Assembly: GCA_023853785.1 (NCBI GenBank)
Contig: JAJIRX010000244.1
Coordinates: 1-64,000, forward strand
DNA from: Psilocybe azurescens
Lineage: Eukaryota > Basidiomycota > Agaricomycetes > Agaricales > Agrocybaceae
DNA length: 64,000 nt
Direction: 5' to 3'
Position 1 is the first letter of the stretch; every line of letters begins with the position of its first letter. Shown here piece by piece: positions 1-64,000 of the stretch. Position numbers and translations under genes: made by a program. The notes under the pieces were generated by a model, which worked only from the letters and a program-made list of their open reading frames with translations, ran no database searches and was not told the DNA's origin.

Positions 1-96
1 ATTGGTGGGCGGATAATCTGCAGATGTATCCATTGTTGTTGGTACGACCGGAGGTGCAAATAATGAAGCGAGTCTCTGGGTAAAGTTCGCTGCCAT
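1..96 (-). CDS. 5' end of an unidentified gene running off the left edge
   Basis: Read on the minus strand, an ATG at position 96 opens a frame of 32 codons that stays open to the window edge (MAANFTQRLASLFAPP...). Nothing else supports it: no domain can be judged from so short a piece and the rest of the gene lies outside the window. It is divergent from the gene starting near 420, which would make the ~320 bp between them a shared promoter region. It could be a chance open frame. Confidence 0.3.
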   Translation of the reverse strand, partial: MAANFTQRLASLFAPPVVPTTMDTSADYPPTN

Positions 97-419
97 AATA
101 CGGGCAATGGTTGGGAATGAATGAGCGATAGAGGATTTTCAGTAATTTATGGACATTTGGTTTAGATAGGGTCTTTGTGCGCGACAAAAAGCTTTGTGAA
201 TACCGGAGGCACGAAACAAAGAAAGGAGACTCACTTAAAGAGATATTACGGATCCCAGAAACAGCACACTAAACACCCGCATCTTTCTGAGTAACTGCGC
301 ATCTACCTCCCATCCTCTCCGTCGTCAAGAATGGTATCGGCATTGCAGACTTTCAAACCTACTACGAAAGTGAGACCAGGCAGTCTATAACAATCCGCCG
401 TTACTTACCTTCGCTAAGG

Positions 420-907
420 ATGTCCAATTACTCATACACGCCCGATATTACGGGAGTACATCCAATCGAGCAGTCACTAAACGGGTCCACATTAGCCAAT
501 AGAAGCGGTCGAAGTCCAAGGTTGGAGCTGTTGATGGGTGGAAAACTACTCCAACCCTACATACACGACGGGGTGGTGGTGATTGTAAACAGAAAAGGCG
601 AAATAAGCCGATTCCATTTGTTCGTCAAGAATCACAAGCGTCTACCCTCCAACAAATCGCTGAGGGATTGGGCAAACGGGCAGTGGAAAGGAGCGTAGTA
701 GCCTTCCGGAAAGGCCATCGACACGAGTTGATCAACCTAGCTCCAGGAGATGTAAAGTTAGTTGATTACGCTGTAAAAGGTGAGTTATTGTTTTCAATGG
801 CATAGATGAATACTGATCAGTACCTAGATTTCTGGAAACCGTGGTGCAAAGTCGACGGTTCCGCATTCCAAGAAACCTGGTTTTCTTCAAGCCTTGATCA
901 TCCTTGA
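420..907 (+). CDS. conserved-looking hypothetical protein, two exons
   Basis: Exon 1 runs from the ATG at 420 to 779. A 48-nt intron (GTGAGT at 780 to CTAG at 827) follows, and exon 2 ends with TGA at 905-907. The frame breaks near 693-697, where two stop codons appear in GCGTAGTAG. One extra G there restores a continuous frame and makes the exon total 441 nt, a multiple of three, giving about 146 residues. Visible features are a hydrophobic strand-rich centre (GGKLLQPYIHDGVVVIVN) followed by a basic stretch. I do not recognise a family or a catalytic motif. The start may be further upstream in another exon. The good intron and the repaired frame argue for a real gene. Confidence 0.45.
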
Positions 908-1489
908 TTCTTTACTTTCGTTCCACCCCTTAATTTGTTGTAAACTACTGGACACGTATAACGATTTACTGTAGCACACTTATCATAATCAATTCTACTC
1001 AATATCTGGCTTACTGCAGCACCTCGCTTGTCAATGTGGTGGCAAGGGAGAGAAAGAAAGCGTGTGAAAGCGTCAATAGCGCCGTGATAGCATGCTGAAA
1101 TTTTCATGCCGCGTTGCCGGATAAAATCATCGCGACTGTTCGGCTTGAGCGGCTTGGAATTTTGGGGTACATACGGACCTGTTCAACTTATTCTCACGCT
1201 TTCCTTCTTCACACTGACCATACTGTCCTCCTAGGTTCGACGCTATAAACGCGTCAACAGGTAAGTTTAGAAAGCAGTAGATACTTTATATGTCGATGAA
1301 AAATTGAATAATGTGATGAATCGAGTGGTAAACGCTACAGAGAGCGGAATGAGAGTTTTTAAAAGTGTAGTTTTGTACCGTTGTATCCTACGCTGACCCT
1401 GACCCAGTGCAATTATAACACGAAAGTCAGTGTAGATACAGTAAAGTCTGAACGTGAACACATATATTTCTTAGAATACGAGATGAAGA

Positions 1490-4220
1490 ATGTATGTTAT
1501 GTCTTCTTATATCGAACTTTCCGTACTTACATCTTGGCCGAAGATAGATTCAAGAGTGCGTCAGTTTCTGGACATGGAAGCTCAGGTGGACGAAGAAGGG
1601 ATTTCCGACGAGGAGGATGAAGCAACAGAACGCGACAGGGAAGGTAATCTTTTCTTGTTCTTGAACCTCATAACTCTCGCACCAGTATTGACAGCCACAC
1701 CTAGATGCGTTCATTGACGACGGGGTAGCCTTGGACAACGAACATTCCGATTTACCGGCCAATTTCTCAGTCCATCACCACAGCGAGGACGCCTTGGAAC
1801 GTCTTATATCACGCATTGATGCAAGAAGGAACGCCTCTGGTCATAGAAGATACACTGCTGATGATGTACCGGAGACAACCCTTGACAGAGCTTTAGTCTA
1901 TATTCCTAGGGAGGGATTATCCTCTGTGGCGCGTTGAATGTCGAGTGCGCACATTGTTATTCACGCTTGGGACTCTCTGAATTTACTGACCGACACCTTA
2001 CAGTTCGGGGTTGAAGATCTAGCTGTAGTCTCTCTGCTAAGCACTGTTACGGAGCATCATCAAGTCCGTTCAGCCTTCACTCAAGGTTCCGTACGCGGCT
2101 GCATCTATATCGAATGCATGATGAACGAACGCCTCATCAAGCTTCTTCTTCTTACACCCGGTATACTGCGCAACAGGTTGGGCATCAAAAGTCGATTGGT
2201 TGATTCTTCGGAGTATGCGGGACTGTTTCGGATGAGGGATGCACACGAAATCGCTGAGGTCGGAAGTTGGGTACTCGTCAAGAAAGGCCTTTACAAGGGA
2301 GATGTTGGGATTGTGTCGCAAAAAGCTCCTTGGGTGCTCGTATTCTTCTTATTCCTCGACTGGATACAACATCACGGAACCCACTCAAGCGAAAAGCGTC
2401 TACCGTTAGGCCGATAGCAAAGCTCTTCGACGCTGACTATTTCGGACAGCTTCTCCCATACAACATCGTGGGCCACGAGCACGGACGATACTCCTTTGGA
2501 CGGTTGGAATTGAGCAAGGCCTTCTAGCCAAAGACTTCGACTACCATTCATTCACAGTTGACGTGAAGGATATGCCTTATGACTTTTACACCATGTTTCG
2601 GATGAGCAAACACCCATCTATCACCCTTCCGAACATGCGCGCCCTCGAGAATGGAGTATGAAGGAGAATGATAGGGTGTTTATTCGTGTCCAAGGGCCAG
2701 AAACTACTTTTACGTTTACCCCTGCCATCTTGAAGGCACTGGATACTCTCTATGCGGAAGTCGAGCAGATATGGGCGCACGATGGACCCGCTGGACATAA
2801 CCAAGAATACCGCCTAACATTGCGTGTATCATGGGAAGACTTGAGAAAAGAGATCAATGTCGGGCAATATGTTTGCGTCTCACGCGGCGGACTGCATTCC
2901 AAGAGAAAGAGCGGGTTGGGTGGTTCAAATTGAAGACGATCAAGTATCTATTGTGAGCAAGAAGATAGAGGGCGAAATACCTCAATATCTTAAGGACAGT
3001 GGCGATGCTATCGAAGTGCGTATATTGTACCACCCCAAATCTTCGTCACAACGCAAGTTTGCTAACAAACTCTCTGTGATAGTCTTTCGAGGCTCTCGCT
3101 AATTTCCTGGAGATCACAGAAGAACCTGCTGTGTTCCACTACAGACGCGAGCCCGAATCTGGACCCCTTCCACCCAGAACATATCGACATCCATGGTGCG
3201 GAGTGAAAGTGAAGATATCAAAACAATACCATCCCCGTAAAGGCGAAATTGGAGAGATTTTTGATGTTATTGAGAAGCGAGGAAAAGGTGATAATGCTAA
3301 TTGTACAATTGACGCGATACGATCCAAGCGCTCCATTTCACAAAATAACACGTTCACTACTGACGGCGTTGTTGAATATTCGTAAGTCCTCTCCCGCATT
3401 CCTCTCCAATTCCAGAAAGGTGATGGTAACGGCACAATAGGACCTGCTACGAACTTGTTCAATTCCTTGATCCCGGTGACAAACATATTCGACCCACACC
3501 AAAAAAACAGTTGTCCGATTCTCAAGCCAACCATGCTTATACAGCATTAGTTCATGCTCCCCAAATACCTGCGGAAAAGCCCTCTGGAAGTGTTACTCCT
3601 CTTCCAACACCCATGCATTCGTCGTCTTCACCATTGAGCCCAGCTTGGGACCCTTCTTCGAGAACTCCGTCTGATTTGCGGACGCCAGAATCATGGATGT
3701 CGGATTCAAGGACACCCACATTACTGCGACCCCGTCTCCTACACATGTGCTATTAAACCCAAAGTTAGTGGGATTCAAATTCAACGCCATAGTTGACGGT
3801 GGAGGATTCGCCAAGCAACAAATTGCGGTGTCGGTGGACCTTCAAGATAGCCGGGTTGTTCTCCGCCATAAAAAGTATCACACGTGGCTTTTGTTGCAGC
3901 CCAGTTGGGTCACCCCAAAATATCCAAATCCTACTCATGACAATGGCCTTCTTGCCGTCATAAAAGGAGAGCACTGCGGCAAATACGTCCGCCGCATCCA
4001 TCACCCGGCTCGAGAACCACCGGATTTGGCGGCGACCATCACCATCATTTTGTCAGTGGTTAATAGGACCGAGGGTTCGCCTGACTCTTTATCAGGGGAG
4101 CAGTTGGAACTTGATCCACATTCCCTTTGTACTGTGCCCGAATCAAAGAAAGAGAAAGAGTTGAACTGGAGGGTTATGACCTCGATCCGAGCTATGTACC
4201 ACCGCCGTCCTAACCAGTAG
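1490..4220 (+). CDS. Spt5-like KOW-domain protein (transcription elongation factor paralogue), frame-broken
   Basis: The order of parts matches the Spt5-like proteins of agaricomycetes. An acidic N-terminus (LDMEAQVDEEGISDEEDE) comes first, then an NGN-like segment (LWRVECR, ending in CIYIEC near 2110). A first KOW motif follows (GSWVLVKKGLYKGDVGIV, about 2262-2315), then further KOW-like units near 2860-2935 and 3190-3260, a Ser/Pro/Thr-rich linker, and a C-terminal KOW region (NGLLAVIKGEHCGKYVRRIH, about 3941-4000). Introns are seen at 1644-1704, 1945-2003, 3016-3082 and 3382-3440, with another possible near 1840-1909. Frame breaks lie near 2333, 2510, 2650, 2905 and 3700. Most are one-base losses, so either a decaying paralogue or assembly indels explain them. 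In the family the protein rides on RNA polymerase II; whether this copy works is unknown. Confidence 0.72.
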
Positions 4221-4496
4221 CACAAATCATTTAATTCATTCAAGACCTGTACCCGGCAGAAAAGAGCAAGAACATATGATAGATAACTTTTGTGTTACGG
4301 ATGTTATTAATCGTCATCCGTACCATCGTCTCGAAAGCTGTGAATTGACAATGAAAGAAAGGTAAAATACTCACAAAGGCGCTGACAAAGAGACCGAAGC
4401 GTGTAGGATGCAAGTTGTCAGTCCACATAAAAGCGATTTTCCATAATAACTGACGACGCTACCTATCAGTGCTATTTTGACCCCACCATCATTGTC

Positions 4497-5902
4497 ATGT
4501 CGAGTCGCAACCCACTCAAACCCACCAAGCTCAGAATCCATGATGCCCTACGAAACAGAAAAGCGCGCAATATGAATGCCGGTCGTTACTCCGTGGCCCC
4601 CTTGAACACCACATCCTATGTTGAATCGATGCGCCTTGAAGCCTCTGCCACTGTAAGTCCAATTTCTTACGTGTCATAGACCGAACACTCACTATCATCC
4701 TTATTTAGCTCGACAACGTAAGCATGGAAAATGTCGTCGAACTTGAGGTGATCGAGGTGAGCTATCGCGAACATCATGTCAGTATCCTTGTTAATTCAGT
4801 CAGGGACAGACAGGCCTTTCCATGCTGGAGCCTATAGACGACAACAGTCGCAAGCTGGACAAAAGTTTAGAATGCAATCGAGAACTCAAAGCAAAGCTGG
4901 AAGAGTATGAAGGACGAATCGGTGAACTCAATGATGTGCTTGAGTACGGTGAGGTTGTGGGGATCCCTGGATACTGACCCTGTTGCTAATTAATCTATCA
5001 GGAAAATTCATGCCGTAATGAGCTGGAAGAAATGTTAGCGGGCTACAGGAACCAAGTGGAAGCACTCAAGTCCTCCTTGAATGATGAGCGGATGAAATTG
5101 GAGCAATTTGATGCAGCAAAAAGCAACTTGAAATTGTTCGTCATTCTAGTTATAAATTATTTTACGGCTGAGCAAGCATGGCAGGATGTCGGGCGTATTT
5201 CTTTCGAATTGAGTCAAGCAAAAGATGTCGCACAAGAAGCTACCAGCAAAAACTGTCAACTACAAGCGGTAATTTATTTCTCTTATATTCAAGGCACTTG
5301 GTGACTAAGTAACTACTGCAGGAGAATACAGCGATTTCCCGTGAACTCGATCAATCAAAACTTGTAGCTCAAAGTCTCATTAGCGAGACAAATGAACTAC
5401 ACGTCGTAGGACCTTTCCCATCTTCGAGCTATACCCGCTCATGTGCGTTTAAACTAGGCTTTCAACTCCGAGAGGCAACAAATGAGTTCGGTGAGTTGGG
5501 GTAAAATAAGCTCTCAACTGTCTGACTCTTCTCCAGTTGTACTTCCCAACTGGAACATGAGGCGAAATCTCTGGAACAGTTCGTGAAAACTGTCGTTGAG
5601 AGTATAACCTGCCCTATATGTACAGACTTCATGGTTACTACACCTGTGATGTATGTGTTTTACCGTGAAAATTCATGATTCCAGCGAATGATGTGTCTCA
5701 CAGGCTAGGATGTGGACATACGTTCTGTAAAGCCTGTATCGAATCGTGGATCCTTTCCAAGAAACCAGAACCAGGGGCACTCCGATTGGCCAGGGCACCC
5801 CCATTGTGTCCTTGTTGTCGTGTTGAAATTGATACAAAACAACAATTTCTGCCTGTTTTGCGACAAATTATTGATGCGGTGCCAGTCGAATACATAATTT
5901 AA
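4497..5902 (+). CDS. coiled-coil RING-HC finger protein (probable E3 ubiquitin ligase)
   Basis: The ATG at 4497 opens a basic N-terminus (MSSRNPLKPTKLRIHDALRN). Exon 1 ends at 4652 and a GTAAGT intron runs to 4708. Middle exons encode heptad-like, charged coiled-coil segments (for example RELKAKLEEYEGRIGELNDVL near 4880-4945 and more to about 5400). The last exons encode a RING-HC finger: CPIC near 5611, then CGHTFCKACIESWI, and CPCC near 5810. The GTATGT intron 5651-5703 sits between the first and second zinc ligand groups, and removing it joins PVM to LGCGHTFC in frame. The stop is at 5900-5902. RING fingers of this form bind an E2 enzyme, so ubiquitin transfer is the likely role; no substrate can be inferred. 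Some middle exon borders are uncertain. Confidence 0.7.
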
Positions 5903-6086
5903 CACCGAGTAGTGTACTATGGAGATTCATCGCCTTTTTCTTGTTCCATACGACATAAGCAAAAACCTCCGTGCTACAGTGTGCATTTATGTCGCTTATT
6001 GAGAGCGTGAGGAAAAACTAATCTTTATCGACGTCTTATCTAGTAGTCCATCTGGACCTCTGATACCAGACCACTATCATACCTTC

Positions 6087-9000
6087 ATGCCGCCCGCGAT
6101 TAACGAGCAATCGCGGCTCTGCCGCTGCAAATTTCGACGCTGTTGTGACTTTACCGATCCGATCACTGGAGAGCAGGGCAAACTGCTTAACGCCAGGGAC
6201 TATAAAGCACACCAATTCCAGCAACAGAGAGAGGACTTGCGAGTTGGATATCACGCCTGGGATGCTCAAACAGAGGCCCTCGCTGTTCATCAACAGCATA
6301 TAGAGGAACAAATGGAGAGTTTGACGATCGAACAAATCAATCTGATACCATCCTCAGTCATCAAGCCCAACTCCGATTATATTATCGACAAGAAAACGGA
6401 TGGCGGCTCACATCGGCCTTATCCTGGATGAAATCACGGCTCAGCAGCAAACGATCAGGCGTCTCGATCTAAATCCCGGACCACTCAAGGACTCTTCTTT
6501 ACTGGATGGTTTGGAGATGTGTACCTCTGTTCAAGGATTTGTCGAGAGATCTGTAGTTTCGCTCGCCCGGCAAAACATGGGCCAACCCGAAAGCACCCTT
6601 CCATTAAAACACTCACCGAGAATGCGCAAACGGCACTCGATCTTCTTGGAATCGAAGTTAAGAACATTAATGATTTGTATACAAAGGAGCTCAAGAAACG
6701 CGAGAGAGTTACATCGAGTGCACCTCGGGTTTACGATTCAGGTAAAAACATATCTGATCTAATACCTTTCATTGCCTAATATGTTGACTACAAGGACGAC
6801 ACTTCAAACCTATCATGCAATCGGCCAATTCTATCATTCAACTCGCCGCGTTCATGGTCGTAGCCATCCAAGTTATTCTTGGCCTTTCTCGACGCGGTTG
6901 CCACTGGATCTTTCAAATGTGCGATTACATCGTGCAAGAGACAGCTATTTCAGCCTCTCAAATTACCGTCCCACCCGTAATTCAGAGGCTTCTGAGCAAA
7001 TTTCCTCGTGACGTCCGTACGGCAACAAGCTATTTCAATCTCGACGCGCACAGTACAGTGTACGCAACGTGCCCCAAGTGCTACGAGATCTACTCGGCGG
7101 AAATGGTGCATGATATCCCTGTCTACCCGGAGAGATGTCGAGCTCGCCGAAGACCTATGAAGCAGGGAGGTCCTACTAGATCCTGCAGAGAGCTGCTGGT
7201 TCGCCCTACACGGATTGGAAAAGGCCGGATCAATACGCCGATCAAACCATACATTGCTTTCAGCTTTCATGATTGGATGGCTAACCTCGTTTCACGGAGA
7301 ACATACGAGGAGAAGATGGATTCAGCCTGGCAGAGGATGAAATCAGATGAGCACGGTGATATCGAAGATATTTTCCAGGCAACGCGTATCAAGGAACTCA
7401 AAGGACACGACAAAAGACGCACTTTAGCAAAATCGGTGACGAGACTTCAGGCAGATACCTTTTCTCTCTTGGATTCGATTTCTTCAACCCTCTGAGAAAT
7501 TTGACTGCCGGTAAGAAAGTGTCGATCGGTGTCATCGCCTTGATATGTCTTAATCTTCCCATCGACATCCGCTACAAACCCGAGAACATCTTCCTTGCCG
7601 GCATTATTCCAGGACCCTCTGAGCCTAGCCTTGACTCCATTAACCCATTATTGCGGCCCTTGGTTGATGAATTGTTGTTATTTTGGGAAGCGTCACGTTT
7701 TACGAGGACGGCTCTCTATGAACTCGGGCGATGGATCTTTTGCGCTCTCATTGCAGTTATAGCAGATCTTCCTGCTGCTCGCAAAATTGGCGGCTTCTCT
7801 TCGCATAATCACGAATTTTTCTGTTCAGTTTGCACTTGCAGTCTTACTAAGCATTCTTACAACGACGTTGAATATACTACCTGGACATGGCGCACCAACG
7901 ATTCCTGCCGACTTCGTGCTCAAAAGTACCGTGACGCAGCAACTCAAAACCTGGCGGACAGTTCCTTCGACTTATCGGGCCTGTGTTCCTCGGAATTGCT
8001 TCGTTTGCCATACTATGACGCAACCAAGCACCTGCCGATCGATCCGATGCACAACCTCTTCTTGGGTTTGATCAAGGAGCACTTTCAGAATATCTTGGGA
8101 TGTAAAAAGATTCCCAAAGAAGGCTTGCCTGTCGTCAATTCCCTTGCAGGACGTTTATTCCCCTACACCGCTGATAACTTGGACACTGATCTTTTCACCC
8201 CGACCCAAAAGGCAAGCGTCAGGCGCTTGGAAGACTGGCTGAAACAACCGCTCCAAAAGGCCCAGACGTAGAAGCTACTATTCAGAAGCATGCCAAACAT
8301 TGGGCCGGAAAAGCCTGCCATCTATCGTCGCTAATTTATGTCTGTAAAGGACTTGGTTGTATCCCGATGACTGTGACAGCCACAGGCATAGATACCTCCT
8401 CTCCTGTCAAGAAAAAGTACCGCAAACCAGAACTGGCAGAGATTGTGGTGAGATGGGTACATGGTACAATTTTCTATCACTGCTCGGCTTCTGACCCCGA
8501 CCGACTCAAATTTACTCTCAATGTAGCGAACTAAACAGCCTGAGATATTGCCAGCCTCTCGTACCTCCCTGGATTAAGTGGCAGACAGGGTTACTTACTT
8601 ACTTCTGAAGATATGGGTGAAATACGACGAGACATTCAAGTGATGGTAAAGCCATCTTGGGCGACTTCAATTCCTACGTCAATTTCTTCCTCTGGTCCCA
8701 AACTGAAATCTGATCAATGGCGAGCAGCAGGATCTCTTTATCTTCCCGTCACTCTCATTCGGCCTATGGTCAAGAAGCTGCAACGACATTGCGAGCCGTG
8801 AACGTCAAGATCTTCTCAAGCTGACGATGGCGTTATTCCAGGCAATTTCCATCATAACTTCTCGAAAAACATCGGCTAGACACGGGGAACTTTATCTCGA
8901 TCACATGCTGGTTTACCGTCAGGAATTGGCGCGTCTTTTCCGGACTACAAATGCCATCCTAATCACCATATGGCCTTACATCTTGGGAATTTCTATCTGC

Positions 9001-9895
9001 GTACGGGCCTGTGCATGGCTGGTGGACATTTCCTTTTGAGCGTATGATCGGAACACTTCAGCGAATTCACACCAATTACCATCCAGGTAAGCCATCATTC
9101 CAATATTTGGGGTTGGAACGTTATATATAGCTGATAAAACTCAGGCGAGTACGAGGCTACAATCGCAGAGTCGTGGCATAGAAGATCGAATCTCAGAGCG
9201 CTATTTTCCAAAGTAACATGCCCTCCCATCATTCTCAATTGCACCTCGATGTTCGAGAGATTTGTTCGACCTCAGAATCAAAATTCTCTAGCAAGTTACG
9301 CTACAGCTACAGCGCAGGAAATTGAAGTCGACGACCAGGATACGGAACTCGGCAACGATGACATTTATTACCACCAAAGTTCAGAAACTCAACTCGACTC
9401 GAACGTCCGGAATGTGATTAAGATGACCTATAAAATTTCTCAATGTCCTCCTGCCAACGTTATAGGTCGATATACACAAGGTCGTGTTTCATATACTAGG
9501 GCTTCCATCCACGAAGGCAACAGTCAGATTCTTTACGACTCAATACCCTATTGCATTCAGGATATTCTTTTCTTCCATGAAAGTCTTCTGTTCGACACTA
9601 TTTGGCTCGTTGTCAAACGACTTCAGACGGCGAAAATCAAAGACGATCCCTACGCTCACTACCCATATCTCGGAGCAAATATTTGGGGCGTTGAGATGGA
9701 GGACTTTATTGAAGTTATTCCCTTATCTATGGTCGATACTCACTACGCCAAATGTGTTATTCCGTGGGAAGGGCAAGACGTTGCCGTATGCGTAAGTTTA
9801 TCTCGAGTTACGTCGGTTTGATACAGAACATAATTGTACAAAATTTGATGTACTATTTCTCTTGTCTATATGTTTACACGTAGGCGCGATGGTAA
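6087..9895 (+). CDS. Tnp2-type DDE transposase of a DNA transposon (agaricomycete family)
   Basis: The layout fits the long Tnp2-type transposases common in agaricomycetes. A Cys-rich start (CRCKFRRCC) is followed by a hydrophobic segment with GLSRRGCHWIFQM near 6880-6930. Next comes a zinc-binding block (YATCPKCYEIYS near 7057), and then the conserved core: AGKKVSIGVIALICLNLP, the IIPGPSEP turn and DPMHNLFLGLIKEHF near 8041-8085. After a KSDQWR block near 8713, C-terminal segments run to a short last exon, 9884-9895. Introns with clear GT-AG borders include 9087-9144. Frame breaks occur near 7460, 8260, 8945 and 9030; the break near 7460 is a one-base loss. I could not find terminal inverted repeats, so the element may be degenerate. 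Confidence 0.75.
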
Positions 9896-10402
9896 TCTTG
9901 AACTGACTTCAGCCTGAGAGTCAAATTCTTGAATTCCTTAAGGCTGGAGAACGTTAGCATAAGGAAATCACCGCCTTCTTAACAGACTATGCACCTTTGT
10001 GCATCTTACTAGTACAAGGTGCTAACTTTAAGTCGTGTTACTGACACGATCATCTAGTTGTAATTGTGCGATAACAGGACAATCTCAATATATTCTCATG
10101 CTTTCCTCTCGCCACTCGAGCTCGCCTTTGTCTGAAGGTCAATCGCTTGCTTAGTACCTCTTTTCCTTTGTGTTGTAAGCTTTAAATATGTTTAAATCGC
10201 TTTCAAATCGCTAACTTTCTCTCTCCCAACCATGATCGTCTCCTTCTCCTTGATCAACTTTCAGCAATTAATCACTTGCTTCGTACCCCTTTTATATTTC
10301 TCGTGGCCTTCAAAATATGCCATAAATGCTTCTCCTTTCCATCAGCATTTTCTACTATAACCAACCCGTCAAGGTTCCCGTACAGCGAGTGCATCGGCTT
10401 TT
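9896..10402 (+). other. intergenic, no gene seen
   Basis: A pyrimidine-rich stretch (about 10080-10400) precedes the small gene at 10403 and may serve as its promoter. No open frame with introns or a recognisable motif was found. Confidence 0.4.
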
Positions 10403-10897
10403 ATGGCTCCAAATTCAACTTCAGAGGCGTACCAACCAGCCTTTCCTCATCCAAAGCGTCAATACATCGTTTCTATGCCTGTATCTCTTGCTACTCCGTA
10501 CTTTTTCAATAATTACGCCGGCCTTAGATCGGGAGACATTATTAGCGCAGTTGACCATATCTGGTCGCAGAATGACTTGGATTCGTTGGAGGTATGTACG
10601 TTGATCTGGATATGATATTGCTTCTGAACCGTCTTGTAGGCAACATGGGGACTCCACAACCCGTTGCGATTTCGTTTCCTGTACCGATCTGGCCGAAGAA
10701 TATTTTTCATTGGTAACGCACCGATGCGATCTGCACTTCCCATCGACAATTTGCCAGATTTCTTTCATTTAAAATTCCGGGATACGACACATACCAACAA
10801 TACTAATCACAACCATCAGGAGTTGGATGATATGCTGAAGGTCTCGCGCACTTTGATTAGTTCAGACCCGGCGGGCCGACTTCACTTTCTGTTCTAA
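10403..10897 (+). CDS. small hypothetical protein, two exons, 148 aa
   Basis: Exon 1 is 10403-10591 (63 codons). A 48-nt GTATGT...TGTAG intron covers 10592-10639, and exon 2 is 10640-10897 (86 codons with TAA). The frame is uninterrupted and the exon total is divisible by three, which is unusual in this frame-broken window and argues for a real gene. The N-terminus is MAPNSTSEAYQPAFPHPKRQ. The middle carries SGDIISAVDHIWSQNDLDSLE, and the C-terminal part has a basic aromatic block (LRFRFLYRSGRRIFFIGN). There is no signal peptide, membrane segment or domain I recognise. A CT-rich block upstream could be its promoter. Confidence 0.5.
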
Positions 10898-13090
10898 CGT
10901 GCATTAGCATCCGATTTCATCCCCTCCCAGCATATCATTACCACTATAACCGCTACTGTCTAGTATAGTTGTGCGATAGTTTGTGTGCTAGTTTAATTAT
11001 CAAATCTCCGAGCACGGCGACCATTTTTAATTTTAATCACTGTCCTCTCCCTACTAAGTCAGCACTGCGCTTTATCAAATATGATGTGAAAACAAGCAGT
11101 GCGCGAAGTTTGATGGAATTATTCTCAATCATAATATATCTATGTACGAGTGCAATCATAGTCAATGGAAGTGAGAATTGGTCTAATTTTGATTTACAAG
11201 TGCGATGGGAGGAATGAGAGGGGAAAGCGAGAAAATAAGTGTGCGAGGGTGATATACAGGGCGAAATTTCATGCCGATGAAGCCGAGAAGGCGGTTTTCA
11301 AAAAGCGACGGCATGGAAATCGTCGTCGTATATCAAAGACGCTGGTGTGACAATGTGACACTTTCCCCTTCGTTCCAACATTCTAGCATCCCATTTGCGC
11401 GCTTCTCAAGCGCGCCTGCAGGATCTATCCCATAACAGCCAGCATCGCTCACCAAAAGAGTATTGTAAAGTAATGAATACCTCTAATATACACTTAGTTC
11501 AGTATGTAGCAACCTCTGCTATTGGAGTACAGTAATTTGATATGACGATTGTCTATTGCTCGCTGAGAACGATATGATTCAGAGGATGAAGTTTTTCATG
11601 CCTCTGTTTCGGTTGCTTTATGTTTGCACTGCAGACGGTCTGGGACACACATAGTGTAATTCGTGGCGTGTAAATCACGAGGAAAGTTTGAGGAAACCAT
11701 AGTCAAAGGTGTGTCTTGATTGCTTTATGATGCTCTGGCATGTTCAACTTGACAGACCTTGACGACCAGGAAAGCTTCTTCAAAAGCCCGGTCTGTACAA
11801 CGGTGACTTTTCAGTGAATCTTGGCTAATTTTTAAGGTGTTTGGTAGACTTGCGGTGTTATTGCAGAATATCATATGCGCTCATTGTTCGAACCGCAATG
11901 ACGCCTCTCTAAAGCGAATTATATCGCATGCACGATATTAGTGAATTCGCCCATGATATAGAAATCATTACTCTAGCTACGACTCTCCAAAATTCGAGTT
12001 GATATTACATGTTTCAACGCAATCACGAACAACTCTTAAAAGTCGAAGCCGTGGGTGAAGGCATGTTTCAATCGGGGGAAGCAGCGTGGCTCCGAGCACA
12101 CAGGCTCTCAACGCCAATCCTTAGAGATTGTATCACAAGACACATTCACGTACTTGTAAGTGTTCTAGCCAGCGTTATCGTGCACTGAATTCCGGTGTTC
12201 ATAATCCATCTTTCATGTCATTAGAGATACTGCCAAGACTCTATCACTAGAGTCCGTTTACTCAGTTTTCTTTTTTTTTTTTAACCTCTAGGTCCTCCGA
12301 TACAAACGTCTCCTGCCCAAATGTACTCTTCGCGGATGCAGAAACAGTCCACCCACGCGCATATGCATACTCACCCTAACTTCCATTTCCCAGCGTCTCC
12401 GCACCTCCCGGCGCACCCCACCCCGGCCGTCGTACAGCGGCGTGTCGCGGAGCGCGACTGTCACAGTGCGTATAGATGATTTATCGTGTTCTTTTATATG
12501 ACGTATTTTTAATCTATTTCCCTCTTTTTCGTATAGATCGCCTAGGTGATGAAGCACCTTAGCCTGCCGCTCGCGGATGCGTCGCCATCGTTCGCTCGCT
12601 GGCGGCTCTCGGTGCTCATTCAGTCAAACGTCGACTGCTGTATATTCTGTGCGGATGGGAGATCAAGCTGGCGAAAGAATGCGCGGGTGGCGAGCGAAGC
12701 GCAAGCTGAAGAAAGAGGTGGTTAGGACTCTGACTTGGCCTTATCTCTCCAAGGAAGTCCGTGCTCAGAATGAAAAGTTTTTGCATTGAATGATCATAGC
12801 TTGCATATTTCTTCCCCCCTTTGGTCAAACTGGATCTATATGTGTGTGCTTCACCGCACTGTTTTATGTTACATATCATGTCGATCAAACCATACCCTTC
12901 CCATACCCTTCTCGTCACATTTCATACCGTCTTTTAAGTGGCCATACAGCGCCTTATATCTCCATCTTCTCCTCCTCATTCGACTCTTCGTCACAGTCCC
13001 CCTATCCCTCCCCTTATCGCCCGAGCTACCGTCCTCTCACGTCCTCCATAGCCTCTCCCGGCTTCGTTGAAGGCTCCCGACGCTTCCTCG
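10898..13090 (+). other. intergenic, no supportable gene
   Basis: Only short overlapping open frames occur, without matching introns or motifs. A T run near 12267-12284 and GC-rich coding-like sequence at 12290-12560 were examined. The latter has no consistent start or splice signals, so no gene is called. Confidence 0.35.
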
Positions 13091-13482
13091 TTATCGATAT
13101 CCATCTCCTCGTCCGACCGAGTGGCTGCATCCTTGGAGTTGAGATCTTCGGCGGGGAATAACTAACGTGAGCCGGCGCTGGAAACTTGACGGCTAGCACA
13201 GCGACGACTCACCGAGGAGGGCCAACGCCTTCGTTATTGCATCGGTCGCGTCATCTCTCCCCTCTCGCTGGATTGTCGAGACTGCCGAACGGGTATGAGG
13301 CCATGACCGTCAAATGAGTCGATAGCGACATTTCCTTACCTTCTCGACCGCATTCATCGCAGTCTCGAGTCGCGCAGACGTGCATCTCTACGTCTGGGCA
13401 TCATTAGGTTAGTTTGATGAGCTATTTTCTTAGATATACAACGACACTTACCTTGCTCTGTAGAAGAATTAGCGCCAGACAT
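13091..13482 (-). CDS. small four-exon protein, 74 aa, Cys-containing, function unknown
   Basis: Four exons on the minus strand, 13452-13482, 13340-13393, 13213-13281 and 13091-13161, are separated by introns of 58, 58 and 51 nt. All introns are GT-AG, all in phase 1, with GTAAGT, GTAAGG and GTGAGT donors. The exon total is 225 nt, exactly 75 codons with TAA. The protein begins MSGANSSTEQ, has a compact Cys cluster in exon 2 (VCATRDCDEC), a charged middle (IQREGRDDATDAITKAL) and a basic end. The regular phase and size make this more than chance. A different frame in exon 4 would read an acidic tail (DEEMDIDNEEASG), so the true C-terminus may differ if an indel is present. No family recognised. 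Confidence 0.5.
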
Positions 13483-14011
13483 TGATATTCGGTATTCGGT
13501 GTGAGTGCGTAGCGAGGATGTACTCGATGTGACGGATGATGGTGAAAAAGTTGATAGTGGGATTTGTGCCCGGTTTCTTCACGCGCGCTTAAGTATCGAT
13601 TCACTTTGGCGTTGTCGTTTACAAATGGTTAACTAAATAGATCTTTGCACTCTGTAGTCAGTAAAATACGTGTCTTTATCGCGTCAAATGGATTAAATTG
13701 AATGAACCGGCGAGTCGATAATAAAGTACATTCAATTGTTTAAATGTCGTGTGCGAGTCGCCGTCAGCGCTCGAAATGCGAATTCTTCGCGCACTCATCG
13801 ACTTCGCTGAGCGAGTCGAATACTGTATGTTTGATGTAAGGTCGACATACAGTAATTACATACATAAATTCTGTTTGTTTTACTAACAGAAGTTCTGTTC
13901 TTTAACTGTAAGTTCTATTTACACAAGTCATATTTGTATAACATACAGCAATTATATACACCATATCTGTATGTTTTACATACAGCTATTATATACAGCT
14001 ATTCTGTATCT
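13483..14011 (+). other. AT-rich intergenic stretch beside the copia insertion
   Basis: The stretch from about 13810 is rich in repeated TACATACAG/CTGTATGT-like words. The same words continue on the far side of the copia element at 18700-18910, so the element inserted into one AT-rich block. No gene seen. Confidence 0.45.
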
Positions 14012-14016
14012 TTGAC

Positions 14017-14224
14017 TATTGACAATTTATGTTTGGAATTCTTAATTTTATTGTGTAGACTTCGCAGCTACTTATATACATGTATCTACTGTAACTAGAA
14101 TACTCTACCAGCGTCTAATTATTTCTATGTATGGCATAGCCGAGGCCGAGATAATATTAGTAAGAATATTAATAAGATAAATCTTCAAGATAAATGTGTG
14201 GAATGTCCGAGCACATTCCCAACA
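14017..14224 (-). repeat. copia-1 3' LTR
   Basis: Reading the element strand, the LTR starts TGTTGGGAATG and ends TGTCAATA, so it has TG...TA ends rather than TG...CA. The boundary is fixed by the TTGAC duplication outside and by the primer site on the other copy. Confidence 0.9.
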
Positions 14225-14245
14225 CTCCCCCTTGCTCGGGCATCT

Positions 14246-17200
14246 CTAGAATACTCCAATTTCGAATGTGAGGTCCTGGTGTAATGTCCTAGGTAGTCCC
14301 TTGGTGAATATATCTGCTATATTTTCTCTGGTATTGATATAAACTAAATTGAGGGTGCCATTCTGGACAAGATCACGAAGAAAGTGGAGGGAGATGTCAA
14401 TGTGTTTGGTTTTGGAATAAAATTCCGGGTGGTGAGCGATTGAGACAGCTGCTTGGTTGTCTGAGAATATAGTTGAGGTAGTAGGAATATCAATTCCTAA
14501 TTCTGTGAATAATGTTCTGTGCCAGAGTACCTGTTTTGCGCAGTGAGTAGCAGCAGTGTACTCTGCTTCTGCAGTTGAAAGAGCTACTGTGCTCTGTTTC
14601 TTTGCACTCCAAGCGACAGCGCCTCCAGCTAGCTTGATAATGTATCCACTGATAGATTTCCTGTCTCTATCTGATGCCCAATCTGCATCACAGTAAATAT
14701 TTAATTCTTGGTTGATTTCCTCGGTTTCATGACCATAGGTGAGTTTGTAGTGTCGAGTACCTTTAAGGTAGCGAAATATTCGTTTAACAGCTGTCCAGTG
14801 CTGTTTCTGAGGGTTCTTGGTGAACTGTGCGAGTTTCTGGACAGAAAATGCGATGTCTGGCCGGGTTCCAATTGCCAAATACATAAGTGATCCTATAAGT
14901 GTTGCATAGCTAGCACTGGCTTGTTCTAGCTGCTCCCCTGCTCGTCCAATTTTCCTTGAGGTACATCTGGATTGTCAAGCTTCACATTTGGATCCATGGG
15001 AGTAGTGACTGGGTTTACATCCTCAAGACCAAATTTCTTGAGTAGTTGATTAATGTAGGCAGTTTGCGAAATGGAAATGACTTTGGAATGGTGATCTTGT
15101 ATAACATTCATTCCTAGAAGTAGTGAGGGTTGTCCCAGCGATTTAATATCAAATTTCTGGCGTAATTGTTGCTCCAATAAATCGTTCCGAGCATCTGAGT
15201 TTGCAATAGATAGGATGTCATCTACCCAGACAAGTAGGATCTCAAATTCTTCACCCTCTTGTCTTTTGTAGCAGCAGTAATCGGATTTGAGCCTAGTGAA
15301 TCCCAAGTCCTTCATGACTGTATCAAATTCCTTGTTCCAAACATTTCCAGCTTGTTTGAGACCATACAATGAGCGCCTAAGTCGACAGACACGTCCTGAT
15401 CCATCATTATATCCAGGAGGTTGTCGCATATATAGTTCTTCTTCAATATATCCATTTAAATAAGCTCCCTTGACGTCAAGCTGTCGAAGACTCCATCCAT
15501 GGACTGCTGAGAGTGCGAGTAAAGTGCGTAAAGTTTCAAAGCGCATAACTGGTGCGAATGTCCCATCATTGCTGTAGTCTATTCCTGGCTTCTGTGAGAA
15601 ACCCTGTGCAACAAGTCTTGCCTTGTATTTAATTATATTCCCTTCAGCGTCATGTTTCTTGGTGAATAGCCATTTGCAGCCTATAGGTTCTCGATCCCTT
15701 GGTAAGTTTTGTAGTTCCCAAGTCCCCATCTTCTCCAGAGTGTTTAATTCTTCGTCTATAGCTTCCTGCCATGCTTCAGATTCGCTTCCTGCAAGTGCTT
15801 CTTCAATTCTTAAAGGCAAGCTGCTTTCTGAATTTCTTGAAGCTAGCATTGCAATTTCAGTTTCTGAAGCAACATTGGTTCGTTCTGTTTGCTTAGCCTT
15901 TGAAGATTCTGTTGGACGAGTGATATCTGGTGTAGGGAGTGGAATAGGAGTGGGTGTATTGAATCTTGATGACGGAGTTCGCGCCTGAGGGTTGTGAGAC
16001 TTCTTGTAGTCAATTTGCATTGTTCTGGTGCGTAGTTGGCGATTATTTGAATCACTGGAAGTTATGACTGGTTGAACAATTTTTCTGATTGTATTTCGTT
16101 GGTTTGTGCGTCTGGAACTGGTCCTGGCTCCCCTCAGATGCCAAACCAGGTACTGTAGTAATTATTTCAAGTTCCCTAGGTTCATCATTTTCATTAAAAG
16201 CGAAATTCCGGGATGTCTTGATGCTTCTATGTTTGCTGTCATAATAGCGAATTGATTTGGATCCATCATTGAATCCTACAAAGACCATCTTGTGCGATTT
16301 TGGGTGCAGTTTGGATCGGTTCTGGGACTCATCTAGGACCCATACATCGCATCCAAACTCTCTGAGGTGTGAAACATCAGGTTTGGAACCATTCCAAGCT
16401 TCGTAAGGTGTCAGGCCTTTAAGCGCCCTGGTAGGCGCCCTGTTTCGAAGGTAATTGGCATGGGAGACTGCTTCATCCCATAAAAATCAGGTAGCTTCTT
16501 CGAAATTAGCATGGCTCTTGCAAGCTCCAGGTGTGTACGGTTAAATCGCTCTGCTACTCCATTTTGTGATTGAGAATAAGGTGCAGTGGTTTGTACTTCA
16601 ATGCCTCTTTCTTCTGCCCATGTCTTTATTTCTTTGTTGACTAACTCCTTCCCATTGTCAAAGCGCATCCACTTTGGGTGTTTTCCAAATTTCCTTTCCA
16701 GTAGGGTAGCATGGTCTTTTATCCGGGCTGAGGCCTCTGTTTTATCCTTCATAAATTTTACTCCACTGAAGCGGACTGCATCATCTGTGAATGAGATGTA
16801 GTATTTGAAGCCTCCAATAGACTGAACTCCTGCTGGTCCCCAAACATCACTCATAAATCCTTCTCCAGGAATCTCTGAGCGATTGTCTGCCTCTTTTGGG
16901 AATGGTTTGTGAGCCTGTTTTGCTTGGATACAAGCCTCACATGTTGGGGAAGGAATAGATGTGTGATCTATCTCCATTCCATTTACCAGCTCCTCCCGGC
17001 TGATTTGTTGCAAAGATGACATGGATATGTGTCCAAATTTTCGGTGCCATTGGTCCCAGGTAAGCTTCTGCGATGAAGCATAGTTTGTCTTCTCTTTTCC
17101 GGGTAGTTGTGCACGGGCTAATAATAGGTAAAGCCTATTAGACTTGATTCCTTTTCCAATTATTTTATCCTTGGAATCTGATATGGAGCATCCACCTTTG

Positions 17201-18394
17201 GTAAATTTAACATGCCCATTTGCATCATCAATTCTGCTGATTGATAGTAGGCAGTTTGGAGCATCAGGGACATGTAGGACATTGCGGAGTTGGTGTCGGA
17301 ATGTTTTTCCATCCACAGAGAAATTAACAATGACTGTTCCACGGCCTTGAGCAGTGACAGGGCTTAATCCGAGGCCCTGTATGGTTGAATCTTTGAGTGG
17401 TGTATAATCAATAAATGCCTCCTTCATGGTACAGATATGTGAGGTTGTTCCTGAGTCTAATATCCAATCATATTTCGAAAATTCTCTGTGTTGTTCTGCA
17501 GGCGCAAATGCCATGTATGATGCATCATTAAGATTTGATGTGATTGACTCCTGTGCTTGATTTGTGCGCCCTGCCCTATTTGGTCCTCTTCGGCCTTTAG
17601 GTCCCTGACCTTCCCTTCCACCACCTTTAGCCCAACATTCCTTTGATATGTGACCTTTTTGTGGCAGTTGTAACATTCTTTGTCCGATGAATCCGATGAT
17701 TTGTTGAATTTTCTGTTGTTCCTTGAGTTGCCAGATTGTCTAGCCTGTAAGGATGTCTGTGTTGAGTCACCAGACCTAGACTTGCGACGTCTATCTTCTT
17801 CCATGAGAATAGCCACAAGTTCATGAGAGGATAATTGAGGTTTATTCCCACTTGACCCAAGATAAGATGTTGTATAAGTGTCCCATGACTCGGGAAGTGA
17901 TGTGATTAAAATCATTACAAAATCTTCATCTGGTACTTTACTGCCCATAACATGCAGTTCCTCCTGTAGCTGGCGCAATTTTGATATATGTTCCACCATA
18001 TTGAATCCTTCTTCTGCTGTTGCTCTGTACAATGCCCTTCGTGTGGCCAAAATTCCAAGTCGGCCTTTGGATTCCTTCACTGTGGTAAGTTGTTCCCACA
18101 TTTGGCGTGCTGTGACTGCACCACTGATGTGTATTATTTCCGAATCTGAGATTGACAGCTCAATTCGGACTCGTGCCTTGCATCCTGTTCTCTCCATTTC
18201 TTCTGAGCTTCCAGCTCTTGTGCAGTTGGTTTTCCGGGGTCAGCTGATTCTGGTGCCTTTGCATCAATTGCAATATGGTCTTCCAGTCCAAGGTCAGTGA
18301 ATACTGCAAGCATTCTTCGCTTCCATGGCATCCAATTATCTGCCTTCAGCATGGGAATCCGGTAGGGTCCAGATGTGCTATATTCGTCCGACAT
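14246..18394 (-). CDS. copia-1 Gag-Pol polyprotein (five single-base frame breaks)
   Basis: From the ATG at 18394 the order is as follows. A UBN2-type Gag comes first (LKADNWMPWKRRM), then a CCHC zinc knuckle (CYNCHKK then GHISKEC near 17650-17690) and an aspartic protease (WILDSGTTSHIC near 17430-17465). The integrase has an HHCC zinc site (HRKFGH...CEACIQAK) and a DDE core (MSDVWG, MRFDNGKE, QNGVAERFNRT). The reverse transcriptase has QLDVKGAYLNG, YGLKQAG and the WVDD catalytic box near 15215. RNase H carries STAEAEYTA near 14570. The frame breaks near 18187, 17660, 16490, 16125 and 14945. Each is repaired by one more base in an A, A, T, G and G run respectively. With identical LTRs, sequencing indels are a better explanation than decay. 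Confidence 0.92.
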
Positions 18395-18470
18395 CTTGAT
18401 TGCGAGTTAAAAATAAATGAGGATGAGTGTGGCTGTTGAGAATTCAAGTACGAGTTTTAATGTACAGGCA

Positions 18471-18484
18471 CGGGGCCCATAACC
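18471..18484 (-). promoter_or_regulatory. copia-1 primer binding site, half-tRNA type
   Basis: On the element strand GGTTATGGGCCCCG directly follows the 5' LTR end. The core GGTTATGGGCCC matches the Drosophila copia primer site as I remember it. That site pairs with the anticodon region of initiator tRNA-Met (a cleaved 5' half), not the usual 3' CCA end. Confidence 0.75.
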
Positions 18485-18692
18485 TATTGACAATTTATGT
18501 TTGGAATTCTTAATTTTATTGTGTAGACTTCGCAGCTACTTATATACATGTATCTACTGTAACTAGAATACTCTACCAGCGTCTAATTATTTCTATGTAT
18601 GGCATAGCCGAGGCCGAGATAATATTAGTAAGAATATTAATAAGATAAATCTTCAAGATAAATGTGTGGAATGTCCGAGCACATTCCCAACA
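18485..18692 (-). repeat. copia-1 5' LTR
   Basis: Identical to the copy at 14017-14224 over all 208 bp. It is followed outside by the target duplication TTGAC. It should hold the promoter for the element, with TATATA-like words near its centre. Confidence 0.9.
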
Positions 18693-18893
18693 TTGACAAA
18701 CAGCCAAAGAAAAGAAGTCATGTTTATTCAGGTGTTTTATTTACTTACAGCTTAGAAACAGAAACGGTGTTTGTTCAAAATACAGCTACCGAACAGAATA
18801 TATGTTTGATATCTGTATTATTTCTAAACATAAATACTATATGTCATACTTACATCAATTCTTACATAAGTCATGTATATAAATCGCTGTATG

Positions 18894-19531
18894 TCAGACA
18901 TACAGCGGTCGGCGCCAGCAGTGTATCTCAAACCATCTCACCCAAAAAAAAATGCATGCTATGCGTGAGATTTGTCGTTGACTGCGGACTGGTATGTCGG
19001 ACGTTAACAAGGAATACCCCCAGAACCCGTGCATGAGAACGGATGGGCATTTGAGCTTGAGTCCTCTTGATCTCAAGATAGCATCATGATATCAGGGTAG
19101 GTTCAGGGATTGATGGAGTCCTGGGATCGACGAACATCATAAGTCGTGTAATTGACACGGAGGACCTTGTAATGATAGGTCTTATCGTTTACAATTTCAA
19201 TGCTGTGTACTTCATCATCAGTGTGTGCACGATTGATATGATCGTAAGTATGCCCCAGTAGCCTCGAAAGAAGGTGAATCTTGAGATTAAAAATAAATGT
19301 CTGTAGTCGACGTGAGAATGAAGATCCATATATTACACAGCAGCCAACGTACCTCTGAAACTGCAGGGTCATTGCGATTATCATCCACCCACTGGTAGAG
19401 ATTGAGACTGTAGACTCTGTAGACTTGGATGAGGCTTGTTTGACCCGTGTAGCAATGCGTCTAAGAAGTCTTTCACGACGCTGGTGGCGTGTGATCGAGT
19501 CATCACTGGACACATTCAGTGAACTATTCAC
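18894..19531 (-). pseudogene. remnant of a Plavaka/CxC2-type transposon protein (C-terminal part)
   Basis: The minus-strand frame 19531-19103 ends in VLRVNYTTYDVRRSQDSINP, a block I associate with C-terminal parts of Plavaka-type transposon proteins of basidiomycetes. Further pieces follow in other frames: DIMML, then GFWGYSLLTSD and FFWVRWFE near 18950. A possible intron with donor GTACGT lies near 19300-19350. Stops and frame changes show decay, unlike the resolvable one-base breaks elsewhere. It sits between copia-1 and the duplicated 2H-phosphoesterase segment, whose left edge coincides with this frame's first codon. The family assignment rests on recall of the motif. Confidence 0.5.
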
Positions 19532-20247
19532 GTGATTGATGGTCTTCAGGAAAGTCGGTCACTGCCAGCAGCGCTCCCACGTTGAATCGTTTCTACGACA
19601 TATAAGTATGCTTCAGATCTATTCATATCTTCACGCCCGCCGAGAGAGCTCGATCCACCGTAACGCTGCTTTTGGCACCGTGGACACGCACGGGATTTCG
19701 CTTTGTCGGAGCAACGTTAGAGATGGGACAATTTGGTATTAGGTGGGTGCGCACTGTCGTCGTATGTCTTCTTTCGCATCTTGTGCTTTAATCGCTGGCA
19801 GTGGAAATAGCGCGCGTGTCGTGCTGTACGTATGACTCGAGAAGAAGAAGAGAAGAGGGCATTGATCCATTCTGGAGCCTCATTCACTCCGCAGCTGTCG
19901 TTTCCCCAGGAGAACTTTACTGGAGCTGAGATGCAATGCGGAGTGAGACATCATGGCGTTGGCGCTCTGATTTTCCTTCTTCCTTCTGGCTCGTTATGCG
20001 TTATGCATTTATGGTATTCTACATCGCGCATTCATCTCATTTACACTCCCCCCGTCGATAATGGATAGGAGAGACGAAGTTGAGATCTGAGAACCGACAT
20101 CATTCCTGTCGTTCCATGCCCGTCAACCTATTGCTTGCTTGCTTCCCTTTCGTTCCGAAATGTTCTTTCCATACATCATCACATCATGCATCATCGTCAT
20201 CTGCTCTGACATACATCTACACACCTACTCCTTTCTTTTGAGCAGGA

Positions 20248-23200
20248 TGAGTACGAGTACGATTCCGAGCCAGCCCATCCCTCCCACTTCTCCGGCTGTA
20301 GCTGACCAGACCCGGAACTAATACCCAACCACAACCTTGGGGGCCCGAGGACCGGCATCTGCAAACATATCGAAAGGGGATGGAGATGGCGAAACGCATG
20401 ATGGATTAGGTAGGGAAATTGTCCGTGGCGGATATGGTGCGATACCCAACCGCGGTCGGGGTCGAGGTCGGGGTCGAGGTCGCTGAGGAGGAAGAGGTAG
20501 AGGCAGCGATACGGTCCCTAGAGCTGGTGCCCCTGAATTTAACGTGGTTGGGAGCACAGACAGCCGGTCCCTGGAACATCACAACCAGCTTCGACTCCGA
20601 CACCCCCGAATGTTGCGAAGGCCAACCACCACGGCTGGAGGATGCCAGAAATTGTGTGTACGCGCCCAACGCACTGTAAGCAATAATCCAGCTGCTACAC
20701 ACATATGCGTGTTTTGATTTTGATTTTGATTTTGAATTGCTTGTGTTCGACACCCATCTCCCGCTTCCGTTTTGACGATTTGATCCTTGTTGGATTCTTA
20801 TTCGTCGTACCCTACAACACGATACGATTGCTGTTGGACTGTGTATGCGCACGCGACCCGCCCGCGCCAGTCCTTGCTCTCCCTCTTATAAGACACCCCT
20901 ATCCTCACCCTCATTTCAATTTTACTCCCATTTTTGCCTGTCCCTCTCCGTGCACACACATATATTTGCGCATACACTCACTAATATTCATTGATATCTA
21001 CCTACCCCGCACATATACACCTCTCCTTATTTGTTTTTTTAACCCTCATTCCCATCCCATTCCCATTTTCTCTCGTCAGCACACATATATACTCACTACC
21101 ATCCACCTACCCTACATCCACCTCGCATGTATGCACCTCTCCTCTATGCTGGCCTCTCCTTATTCCCTTCCATGCTTGGGTTGCCTACTGTGTTAAATAC
21201 GTACTGATGTTTGCTTATTTTAACAGCACAACCACGCCGAGCTCCAGGACCGCACAGGGGCTTTTCAATCTGCCCTCTTCGGGTCTCCATCCTCATCGCA
21301 CAAGCACAAGCACAAGCACAAGCACAAGCACGCGCAGCCTATGACATCCGCCCCCGCCCCCGCTCCAACCACCGAGACTGCTACTACCGATACTCCGAAC
21401 TTGAGTAAACTAGCCGAGTACCTCGATGTCGATGTCGATGTCGATGTTCAAGGTGTCACCGATCCCAATTCCACAGCAACGATGACAATAGCGGCGTCGC
21501 AAACTCTAGGACCGTCTACAACTAGGGTTCGACCTCGAGTGACGTAAACCAGCACAAGGCTACGGTCGAACCCAGAAATGACCAGGAAAGGGACAGGGAC
21601 GAAGGGAATGGGAATAAGCAAAAAGGCGATCGAGGACGGGCATCCGTGGTGGTATCACCCTCTGTCGAAGGGCTCGACTCGAGCATCGTCATCGACCCGC
21701 GGAGGATGCACATAACATTGGGGGTGATGGCTCTCAGTCTCGATCCTCTAGGGAATGAGGATGGGGGTGGAGGTGGAGGTGATAACGGGAACGGGAACTG
21801 GAACGGGCGGGAGAAATGGAATGGGAACGGGAACGGAAGGAAAGTGCCCCCACCGGTGGTCGAGACTGCCGAGGCGAACAAGGAGGGAATGTACCGAACG
21901 TGCGGCCAGCTTTAAACACGAACCCAACTTCGACGCCAACTCCAACTTCGACGCCAACTCCAACTTCGACGCCAACTCCAACTTCGACGCCAACTCCAAC
22001 TTCGACGCCAACTCCAACTTCGACGCCAACTCCAACTTCGACGCCAACTCCAACTTCGACGCCAACTCCAACTTCGACTCCAGAGGTGATACATGGATGC
22101 AGGACTGATAACGAGGATCCCACGTCTAAGCCTGTGCCTGCACTCGACGAAAAGATCCATCCCCGAATCCGAGTCCGAATCCCAATTCTGACCCAGAGAG
22201 TGCGAACCCACCACAAACTAAGACAGTCGCCAGCGTACTCAGTCTCCTGTCCTCGCTCAAACCGCGTATCTCTGCGATTCTGGCGGGTGGCAACGGCGTC
22301 GTGATGCCACTGGAGGTTATGGGTGTGCTTAAGACGGTGAGGATGCCTGGGCCTGTACCTAACATTACCCCTCATCGGGCAGGGGCGGGGTTTCCGGGCA
22401 GTGTTTCGGAGGGTAGACGGTCTGGAGTGATGAGTGCGGGTGCGGGTGCGGATGGTGGAGGGGTGGATGTAAAGGGTGGAGGCGGCAGAGTGGAAGCCAA
22501 GCAGCGACAGGAAAAAGAGAAGGAGAGAGAGAAGGAGAGAGTGGGCGCTGGCGTGCTATACATCGGCCCGCGGGATGTGAAAGTGCAGGTGATGGCGGGG
22601 GCGGGGGCAAAGTCCATATCTGCGGAAGGAGAGAACGATGAATATGGAGAGCGACGAAAGTTGATGGAAATTTGCTGTAAGTCCCTTCTCCAATGATCCG
22701 CGTCTTGCCAGTGAAGATTTCTTACTGATGTTCTGACTTTCTTTGCCTGTTCGATTCTCGGTTGTGTATTCTCGAATACCTTGCATACCGCATACCTCGA
22801 ACATCGAACTTGAAAAAAAAATAGCGCTCGTCAACACGACATTTAAAGAAGCTGGATATCTCACGGACACCCGTCCTTTGAAGGTAAATCTTGTACTTCC
22901 TCTCCCTTCACAATTCTTTTATTCATCGAGTCATGCACCACGCAAAGCTACATTGCATCATCCTAAACGCGAGCCATCGAAAGCCAAGCAAGCGGATCCC
23001 GTTTTGTTATACGGATATTTTGGAGTCGCGAGATGCGATGAGGGTGTTGGAGGGTGGCGATGCAGATGCAGGTGTGCATGTACTACAGACTGCAGGCATT
23101 ACCACTTCGGCGTCGCTGGGAGAGACATCTGCAGCTGGATTAGCGCAGGACGGGGTAGGGGCAAGGGATAGCCAGGATCCTGGAAATCCGGGCGGAAGAC

Positions 23201-23334
23201 TACGTCCTGTACAAGTCCCACCTCCTATCGGCATCAACCTGGGCACCTACCGCGTCGACGAGATCCAGCTCTGGGAGATGGGCAGTCGAGGCCCAGATGG
23301 TGGGTATGTTAGTTGTGGGGGCGTTCTGAAGTAG
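20248..23334 (+). pseudogene. AKAP7/ASCC1-like 2H phosphoesterase, degenerate copy
   Basis: The first catalytic motif is HITLGVM near 21711. The central helix-rich block (SVLSLLSSLKPRISAIL near 22230) and the C-terminal signature VDEIQLWEMGS...YVSCGGV (about 23256-23325) belong to the AKAP7-type 2H domain. Introns 22677-22824 and 22884-22947 splice cleanly. Four lesions mark it as a pseudogene. A TAA stop lies about 24 codons after the ATG. The donor after the 17-nt micro-exon 20871-20887 reads AT instead of GT. The second catalytic motif reads HCI where copy B has HCT (22951-22959). An 18-bp minisatellite disrupts the centre. 2H enzymes act on RNA 2',3' ends or cyclic phosphodiesters; ASCC1 relatives act in RNA or alkylation-repair complexes. 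Confidence 0.8.
21925..22078 (+). repeat. 18-bp minisatellite, about 8.5 units
   Basis: The unit GCCAACTCCAACTTCGAC is repeated almost perfectly. In two frames it reads NFDANS or TSTPTP repeats, and on the minus strand Val/Gly- or Leu/Ala/Ser-rich repeats that produce many spurious open frames. It is absent from the paired copy at 59-62 kb, so it arose or expanded after the duplication, or was lost there by deletion. Confidence 0.9.
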
Positions 23335-23989
23335 AATGCACCTCAGGATCGGGGACATCTAGCATCCGTACAGGTATTTTTTTTTCTTGTCTATTTATGT
23401 CTGTTGGGGCATAGCCCTATGCCGTACAGGTATTGTATTATGATTCCAACCTCTCTCTTTTCTATATTGACACTGTATACTCTCATCGTGTGGAACAGCT
23501 CCCTGTTCTAGCGGAGACGTGGCCGTAACAGAGCGCAGTGAGTCCAAGAAACGATGATTGCCATACCAGAGGGATTAGATTCAAGCATACCACAAGCACG
23601 TTGTATCATAGATATCCTGCCGATATCCACAGATTGCGTAGCTTCTGGATTTACAGCGTGTCCGCAGTGTCTACTGGCAGAGATGGTAGCGCAGATGACC
23701 ATATATTGATCACTGTTACTAAGCGAAGGACGTGTTCCGGGTGAGGAAGATTGGAGAAGCGCTTCGAGACTTGTTAGCTTGAGAAGATGTCAATCTATCC
23801 CAAAGTGATTGGGAGTGAGTCGTGTCGGGGACGTTGCTTAGATCACAGTCCAAATTTGGATAAAACAAGAGTCAAAGCGAGCTGAGAGAGAAATTCAGCG
23901 ACGTCGACCAAGCTGTATTTATGCAACGTTCAAACAATAATCCATCAGTAATCACAAAACTTTCGGTAAATTTCTATTTAAGCATAATG
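23335..23989 (+). other. 3' flank of copy A and spacer, no gene
   Basis: To 23765 this is the duplicated 3' flank of the phosphoesterase gene. From 23766 to 23989 nothing recognisable was seen. Confidence 0.5.
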
Positions 23990-24880
23990 AAGCGTAGTGG
24001 TAATGTCCTGTATTCCGTTGAGAAAGGATGTATCCAAGGTTTTGAATAAAGCCACTTACTGATGCGATGGGGCCCATGGCATTAGCCACATTAGGAGTAG
24101 AGACGGCGCACTTCAGTCTTCTAATGAATCTATATAACGCATAAGGGCAATTCAACAGACCATACATTATCAGTACATGTGTACACGACAGCGCTTAGTT
24201 CGTACTTAGTTCAGACATGTGCAAAGTTTAAGTAATCGTTGTTATTCAAATACTAAGGATATATGACATGGTAGAAATATAGAAAGTAGAAAAGAGATAT
24301 CATAATCGTTAAAAGTCGTGAAACGCGGAGAAGGCGGTAAGAGGCAGGGTAAGAGAGAGCAGGAGGGAGGAAAGAAATAGGGAGGCAGCACCCCATAGGA
24401 TATACATGTAACAAATAGCTATCACTCCTTGTTTTTACCTTTGGAAGGGTCGTCCGTCTTCGCAAGCTTTGCTTGAGACTTTTCCTCGCCCTCAGCCTGT
24501 CGTGGATCCACAGTGTCATCGTCCGTGCGCCCTCGCTTCTTTCGTCCCGGCGCCACCAACTCTTCCTTCATGGTATCGGTGGCCTTGCGATTAATCAAGG
24601 GAATCGCTGACCAGGCCGAGGCAGTGGTCTTCATAACATTGAATAAATCGGCGACGTCCCCGTGAATTTGAGCATAATGTTCGGGTTTGAGATGGTTGCC
24701 ATGACCTACACGCTGCATGCCATCTACACTCAGAGCATATCTCATAGCTTCTATGGTTGAAGCGAGGCTTCTTGGCAAGTTGCATGTCGACGGAGGCATG
24801 AAACCTTTCAGTAGATTGAGAATGCTTTCGGTCGTGCAACACTCGATTCTGGCTGGGAATCCATAAGATGTCATTAACAT
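23990..24880 (-). repeat. duplicate of the FunK1 kinase 3' end and its downstream flank
   Basis: Nearly identical to 46982-47197 plus 49288-49945; in that locus the two parts are separated by a 2.1-kb insertion. This copy keeps the uninterrupted junction (TTAGTTCAG at 24206-24214), giving the empty site that defines the insertion at 47198-49287. Confidence 0.88.
24422..24880 (-). pseudogene. FunK1 kinase C-terminal fragment
   Basis: The frame 24880 to 24422 matches the last ~150 residues of the FunK1 gene ending at 49498. Both share ARIEC, TESIL, MPPSTCN, PRSLASTIEAMRYALSVDG and the Lys-rich end KGKNKE. Upstream of 24880 the kinase similarity stops, so only the C-terminal tail and 3' flank were copied or retained. 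No catalytic motif remains. The tail follows the kinase lobe in the family and has no known function. Few differences separate the copies, suggesting a fairly recent duplication. Confidence 0.75.
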
Positions 24881-25936
24881 CGCATCCAGCCTTTCATTTA
24901 CAAGGTCTTGCCCATCATTTCAATATCTAAATGTGAATTTGACGCTCCTACTCTCACATAGCCCCCATACTGCAAAAACTGCCGCACAGCTTCAAACCCG
25001 AGAAAGCTACTATGGATTTCTACTCTCAGTATATTTGCTCCAGCTATCGAGACTGTCCCGCAGCCTTTAACCTACAGATCCTGGGATACGTTTCGGCATC
25101 GCCTACTTGCTCTATTGCTCTCCCTGGCTCTATGCCCGTTCTCGTCCATATTTCTCCTCGATACTAAGAAAACACCTCTGCGCTCATATTATACTCGTTA
25201 GAGATATATTGTGTCTGTTTAACTACGTTCTCAACGCCAGCAATGGTAGTAAAGTATCATATGCATACAATCTTCCAGGTTTTATTGTGGACTGAGAAGC
25301 GTTGGATTCATTTTTAGCGTACCTATACCATATATTATGCCCTTAGTTCTTGTGATGAAAATATGGCTACGCGCGTATAGACCACTATGATGTTTACTAT
25401 GAATCAAACTACTCTGGTAATCGGAAATTATTCTCAATTGGATGATGACGAGCGAAGCTGTATTAAACAAGACATAAAGATGATGAGAATAGATCTCGCT
25501 TCTTGATAGAAATTGATCATGTCCATGGGAGAAGAAAATTGTTGAGTGATGGCAAGTATCTGGTTCGTTTTGACCTCAGGGCTGGTGGGGCAGTGACCGA
25601 TGGGTCGGAGCTTGTGGCTGTCTTCTGCTTTCCTTCCTGGGTGCATCTAAGGGGATCCATGGCTCCGTCGGGGTCAGGCTTCTACTTCATATGGAGCCAG
25701 GTATGCAGAGACATGAGACGTTTGCAGTAAATTTGGAACTGAAGCATTGACACCTTCCCAGCCTCTCAACTAGTCGTAAGATGCAGTGTCCTTCCCGAGT
25801 CCCGGACATCCATTAATAGCCCTCTTTACACCCAATCCGCGGCCGCCCAGTAGTCCGTGGGATGAGAAGTCGATCGACGACATCACCACTCTGCGCTTTC
25901 CAACAGGACTGTTGTATCGATACCCTCATCATCGAG
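24881..25936 (+). other. no gene seen
   Basis: Only short frames without splice support. 25780-25936 is probably the promoter and 5' leader of the GTPase-like gene starting at 25937. Confidence 0.4.
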
Positions 25937-28900
25937 ATGTCCGCTAATCGTCAAAACCCTGCTAAAGAGTCGAAAGTCAAAGCATTGGGCAATCGACTGA
26001 AGAAATCCATGGGATTTGGATCGCGTCGGACTGCGAGCCCCCCAGACATGGTTCATGGTTTGCTAACTGCAAGCCCCCCAGTCACAGGTCATGGATCGTC
26101 GAGTGCCGTGGCAATTAGCGCTGTCGAGGCTGCAAAAATTCGAGCACAATACAAACATTTTCGTATTCTCGTTATTGGCAGGGCAAACGCTGGCAAAACA
26201 ACTCTGTTAAAGCGAGTATGCAACACGACTGAGGAGCCGTCCATCTATGACGAGGGTAGAAATCTTGTGAGCTAATCTGTCCTGCACCGGATGTCAGACA
26301 CTTATCATTTTCCAACAGCTTGTGCCGACTTCGAGGGTAATACACCTCTGTAATTTCTGCATCTCCCGCAGATAAAATGGCTGACTTTTTTATATTGTAG
26401 CGTGGAACCCATGATGTCCGTCGAGCGTTCACATTTAAGAGTAACCCAAAGTTCATCTTCCATGACTCGGCTGGTTTTGAGGCAGGGGGGGAGGATGAAC
26501 TAAAGGCTGTGATGGATTTCATCGAAGAGGGTTCAAAGGCCCGCGAAATTAATGATCAAATCCATATCATATGGTGTGTATTTATTGTTTATTTTTATTT
26601 TTATTGGAAGTACATTAAATCAAAATGAGTGCAGGTTTTGCTTTGACCCAGATGTATCACGCCCCTTATTGGACTTGGAAGTTAAATTTTTCAATGAAAA
26701 TCGCAAATGGAATAGTAAGCTTGTCATATATATCCCACTAATGATGAAAACTTACACAAACCCAGTACCAGTTGTGGCAATCTTCATGAAATTTGATGAT
26801 CTTGTCAGCCAGATTTGGGACAGAAATGATACCCCAGAGCAGAATACAAGGCATGCTTTGGATACTTTGCAGCAGAAGTTTGAGCAACCACTTAGAAGCT
26901 ATCAATTTCCTCCACGGAGTTATGTTCGGCTTGAAGGTAAGTTATTTATAATACAGCAGATCAATCTAAAGACTTAATGATATGCATAGCACTTGATAAT
27001 AATGAAAGTGATCACCAAAAACAAATTGAAGAGTTGATCAAACAAACAGCAGCATCAATTGATGATCTTGCTCTCAACATGCTTTTGTTACTGTCCAACA
27101 GAATAATTTAAATATATGCATTGAGTATGCAATACAGAGGTATGTTACTAGCTTATTGTATTTTAACTATGCTTATCATGTTTTTCAGCATTGTGCATAA
27201 AGATATAACACAAATAGTATGTTGGTTAAGGTATGCCAGATCATTTAGTTGGTTAATTTATATAAAGGATGATTTGATACTGGGCACCATCATTTGGTTT
27301 CCACACTACTGTTATGTATGTGAATATGCTAATACACTATAAAAAATGATAACTGACATTAAATTAGGATGTAAGTACTAATTGTTTACATGTTTTTAAT
27401 GGTCATACTGATAAATAAATAGCATGTGAGTGTAAAATTTTCAATTTTGAATACTATGCTAACAATATTTTATAAGTATTATAATGTAAGAATTCAACTA
27501 ATAAAAATATGATTTATGCTTCATTGTAATTGCTGATATTTTTTGAATCATTTTTATTCAGGATGTAAATTGTTTACACTGTATATGCTCAATTGAAATT
27601 GCTGATGTTTTCTGTTTCAATTCCAATTTAGGCTGTAAGTTGCGTCACACACACTGTTAGTGCAATTGCTTATACTTTTGGCAACAATTTGATCCAGCTT
27701 GTATGTTATATACACTGTTTGTGATTTATTACAATTGCTGATACTTTTAACATTGATTATATTCAGAATGTAAGTTGTATGCACTATTTGTGATTGATTG
27801 CAATGGCTAATATTTTTATATTAATTTCAATTTAGGCTGTAAGTTGTTTGCACTGTTTTTGATTGATTGCAATTGCTCATACTTTTGGCATCAATTCTAA
27901 TATAGTCTGTAAGTTGTGTGGGCTGTTTGTAATTGATCACAACTACTGATACTTTGGCATCAATTTTTATTTAGAATGTAAGTTGTATGCACAATTTGTG
28001 ATTGATTACAATTCCTAATATTTTTGGTATTAATTCTAATATAGGCTGTAAGTCATGTGCATAGTTTGTGATTGATTGAAATTGCTAATATTTATAATAT
28101 CAATTTTCATTTAGTTTGTAAGTTATATGTGCTGTGTGTGATTGATTACAATTGCTTATATTTCCTGTCTCAATTCAAATTTAGGCTGTAAGTTGTATGC
28201 ATTATTTGTGATTAATTACAATTGCTGATATTTTTGGCATCAAATTTTATTCAGCCTGTATGTTGTGTGCATTGTTTGTGATTTTTTACAATTGCTAATA
28301 TTTTTGACACCAATTTTATTCAGCCTGTATGTAGTGTGAACTGTTTGTGATTGATCACAATTGCTGATATTTTTGGCATTAATTTTTATTTAGCCTGTAT
28401 GTTATGTGCACTATTTGTGATTGATTGCAATTGCTCAAATTTCTGTCTCAATTTTATTCAGCGTGTAAGTTATGTGCAATGTTTATAATTGATTGCAATT
28501 ACTAATATCTTCTTCATCAATTTTTATTTAGTATATAAGTCATGTATACTGTTTATGATTGATTGCAATTGCTAATATTTTTGTCTCAATTATAATTTAG
28601 GCTGTAAGTTGTGTGCATTGTCCCTGATTGATTGCAATTGCTGATATTTTTACATTAATTTTAATTTAGGCTGTAAGTCATGTGCACTATTTTTGGTCAA
28701 TTGCAATGGTTTAATATTTTGTATATTAATTTTTATTCAGGGTGTAAGTTGTCTGAAGTATTTGCAATTAATTGCAATTGCTGATACTTTTAGCATTACT
28801 TCTAATTTAGGCTGTAAGTTGTGTGCACTATTTGTGATTGATTGCAATAACTAATATTTTTTGTATTAATTTTAATTTAGGCTGTAAGTTGTCTGAACTA

Positions 28901-30224
28901 TTTGCAATTAATTGCAATTGCTCATACTTTTGGTATCAACACTATTTTAGATAGTAAGTTGCATGCACAGGTTATACTTAATTGCAATGGTTCACATTTT
29001 CCATATCAATTCCAATTTAGGCTGTAAGTTGTGTATGCTGTTTGTGATTGATTACAATAGCTGATATTTCTGGTATCAATTTTTACTCAGTATGTAAGTT
29101 ACATGCATAGTTTATGATTGATTACAATTGTTGACAGATTCTGTATTCAATTTATTCAGAATGTAAGTTTTATGCACTGTTTGTGATTGATTAAAATTGC
29201 TGATATTTTTTGCCTATATTCTAATTTAGGCTGTAAGTTGTGTGCACAGTTTGTGATTCATTGCAATTACTTATGTTCTTTCTCAATTTTATTTAGCGGG
29301 TGTTGTGCACATAGTTTGTGATTAGTTGCAATAGCTAATATTTTCTGTCTTAATTCTAACATAGAATGTAAGTTGTGTGGACTATTTGTGATTGGTTGCA
29401 ATTCCTGATATTGTCTGCATCAATTTTATTCAGAATGTAAATTGTGGGCACTATATGTTATTGATTTCAATTGCTGATACTTGAGCATAAATTTTATCTA
29501 GATTGTATGTTGTGTGCACTGTTTGGGATTGATTGTAATTGCTGATACTTTTGGCATAAATTTTATTCAGGGTGTAAGTTATGATTGCAGTTGCTAATAT
29601 TTTTTGACTCAATTTTCATTCAGCGTGTAAGTTATGTGCACTTTTTATCATGAATTTCAATTGTTAATATTTCTATCTCTTTTATTTAGCATGTAAGTTG
29701 TGTGCACTGTTTTTGCTCAATTAAAATTACTTATATTTTTAACAACATCTTTTATCTAGCTTGTAAGCTGTGTTTATTTTATACATGATTCAATGCTGAT
29801 TTTTGTTTTTTTCTGAATATTGCTTGTATTTTTTAGATACACAAAATTAAACAAATTATTTGTGCTCAGTACACTGTAAGATTTTGTTTAGGTCCTGGAC
29901 TTGCATTATAAAACTTCATTATTCATGATGTATTATGGTCATAGATGCCATCTCTAGATGCTTTTGCAGGTTGGGATATAGCCACTCTATTTTGCTGTTT
30001 GTGTGTCTCATCATTTTATTCTAGCAATCCTTGTCTCACTTGAATATTCCTTCTGGGTTACTGTGACTGGTGACGATAATCTTCACCAATTTTTGATAGC
30101 TTGGACCACTTATCTGAAAGATAAATGTGGACAGGTTGATCAACTATTAAAAGATTATCTATCATTTATGCAGGAAGGTGACTGGGTCACAAAAATTATT
30201 GCCCATCTGATGATGAGCTTGTGA
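25937..30224 (+). CDS. small-GTPase-like (P-loop G-domain) protein whose gene contains an intron array
   Basis: Exons are 25937-26266, 26319-26336 (18 nt), 26401-26573, 26635-26714, 26766-26936, 26990-27139 and 27189-27315. All have GT-AG borders. The protein shows a Walker A (GRANAGKT, residues 81-88), a DxxG switch (HDSAGF in exon 3) and a G4-like AIFMKFDD (NKxD variant) near 26779-26802, then QQNN...CIEYAIQ near 27095-27137. One missing T near 27083 explains a frame change; without that repair the frame stops at 27111. After 27315 come 36 intron-like repeats with 3-nt exons, then a 39-nt exon 29837-29875 and an exon from 29982 with a hydrophobic segment (ILAILVSLEYSFWVTV). All are in the same phase. 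A shorter form could instead stop at 27342. Agaricomycetes carry many such G proteins of unknown role. Confidence 0.7.
27316..29836 (+). repeat. tandem array of ~37 intron-like units (~70 bp) separated by single-codon micro-exons
   Basis: Units are mostly 66-71 bp. Each starts with a donor, carries a branch-like CTGAT/CTAAT (sometimes CTCAT or CTTAT), and ends in TTTAG, TTCAG or TATAG. Between one AG and the next GT there are exactly 3 nt at 35 of 36 boundaries and 9 nt at one (27477-27485). Donor hexamers: GTAAGT 24, GTATGT 5, other GTRAGN 3, GTAAAT 2; two are damaged (ATAAGT at 28535, GTGTTG at 29300). All 36 boundaries keep AG. Trinucleotides: GCT 10, AAT 5, CCT 3; GAT, CAT, CTT, CGT, TAT and GGT 2 each; TCT, TTT, ATT, ATA and CGG 1 each. 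None is a stop and 33 of 35 end in T. Confidence 0.9.
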
Positions 30225-30897
30225 AATTTCAAAATATAGTTCTCAAAAACCTTCTTCGTAAGCTAATTTCTTTGTCTCTGTTATATTTATATTATTGATA
30301 TTATGTACCACTTTAGCCCATCCTAACTCCAGCATTTAATATGATGATCAGTAGTTCAAATATTTATTATGTATTCAAAATCCAATATATATAAATGCGA
30401 CATTGTGGCTTCAAATCTTGCCACAAAACAGAGATGTGAATCAGACACACTAGACATAAGGGTAGGAATAGTGATCAATTTTGAGCTTATTTATTAAATA
30501 GTTCATTAACATTCAGAGTGTTAATAATACTAGTGTTGGAGCAACACTAAAATTAGTGTGACAAGGCCACCAACAAAGACAAGAAAGAGAGTAAGAGCAG
30601 TGGATGAAGAAAGAGCAGAAGACAAACTTACAGTGAGGGAGAAAATTAATACAATGTTTTATGAATTCAAATAAACCAAGAATGACTCAGGAACTAAGTG
30701 TGCTATAATCTTAAAATTTTAAATCTAGCTAGCCCTGCATATTATCTATCTAACTATCTAACTATCTATATATAATTATATCATCATAATTTTTTCCACA
30801 TTATAAACTATTTGAAAGTATATGTGCATTATAACAGTTTTTGTCCCTCTCAAGAATTGTACAATAAGTGACAAAAATATTCAAATGATTTTTGAAG
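30225..30897 (+). other. AT-rich flank between the GTPase-like gene and the KDZ transposon
   Basis: If the one-base repair seen elsewhere applies near 30192 (run of five A), the last exon could extend about 60-90 nt beyond 30224. An open stretch at 30568-30675 (RPPTKTRKRVRAVDEERAED) has no start or splice support. The last ~80 bp resemble the Tc1-like sequence on the far side of the KDZ element (shared GTCCCTCTC). Confidence 0.35.
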
Positions 30898-30902
30898 TTG
30901 GA

Positions 30903-32353
30903 CCACCTAAGGTTCCCACTCTCAGAGTCATATCCGGTGACAGGCAACCATCACATCACGCCATCTAGTTTGTATCGGATTCTCTTATTTCCTCTTACTC
31001 GTCGTTATTCCCAAGGGGTGACACTAAAAAAACACGTGACATGGGGTCAGTTAGTTAGTCCAGGCCAATAGGTCCTTAAAAAAAATTTTTTTAGAGGGTA
31101 TTTCTGGCCCAGTGAGCACAAATGTACAGTTTTTCATCAGACTTAGATCTCTGAAGAACAATAGAGGCCCAAAACCAGTTATCAATGATGAATTTAGAAA
31201 TATGGCACTGATATCTATAATTATAGGGCCATATCATTGCGGGCATTACTCAAGGATGGGCTATCTTTAACTGTAATATAACAAATAGAACATGAAATAT
31301 ATTTTTGAATCTATTGCTTTCTCTTTACTCATTCTCAACTGTCTAACTCTCAATAATTGTTTTTGGTTACTGACTTTAATTAGCATGGCTCATATCGAGC
31401 CAGAATATGAGATCCCTACATGATGGGTGAGTGGATGTGACTGGTTTTGAGGCTTGTACTTACTCACAATAGTGGTAGTTCCATCTAGGTTGTGCAAATC
31501 TGGAGTACTCAATGAATAACTGGAGGTGTCCATTGTGCCAGGTGGCAGACAATTGGCCTCAGAAATGATGTAGAGGTTGAGTTGAGTTTGTGACATGATA
31601 AGATTATGTAATATTACCATATCCGGATATATATTCCCACCCTGGTTAGTTAGTCTGCCTAGTTGGTCCTTAAAAAAATCTGACCCCAGGTCAGATATTT
31701 TTTAGTGTCACCCCTTGGTTATTCCTAGGCTCAATTGTCCACTTTACCAACTATCCATCATAGATAAGACAACAGTATTAGATTAGACTAGATATATGAT
31801 TAACAGAGATATAGATAAGACAAGATCAAGTAGATAATAAGATTGAGATTATCTCAGTCCATTATCTCTCATCAGGTACTGTAGCCGCCAGTCAATCTCA
31901 TGCTGCAACAGCCTTCATCACAACACTCAGCAATGCATTCCCACCCTTCCTCTCACCATCAACGCTCGGCACTACCCAATTCATCATTGCTGTCTACTCA
32001 TCACCCAGTCTGCGCACCATTTCCCTTGTTGGAAATCCTTCCCTCTCCATCACGTGTCCCTAAATGAGGTCCACTCTTCCCACCTCTCTTCCATACCTTC
32101 TCCTCATCCCTTCCTGCCCCTGCGCCAATGCTCCTGCATCTTCCCTTACACTGTTCGTGCACTGGACACATTGTAGACATAAATATATCTCTATTGCACA
32201 AGCTATGTTCTCTAGTACATAAGTAATGCAGCTACTAACTTACTCACAGTCGCAGTCCTCAACCTCAATGTTGGCGGCACCATGGAGGGCACCATGAACC
32301 ATTATTTCCAAGTTAGACAAGAGGTTCATTTTCACAGGCACAACTCAGCACTT
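30903..32353 (+). repeat. left terminal inverted repeat of the KDZ element (split by a MITE)
   Basis: Matches the reverse complement of 41081-41815 with only a few differences per hundred bases, apart from the inserted MITE 31012-31717. It includes a 66-codon frame at 32001-32201 that is identical in the other arm at 41231-41431, simply because the arms are inverted copies. Confidence 0.88.
31012..31717 (+). mobile_element. hAT-like MITE inserted in the left KDZ arm
   Basis: 706 bp with terminal inverted repeats CAAGGGGTGACACTAAAAAA and its complement. Exact 8-bp duplications GTTATTCC flank it at 31004-31011 and 31718-31725. The matching place in the right arm (near 41,711) is empty. An 8-bp duplication and CA-rG ends are the hAT pattern. 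Subterminal blocks (TTAGTTAGTC, GGTCCTTAAAAAAA) occur at both ends. No transposase is encoded. Confidence 0.88.
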
Positions 32354-32719
32354 GATGTTCACCCCATTGGCCATCAAACCCATCATTGTCAGGTCCTGAA
32401 ATGACATGAAAATTCACTCAGGATCAAAACCTGTTGCGCAACAGTCCTAATCTGATTCTCGACGGTGGGAATTGCGCTACCTACCTTCCAGATAAAGCTT
32501 GAGGTGCAGTCCCAGTATAGTTTTTTACGGTGACAGTGGCGCTGCCCATTGTTTTTCAACAACAGGATATGTATTATGCAAGGCAAGATATGGACACAAA
32601 ATGGTAACACAACAGTCAGTCCTTGCCCAAATCCTCTGAATCAACTATTTCTGTGCTTTTTGGCTGCACCTGGACACCCAGTACCTTCTTCTTGGCAGCT
32701 GAGGTACGCTTCTTCTTGG

Positions 32720-34120
32720 TCATTGGCGGTGCATTCCCAGAATCCCCATTTTCCTTATCCAGATCATCCACATGTTTCCTCTTTGTGCCTCTGTCTTTCC
32801 GGGGGTTGCGTGTCTCGGAGCAGGGACCGAGCCATTTTCAATGGCAGCTCTGCATTCTTGACAATGTGCAACGAGCTGCACAGGAGGGAGCCAAACAAAT
32901 TTGCATGACCTGGTATTGATTGCATTGAGAAGGTTCTGGAGACTGGGAAGAGAGAGGTGGGAAGCTCGCTTGGATTCACAAACTTCTTGTGAGTCCATCC
33001 AATGAGTTCCACACTGAAGCGCTGAATAATTTTCTCCTCGTAGTCAATATAGTGCATTTGCACACTCTCATTGTGAGTTATCTCGACTAGCCCAACCCTG
33101 TCAATGATGTCTGACAGGTCCATTTTGTGAATGTGCACTTACCGAGCATGACACAAATCTTTTGTGGATTTGCCTTTTATTTTGTCTGCTTGCTGCTTAG
33201 AAGTTCTGTGGAGGTCTGTAATATAACAAGTGAGTTTGAGAATCAATAATGAACATGTAATAGCCTCACTGATCATGTCACATCCAGCAATAGTGAATGC
33301 CTCTAACTTAGTGCCAACGTAGCCAAGGTCCCATCCCTTCTGAGTGGGAACTGCGATCTTCATATAGTCTATGAATGCTTTGTTGGAGAAGTACCACTTC
33401 AGTTCCATATGATATTCAGGCGAATTCCTCACGATGCAGATGAAACCTTCAACACCGATGCAGGTATTAAGCCCATTCATCTTCGAGACAATTAGCAAGT
33501 CATGAAAACTAATAAATATGAAGTACTGACCATCTGTTGCATAGCTTTAAATGTACTTGCAACATCCTGGACACGGCCCTTGGCAGTAGCATGTTTTATG
33601 CTGGCAGCTGAACTGGATTCCATATGACGTGCAATAATTTCTTCACTTTCATGGACTTCAAGGTTGTTGTATTCGTTCTTGAACTCTTCACTGTGGAGCA
33701 TAGCCAAAGTTGGGGTCTTGCTGTCTGAAAAATAGTCAGTTGACATAGTATATTAATTAGGTTGAATCACATACTGTCACAAAGCTCTTCAGCCTTCATG
33801 TGCAAGAAGGCATTGTAGGCATTGACCTTTGAGTGTTTGTGAACAAGGTGAGTGCCGTTTTGAAAGAAGAGATCTAGGAAATGGCGGGGCTTCTTTCCAA
33901 ATTGTTCAGATAAGTTGGCGACCATTGTTAATGTAGTCTTCTTCCATTCTTCAACAGCTTTATTTATTTCAAGCTGACAAATTTGGTTGTGTTCAGCCTT
34001 CTCCTTGAGCTGGGACTGGGTACGTGGAGTAGGTTTAGAGACAGTGTTTTGGAGGGGAGAAGGAGGTAATAATATGCTAGCAAGAGGCATTATGGTACAC
34101 CAAGGAGAAATCAAGACCAA
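32720..34120 (-). CDS. conserved second protein of the KDZ-type transposon, function unknown
   Basis: Exon-sized frames run 34120-33767, 33746-33492, 33498-33139, 33138-32764 and 32998-32720. The order is as follows: a Lys/Glu-rich helix region, then FGKKPRHFLDLFFQNG and KVNAYNAFLHMKAEELC; MNGLNTCIGVEGFICIVRNSP with ELKWYFSNKAFIDYM; GWDLGYVGTKLEAFTIAGCD; IDYEEKIIQRFSVELIGWTHKKFVNPSEL (split here only by my wording); and a basic end. I recall this block order from uncharacterised agaricomycete proteins near transposons. Whether it is a cofactor of transposition or cargo cannot be told from sequence. It lies inside the inverted repeats and on the same strand as the transposase, which supports it being part of the element. 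Confidence 0.55.
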
Positions 34121-34457
34121 CCATACTCTTTTTAAAGATCATAATATACTAAACATAAAAATGAGAAAAGTCAATATATTTTTGCCACAAGAAAATATAA
34201 CAGGGAGACTGCACTCAGACAGAATCTAAATGATCAAAAATGGTATAGTGTCTACTCTATTAAACTGCCAAGGAACAGAGCAATACCAGACAAAATGTAG
34301 AAGAAAGACAAGGCTGAGAAGGGAAATAAGTCAAGGGTGTGGCACTCAGGCCTGAAATTGCAAAAGAAAAATGAAGAAATATTAAGCCGTGTATGGAATT
34401 GAAACAATAAATATTATATAGAAAGGATGTAAATCAAGGGCATGGTATATGTGGTGC

Positions 34458-35900
34458 CTATCCTCTGTTGGAAGATTGGGAACTCATCAACAACATTAAG
34501 TCAGTGAGAATGTCATTTGGAATCCCAGCCTTCAGGAGCTCTTCATGCCACAGGAACATAGCAATGTTGCAACAAATGAATTCAATTGTAAAAAAATTAC
34601 CTTTAAGTTGGTTGTCCTTGATAAAACTGCTATAAAAAGTACTGACATCTGATTTTGTAGGGCTAGAACGGGGGCTTGAGAATCGAGAATAGCCCAAGTT
34701 GTCTCCACAGTCAGGAGTAGCAGGCACAGTCAAAGCATGACACAAAGAGTGGGCAGTGGCTTGAACAGAGACTGCATTGTCTGGAGAGAATGGTGCCTGT
34801 GAGGACTTCACACGATGACCTGGGTTTGAGTGTTCAGGCATGCGAGGAGTTTTAATTGATCAATCAGGGGTGCAGGGAGTTGTACGCGCAAGACCAAGGG
34901 GGTAGCAGAATGTGAGTGCATTGCCAAGGCATTGGCAAGATGATTGACTTTGGCCGATAATGTATTTTCATGACGTTGCAAACCTGACAATGTCTGTTCA
35001 ACCTCCTGGAGTCTTTGGCATGCAGACTTCAAGTCATCCTTCAAGATACGTTCATTTTTGATGTAGGTAATGAGTTGGTCCTGGGAAATGGTGACAAAAT
35101 CGTCATTGTCATTGTCAATGACAATGACATGGGGTTTTGGTTGGCCATGATAAGTAAATACACTGGAACCTGGAGGCATTGCATATGGCCAGCTACTTTG
35201 CTGTGGCAGAGCCGGGGGGATGTGATTGCCTTGGGGTAGCTTCCAATGTAATGTTGCACATCTCTCGTGAGCGCACAATGTTTGGAATGCCAATTTCAGT
35301 GATGAACATCTGAACAATGCTGGAAACAGCCTCTGTGTAACGTTTGTCCTCTCTCACTAAGTGACCAGGAAAATATAAATCGGCCTTGACGTATTCAGCC
35401 TGCTTGAGAGCACCAGGGCGAGTTGTGCCAGGAACATGAATGACCATGGTTGTTCCACCAAAAGCGCAATCCAAAAGGGCAGCCTAGAAGCAACAGTAAG
35501 GACAAAGATGAGTAAGACAAGAAAGGAGAATGTACACAATCAAAAGTAAGATCTCAAACACATTTACAAAGGGCCAATCATGTATCTGTTCCATTTCGGT
35601 CAGCCATGTTGTTGCACAGGGTGTGGAGTTCAGGATAGAATTCATTGGCCTTGATGTTCACAGGCTGAGATGCCAGACCAGCCACAAACCAGGCCAAATC
35701 TGCAGAATCGAAGCAAGCACAAAAGTGTTGAAGATGGAAGCAGTTGGGCTCCCAAGTTGACGACACAGGTCAAACAGCCCAAGAGGGTGAAAACGGAGAG
35801 CACTCCAATCAAGTGGTTCCTCCCCAGAGTTGGGTGGTGTGGCCTGTTTCATGGTTCTGATGGCTTTGAGAATGGGGAATATCAATGCATTTTCAATCAC
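34458..35900 (-). CDS. further element-borne open frames, unrecognised
   Basis: Minus-strand frames 35900-35658, 35474-35193, 35317-34808 and 34841-34458 follow one another and may be exons of one gene or the 5' part of the gene at 32720-34120. Visible features are VPGTTRPGALKQAEYVKADL, an acidic patch (VIDNDNDDFVTI), a coiled-coil stretch (RLQEVEQTLSGLQRHENTLS) and a Ser/Pro-rich linker. Exon borders could not be fixed and no family is recognised. Confidence 0.35.
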
Positions 35901-35936
35901 CTTTATGTGTTCAATTGCAGGGTGCAGGGTCTTTGA

Positions 35937-37661
35937 TGCTGCTGAATCAGGGTTAGGGACATGGTGAGAGATCAGGTTGAGATCAGTTAAATGAAAAATG
36001 ATGGGGTGTTTCTGAATTAGGATAACATCCAGTTGACTGATTGCTCAATTTTGAACTCTCTGCTGTGTGGGCACTCTTACATCCATGGCCTCAAAAAAAA
36101 TATACATGTACCTAAGAATCTTTCATATCGTTTTGATTAATTTATAGAAGATTTACCCTCCTACTTAGTATGCTAAAAGATCTCAAAAATGTCTTGATGT
36201 TTCATAGAGGGCCAGCATTGCTCAAGGTGTAAAGCATTACAGACCTATTGCTACATAGTTTTGAGTATAGTTAAATTATTAGAATAGGTTTCTAAAACAA
36301 TTTAAACGACTGTTTCTTGGAGAACTTGTCTTATACATTGAGTTTCTCTTAATGAAAGACAACACACTGCTTGATCTTTAACACTAGTGTCTTCAGGTTA
36401 AAAGGTAAGATTCTTAGCAAGGACTTTACTTAGATGTGTATCAAAAAATATTTCCTAGTTATTCTAAAACTGGAACCCCATAGACATCTTCGATTGCCAA
36501 AATACATCTATGAACATGAATTTCCGGCCAGGTTCCCATGTGCTGAATCCTATATTACTCAACTGTAAGTGAACTTGTAAAAAAAAGAATTGAAGATCCT
36601 GAAATCTGCCATTTTCTCTTCAGAATGATCCTAACTTATTTTTTGGGTCAAAATGACCTTTCATCTATTCACCCTTGTCGTAGTGCTCTCTGTGAGACAT
36701 GAACATCATAAACCAATGCAGGAAGATGCATAGCACTTAATGCACAAGATGCATAGAAGGAAGTATTTAATCTAGAATATACATTAGCAATTGGCTTCAT
36801 TATATTTTAATAATCAACTAGAAAGATGGCATTGGTGTAGTCCTCAATGCCCAACATTGCAAATAAATCAGTGTTCACAATTCAGTAGTATCCTATACAA
36901 TTTCTGCTTCAAATACTGGTATAGATTTGCTTTGACACGACTTTGCCTCCGTGTATACAAAATAAGTCAATCTGAAAAGATGTGAGACCAATGTAGGAAA
37001 TGCATTGGAGAATGTAATACTTAATCTAGAATGTAAGTTAGCAATCAACTTCGTCTTGTTTCAATAATCAGCTAGAGGATTGGTATTTGTATACAATATC
37101 CTTGGTGTGCAACATTGCAAAATTCGGCAGTGTCCTTAATTTTATATGAGCCATGCTCAAATATTAGTATAATTTTGCTTTACCACGGCTCTGGCGTCAT
37201 CGCTGCAACTTCTTTTACCTCTGTGTCCACGAGATAAGTCAATCTCCAGGCTGTAGGTTGCTTCAAGTCTAATAAATAATAGACAGTAGGTTACATGACT
37301 GAGGAATCAACCACAAGAAGGAGAGGAAGTACAATTTATTGCAAGACAATGAAATAAAACAACTACAGCTACATTAACTATCAGTAACTAAAATACTATC
37401 TAGAAGATTGATAAACAAGTCCATATCAACATCAAGGCCTGCATCCTGAATAACTGTCTCTTTGACTTCAACCACTTCAACTTCAACTTCAGTAATTCCA
37501 AGGATATCCCTTGACCATGCAGGAGGGGTATATCTTTGTTAAGAGATGGATCACGGCCTTTTTGTCACCCATAAAACAGAGTGCCACTGAAACCAGGAAG
37601 TCAACTGGTCTGCACAAGGCGCTCGGATGATCTGTTCATGAATCTTGCTATGATACTGCCA
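35937..37661 (+). other. non-coding middle of the KDZ element with a degenerate direct repeat
   Basis: AT-rich with no supported gene. Two diverged copies of a ~250-bp segment stand in tandem, about 36705-36970 and 36985-37215. They share AATGCA..GAAGATGCAT-like, TTTAATCTAGAATRTA, ATTAGCAATYRRCTTC and TTTGCTTTRCCACG-like words in the same order. Confidence 0.45.
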
Positions 37662-40600
37662 TCAGGCAGATATCTCAAAAGCAAGAGGAGGATTGACGTT
37701 GAGATTGGCATGGATGGCACGGTAGTGATTGACATGGTCGTCATATAGAAAGGTTAATAGTTGTTGGATTTCCACGTTCAGGTGAACAAGCTCTTCCTTA
37801 GCTTGTTTGATCTGGAAATACATGATCATCCCTTCACAATTAGCAGGCTGAACCCACTCTAGCGTCCGGATATCTTGTTGTGTATCTTGTAACAGGTCGA
37901 AGTTGGCAAGATTGATGGCAGCGATGACCATTTCCCAAGTCAACACAGTCCTTGGTGGGACCATCACAGCCGCCACCTCATTGTACCGTTTCAAGGCAGA
38001 CTGAATAGCACCTGCCCTGGTCTTGAGAGATTTCCAAATCTTTTCACAAAGCTTGTAGCCTGATGTCAACAATTAGTATCAGATTCTAGGAGAAGCTTGG
38101 TCTACCTACACCACTCATCCCCAACTTCTTCATCTTGAAAAGATGCTGGACAACTAAATGTTCCAGATCATCTAGCGCCCTGCAATATTTCTGCTCACAA
38201 AGAATAACAAATGCCTCCTCATATTCCTGCATAGTGGGTGTCCATTGGATAGGAATGTTGTGCTTGTCTTCATATCGAAGAACTTCCTTGTTCTTAGCGG
38301 TCCAGCACTGGAATGTGGTGCAATACTGGGTGGTAATCTGTGTAATCTGCTTGCCTGTGTACCCTTCCTCTATCATGAGATGATTGCAATTGTTGAAACG
38401 AGCTTTTGCAGTATCACTCTTTTGTCTGACATATCGATAGTTAAGAAGGATATGATTGAAGAAAAATCTTCCACAGACCTGAGTAAGTCTAAGTTGAAGA
38501 GAAGCTCTACATATTCAGCCTTCATCTGCTCTTCTGCAGGCTCCGATACGTAAACCGGCGAGATATTCACGTTCACTCTTGAGATATCCCTCGTAATCTC
38601 GCGGCTCCAATGTTCAGCTTGGTGGAAAGCTCTGCAAGATGTGGGGCGTCAATTGCAATCCTCTCAAGTGCTTGACGGTAGTTTTTGTAGATAAAATTTC
38701 CTAATATGATTTCATCAGATACTGGATCCCAGTATAAAAACAAAATAAAACTTACCGGAAGCTGCGTGCTTGTCGAAATCATGAAAGTGAAAGCGTTTGT
38801 CAATGTGTTGCTGCCAATGATACGGGGTTGCCAGACAGGTAATGGAAGCCAGTTCATTAGAACAGGCAAACGTGCACTCGCACTCCTCGAAGTATTCCAT
38901 ACCCATGCCATCAATGTAGACAGGGTGCCAATGGATCTGACAGAATCAGTTGTGAGCATGACCATGAAACACAGGCACAATGCCACTAAGGTTCAAGGCA
39001 ACCATCTTGTTCCCAGGATTACTGTTTTTGAGGGTAGTGACCAAAGCACACATAATGTCATATGCAAGACATATGTCAGATCCAAAATCTTGAAATAATT
39101 GATTGACTATGGCCAAGGGATACTTCATTCTGAATGGGTGGATGTGAGTTTGAAAACTAAGAAACTGACAAAAATGGACATACAGTTTGCTGCTCTGAAT
39201 CATGTCACACATCGCAAGGACATGTCCATGACAGCAGACAGTCAAAAAAATCCCTGCAATAGCGAATAACGCATACATCTTCTTGCAGGCTTCCGGACCT
39301 GCATTCTTCCAATGGTCGATGCATGTGTTGGTACATTTAGCCAGTTCATCGTGTTCTAGAACATTGAGCCAGGCAACTTGTTCACTATCAAGATCTTCAA
39401 ATCTGTTGCAATCTGAGGGAGCACCTTCTGGCATTGTGCCTGCAGGTGTGTGAGCTGTTTTGCCTGTTTCAGGTTCTGGACTACCGACAAGTTGAACTGG
39501 GGTATGAGGCGGGTATCCAACGACCAGGGTTGTGCAGGAGGGTCAGTTGATGGTTTCTGAGCATGAGAAGAAACCTATACTTGTAGTCAGATAAGTTTTA
39601 TACCCCGAATGTATATGGATGTGCCTTCTTCACCTCATCCTTGAATACATCCACTTCTTCAGGTGAGATCCAGCATCGAGAGGTGGAAATATCGAGTGTC
39701 AGTACGAACTAAGCCAGCGTGGAGCGCTGGTCGATGAGCTTCAGTGAATTATTGCCATCCATGGCAGCTAGGAGGCAGAATTTTAAGGGCACTTTGTCTT
39801 CCACTTCATAAAGGCATGGAGGACAGAAATTTTGGGTGTCCCAGGTGTCACCGCGCTTCAATTCTCCCCCGACGAGTTTCTCAACAGCCCAGATGATCTG
39901 GAGATAACAGTCATATGCATTGCTAAGTTGATCGGCAAGGTATGGCATATGAGGAACCTAGACAAGTCAATAAAGAGATAGGAGCAAATTCAGAGAACTT
40001 ACTGTGTGATAAAAATTCAGTGTCTTGGCAAATGCATTGAGGCTGAATCGGGGACATACACGCCGCAACTGTCTGTAGAACTGCAAGCTTTCAATTGTAA
40101 ATCTTAGTTGAGGTTGCTCAGGAGATGCCAGAATTACACCAGACTCAACAAGAGTGACAGCAGCAGATTTTGAATCTGATGAGAAATGAAAAGAATGATT
40201 TCCTCGGCCTGTCAAAAGTGTCAGTAGCAGTCTCAGGAAGGAAATCTGTAACGACCTTCCAAAGAGATGATTTCAATTGACCATGGGACCTGATTACTGT
40301 CCTCTGGACCTCTTGTAGGTGGACCTTGCAATTGAAATTGGAGAAATGCTTCAACAAGGTGGGACAGCAAGGATCTCCAGGCCTGCACCTGACATTCTAC
40401 TCAATCCTTGCGTGTCTGATGATCATTGCGTTTTCTACAGAGTATATGTTAAATCTAATAAGAAACAGGAATGAAATACACACTGTTTGGCAAGAGTATC
40501 CAGGAACACATGCTGTAATCAAACTTCACCCCCAGCATGACTGGAAAATAACCCTTCATCTCCTGGAGGCAGTCAAGAGAAGGCAGCATCTTCCTCATCA

Positions 40601-40887
40601 ATCCATTCATTGGCCATATCGATGTCATTCTCTGTGGTGCAGATAAGATCTTCACATTCTTGGAAACTAAGAGCTTGCAAGTTGTAAATTCAAGTGACAA
40701 AGTGGTAGCAAATGCTACTTACTTGCAAGTTAAGCGCCTGGTATTGGGCTTTTTCAGCTGCAAGCTCTTTGGCTGACTTGTTGAGTCTGACACGCTTTTG
40801 GGTGCCCTCCAGCCACTGTTGAATTCCAAAACTGGTGCCACATACAACGGTTACACCGCTTGATAGGCGGTGTCTCTTGAAGGACAT
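37662..40887 (-). CDS. KDZ (Kyakuja-Dileera-Zisupton) transposase
   Basis: From the ATG at 40887 (MSFKRHRLSSGVTVVCGTSF) the exons carry the following blocks: DEEDAAFS and LPPGDEG..SHAGGE; SPEQPQLRFTIESLQFYRQL and RRVCPRFSLNAFAKTL near 40025-40110; and CPPCLYEVEDKVPLKF with AAMDGNNSLKLID (39725-39830). In the core, GIFLTVCCHGHVLAMCDMI near 39190-39245 is followed by YPLAIVNQLFQDFGSDICLAYD. VPVFHGHAHN ends the frame at 38946. Then come DGMGMEYFEECE, NYRQALERIA and a C-terminal helix region to 37662. Order and blocks match the KDZ superfamily closely. Short introns and frame changes separate the pieces. This should be the enzyme moving the element. Confidence 0.85.
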
Positions 40888-41080
40888 GGAGAGAACAAAA
40901 AAACAGAGTGTTGAAGGAGGGATACAAGGGAGGAAGGTAAGAAAGACATGGAGGATGAGGCACAAGGATAGATTCACACGCAATCCTGATTCAAAACCAA
41001 AATTGTGGGAATAGCCATTTTCTGCAAAGGCTATGTCTGTCAAATTTGACAGTGACAGATTGCCTGTGCAGTAGACATAA

Positions 41081-41815
41081 GTGCTGAGTTGTGCCTGTGA
41101 AAATGAACCTCTTGTCTAACTTGGAAATAATGGTTCATGGTGCCCTCCATGGTGCCGCCAACATTGAGGTTGAGGACTGCGACTGTGAGTAAGTTAGTAG
41201 CTGCATTACTTATGTACTAGAGAACATAGCTTGTGCAATAGAGATATATTTATGTCTACAATGTGTCCAGTGCACGAACAGTGTAAGGGAAGATGCAGGA
41301 GCATTGGCGCAGGGGCAGGAAGGGATGAGGAGAAGGTATGGAAGAGAGGTGGGAAGAGTGGACCTCATTTAGGGACACGTGATGGAGAGGGAAGGATTTC
41401 CAACAAGGGAAATGGTGCGCAGACTGGGTGATGAGTAGACAGCAATGATGAATTGGGTAGTGCCGAAGCGTTGATGGTGAGAGGAAGGGTGGGAATGCAT
41501 TGCTGAGTGTTGTGATGAAGGCTGTTGCAGCATGAGATTGACTGGCGGCTACAGTACCTGATGAGAGATAATGGACTGAGATAATCTCAATCTTATTATC
41601 TACTTGATCTTGTCTTATCTATATCTCTGTTAATCATATATCTAGTCTAATCTAATACTGTTGTCTTATCTATGATGGATAGTTGGTAAAGTGGACAATT
41701 GAGCCTAGGAATAATGATGAGTAAGGGAAATAAGAGAATCCAATACAAACTAGATGGCATGATGTGATGGTTGCCTGTCAACGGATATGACTCCGAGGGT
41801 GGGAACCTTAGGTGG
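41081..41815 (-). repeat. right terminal inverted repeat of the KDZ element
   Basis: Inverted copy of the left arm without the MITE. It ends CCTTAGGTGG at 41815, followed by TTGGA. The inner end is where similarity stops at AAGTGCTG (41081-41088). Confidence 0.88.
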
Positions 41816-42062
41816 TTGGACTGTTTCTTGAATAACTCAAGAACAACTCAACCAAACAAGTTCAAATTTGGCACAATGGTATAGTATTATGTGAATAATA
41901 TGTTCCAATTTATTTGATTACGTAATCTTGATTTTTCACATATTATTAACATTTTACTGGCCCAAGTCTATTTGAACAGCTTGGTCCCTCTCATACTATA
42001 TAATAATATTCTAACATTCTAGTACTTGGTATAGCCTCTTTTGTCTGTAACACAATCTAAAC

Positions 42063-42278
42063 TCATCTAGGTATACTCTCTATCAGATTTTGACAGACAG
42101 AGGCTGGAATATCATTCCACACCTTCTGTACTCTCTCGCACAACTCTGCAATTCCAGATGTTGGCCTATTATACTCTCCAAGTCTAGTCTTGAGGTGATG
42201 CCAAAGATTTTCAATTGGATTGAGGTCTGCTGATTGATGAAGCCACTCCATAATATGTAATTTTAGATTTCCATGCAC
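42063..42278 (-). pseudogene. Tc1/mariner transposase C-terminal fragment
   Basis: The minus-strand frame 42278-42063 reads MEWLHQSADLNPIENLWHHL and continues to WNDIP...LIESIPR. The DLNPIENLW block with the final Asp/Glu region and the IPR end is the hallmark of Tc1 transposases (DDE_3). The upstream catalytic part is missing. Noncoding sequence from 41816 to 42060 resembles a Tc1 end (ACTTGGTATAGCCTCTTTTG near 42025). The fragment abuts the KDZ element's right end. Confidence 0.8.
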
Positions 42279-42404
42279 TTTTTACTCAAAACATGGGCTA
42301 GACCTGGCTGCGCTATTCTTGTGCCACATTAAGAACTGACTATATTTGCACTCCCCTAGCAGTACTTCTCACTCCCCACATATTCCCTAGAACTGGAGTG
42401 ATTG

Positions 42405-42535
42405 AGAAAGGGAGTGAAGGGAATGGAGGAATAGAGGGAATAGAGAGGGAATAGAGGGGATTGAAGAGGGAATGAAAGAATTGGAGAGAGAATGGAGGGG
42501 AATGAAGGGGAATGAAGGGGAATAGAAGTTATTTA
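42405..42535 (+). repeat. purine-rich simple repeat (GGAATAGAG/GGAATGAAG type)
   Basis: Irregular tandem repetition of GGAATAGAGG and GGAATGAAGG words with strong strand asymmetry. No coding potential; the minus-strand Pro/Ser-rich frame is an artefact of it. Confidence 0.8.
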
Positions 42536-44160
42536 TAGCCAATACAGTAATAGAGTGGAATTCCAATGGCTTAAAGCAAAGTAAAAACAATTTCCCACAC
42601 CTTTGGGCTGAATAAAAAATAGATTCACACAGTTATCACTACTGTCATATATCTACTAGCAGACAGCAGCTACTCTACCCTATGAAGGTGCTGGTCTCTG
42701 TCATTACACTGGATTTGGTCAATGATCAGTTCAAAAAAGCAATTTAGCATTGCGCAAAAATCTAAATATACATTAAATTTCCACCAAATTCCGCAGATCA
42801 TTTTCTCATCAGCGAAATGACGGTTCTGAATTTGGCAATATGTAAGCAAAATGTTCAATTGTCTTCGAATTCAACACTCATCTTACCACCAAACTCGGTG
42901 TCTGGGATCTCTTTGCCACCATCGCGGTCGCCGTACTTTTCTTCATACTTCCCGTTGTCACCAGGGAAAGATCAGAATAACTGTGGATCATTCCTCTTTG
43001 CAGTTGTGTACACTGATGTACAGGTCTCTGAGTGCGGAGAGAAAGAGGATGAAAAGACGGCTGATGAAATCATTGCTATCTGTGTGATATAGGACGAGAT
43101 CACATTGTTACAGCCAGATTCACTCATAAATCTCACGTCAAAGATCTGATCCCTTTAATGAGGGTATTGTGGACCACAATCACCTCTCCTTTCCCACTTC
43201 CTACTACCCTCCGTAGGCTGTGATTAAATAAGACAATAATAAGGGTTGTTTTGGCCTCATTTGTGCCTCCCTGACTCTCACCTCTAGAGTCCGCAATCTG
43301 ATTTTAAACACCAAATGACATTACTCGACAGCTTCCAACCCCGGGGCTCTTCATTGGCACAGCAAAAACGACTATATTAAAATTACCACCCTCTTTATAT
43401 CTGGATTGACTCAAAGTGTGACAACATATCGATCTTGGTATGCACTCGCCACACCTCCCGTGCAATTTGTCTCAAGGTAATTGACGTATGTATATTGGCC
43501 TGTCCTCCCTAGTCCCGCTTACGAATTAAATTGGCAACGACATAATGACAAGTGTTCGACCTGTCTTGCCGTTCCGCAGCATAAGCACAACACACCCTTC
43601 GCAAAGCGTCGCAGAATTTGAGACTGGCGCTCTCCCATCTGTGTTCTTTGGAACATATTCTGCTGTGCATACCGAGCAGATTCAAAAGGCGAAGTTTTTT
43701 ACACTATATTTCTCATACTAAAATCCTCTAAAGCTACTGAACTAAGTTCTTTCATTCAAATCTTTCCCCTGTGTGCCACACACATTATATTTTCAAATGT
43801 TCGTAAAGTTGCTGACTCAGGAGAACTTGGCGCTTCCTCTGCTGCTACCAGCTGTACTGTCACCCCAAGTTCAACCAGCCAACCACAATACCATGCAGTT
43901 ATCATTTAACTTGGTTGGATTCGAAGGTAGAACGAAACTAAATCCAAATTTTTTTTCGCATGTTCCAAAATGGTGACTATAAATATGTAGAAATGTATCA
44001 AGTGTAGTAGATCATCAGTTATTGCTAAGCAACCAAAGCCAGGACAGGATAAATGGATGAGGAGGAGAGGTCCCTAAGTAACATTAATTAGTTATAGCTA
44101 CCGGCACAAACTCTAGAACTGATGTACTTGCTTCTTCAAATGTAATTCAAATATCAGGTG
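42536..44160 (+). other. intergenic, no gene supported
   Basis: Short frames at 42817-43092 and 43773-43976 lack splice or family support. They may include diverged coding remnants but nothing can be named. Confidence 0.35.
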
Positions 44161-45135
44161 CTACAAGCTGCTACATGTGTAGCCTAGTTTTTCCCCTTCA
44201 TACCGACACAAAACCACTGAAGTGAAAATATTACCTACTAAGAGATACACTAACCCTTTGACAAACTCAAATTCCACAGAAGTAACATCATTCAATGCTC
44301 GCAATCTCGACAGCTCTGCCACTATCTGCCTCTCAATCTCCAGCTGAATAGAGAGTGCAGTTGACTTGGCAAAATTGCGGTCGGGTAGATGAAATACTTT
44401 TTGAACCACGTCCACAACGTTGATGAGATACAATACGTCTCCATTCACGTATGCCTCCTTTTCTTTGTCAAAGGAGGCCAGATCGTTGCATAGCAGACAT
44501 GGTCAGCAACCAGGCTCATAAAATGCGCGAATTCTTGGACTACCAATGTTCACATTTAATCCAAGGGAAAATTTGACACAGGTAAAGTTATATCTGATGA
44601 GGGCTCTGCATCAAGACTGCGATTTATGTGGGGAAAAACAACTAGCACTTACGGCATGCCCACATCTTCAATGCGATAGTCGAGGAACTCTCGAAGAGTT
44701 GTGAAATCTTTCAGTGGTGGAGGATGGTTACAGAAGTCTATTAGGCCTTCAATAACTTCTTTTCTGCCGTTTCCCCATTCATCTTTGTTGTGGATGTCCC
44801 GGACAATGTCACTAATTAGAGCCTGAAGAGGAGTCGCATTGCGCATTGCATTCGCATCGGCTGGTTTCAAACGGGAGATATATTCGACTTGAATTCTGTG
44901 TATCTAGTATTCCCAACATATCAGAATATTTTTTCAATACAATGAATTGTTAAAGAGCGCTTACGGTGTCATCACCATTCATCTCCCAAACGTCTACAAG
45001 TACAACCTCTTACTAAGACAAATTGGTCGAGATCAGAGTAAGCTTACCATCAAAGATCATTATGAAGACGAAGCGTCGCTGCAAGTAACTCGAGCCTTCG
45101 CTGATCAGCAGCGGGCCACAAGTAAGTGCTGAATC
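44161..45135 (-). CDS. class I terpene synthase (sesquiterpene cyclase type)
   Basis: Exons on the minus strand include about 45135-45048, 44965-44993 (29 nt), 44653-44903 and a last one to 44161. Splicing at 45047/44994 joins GATG to AC and reads FDDVWEMNGDDT: the DDxxE metal-binding motif. The third exon begins RIQVEYISRLKPADANAMRN and has SDIVRDIH. The last carries ND(L)ASFDKE near 44470-44490, the NSE/DTE triad with N, S and E at positions 1, 5 and 9. A one-base loss (GCAACGAT) breaks the frame just before it. These two motifs bind the Mg-diphosphate of farnesyl or geranyl diphosphate. The N-terminal ~100 residues expected before WPAADQRRLELL were not identified. The product cannot be predicted. 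Confidence 0.78.
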
Positions 45136-45640
45136 AACTCCAGCTGTCATGTAAGCATCCTATCTCTGCCTTGGCAATATCCGCATATGTTTTCTTGTTT
45201 CGTCCGAATGCATATCTAGCCGTTTCATCTGCTGCAAATAGCTCCAACAGTCTACTCATCAATGAAATTGCAGGCTTCCAATGCTTGTTTTGGCTCAAGA
45301 TATTAAGCGATATGTGCCACGGGAGACCAGCCTCCTTTGGATGCAACGGAATACTATTGGCATCTATCTTCGGTGTTATTTCTTCTAGTAATAAAGCGAC
45401 AAACACCGGGCCTTGTTTGGTATCATTAGGGGACATTTCCACGAATATTGGTGGATCTGGACAGCCAGACATGTAATCGTAGCTATAGCAAACTTCCCAG
45501 AGGTGGGAATTGGTCTCTGGGCTGGCTAGTTGTTCTAGACGGAAGTCAGCGTGGTTTTGAGGATAAAACTCAAGAACGTACTCATATCCATGATAGAGCA
45601 AACATTGAAGACAGAGAACGAGAAGGGAATGCGTAGGAGG
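45134..45640 (-). CDS. unassigned open frame upstream of the terpene synthase
   Basis: An open minus-strand frame reads YEYVLEFYPQ, CPDPPIFVEM, LLLEEITPK, NILSQNKHWKPAISLM and RNKKTYADIAKAEIGCLH, then stops at 45134. It adjoins the terpene synthase on the same strand and could be its 5' exon or a separate gene end. It does not resemble the terpene synthase N-termini I know. Composition looks coding and no intron is needed across it. Confidence 0.4.
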   Translation of the reverse strand, partial: PPTHSLLVLCLQCLLYHGYEYVLEFYPQNHADFRLEQLASPETNSHLWEVCYSYDYMSGCPDPPIFVEMSPNDTKQGPVFVALLLEEITPKIDANSIPLHPKEAGLPWHISLNILSQNKHWKPAISLMSRLLELFAADETARYAFGRNKKTYADIAKAEIGCLHDSWS

Positions 45641-45865
45641 ATAATTATTTGTCCAAAAATTGAGAGCGGTAATAGTTATCCACTTGAGAGTGACGAACTG
45701 CCTTCCGCATTTGAGTTTGATATGTCCCAACTCCCAAATCGGTCACCACTCATGACCTTATCGATTATGACCGCATACCCCACCTCATCGAAAGTGACTG
45801 CCATGACATCAGTCTTTCCCGCACCAAAAATAGTATTCCTGTCCTATATTTTTATCATCATCACC

Positions 45866-46985
45866 ATGGCGAACCTCATTCAATCAACTAAGTCGGGCAG
45901 CAACTGGACCATCAATAAGCTTCTTGCCTTCAACATTCAGGTGGCCCCTGTTAACGCTACCGTATTTTTCGAGGATCCTGACCTTCCCCAACCATCTATT
46001 TCTGAGACAATCCTCAATAACTTGCAGATGCCAGATGACGGTGACATATCGGAGGACGCACAGAACTTCTTCCTGCATCTGTCATCTGTCGAAAATTTGT
46101 TTGAACAATCTGTTGTGGACGATTTTGTTGTTCTCATTTTGCACCTAATGAAATACAATAGTGGCCGGCACAACCTGATCCGTTCCAAGGAGATCAGCTT
46201 CATCATGGCCAGTCACAGAGTAGATGCAAAAGCTGATGTCTGCGTGATTGAAGACAGTCTATTTAGTCCACTTGTGAAGGAAGATAGGGTGAATTTGTGT
46301 TTGCTTCCGGAATCAATCCTTCTGATGACTTCACAGCGTCAAGGCCAAGGTTATCTTCCAGACATTGAACCTTAGCTTGTCGCTGAGGCAATCGCCACCT
46401 TTCATCACAACAATGGCAATCGTAGTCATCAGCAAATCTGGAAAATTCTGATTTAGCATTATTATTTGGACCTAGCAAGAAATAGCAATATATTGCAATA
46501 CAAGATCATTGTAATATTATAAACCTCAGAGATTAAAATTGTTAAGCTATTATAAGACAATACAAGCAAATATATTATGAGGTCATAATATTGTAACAAT
46601 CTCATAAACATTTGAATTGCTATATATTGCTATTTCTTGCTAGGTCCAAACAATAATGCTAAATCAGAATTTCCCAGATTTGCTGATGTACGTTAGCGGG
46701 TCTATCAAAGCTGAGCTATAAGTGTATGCCTGGTGTTGTGATGATCAGCAGCGCTGTGGTCTTTTAATTGATTCCAGTCACCGACTCCTTGAAAAAGCTA
46801 TAACAACAGTATCCTACCCTGCAGAAGAGACAATTGTCTTTCAGTTTGTTCCACCTGTACCAGACAGCTCCCATTATGGCAATCATGGAAAGGGGATGCA
46901 GCCATTAGAAAATAGGCGCATCATCCTACAGTGCTTCAAAGCATTCAAGAAGTTTGTTGTGGTAAGTTTTATGTGTTTCAGTGTA
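45866..46985 (+). pseudogene. PD-(D/E)XK-nuclease-like protein of unknown role, split by a MITE
   Basis: From the ATG at 45866 the frame reads MANLIQSTKSGSNWTINKLL, then a long acidic helix region and RSKEISFIMASHRVDAKADV. A strand follows with VKEDRV. A TAG replaces an expected Gln at 46373. The same frame then goes on with LVAEAIATFHHNNGNR until a MITE at 46427-46688. Beyond it come LAGLSKLSYKCMPGVVMISS, YPAEETIVFQFVPPVPD and GMQPLENRRIILQCFKAFKK. Asp in VDAKADV, E-D-K and the following Q/AEAIA helix resemble a PD-(D/E)XK core (inference). The family is common in agaricomycetes and unnamed as far as I know. One-base losses near 46691 and 46755 account for the other breaks. Confidence 0.6.
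46427..46688 (+). mobile_element. MITE with ~70-bp terminal inverted repeats inside the PD-(D/E)XK-like gene
   Basis: About 262 bp beginning CATCAGCAAATCTGG and ending with its complement. Inverted similarity extends some 70 bp inward with very few mismatches (TTTGGACCTAGCAAGAAAT in both). It interrupts coding sequence that resumes on the far side. The target duplication is unclear because CGTA/TACG occurs at both edges; exact ends are uncertain by a few bases. Confidence 0.8.
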
Positions 46986-47197
46986 GTGGTAATGTCCTGT
47001 ATTCCGTTGAGAAAGGATGTATCCAAGGTTCTGAATAAAGCCACTTACTGATGCGGTGGGGCCCATGGCATTAGCCACATAGGAGAAGAGACAGTGCACT
47101 TCAGTCTTCTAATGAATCTATATAATGCATAAGGGCAATTCAACAGACCAGGCATAATCAGCACATGTGTACACGACAGCGCTTAGTTCGTGCTTAG
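46982..47197 (-). repeat. FunK1 3' flank, part separated by the CACTA-like insertion
   Basis: Nearly identical to 23990-24209. It continues at 49288 after the insertion. It starts at TAGTGGTAATGTCC, just after the last coding block of the PD-(D/E)XK-like gene. Confidence 0.85.
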
Positions 47198-49287
47198 TCT
47201 CTAGGGGCCCCAGGAGGTCAGAAATTCCACCTTCCAGAAAGGCTGATTTTCTGACTCATTAAGGAGACAATTCCGCCACTGAGAGGCAGAAAGAAAGGGC
47301 AGAATGAGGTCAGAAATACATCCACAAAATTGAACGTTTCATACCCTTCCTTTTGGGACTGACTGTTGTAAGGAGTGAAAATTCCGAGCTTTAGAGATAA
47401 AAAAGCTAAAGCAAAGGTCTTATTATACAATGTAAAAAGTCAAAAAATCACAACTCTATCGAAGGAAAGATTAACAATTTTATCACACTTAAAATACAGA
47501 AAATCATGATCCAACATGTACAGAAATCATATTTATTAATGATATAATGACTATGAGATCTGGTCTTCACAGATCATCGAGATACATATCAGGATCAAAT
47601 GGTACCACAAATTAAATACCCAAAGAAAAACTGCATCAACCGGAAGCCAGAAGAACTTGCAAAGCAAAGGTGAATAGAAGGAAAGCAAGATAGCACAATG
47701 ACTTACATTTAATCTGTTGCATGTCAGCTGCACAGGGTACACATTGGCATATCCTCCAGCAGTTGAGCTCAAGTTTGCATTACATGGGTGGGTGTGTGGA
47801 CTGCATGAGTGTCAGAGGGATGGCATGGAGGTGCTGTTTCAAGAGTGCTTACCAGGGTGACCCCTCATTCTGCCGCTGTAATGGGATGTGCACAGTGGAT
47901 GCCAGGGTGCTTCCCTCGCCGGTGTCCACCGACACCTCGCTGTCGAACTCCATCGACGGCATGCCGCATTCACCGGACGCACCGCCGTCACTTACCTTGT
48001 CCATCTCCTCGCTCTCGCTCACACCCGCATCCACGTCGCTGCCACTCTCACCCTCCCTCTCCTCGTCACTCACATTGGCCACATCGACGGTGTTCTCACA
48101 TCCCCATGGGCACATGCCGAAGAACGTGCACTTCCTAAGCCAGGACATGGACATCACGACCATAAAGATCTTTAACCACTCTGCGCGCCCCGCATCACTC
48201 TTGTTCACGAATGCGAAGCGGGGCAGGGGAGGGGGGCAAGAGAGCGGGAACAAGACAGAGACAGAGATGGAGGGTGAGGAGAGCAGGACGGGTGGGTTTG
48301 GGGGCTTTGGCAGGTTTGGGGGCACACAGTGGGGGGGCGTGGGGCGGATGGGGGAGTGTTGGGCGGAGTGTGAGTGTGGGTGCAGGGGCACCGGGTGGAA
48401 GTGCAGCAACAGGAGGTGGGGTGACAGGAAGCTACCCGTTCCCGAAGGTCGCTGCTCCTGTGAGGAGGAGCCAGTCGAGTGCAGGGGGAGGAGGTGGCAA
48501 CGGCGAGAACAGCAGAGGGCCAGCAGCATGCATTGCTGCTGGGCTGGGAACCGTTGAGTGCAGCAGAGGCAGCGAGGATGGCACAGGCCAGCAGCATCAC
48601 ATGCTGCTGGAAACTGAACCATCAAGTAGGGGGGGAGACGATGGCACCGGTGAAGATGATGAAGGCCCAGCAGCACGCTGATGCTGCTGGGCTGGGAACC
48701 ATCAAGTTGAGAGATGGCAGGGACAACGAACACCCAGCAGCACACGATGTTGCTGGGCTGGGAACCGTTGAGTGCAGGGGGATGCAACAGCGGCGCCGGC
48801 AAGTACATCACAGGCCCAGCAGCATCACATGCTGCTGGGAACTGAACCGTTGAGTAGGGGGGGGGAGATGAATATGATGGTGCTGGTGAGGACAACGAAG
48901 GCCCTGTTATTGACCGTAGTGTTTGCCCAAGCAGAGATTGTGTAATAAATAAAGGATTTGCAAAAATGCAGAAATGTTGCGGAAAGGTACAGATGAAATA
49001 TAGACTTTTTAGGCAGAATCACAGCAGAATATCTTTTTGGACATAAATATAACATGTGTACAAAATTTCCACTGTTTTTAGGAGGAATATGATGGCGAAT
49101 TTTTCATCCAAAATGCAACCTTTCTCCTGAGCTATATTTCGTACCTTAAACGTACATTTTTGACATTCGGAATTTCAGCATTCAATTCATCCGTTTTTAG
49201 ATTCAGGACTTTAGGGGCGGAAATATCCGTTTCAGACATTTAAGGGTGGTTAAAAATGGAATTTCCGGCCCGATCGGGCTCATAGTG
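47198..49287. mobile_element. CACTA-like insertion, 2.1 kb, probably non-autonomous
   Basis: Defined against the empty copy at 24206-24214. The insertion is flanked by a 3-bp TAG duplication (47195-47197 and 49288-49290). Its right end read inward starts CACTATGAGCCC. The left starts TCTCTAGGGGCCC. Both then share GAAATTCCA about 20 bp in. A 3-bp duplication with CACTA ends is the EnSpm/CACTA pattern, but the left end is one base off. The inside has GC-rich frames on both strands (47721-48557 plus, 47849-48895 minus) that I cannot tie to any transposase. Confidence 0.65.
48520..48839. repeat. five spaced palindromes of CCAGCAGCA...TGCTGCTGG
   Basis: Palindromes at about 48520-48542, 48586-48610, 48665-48692, 48733-48757 and 48814-48839 share 9-12-bp arms and different loops. 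Most are followed by GCTGGGAACCGTTGAGTG- or GAACTGAACCGTTGAGTA-like words. Spacing is 65-81 bp. They lie inside the CACTA-like insertion and would form hairpins on either strand. Confidence 0.8.
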
Positions 49288-50070
49288 TAGTTCAGACATG
49301 TGCAAAGTTTAAGTAATCGTTGTTATTCAAATACTAAGGTTATATGACATTGTAGAAATATAGAAAGAAGAAAAGGGATATCATAATCGTTAAAAAGTCG
49401 TGAAAACGCCGGAGAAAGGCAGGGTAAGAGAGAGCAGGAGGGAGGAAAGGAAATAGGGAGGCAGCACCCCATAGGATATACATGTGACAAATAGGCATCA
49501 CTCCTTGTTTTTACCTTTGGAAGAGTCGTCCGTCTTCGCAAGCTTTGCTTGAGACTTTTCCTTGCCCTCAGCCTGTCGTGGATCCACAGTGTCATTGTCC
49601 GTGCGCCCTCGCTTCTTTCGTCCCAGTGCCACCAACTCTTCCTTCATGGTATCGGTGGTCTTGCAATTAATCAAGGGAATCGCTGACCAGGCCGAGGCAG
49701 TGGTCTTCATAACATTGAATAAATCGGCAACATCCCCGTGAATTTCGCGCATAATGTTTGGGTTTGAGATGGTTGCCGTCACCTACACACTGCGTACCGT
49801 CTACACTCAGAGCATATCTCATAGCTTCTATGGTAGAAGCGAGACTTCTTGGCATGTTGCATGTCGATGGCGGCATGAAACTTTTAAGTAAATGGAGAAT
49901 GCTTTCAGTCGCGAAACACTCGATTCTGGCTGTAGTGGGCACCATCTCGTTGACAAAAACTGTCCTGCCGTACGCGAAATGCAGCGTCCGAATCGATGCG
50001 GCAGGTCACAGTCCATAGAAGAATCCACCATAGCGACTCGAGATCATGCTGAAAGTTGTGGACAACTGCT

Positions 50071-50539
50071 TGTTAGTTTTTGTGATTAAACACTTTGTTT
50101 CTAATGTTCTACACTTGATATTTGGACTTGTACAAATGGACACTTAGTTAGAATTCGCTCTTTTCGGTGTTTTTGCACACTGTTCTGTTAATAACTTTTG
50201 TAGAGTAAAGTTATTCAAATTCTGATCACTGATCCGGAATCCCCTCGTTGAGACGGTTCCGGTGATATATAATTTGTCACGTAATTATAGGTTTGGTGTT
50301 TTGACACAATATTGTGGACACCTATAGTCACGCCTCGCCATTTTTAGACACTTAGCCATGTAAAAGACCAGTATTCCTACTATGTCTGAGGAAACAAAGA
50401 CACTAGAACAAGATTTGGAGTCTACAGAAGCAATTTACTATTTTCACTCATACTTGTCATTGTTGTGCATTTGAGATTTGACTCTATTGTTACTCATCAG
50501 TATAGCTACTGATTTGTGCATTATTGTCTATTTCTAACA
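50071..50539 (+). repeat. copia-2 5' LTR
   Basis: Starts TGTTAGTTTTTGTG and ends TTTCTAACA (TG...CA). It contains GATATATAA near 50265, a candidate TATA box. Confidence 0.94.
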
Positions 50540-50553
50540 GGTTATGGGCCCCG
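50540..50553 (+). promoter_or_regulatory. copia-2 primer binding site, half-tRNA type
   Basis: GGTTATGGGCCCCG immediately follows the LTR. It is identical over 14 nt to the copia-1 site although the LTRs and proteins of the two elements are unrelated at DNA level. Confidence 0.78.
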
Positions 50554-50652
50554 GGCTTTAAACTTGGCAAAACATTGATTAAGTCTATTGCTGTCTGATA
50601 CTAGACTAGTTGGATCCTTGAAACAACACTTGACATTTGAACTTGTTGCAAA

Positions 50653-53218
50653 ATGTCTTCAGACAACAACACAGTTGCTAAAGTTAAACCATTGTCAAAT
50701 TCAAACTATCCTGAATGGGCTGGGGAGATGAAGGCATGGTTAATGCGAAATGGACTATGGAGATTGGTATCTGGCAAAGAAGCAAAGCCAGTTGCTAGTG
50801 GGGATAAATTCATCAATGAAGAGGTAGTGGCAAAGTGGGAGATGAAGGCAGAGAGGGCAGCAGGTGAAATCTACCTGCTTGTGGAGAATGATCAAAGGGT
50901 GCACTTTAGAGGGCATGATGAAGATCCAATCAAGATGTGGGCATTGCTTGAAGCTGCTCACCTGAACAAGAAGCCAGGAGCACGATTCAATGCGTATGAT
51001 GACCTGTTCTCTATCAGGAAGCAGGACGACGAATCCCTAGTAACTTTGGGAACCCGAATTGAAAAGGCCATGCAAACTATTCAGAACTTGCGTCCAGCCG
51101 ACTTTAAGATTGAGACACTTGATGAAGAGCTTCAGTGCATGGCACTCATACGTGCCTTGCCTGATGACTACAGACATCTTAAGCGGTTTCTCTGTTGTTG
51201 ATGGAAAAGCTGGACAAGTCGGTCATCATGCAGGGCGTTCGCAGCGAAGAGTTGAATCGTCAACGTCAAACAACAGAGTCGTTGAACCAAGTGAAAGCAG
51301 GTGGCAGTGGGGGCAAGAAGCCATGGGAAAAGCGAAAACCTGGGCCAAAGGATCGGTGCAATTACTGCAAAGAATTGGGTCATTGGGTTTTCAACTGTCC
51401 AGAGCTGGCAGAAAAGAAAGCAAAGAATGAGAGTGCCAAAAGGCAGAAGAAGAGAAAGCAGCGGCAGTGACAGAATTTGCTGGAAAGGCAAGTGCTGTTG
51501 CTGAACACGAGGTCAATTCTACATCTTCTAACGTATTTCATTGGAACACAGACACAGGCGCCACTTCTAATATGACACCGCATAGAAACTGGATACGCAA
51601 TTATACCCCATATAGAGTGCCTATTAGACTAGCGGACCATAGAGTTATATATTCAGAGGGCATTGGTAGTGTTCTGTTCAGACCGTTAGTTAGAGGAAAA
51701 CGATATAGAGATGTAGAATTCACTAGAGTACTTCACGTTCCTGCACTTCGTAATAATCTTCTTGCTGTTTTATATTTGACAAAGTACAAAGGCATTGATG
51801 TACATATTTCTCATGACAAAATGGACTTTTCTTCACAAAAGAAACTCTTGTTTACTGCTACCATTGATACAGACAATATTGGATATTTAGATGGCTCTAC
51901 AGTAGATGTTATGGAAAATGTACATTTGGCTTCGACGCTGCCTCTCGACTTGTCTTTATGGCATAAACGGTTAGGACACCACAACTATGATGGGATTAAG
52001 TTCATGATAAAGAAAGATCTAGTTGATGGTTTAGTACTGGACTCGAGAGCTTTACCAGATCCTATATGTGAACCATGTCTGGCAGGAAAGATGCATGCAA
52101 ATCCATTCCCATCATCAGATAATCGTGCTACAGAGGTCTTGGAATTGATCCACACAGATGTGCATGATGTTGGTATCTTGTCACATTCTGGCTATCGTTA
52201 TTGGGTTTCATTTATTGATGATGCTGAACGCTTTAAAGTGCTTATCCCTATGAAGCGCAAAAGCGACACATTCACTTGCTTTAAGACGTTCAAAGCTTAT
52301 GCTGAGAACTTGACTGGCAAAAAGATCAAACGACTTCGGGAGGATAAAGGTGGTGAATACATGTCAAAAGAATTCCAAGAGTACCTGGATGCATGTGGAA
52401 TTGTGAGAGAGCATACCTGCAGAAACAGACCACAGCAAAATGGGGTTGCTGAACGTGCAAATAGAACATTTGCTGAAAGGATTGTTGCATTGCTTGAAGA
52501 GTCTGGTCTGTCCAAGAAATTTTGGGCTGAGTGTTTGGCTGCACTTGTGCATGTCTTGAATCGTTGTCCTACATCTGCTGTTATTGGGAGAACTCCTTAT
52601 GAAGGTTGGCATCGCAAGAAACCTGATGTCAGTCATTTACGTGTTTGGGGATGTGTTGCATATGTTCACATTCAAAAGGACAAAAGGAAGAAATTGGGTT
52701 CACACATGGAAAAGTGCATCTTTATTGGATATCCAGATGGTTACAAGGGTTGGAAGTTTTACAATCCGGAAACTAAGAAAGTCATTATCTGTGAAAGAGC
52801 AGACTTTGATGAACGCTACACATATGGTGGAGAATTGATGACATCCAATCAGCATGATGCAATTGAACCCGAACCAATTCCTATCCCAGAGTCAGAAAAT
52901 GAACAAGAAGTACTACCACCTGTCTTGCCTGAGGTAGACGAGATTGCACCTCCCACTGGACCTAACCCAGCACCTAAAGTTGACAAAGGGAAACAGAAAG
53001 CGATTGAGCCCACAATTGAAGAGGAGGAGAAGGAAGAGATTGAATTGCCAGGACGTACCAAACGTAATGCCAGGATTATTGAAAGTGATCCAGAGGAAGA
53101 GCCACGGAAGCGTATAAAGCTTCAACCTCATAAACATGTCAAGCCTGTTGCTGCAGTTCGACGTTCCAAACGTCTTGCAACAGGTAATAACAAGTCAGTA
53201 CCAGAACCTGAACCAGTG

Positions 53219-53266
<48 letters not shown>

Positions 53267-55008
53267 GTCAACCCAGAGGGTTTAACGTCAAGGTATCCGA
53301 GACGTAACCGTAGACCTCCTGGTGAATGGTGGGCAGTCAGAACACCTAAATCTCTTGTTCCTGATTCTGACGATGAGGATGACTCTGAGGATGATGATGA
53401 AGAAATGGCTAATCCTGTTAGTGTGTCTGCTGATCCACAAACTTATTCAGAAGCCATGAACTCAGAACAGGCAGATCAGTGGCAAGCTGCAATGTTGGAA
53501 GAATATAACTGGCACTTGGAAAATGGAACTTGGGAAATTGTGGAACTACCTGAAGGGCAGAAGGCAATTGGGTCTAAATGGGTGTATAAGACAAAATATA
53601 ACGCAGATGGGTCAATTGAGCGATTTAAAGCACGTGTGGTCGGTAAAGGTTTTAACCAACGACCTGGCCAGGACTACTTTGAAACCTTTGCATCTACTAT
53701 GCAGCATGCTACTGTGCGCATTGTGATGGCTTTGGCTGCTATTGAAGATATGGAACTCCGTTCTGTGGATATATCGTATGCATTCACAAACAGTGACATT
53801 GACGTTGAGATCTATATGCAGCAGCCACTAGGATTTTTGCAAGGTGGAAAAAGCACAGTCTGTAGGCTTAACAAGTCCATTTATGGGTTAAAGCAGTCAT
53901 CACGTCTATGGAGTGAAACACTTGGAAAGGTCTTGCTTGAACTTGGGTTTCAGAAGACTTATAGTGATGCATCACTCTATATATATGATAGAGATAATAT
54001 CAAAATCATTGTGCCCATATTTGTGGATGACATCACTTTGGCTTCAAAGTCTCAGGTGGCTCTTGACAACTTTGTTATTGAACTTGGAAAGCATTTCAAA
54101 CTAAGGGACCTGGGTGCAACCAAATTTTTGTTGGGGTTGAGATTACAAGAAAAAGGGAAGAGCACAAGCTATATTTGTCACAGCGCCAATATATTGTGAA
54201 CAAATTGGAGGAGTTTGGAATGGCTGATTGCAAACCCGTTGGTACCCCTATGCTACCAGGATTGAAGTTAATGTCAGAGCAGAGTCCTTCGAGTTCTGAA
54301 GAAAAGAGAGAGATGGATGACATCCCATATATTTCTGCCGTTGGATCTCTTATGTATTTGGCTACCATGACCCGGCCTGACATTGCTTATACAGTCAGTG
54401 TGTTGGCAAGATTCAATCACAACCCTGGCATGGAACACTGGAAAGCTGTTAAGCACTTGTTTAGGTACTTGCAGGGCACAAAGGAGATGAGGTTGGAATA
54501 TGGACCGGACCCCTCACTTGGAGATGAACTGTTTGCCACATATAGTGATGCAGACCATGGAGGGGATAAGGATAGTGGAAAGTCAACAGGTGGTTATTTG
54601 GTGAAGATTGGGTCAGGAGTGGTTTCATGGAGGAGCAAGCTGCAACCTGTTGTGACAAGGTCAACAACAGAGGCAGAGTTTATAGCTGCTGGAGCAGCTG
54701 GCATGGAAATCCGGTGGATTCAAAAGTTGTTGAAGGAGTTGGGGTACACACCATCTGCACCAGCCAAGTTGTATATGGACAATCAGTCATCTATGTCTGT
54801 TGCAAAGAATCCTGAACATCATGGAAGGATGAAACACTTGGACTTATGTTTTTACTGGTTGCGAGATCAGGTGGCAATGAAGAGAATGCAACCCTTATAT
54901 TTGCGGACCGAGGATATGCCAGCCGACTTGTTGACAAAAGCTCTACCCAAGCCACAGGTTCAGAAGTTGCGAGAATTAATGGGATTAGTGATGGGGAAGG
55001 AAGAATGA
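50653..55008 (+). CDS. copia-2 Gag-Pol polyprotein (three single-base frame breaks)
   Basis: The ATG at 50653 starts Gag (SNYPEWAGEMKAWLMRNGLW). The CCHC knuckle CNYCKELGHWVFNC is near 51359-51400. The protease has WNTDTGATS near 51543. Integrase shows HKRLGHHN...CEPCLAGK, then HTDVHD, REDKGGEY and QQNGVAERANRTF. A Pro/Glu repeat lies at 53200-53270. Reverse transcriptase has LRSVDISYAF, IYGLKQSS and IFVDDITLAS (FVDD, near 54022). RNase H has TEAEFIAAG and MDNQSS. Frame changes near 51182, 51440 and 54172 each disappear with one more A, A and T in a run. In so young an element these look like assembly errors, so the protein may be active. Confidence 0.94.
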
Positions 55009-55086
55009 GGAGATGTATCATCAGGGGGTTGTTTTGGATGTGATTCAACATCTTATGGATTATGGAAGTGTTTTATCAGGGGGTTG

Positions 55087-55556
55087 TGTTAGTTTTTGTG
55101 ATTAAACACTTTGTTTCTAATGTTCTACACTTGATATTTGGACTTGTACAAATGGACACTTAGTTAGAATTCGCTCTTTTCGGTGTTTTTGCACACTGTT
55201 CTGTTAATAACTTTTTGTAGAGTAAAGTTATTCAAATTCTGATCACTGATCCGGAATCCCCTCGTTGAGACGGTTCCGGTGATATATAATTTGTCACGTA
55301 ATTATAGGTTTGGTGTTTTGACACAATATTGTGGACACCTATAGTCACGCCTCGCCATTTTTAGACACTTAGCCATGTAAAAGACCAGTATTCCTACTAT
55401 GTCTGAGGAAACAAAGACACTAGAACAAGATTTGGAGTCTACAGAAGCAATTTACTATTTTCACTCATACTTGTCATTGTTGTGCATTTGAGATTTGACT
55501 CTATTGTTACTCATCAGTATAGCTACTGATTTGTGCATTATTGTCTATTTCTAACA
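55087..55556 (+). repeat. copia-2 3' LTR
   Basis: One base longer than the 5' LTR (TTTTT against TTTT near 55213); otherwise the two read the same. Confidence 0.94.
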
Positions 55557-57956
55557 CTGCTCGAGTAGGGCCCTGTGTTAAGCACGTAGATGCCCTCTCC
55601 TCTGCCATATCCACCATGTCGAAAGCACTCTTGCGCTTTCGCACTACTTTCATTTTTCTGATCGTATCGGGCGCTGTAGAGGTAGTACTTAAGCATAACT
55701 TCGAGCGGCATGAAGTAAGGAGTTCCCTATCACAACGTGAGATCAAAAACGGATTACCATTCAGTAGGTGATTGTGGACAACATACAGTTTTGGGATCAG
55801 CGGCGGCTTCATAATCATCTGGAAGTGGGAATTTCTTTGCATATTCGAGATCCGAAAGTTTGACCTTCCAGGGCTCTTGATCGTTGTCTAAATTGCCCCG
55901 GTAGGCCATAATATTTCCCGAACTGATGTCGCTGGTGAACCCACCCAGCACAGTAGAGCAGTTGGAGCGCTAAAAACTTGATATCAGGATAAAACTGATT
56001 AAACGGCAGCCATCGACATACGAATGAGTGCTTGGTGCAGAACATCGACAACCTCACCAAGGGTCCCGAGTCTGCCGACAGTCTTGCAGACCTCTTGGAA
56101 CACAACACGGTAGTGCTTCTTGATTTTGAAGGTACGAGGATTTACCGGAACTTCGATTTTGTTCGGATATAAGGGATGCGTGCCCTCGTTGTTACTACGA
56201 CTGTCACTGAAAGCGGAATTGGTGCCAGATCCAATTCTGGGAGTGTGTTTCTTGGGATCAGGAACCTGGAGCAATCCCGTCTTTATCACGGCTCCAGCAG
56301 GGTAGTCTGTCGTGGTTGTGCCAGCATGATCGCTCAATATTCCAAGGAAATACTGCCTGTATCCTTTGTCCTTAACCAATTGTTTGTGGTCGTCCTGCAG
56401 CTTCCTCATCTGCTCTCGTTCCGTAGGTGCTTGCCAAAACTTTTCGATGTCGTTGAAAATGGCATTCTGGATTTCTCTTTCAGTCAATGCCGACTGTTCA
56501 AGCCAAACGTCCTTGAGAACGAGGGGTTCGCCGACAGCCTCCCCCTTTGTCATCTAGCTTGTTGACTTTGTAGACACGAGCCATACGTCCAGTGATGTTG
56601 TTTGAGCGGTACTCAGAGAGTGTGTCGATAGTGCGGAAACACTGAAATTGATCGGTGATCACCGGGTTGGGTATCTTGAACGTGTATAGGCCATCTTTCT
56701 CGCGTGTCACCATTGGGTCGTAGCCCAACTCTTCGTCCGTAGCAAACGAAAATGCGGCTAGAACCCTTATCAGTGCCTTCGGGTTCTTTCAAAAGAAAAA
56801 TCAGCAAACTTTCTCTACATATTATGACAAGGTACAAACTTGGATGAAGCTGAAACGCTCTGAAACGGCGGAGTGCGATCGAGAATGATACCAGAAAGTT
56901 ACCTCGTCGGATTCTACCGTTATCTTGAAATTGACATCAATTTAAATGTTGCTCTTAAATCAATAAAATGGGAAGACGTACCCCGAATGTGAACATACGG
57001 CGAACGTCGTCGTTCATAATCTGAACGTTGGCAGAGACAGCCTGCACTGCGTTCTAAATAGATAGTAAATGGTAAGTACATGACAAAAGGTTTGGACCAT
57101 GACAACCGTAAAGCGACTTACCTCGCGCTTTTTCCCAGTTGAAAGCTTCTGTTCAATGACCACCGCGATGTCTGTCGTCCTTAAATCTTCAGCCTCTTCG
57201 CAAGGCCGAAGGAAAGCGGCGTCGATCCTGTTGTCGGAACCAAGAATGTCCGAGGCTATACCCTTGTTCGGCATGTTACGATAATTGCACTGGTTGCGCT
57301 GTCGGGTCTCTTGTGGATGTGTAATATTTCCAATAGCTTGAGCTATGTCAACCCATGGTTTAAAAGCGACGATCTCGCTCCCATGAGTCGACCTCTTGAT
57401 GGCAGGCTTAGGATAGTGACGGAACTGGTACTGTTCTTCATGGCCCACTAAGATAGAAGGCTTGGAATTTGCGCCGCTGCGAATTTGTGGCCCATCTGGA
57501 GAATCTGAGACTGGTGGTATGTTCTGAAGCAGATTATCTACAAAGTATTTCGTCTCTGCCTCGTCGGGGGCGAAAGGAAGGTAGGTTTTGATGAAATCGT
57601 CAACAGGGCACCTCACAAATTCGCCGTCCATTTCTATGGCAATTTGAGAGCGAAGCTGCGTGAGAACAGCATCCCCTCCGAAAGATCTTTGACTACGAGG
57701 TGTATCAGGGATTCTGGAAAGGTGGTTAGCGTCGGCAGCGGTAGAGCTTGAGGATCAACAAGGTATCAAACTTACAGGAGAGATAGAGGGACAGCACTGC
57801 CAATAGCGAACGTGAGTTGGTAATGAATGGAAACATGTATGAGAGCAGGATCTTACCTAGAGGTGGCGTTGTTCGCCATTGGGTGTTGTAGAAGTGAAGA
57901 ACCTTGGAAATATCAGCGTGTCTTAAGTAGTATTCTGAAAAGCTTGGCAGTGCCAT

Positions 57957-59215
57957 CCGGGACGCGTTCAATCGGATGCACGTGGGGGTGTCAATAAATT
58001 CCCACGAACTGACCATTGTTCGGCCATGCTGCACTACGGCCAAATCTGGTGTAATGACTAAGGCCAGTACCTTCACGTTCATTGTCTCTCATATAGGATA
58101 GACCAGCTGTCCGCAAGTGGTCATTATCCCACGTGCTCGTAACTTCCATCAAGTTCTAGAATGGTCCCGTCCCATTCGGCTATCTTTCCTCCGTCACCTT
58201 CTCACCTAAAAAAAGCAAAACAACTGCCGGTTCTCATTATCGACATAGTTGACGCCTTTAAGAAACAAAGTCGCTCGAAATATTTTTTTTCTTTGTTAAA
58301 AATTAAGCACCGATTTACCGACAATACACTATCTTGATTAAACAGATTCTAAGCCCTCTGTAGATGACCAGACATTCACCTATTTGGCCAGGAAGCACCT
58401 TCCATAAAATTGGGATCTAGACTCAATCCATTTGGATTTACCGCACAATGAGTAAAAACTATGAGAAGACCACCGAACATGATCGCTACTCCAGGCCCGA
58501 GAATGTGTTGCACCCAATGTCAAGCTTAACAATCATACAAGCCAGATTAGGTTGATTGTAATTTCTCAGTCGTCAGATTGATTGGCGCATCGATTTAAGT
58601 GATTATTTCCCTTCCTCTGTATCCTACGCCCCTTCCGACATACGGTTTAATGATACAGAACATGTGCTCTAGCCTTTCGCCATTTCTCTCAGTTATTTCA
58701 TTTTCTCTGTGATGAGTCTACAGTTATCCAAGCATGGCTTGTCCGCTAGCTGCGTCGTAGAAAAATTGGCCAAGCTACAGTAAAAAAACGCAATTGTAAC
58801 TGCGTGCCTACTGCACAAGAAACAGACCCGAAATGGTCATAGAAATGAGACGGAACTAGACTGTGATGGGGAAGGAACTGCGTGAAATTAGAATTGCACT
58901 AACAATGTCAGCGGCGGTAACAAATTTCCATAAGCGTGAATGCTGTACCGTGAGTTTAAGACGCGGGTAGTGAGATTCAGGAAGTTTGTAACACTCTACC
59001 AAGACTGAGGATCAGGAGTTGACTGGGTGTGTACTCGGTTCATCGTATCTTTTGGGATGCTGTAAGAATATTATACAAAGATGCTTTCAAGTTTAGACAG
59101 CCAACTAGTAAGTGAGTTTCGTTTCTTGAAATAGACATTATGTTTATTTTGTATCCGCGTGGTGGTCGAGAATACTGCCGCTTGCATGTTTGACCCCTGT
59201 CGCTGAACGCGTCGA
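57957..59215 (+). other. intergenic, no gene seen
   Basis: AT-balanced sequence upstream of the FunK1 gene. No supported open frame, repeat or RNA gene was found. Confidence 0.4.
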
Positions 59216-59976
59216 GTGAATGATTCACGTGATTGATGGTCATCCGGAAAGTACGTCGCTGCCAACAGAAGGGTTGAGTCGCTCCGACGTTTCTTACAAC
59301 ATACAATCTATTCATATCTTCAAACCCGCCGAGAGAGCTGTTCTGCCTCGAGTAGTAGCTCTCGACCTACCGCAACGCTGCTTCTGGCACCGTGCACGCG
59401 CACGCGCTTTCGCTCTGTCCGAGCAACGTTAGAGACGGGACAATTTGGTGTTAGGGGGCGTGCACCGTCGTCGTATGTCTTCTTTCGCATCTTGTGCTTT
59501 AGTCGCTAGCAGTGGAAGTAGCGTGCGTGCGTGTTGTGCTCTGCGTATGACTTGAGAGGAAGAAGAGGTGAGAGTGTTAATCAGTCCTGGAGCCTCAATC
59601 CCCCGTTCATTCGCAGCTGTCGTTTCCCCGGCAAAACTTTGCTGGAGATGAGATGCAATGCGGAGTGTGATGCGTTGAGACATCATGGCGTTGACGCTCT
59701 GATATTCCTTCTTTCTTCTGGTCCGTTATGCGATCTGCATTTATAGCATGCTATGTCGCACATTCATCTTATTTCCACTCTCCCATTGATAATCTATAGG
59801 AGAGACAAACTCGGGATCTGAGAACAGATATTGTTCCTGTCATTCCATTTCCCTCAACCTATTGCTTCCTTGCTTTCCTTTCCTTCCGGAATGTTCTTCC
59901 TTACATCATCACACTATGCATTATTGCCATCTGCGCTGACATTCATCCACACATCTATTCCTTTCTTTCGAGCAGG

Positions 59977-62529
59977 ATGGGTACGAGTACGATTCCGAGC
60001 CTGTGCACCCCTTCTACCCCTCCTGCTGTAGCAGGCCAAACCCGGACCGAAGAACCAACTCCAATTTCGGGGTCTCGAAAATCGACATTGACTGACATGA
60101 CGAGGGGCGAGGGAGACGGCGGGACGCTCGATGGATTAGGTCGGGAAATTGTCCGTGGTGGATATGGTGCGATACCCAACCACGGTCGGGGTCGAGGTCG
60201 AGGTGGTAGAGGAGCAAGAGGGGAAGGCAGCGATACAGACCCTAGTGCTGGTGCTGCCCGATCCAATGTCTCTGGAAGCGCAGACAGCCCGGCCCCTGGA
60301 ACGTCACGACCAGCTTCGACTCCGACACCCCGCCACGGCTGGAGGATGCCTGAAATTACGCGTACGCGTCCAACGCACTGTAAGTATAAATCCCAGCTGC
60401 TATGTATATATGCGTGTTTTGATTTTGAATCGCTCGCTCGTGTTGGATACCCATCTCCCGCTCCCGTTTTGACGATTTGATCCTTCTATTTGTCGTACCC
60501 TACCACAGGAAACGATTGCTGTTGGACTATATATGCGCATGCGACCCTGCCCCGCCAGTCCTTGCTCTCCCTCTCGTAAGTCACACCCTCATCCTCACTC
60601 TCATTTCCGTCCCATTCCGATCTCATTCCAATTTTTGCCCATCCCTCACTATGTACACGCACATATTCGCGCATATACTCACTAATGCTCATCGACATCC
60701 ATCCACTCCGCATATATACACCTCTCCGCAACGCTTACCCTTTCTTATTCATTTTTTAACCTTCGTTCCTATCCCATTCCCATTTTCGCTCGTCAACGCT
60801 CATATATAATCACTACCATCCACCTACCACGCTGGCATTTTTCTTCCTCCCTTCCGCGCTTGGTTTGCTTAATGATTTACATACATACTGACATATTCTT
60901 ATTTCTACAGCATAACCACGCTGAGCTCCGGGGCCGCATAGCAGCTTTCCAATCTGCCCTCTTCGAGTCTCCGTCGTCATCGCAGAAGCACAACCACGCG
61001 CAGCCTATGACATCCGCCCCGCTCCCGCCCCCGCCACCAAGACTGCTACTGATGTTCTGAATCTGAATAAGTTGCCCGAGCACTTCGATGTCGATGTTGA
61101 TGTTCAAGGTGTCGTCGATCCCAATCCTACGGAAACGATGTCAATGGCAGCGCCGCGGGCTCCAGGACCATCTACTACGATTTCGACTTCTACTTCGAGT
61201 GGCGTAAACCAGAACAGAGCCCCCATCGAGACCAGAAATGACCAGGCAAAGGACAAGGGCGCGAACAAGGGCAAAGGGAATGAGAATGGTAAAAAGGGAA
61301 ATCGAGGACGAGCACCTGCTGTGATATCCCCCTCCGTCGAAGGACTTGACTGGAGCATTGTCATCGACCCGCGCAGGATGCACATGACATTGGGGGTGAT
61401 GGCCCTCAGTCTCGATCCTCTAGGGAATGAGGATGGGGGCGGAGGTGGAGGTGACAACGGGACCAGGAACAAGCGAGGAAAGGGGAAGGGGAAGGGGAAG
61501 GACAGTACCCCGATGCCTGGGCTTGTACCTAACTTTACCCCTGATCGGGTGGGGGCGGAGTTTTCGGGCAGTGTTTTAGAGGGTAGACTGTCTGGGGTGA
61601 TGAGTGCGGGTGCGGGTGGTGGAGGGGTGGATGTGAAGGGTGGAGGCGGCGGGGTGGAAACCAACCGACGACAGGAAAAAGAGAAGGAGAGGGTGGGCGC
61701 TGGAGTGCTGTACATCTGCCCGCGGGATGTGAAAGCACAGGCGGGGGCGGGGGTTAAGTCCATATCGGAGGAAGAAAGGGAACACGATGAAGATGGAGAA
61801 CGACGAGAGTTGATGGAAATTTGCTGTACGTCCGCTCTACAATGATCCACGTCTTGCCAGTTAAGATTTCGTCGAGGAACTTACTGACGTTTTGACTTTT
61901 GTTCCCTTTTCGATTCTCGGTTTTTTATCTATGCGTATTTCCGAACACCTCGAACATCTAACATCGAACTTGAAAAAATACAGCGCTCGTCAACACAACA
62001 TTCAAAGAAACGGGATATCTCACAGACACCCGTCCGCTGAAGGTAACTCTCGTACCTCCTCTCCCTTCGCAATTCTTTTATTCATCGAATCATGTACCCC
62101 GCAAAGCTTCATTGCACCATCTTAAACGCGAGCCATCGAAAGCCAAGCAGACGGACCTTGTTTTGTTATACGGATATTTTGGAGTCGCGCGATGCGATGA
62201 GGGTGTTGGGGGCCGGCGATACGGATGTGCACATACTACAGACTGTAGGCATTAGCTCCTCGGCGTCTCTGCGAGAGCCGTCTGCAGCTGCATTGGCACA
62301 GGATGGGGCAGGAGCAAGGGATGGCCGGGATCTTGGACATCCGGGCGGAAAATTGGACAGTCTGCAGAAAAAATTACTTACGCTTAAATACCGACGCCCT
62401 GTACAAGTCCCACTTCCTATCGGCATTAACCTGGGCGCCTACCGCGTCGACGAAATTCAGCTCTGGGAAATGGGCAGCTGGGGCACGGATGATGAGTATG
62501 TTGGTTGTGGGGGCGTTGTTCTGGAGTAG
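59977..62529 (+). CDS. AKAP7/ASCC1-like 2H phosphoesterase, copy with both catalytic motifs
   Basis: Exons: 59977-60379, micro-exon 60559-60575 (17 nt), 60911-61825, 61984-62042 and 62107-62529. All introns are GT-AG. The micro-exon joins PTH to FLALPL and then HNHAELRGRIAAFQ, a block typical of the domain's start. Motif 1 is HMTLGVM (61381-61401) and motif 2 is HCTILNA (62110-62130), giving both HxT pairs of the 2H fold. The end is VDEIQLWEMGSW...YVGCGGV. The N-terminus is Arg/Gly-rich (GRGRGRGGRGARG). One missing C near 61018 explains the only frame change. The central block SLLSSLKPRI...VMGVLK of copy A is deleted, so folding may be compromised. Substrate unknown; family members act on RNA ends. 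Confidence 0.8.
60559..60575 (+). other. 17-nt micro-exon of the 2H phosphoesterase gene
   Basis: TCCTTGCTCTCCCTCTC lies between CGCCAG and GTAAGT. With one base from exon 1 it encodes FLALPL. Skipping it would shift the frame. The paired copy keeps the micro-exon but has lost its donor (ATAAGA). Confidence 0.75.
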
Positions 62530-62937
62530 AATGTGCCTCAGCATACCACCACCACATTGTAGCATAGATATCCTGCCAATGTTCAGACTGCATAGCTTCT
62601 GAATTTGCAGTGCGTCTGCAGTGTCCACGGGCAGAGATGATAATATAGATGACTATATATTGATCACTGTTACAAAGCAAAGTACATGTTCCGGGTGAGG
62701 AAGACTGGAGAAGCACCCCGAATTTGTGACCACGGAAATTGTTGATATTAAAAAGACAAACGGATAATCAATGTCGAATCTTGTGCGTATACTCAAGGCC
62801 TGGTGCTTGCAAGAAATCCGAGAAGCATACAGCAGAGTTCATCGACATCCATACCAAGTTTCGTACTTCGAGTCCTTCGGAACGCTGCTATTTCGAGCAA
62901 AAGTGTCCATTGCCCGACACCAAGAACTAAATCATAT

Positions 62938-63924
62938 TCAAAACGTCGTCTGACTGTGATTACCACTAGGGTACGGATTGTCTGACAGAGAATCAGGACC
63001 GTATATCGGATCAGGATACTGGACGCTATTTACTGAAGCCGTTAATGACGCCAGGACCGGGTTCATTGTCTCGGCCAAGGGCGGTGCAATCTCCACCATC
63101 TCAATCTTATCCTCCTTCAATAACGAAAGCGAACTCATAGGCGACCGCTGATTCGGAGGCTTGCCATGCTCCATGATGTCAATAGTAGAATTTAACGACT
63201 GGAAGAAATCAATACGCGTCGCCGACGTCTGCTGTTCAGGCGATGCCGTGAGACATGATGAGTCCGGACTTGAGTATGCTTCGAGTGAATGTGAATGGAC
63301 CTTCTCCGGTGTCCGTGTGTCGATGGAAATGGCCGTGCTGGAAGAAGCGGCTATCGACGAGTCGGTACGCGGACCCATCTCATAATTTGCAGAGTAAGAA
63401 GGAAGCGAACCATGCGTAGCTGTAGAGATAGAGGGCCGCACTGCAGGGTTCCCTGGGAAATACCTCGAAATCGGCAATGGCAGGTGGTTCATTAGTGACA
63501 TTCCAACTGTTAGAGTTGTAGGTGTCACCGGCTCCACAGACGCAGGACGCCACTTCTCCCACCAAATCCGCGTGAACAGTGAAGCCTCCGAGTCCTTACA
63601 GTTCGTGTCGTGTTTTCCCTCCAGGAACGACCACCATTCCGCCGAGAACCTTTGGACGCTTCCAAAGCGATCTCTGCCGTTAAGTTTGCGTCTACTACCA
63701 GCGTCTTCGCTTTCGAAGGTGTTGTTCTTATACACGAGCATGACCGACATAGTCGCCTCCAGTGCAGCCACAGCCGCCTCGTCCATACACGGTCCACGCT
63801 GCAGCAGCAGCGCATTAAGCCGCCTGACATATATCGCCGTGAGGTACAGAAGGTATACCGGGTTGACAGGTTGACGATGCCTCGTAGACTGAGAGGTACT
63901 CAGAGACGAGGATATTTGGGCCAT
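62938..63924 (-). CDS. hypothetical protein, 328 aa, single exon
   Basis: An uninterrupted frame from the ATG at 63924 to the stop at 62938. It begins MAQISSSLSTSQSTRHRQ and has a helical region with hydrophobic content (VYLLYLTAIYVRRLNALLLQ, residues ~23-42, too polar for a membrane span). Next come a Trp-rich block (AEWWSFLEGKHD and IWWEKWRPA, residues ~95-130) and a long Ser/Thr/Pro-rich, likely disordered C-terminus. I do not recognise a family. Its length without stops in this frame-broken window makes it the most secure ordinary gene here. It is divergent from copy B of the duplication. Confidence 0.65.
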   Translation of the reverse strand: MAQISSSLSTSQSTRHRQPVNPVYLLYLTAIYVRRLNALLLQRGPCMDEAAVAALEATMSVMLVYKNNTFESEDAGSRRKLNGRDRFGSVQRFSAEWWSFLEGKHDTNCKDSEASLFTRIWWEKWRPASVEPVTPTTLTVGMSLMNHLPLPISRYFPGNPAVRPSISTATHGSLPSYSANYEMGPRTDSSIAASSSTAISIDTRTPEKVHSHSLEAYSSPDSSCLTASPEQQTSATRIDFFQSLNSTIDIMEHGKPPNQRSPMSSLSLLKEDKIEMVEIAPPLAETMNPVLASLTASVNSVQYPDPIYGPDSLSDNPYPSGNHSQTTF

Positions 63925-64000
63925 AATATTTTGAATATCTTGATCGCTTTGGCGCGATCATTGTCAGAGTATTTCGAGAGATTGAGGGTTGTCATAATAC

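Follow-up and report, generated by a model that had tools for sequence, protein, structure and literature searches.

Can a segment of a protein be assembled one residue at a time, from dozens of consecutive exons of a single codon each? This question is raised by a GTPase-like gene in a 64,000-nt stretch of Psilocybe azurescens DNA (GCA_023853785.1, contig JAJIRX010000244.1, positions 1-64,000, forward strand; hereafter the window). An initial annotation of this stretch had described an array of 37 intron-like units and proposed that it gives rise to a variable peptide insert. From the sequences analyzed here we consider it likely that the array is a 70-bp minisatellite with an intron plus a codon as its unit, that it is spliced stepwise into a variable protein segment and that this segment was diversified by selection. 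The proposal of a variable insert finds support in 24 arrays of the same gene family and in one distant array.

The array and its gene family

The first coding exon of the window copy (25937..26266; this and all following features lie on the forward strand) encodes MSANRQNPAK...FRILVIGRANAGKTTLLKRVCNTTEEPSIYDEGRNL with the P-loop GRANAGKT. It matched Pfam Arf above the cut-off and MMR_HSR1 just under the cut-off, and 109 of its 110 residues are the same as in Psilocybe cyanescens CVT25_007320 (P0092). Membership of the immunity-related GTPases (IRG), whose fold joins a G domain to a helical domain, was considered; the match was weak. The gene belongs to a family of 31 loci in the same genome, 26 of which yielded array sequence; array matches on C539 (two), C387 and C313 are outside this set, and C323 is cut by the contig end. 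The main statistics refer to 24 arrays with 681 unit boundaries after trimming of end boundaries that scored below 26/44. They omit the decayed array L023, which was put back with 13 trimmed units in one rerun of the boundary and mismatch counts, and the distant paralog C758, which was handled separately. All 24 contigs among the unit matches listed (part of 222) also bear the downstream exon of the family, a comparison by contig that could miss single copies of the unit elsewhere.

Upstream of the array, exon A (26990..27139, LDNNESDHQKQIEELIKQTAASIDDLAL...) is frameshifted in the window copy and open in 18 of 24 copies, among which its dN/dS is 0.15. Exon B (27189..27216, IVHKDITQI) has an AG acceptor and a GTATGT donor and agrees with a spliced form in P0007. 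Exon C (27268..27315, DDLILGTIIWFPHYCY) passed as open in 21 of 24 copies and runs in phase 0 into the donor that opens the array. Downstream, a 39-nt exon D in phase 0 (29837..29875, IHKIKQIICAQYT) is followed by the 25-nt exon E (29945..29969, MPSLDAFA) and by exon F (30025..30257, ILVSLEYSFWVTVTGDDNLHQFLIAWTTYLKDKCGQVDQLL...), and these replace the exon from 29982 that had been annotated originally. The alignment of the downstream exons leaves out L020 and L023; in another comparison of the copies, exon D aligned poorly where they were diverged. Exon F is open in 10 of 24 copies; the breaks in the other 14, the window copy included, several of them in homopolymers, mark either pseudogenes or assembly errors. 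The flanks had been described as open and in one phase. This holds around the array, where the exons on both sides are in phase 0 with the codons, but not through the whole window copy, which differs from its paralogs by one frameshift in 26990-27139 and another in 30025-30257.

Between 27316 and 29836 the window holds 37 units and 36 boundaries. The three leading boundaries are the micro-exons GAT (27368..27370; AAT in many paralogs), CAT (27423..27425; CAT also in many paralogs) and a 9-nt micro-exon TATTATAAT (27477..27485; GATTATGAT, DYD or similar in paralogs), which together with N and H resembles the motif N.(Y/H)DY(G/D) of related proteins. The remaining 33 are three-nucleotide micro-exons separated by introns of about 67 nt (27562..29762), found by TRF (period 70 bp, score 1504, 72% matches) and by a segmentation that demanded neither AG nor GT. 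AG was present at 36 of the 36 boundaries and GT at 35, the exception being 28532..28534 (TAT followed by ATAAGT). At 29295 the segmentation was 2 nt off, and the boundary reads AG-CGG-GTGTTG by eye. The trinucleotides were sense codons throughout (0/35 stops) and 33 of the 35 ended in T, the others being ATA and CGG. The array is therefore real as first described; its spread over a gene family, the restriction of hypervariability to codon positions 1 and 2 and the damage to this copy go beyond that description. The deduced residues of 27562..29762 are DALNASNAFAPPPR(Y)AAGAAIAYNA(R)NNIGRHL, where (Y) marks the boundary without GT and (R) the misplaced one.

Constraint on splice sites

We found that 663 of the 681 boundaries in the 24 arrays read AG, three nucleotides, then GT or GC, and stop codons were absent; with L023 added, the count was 671 of 694, again without stops. 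Thirteen of the 24 arrays were canonical throughout, among them those at C660:99-103 kb, C136:50-55 kb and C836:85-95 kb, where exons A and F are open as well. The 18 boundaries that were non-canonical as segmented comprise one that was misplaced and otherwise exons of 0, 1, 2 or 4 nt, lost AG or lost GT. All four GC donors read GCAAGT. In the 12 most diverged arrays, the interior of the units deviated at 19.9% of positions (3452/17316) as compared to 2.1% for AG (14/666) and 2.4% for GT (16/666; Fisher p 2e-43 and 1e-41, respectively). Inclusion of L023, which has lost several acceptors, gave 18/692 for AG and 20/692 for GT. This difference indicates that each unit is kept as a separate intron, as had been suggested, with GT(GC)-AG ends of the U2 type maintained unit by unit and splicing itself predicted. 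An earlier conservation count on units picked by a regular expression, restricted like the dinucleotide control below to units of 70 bp, was rejected as proof because the expression itself demands AG and GT; it was replaced by the segmentation that makes no such demand. The distant paralog C758 carries its own diverged array, in which 42 of 44 boundaries are canonical and no stop occurs.

The splice words had been called the best-kept part of the units. In diverged arrays the AG and GT ends bear this out; the branch word does so only modestly. A CTRAY-like word was indeed located within -42..-18 in 567 of the 681 units, its branch A lying mostly 24-28 nt upstream of the exon. It was kept in 83.5% compared with a mean of 67.5% for 50 interior words, where it ranked 4/50, and after this control branch-point conservation was dropped as strong evidence. 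A gapless count at -27 (65/333 misses) revealed no difference from the interior (p 0.89) and was marred by small indels.

Variability of the codons and of related proteins

Pairs of units identical over the 68 bases surrounding the codon, units lacking AG or GT being left out here and in the context and substitution counts below, differed at codon positions 1, 2 and 3 with frequencies of 0.458, 0.582 and 0 within arrays (n=478) and of 0.678, 0.726 and 0 between arrays (n=1288). Other dinucleotides within arrays, treated in the same way, differed in a median of 1.3% and at most 13.4%. One single 68-base context was shared by 58 units from 7 loci with 12 different codons, all of them NNT. Hypervariability in context-identical pairs is confined to the first two codon positions. 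Units that are almost the same but differ strongly in their codons characterize a diversifying coding minisatellite of the PRDM9 or HNWD type, and this is what the arrays show. In the distant array of C758 the codon diversity was.67/.64/.63 for the three positions, as compared to an interior mean of.17. Position 3 was not T in 32 of the 681 units; T is kept better there than interior bases are, and selection on the protein alone does not explain this. Paralogs with flanks of 94-97% identity had quite different codon strings. The codons are thus young, and an exclusive homogenization of introns around old exons was rejected for this reason. In the closest pair (downstream flanks 99.3% identical), 5 of 54 codon bases differed across 27 matched units, unmatched ones being left aside. 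Codons for Ser, Thr, Val, Pro and Cys were rarer than expected if the two bases varied independently. Where units of identical context differed in their codon, both bases were involved in 47 of 90 cases, and single-base codon changes comprised 9 transitions and 34 transversions versus 28 and 18 in the introns (p 2e-4).

Nine full-length relatives possess a barely alignable segment of 18-35 residues at the spot of the array, between a YxYGKTE-like motif and QN..V..FM...KPSL, and this segment is as hypervariable as the array-encoded stretch. P0130 and P0123 have 150 of 159 residues in common as far as KTED. Past this point P0130 continues with GVSCSLL, which looks like read-through of a GTGAGTTGT donor deduced from the protein letters, and the segment of P0123 looks spliced; the short jgi contigs are probably cDNA. 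Lactarius P0122 has no segment at this site and its annotation may skip it; P. cyanescens P0005 is likewise annotated with the stretch skipped in frame, exon C also missing. Among 130 proteins, 32 relatives annotated from genomes bear the WF.H motif, and 29 of them end before the conserved C-terminal part, by a filter that left out P0128 and P0129, which both reach the SFW part, and overlooked SFW in P0102. Failure of gene finders caused by arrays may explain why these relatives stop short. The predicted model of P0121 has a mean pLDDT of 57.9, and its low-confidence region 228-259 overlaps the variable stretch 235-267.

Splicing model, alternatives and implications

According to the mechanism we favor, each 70-bp unit would combine a single codon with a short spliceosomal intron of about 67 nt. 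Introns would be removed in succession, every step appending a codon and restoring a donor, an order deduced from the spacing of 3 nt between acceptor and next donor, too small for splice-site complexes to sit on both at once. The mRNA would thereby gain roughly 10-50 consecutive residues within the helical C-terminal part of the GTPase, between WF.H.Y..N.(Y/H)DY and ..PS..AFAA(I/L)LI..E.SFW. In the manner of minisatellites, units would duplicate, vanish and be homogenized within and between the roughly 30 gene copies, so that the introns stay alike; the two bases in each codon that specify the amino acid would change far faster. Strong selection for protein diversity appears the most likely cause of the fast codon change, and use in recognition, be it of non-self or in defence, the likeliest function. 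Skipping of the array as a block is possible and would be frame-neutral; as the sole mode it would be insufficient because single units keep their GT and AG.

Several other readings were weighed. The stretch 27316-29836 could be one giant intron that is removed whole, the units forming an intron-like satellite inside it. Exon C joins exon D in frame when the array is absent, and the skipping annotated in P0005 and P0122 would fit; we nevertheless regard this as unlikely since AG and GT of single units are kept 8-9 times better than interiors in diverged arrays, since codon positions 1 and 2 but not 3 are hypervariable and since the nine full-length relatives have 18-35 residues at this spot. 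A decaying pseudogene satellite that has already lost splicing and translation would account for the breaks outside the array in the window copy and many others and for the missing acceptors of L023. The purifying selection on exon A, the splice ends kept in most units and the codon-structured diversity render it improbable. It is hardly credible that mobile, introner-like introns invaded an old exon behind each of its codons: the introns are near-identical copies and relatives without known arrays have a similarly long segment here, but more than 650 insertions, every 3 nt and always in phase 0, are implausible, all 24 contigs among the unit matches listed carry the GTPase family, and the codons are young.

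Two further readings retain stepwise splicing or micro-exon inclusion. Codon-targeted hypermutation without special selection might randomize two bases per unit, consistent with the apparently saturated codon differences and the excess of transversions. The unchanged third position of the same codons (0/1766 pairs), the few differences in the closest pair and the shortage of the five amino acids named above argue against it, and we consider it quite unlikely. It is possible, if doubtful, that the array acts as a codon library, in which targeted renewal of two bases and combinatorial inclusion of micro-exons would yield many isoforms per gene and a large recognition repertoire.

For the preferred model, in which selection diversifies a stepwise-spliced minisatellite, we are not aware of any described gene in which dozens of consecutive single-codon exons make up a protein segment, each repeat supplying one residue, nor of any report that 3-nt exons are spliced in series by the dozen. 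Literature searches for a comparable gene with serial single-codon exons found none. Schistosome micro-exon genes contain many short symmetric exons of various sizes that make variable proteins possible; they share such exons with the present genes but are not known to have a homogenized array with one codon per unit. In PRDM9, each unit codes for a whole zinc finger and no splicing is known inside the array, in contrast to one codon per unit here; TALE repeats are comparable coding repeats. The present array may be likened to PRDM9 as a coding minisatellite with fast turnover and selected variable positions, the turnover of the PRDM9 minisatellite being described as rapid with selection at recognition positions (PMC3890296). 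The HNWD genes of Podospora anserina (het-d, het-e, het-r), WD-repeat NLR genes, are described as extremely polymorphic arrays that evolve in concert and recombine both inside a member and from one member to another (PMC2873952, PMC1805685). They too are a fungal multigene family with repeat arrays, but their repeat is coding and forms the protein scaffold, whereas here the repeat is an intron with one coding codon. Splicing of ultra-small exons has been described for a 1-nt exon of APC11 (PMC4674806), a 1-nt exon of the fungal CYP621A (PMC12940212) and a 3-bp exon of Drosophila homothorax (PMC7392893), which shows that exons of 1-3 nt can be spliced, also in a fungus; these are single exons, and the passages concerned mention neither array nor hypervariability. 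In stwintrons and recursive splicing, successive steps are described as re-creating a donor (PMC9024468, PMC6224609). Stwintrons are nested introns, the inner one breaking a splice element of the outer; here adjacent introns are separated by a codon, nearly every unit having its own GT and AG 3 nt apart, and assignment to this class was rejected.

If our model is true, the arrays test the minimum size of exons in series and the order of intron removal, and introns can serve as the homogenized scaffold of a diversifying repeat. With the splicing predicted here, the array would resemble a natural library for protein variants, and a hypervariable gene family of a novel type would be added to those of fungi.

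Arrays, gene family and copy number

The GTPase-like gene of the window (contig C236) starts at 25937 and carries 37 intron-like units at 27316-29836, between the end of exon C (27315) and the start of exon D (29837), both in phase 0. In order, its micro-exons are two of 3 nt, one of 9 nt and 33 of 3 nt. For this array we reproduced the counts of the initial annotation, namely AG at 36 of 36 and GT at 35 of 36 boundaries, with T at the end of 33 of 35 trinucleotides and no stops. The first exon shares 109 of 110 residues with Psilocybe cyanescens CVT25_007320 (P0092), and the eight top-scoring search matches were all from this species, so the sequence comes from P. cyanescens or a close relative of it. 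The window also holds an 18-bp tandem repeat, possibly coding, at 21924-22082 (CCAACTTCGACGCCAACT; 8.8 copies, 99% alike) and a hexamer repeat, CAGAAC, at 53196-53265 (11.7 copies).

The arrays belong to a multigene family. In the assembly (70.4 Mb, 937 contigs), a 301-base array query gave 222 matches in total, and the boundary pattern gave 411 (reversed control: 0). The downstream exon F as query gave 40 matches at 31 loci, which include all 24 contigs among the array-query matches listed. Twenty-six arrays were read directly: that of the window, those of 20 loci and 4 further loci, and that of a distant paralog on contig C758. Arrays of the main family have 8 to 50 recognised units, and that of C758 has 44. 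The flanking exons can be aligned family-wide except in L009 (C680), which is without the upstream part; there the gene is visible only as its 3' part, and a low-complexity CTCTATTCC stretch lies upstream of ~4000 in place of the usual upstream gene part. Several arrays lie near contig ends or on short contigs (C281, C313, C323, C139, C861), so assembly may break at such arrays, and copies may be more numerous than counted.

Damage outside the array affects the window copy and many others, a point against the reading proposed below. Exon A is open in 18 of 24 copies (L009 is without it) and exon F in 10 of 24, while exon C passed as open in 21 of 24, the rest being L009, without the exon, and L027 and L032, aligned over too short a part. 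With dN/dS values of 0.53 (exon C) and 0.57 (exon F), the constraint on these exons is mild. In many copies, e.g. L010, L011, L013, L014, L016-L022 and L035, exon F shows single-base length differences at homopolymers, which could be either pseudogene damage or sequencing errors; some of the breaks, being in homopolymers, may be assembly errors.

Constraint on splice ends and hypervariable codons

The splice ends are under constraint, unit by unit. Segmentation of 24 arrays, which scored 44 positions and required neither AG nor GT, gave AG, 3 nt and then GT or GC at 663 of 681 boundaries. The remaining 18 include one segmentation misplacement, exons of 0, 1, 2 or 4 nt and losses of AG or GT. 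In 11 of the 24 arrays, one or more boundaries are non-canonical as segmented, which likewise counts against the proposed reading. In the 12 diverged arrays (interior mismatch of at least 12%), mismatches affect 14 of 666 AG bases and 16 of 666 GT bases vs 3452 of 17316 interior bases. Four of the GT losses read GCAAGT, a GT to GC donor change that splicing tolerates. Conservation of the branch words is less striking than that of AG and GT. The decayed array L023 (C860:35000-44092) is a natural contrast for lost constraint: among its 13 units AG is lost in three and an extra base is present in two, and its downstream exon contains a stop. Including L023 with the diverged arrays, the mismatches become 18/692 (AG), 20/692 (GT) and 3622/17992 (interior).

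Hypervariability follows codon position. Over 396 units of 70 bp, nucleotide diversity at positions 1, 2 and 3 is.67,.70 and.06; in L013, introns differ at 0.010 per base vs.41 (position 1) and.52 (position 2). Where all 68 surrounding bases are identical, the three positions differ in 45.8, 58.2 and 0% of pairs within arrays (n=478) and in 67.8, 72.6 and 0% between arrays (n=1288). Other dinucleotides within arrays, treated in the same way, differ in a median of 1.3% (maximum 13.4%), and a single context common to 58 units of 7 loci holds 12 different codons. In NNT codons, a change at position 1 or 2 always alters the amino acid, except AGT/TCT, and T to C at position 3 is always silent; the excess thus sits where the protein would change. 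The hypervariable positions also match the frame set by both flanks, and translation of the codons in frame is well supported.

Where downstream flanks diverge by 0.7% (one locus pair), the codon strings differ at 5 of 54 bases; in six pairs with flanks ~3 to 6% apart, codon bases differ by 31 to 61% and introns by 1 to 5%. These codon differences are low estimates, since unit matching between arrays is uncertain and biased towards equal codons.

The distant paralog and proteins of relatives

The C758 paralog (L029/L031; C758:26600-34600) has GTPase exons of its own; in the downstream exon, identity is 34%. Its array of 44 units has GTGAGT donors instead of GTAAGT, and 42 of 44 boundaries are canonical. 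The codons (CGA, GGA, GAA, CAA, TTT, TTC, GTC and others, no stops) encode Arg, Gly, Glu, Gln, Phe, Val and Leu. Diversity at the three positions is.67/.64/.63, compared with an interior mean of.17 and a highest interior column of.57; T at position 3 therefore does not hold throughout the system. Higher-order repeats, such as one of three units (TTT, CGA or CAA, GGA), carry codon and intron together, so that the two are not independent there.

Protein sequences of nine relatives (Phlegmacium P0071 and jgi P0055, P0083, P0121, P0123, P0124, P0125, P0128 and P0129) contain a variable segment, with a YxYGKTE-like motif, which family micro-exons N, H and DYD resemble, followed by 18 to 35 barely alignable residues and a QN..V..FM...KPSL..FAALLICLENSFW-like part. 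Lactarius P0122 has no such segment at the corresponding place. Some of the segments have low complexity, as in P0121 (33 residues, 5 kinds), which resembles the locus-specific palettes of the arrays. The structure model of P0071 (pLDDT 84) shows a G domain and then helices, matches IRG GTPases at the top, weakly, and is of low confidence at 293-302, directly before the variable part (304 on).

Among 130 proteins compared, the WF.H motif occurs in 32 that are genome-annotated, and 29 of these stop before the SFW part; several continue VS. or VC., which in protein letters would fit a GTGAGT- or GTATGT-like donor. Among short-contig proteins, 6 of 11 by filter, plus P0102, reach the SFW part. 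As far as KTED, P0130 and P0123 are identical at 150 of 159 residues; beyond it P0130 reads GVSCSLLFLQ and P0123 reads PPVGGPVGGLLGQLRR; we infer that P0130 represents an unspliced and P0123 a spliced form. In Lactarius, the annotated GTPases P0041, P0051, P0094 and P0105 have (E/D/G)VST... tails directly after WFRHSY. These look like read-through of a phase-0 GTGAGTAC donor, an indication that Lactarius, too, has the first intron of a region of this kind.

Proposed splicing and diversification of the arrays

The introns would be removed stepwise, since an acceptor only 3 nt from the following donor leaves hardly any room for both to be occupied at once, and the codons would be joined into a hypervariable protein segment. 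Skipped units, always neutral to the frame, could give rise to isoforms. In the literature covered in full text, which is without most subscription journals and preprints, we found no array of single-codon exons.

Renewal of the codon bases by a targeted mutation process is a less likely possibility. Codon differences look saturated, and transversions make up 34 of 43 single codon changes vs 18 of 46 in introns (p 2e-4), but the third base of the same codons is untouched and the codons of the closest locus pair are mostly stable, both of which argue against such a process. Diversification by unequal exchange and strong selection for diversity is the mode that we propose for the arrays, by analogy with the PRDM9 zinc-finger minisatellite and the HNWD WD-repeat genes of Podospora anserina, and the variable segment has a putative role in recognition.
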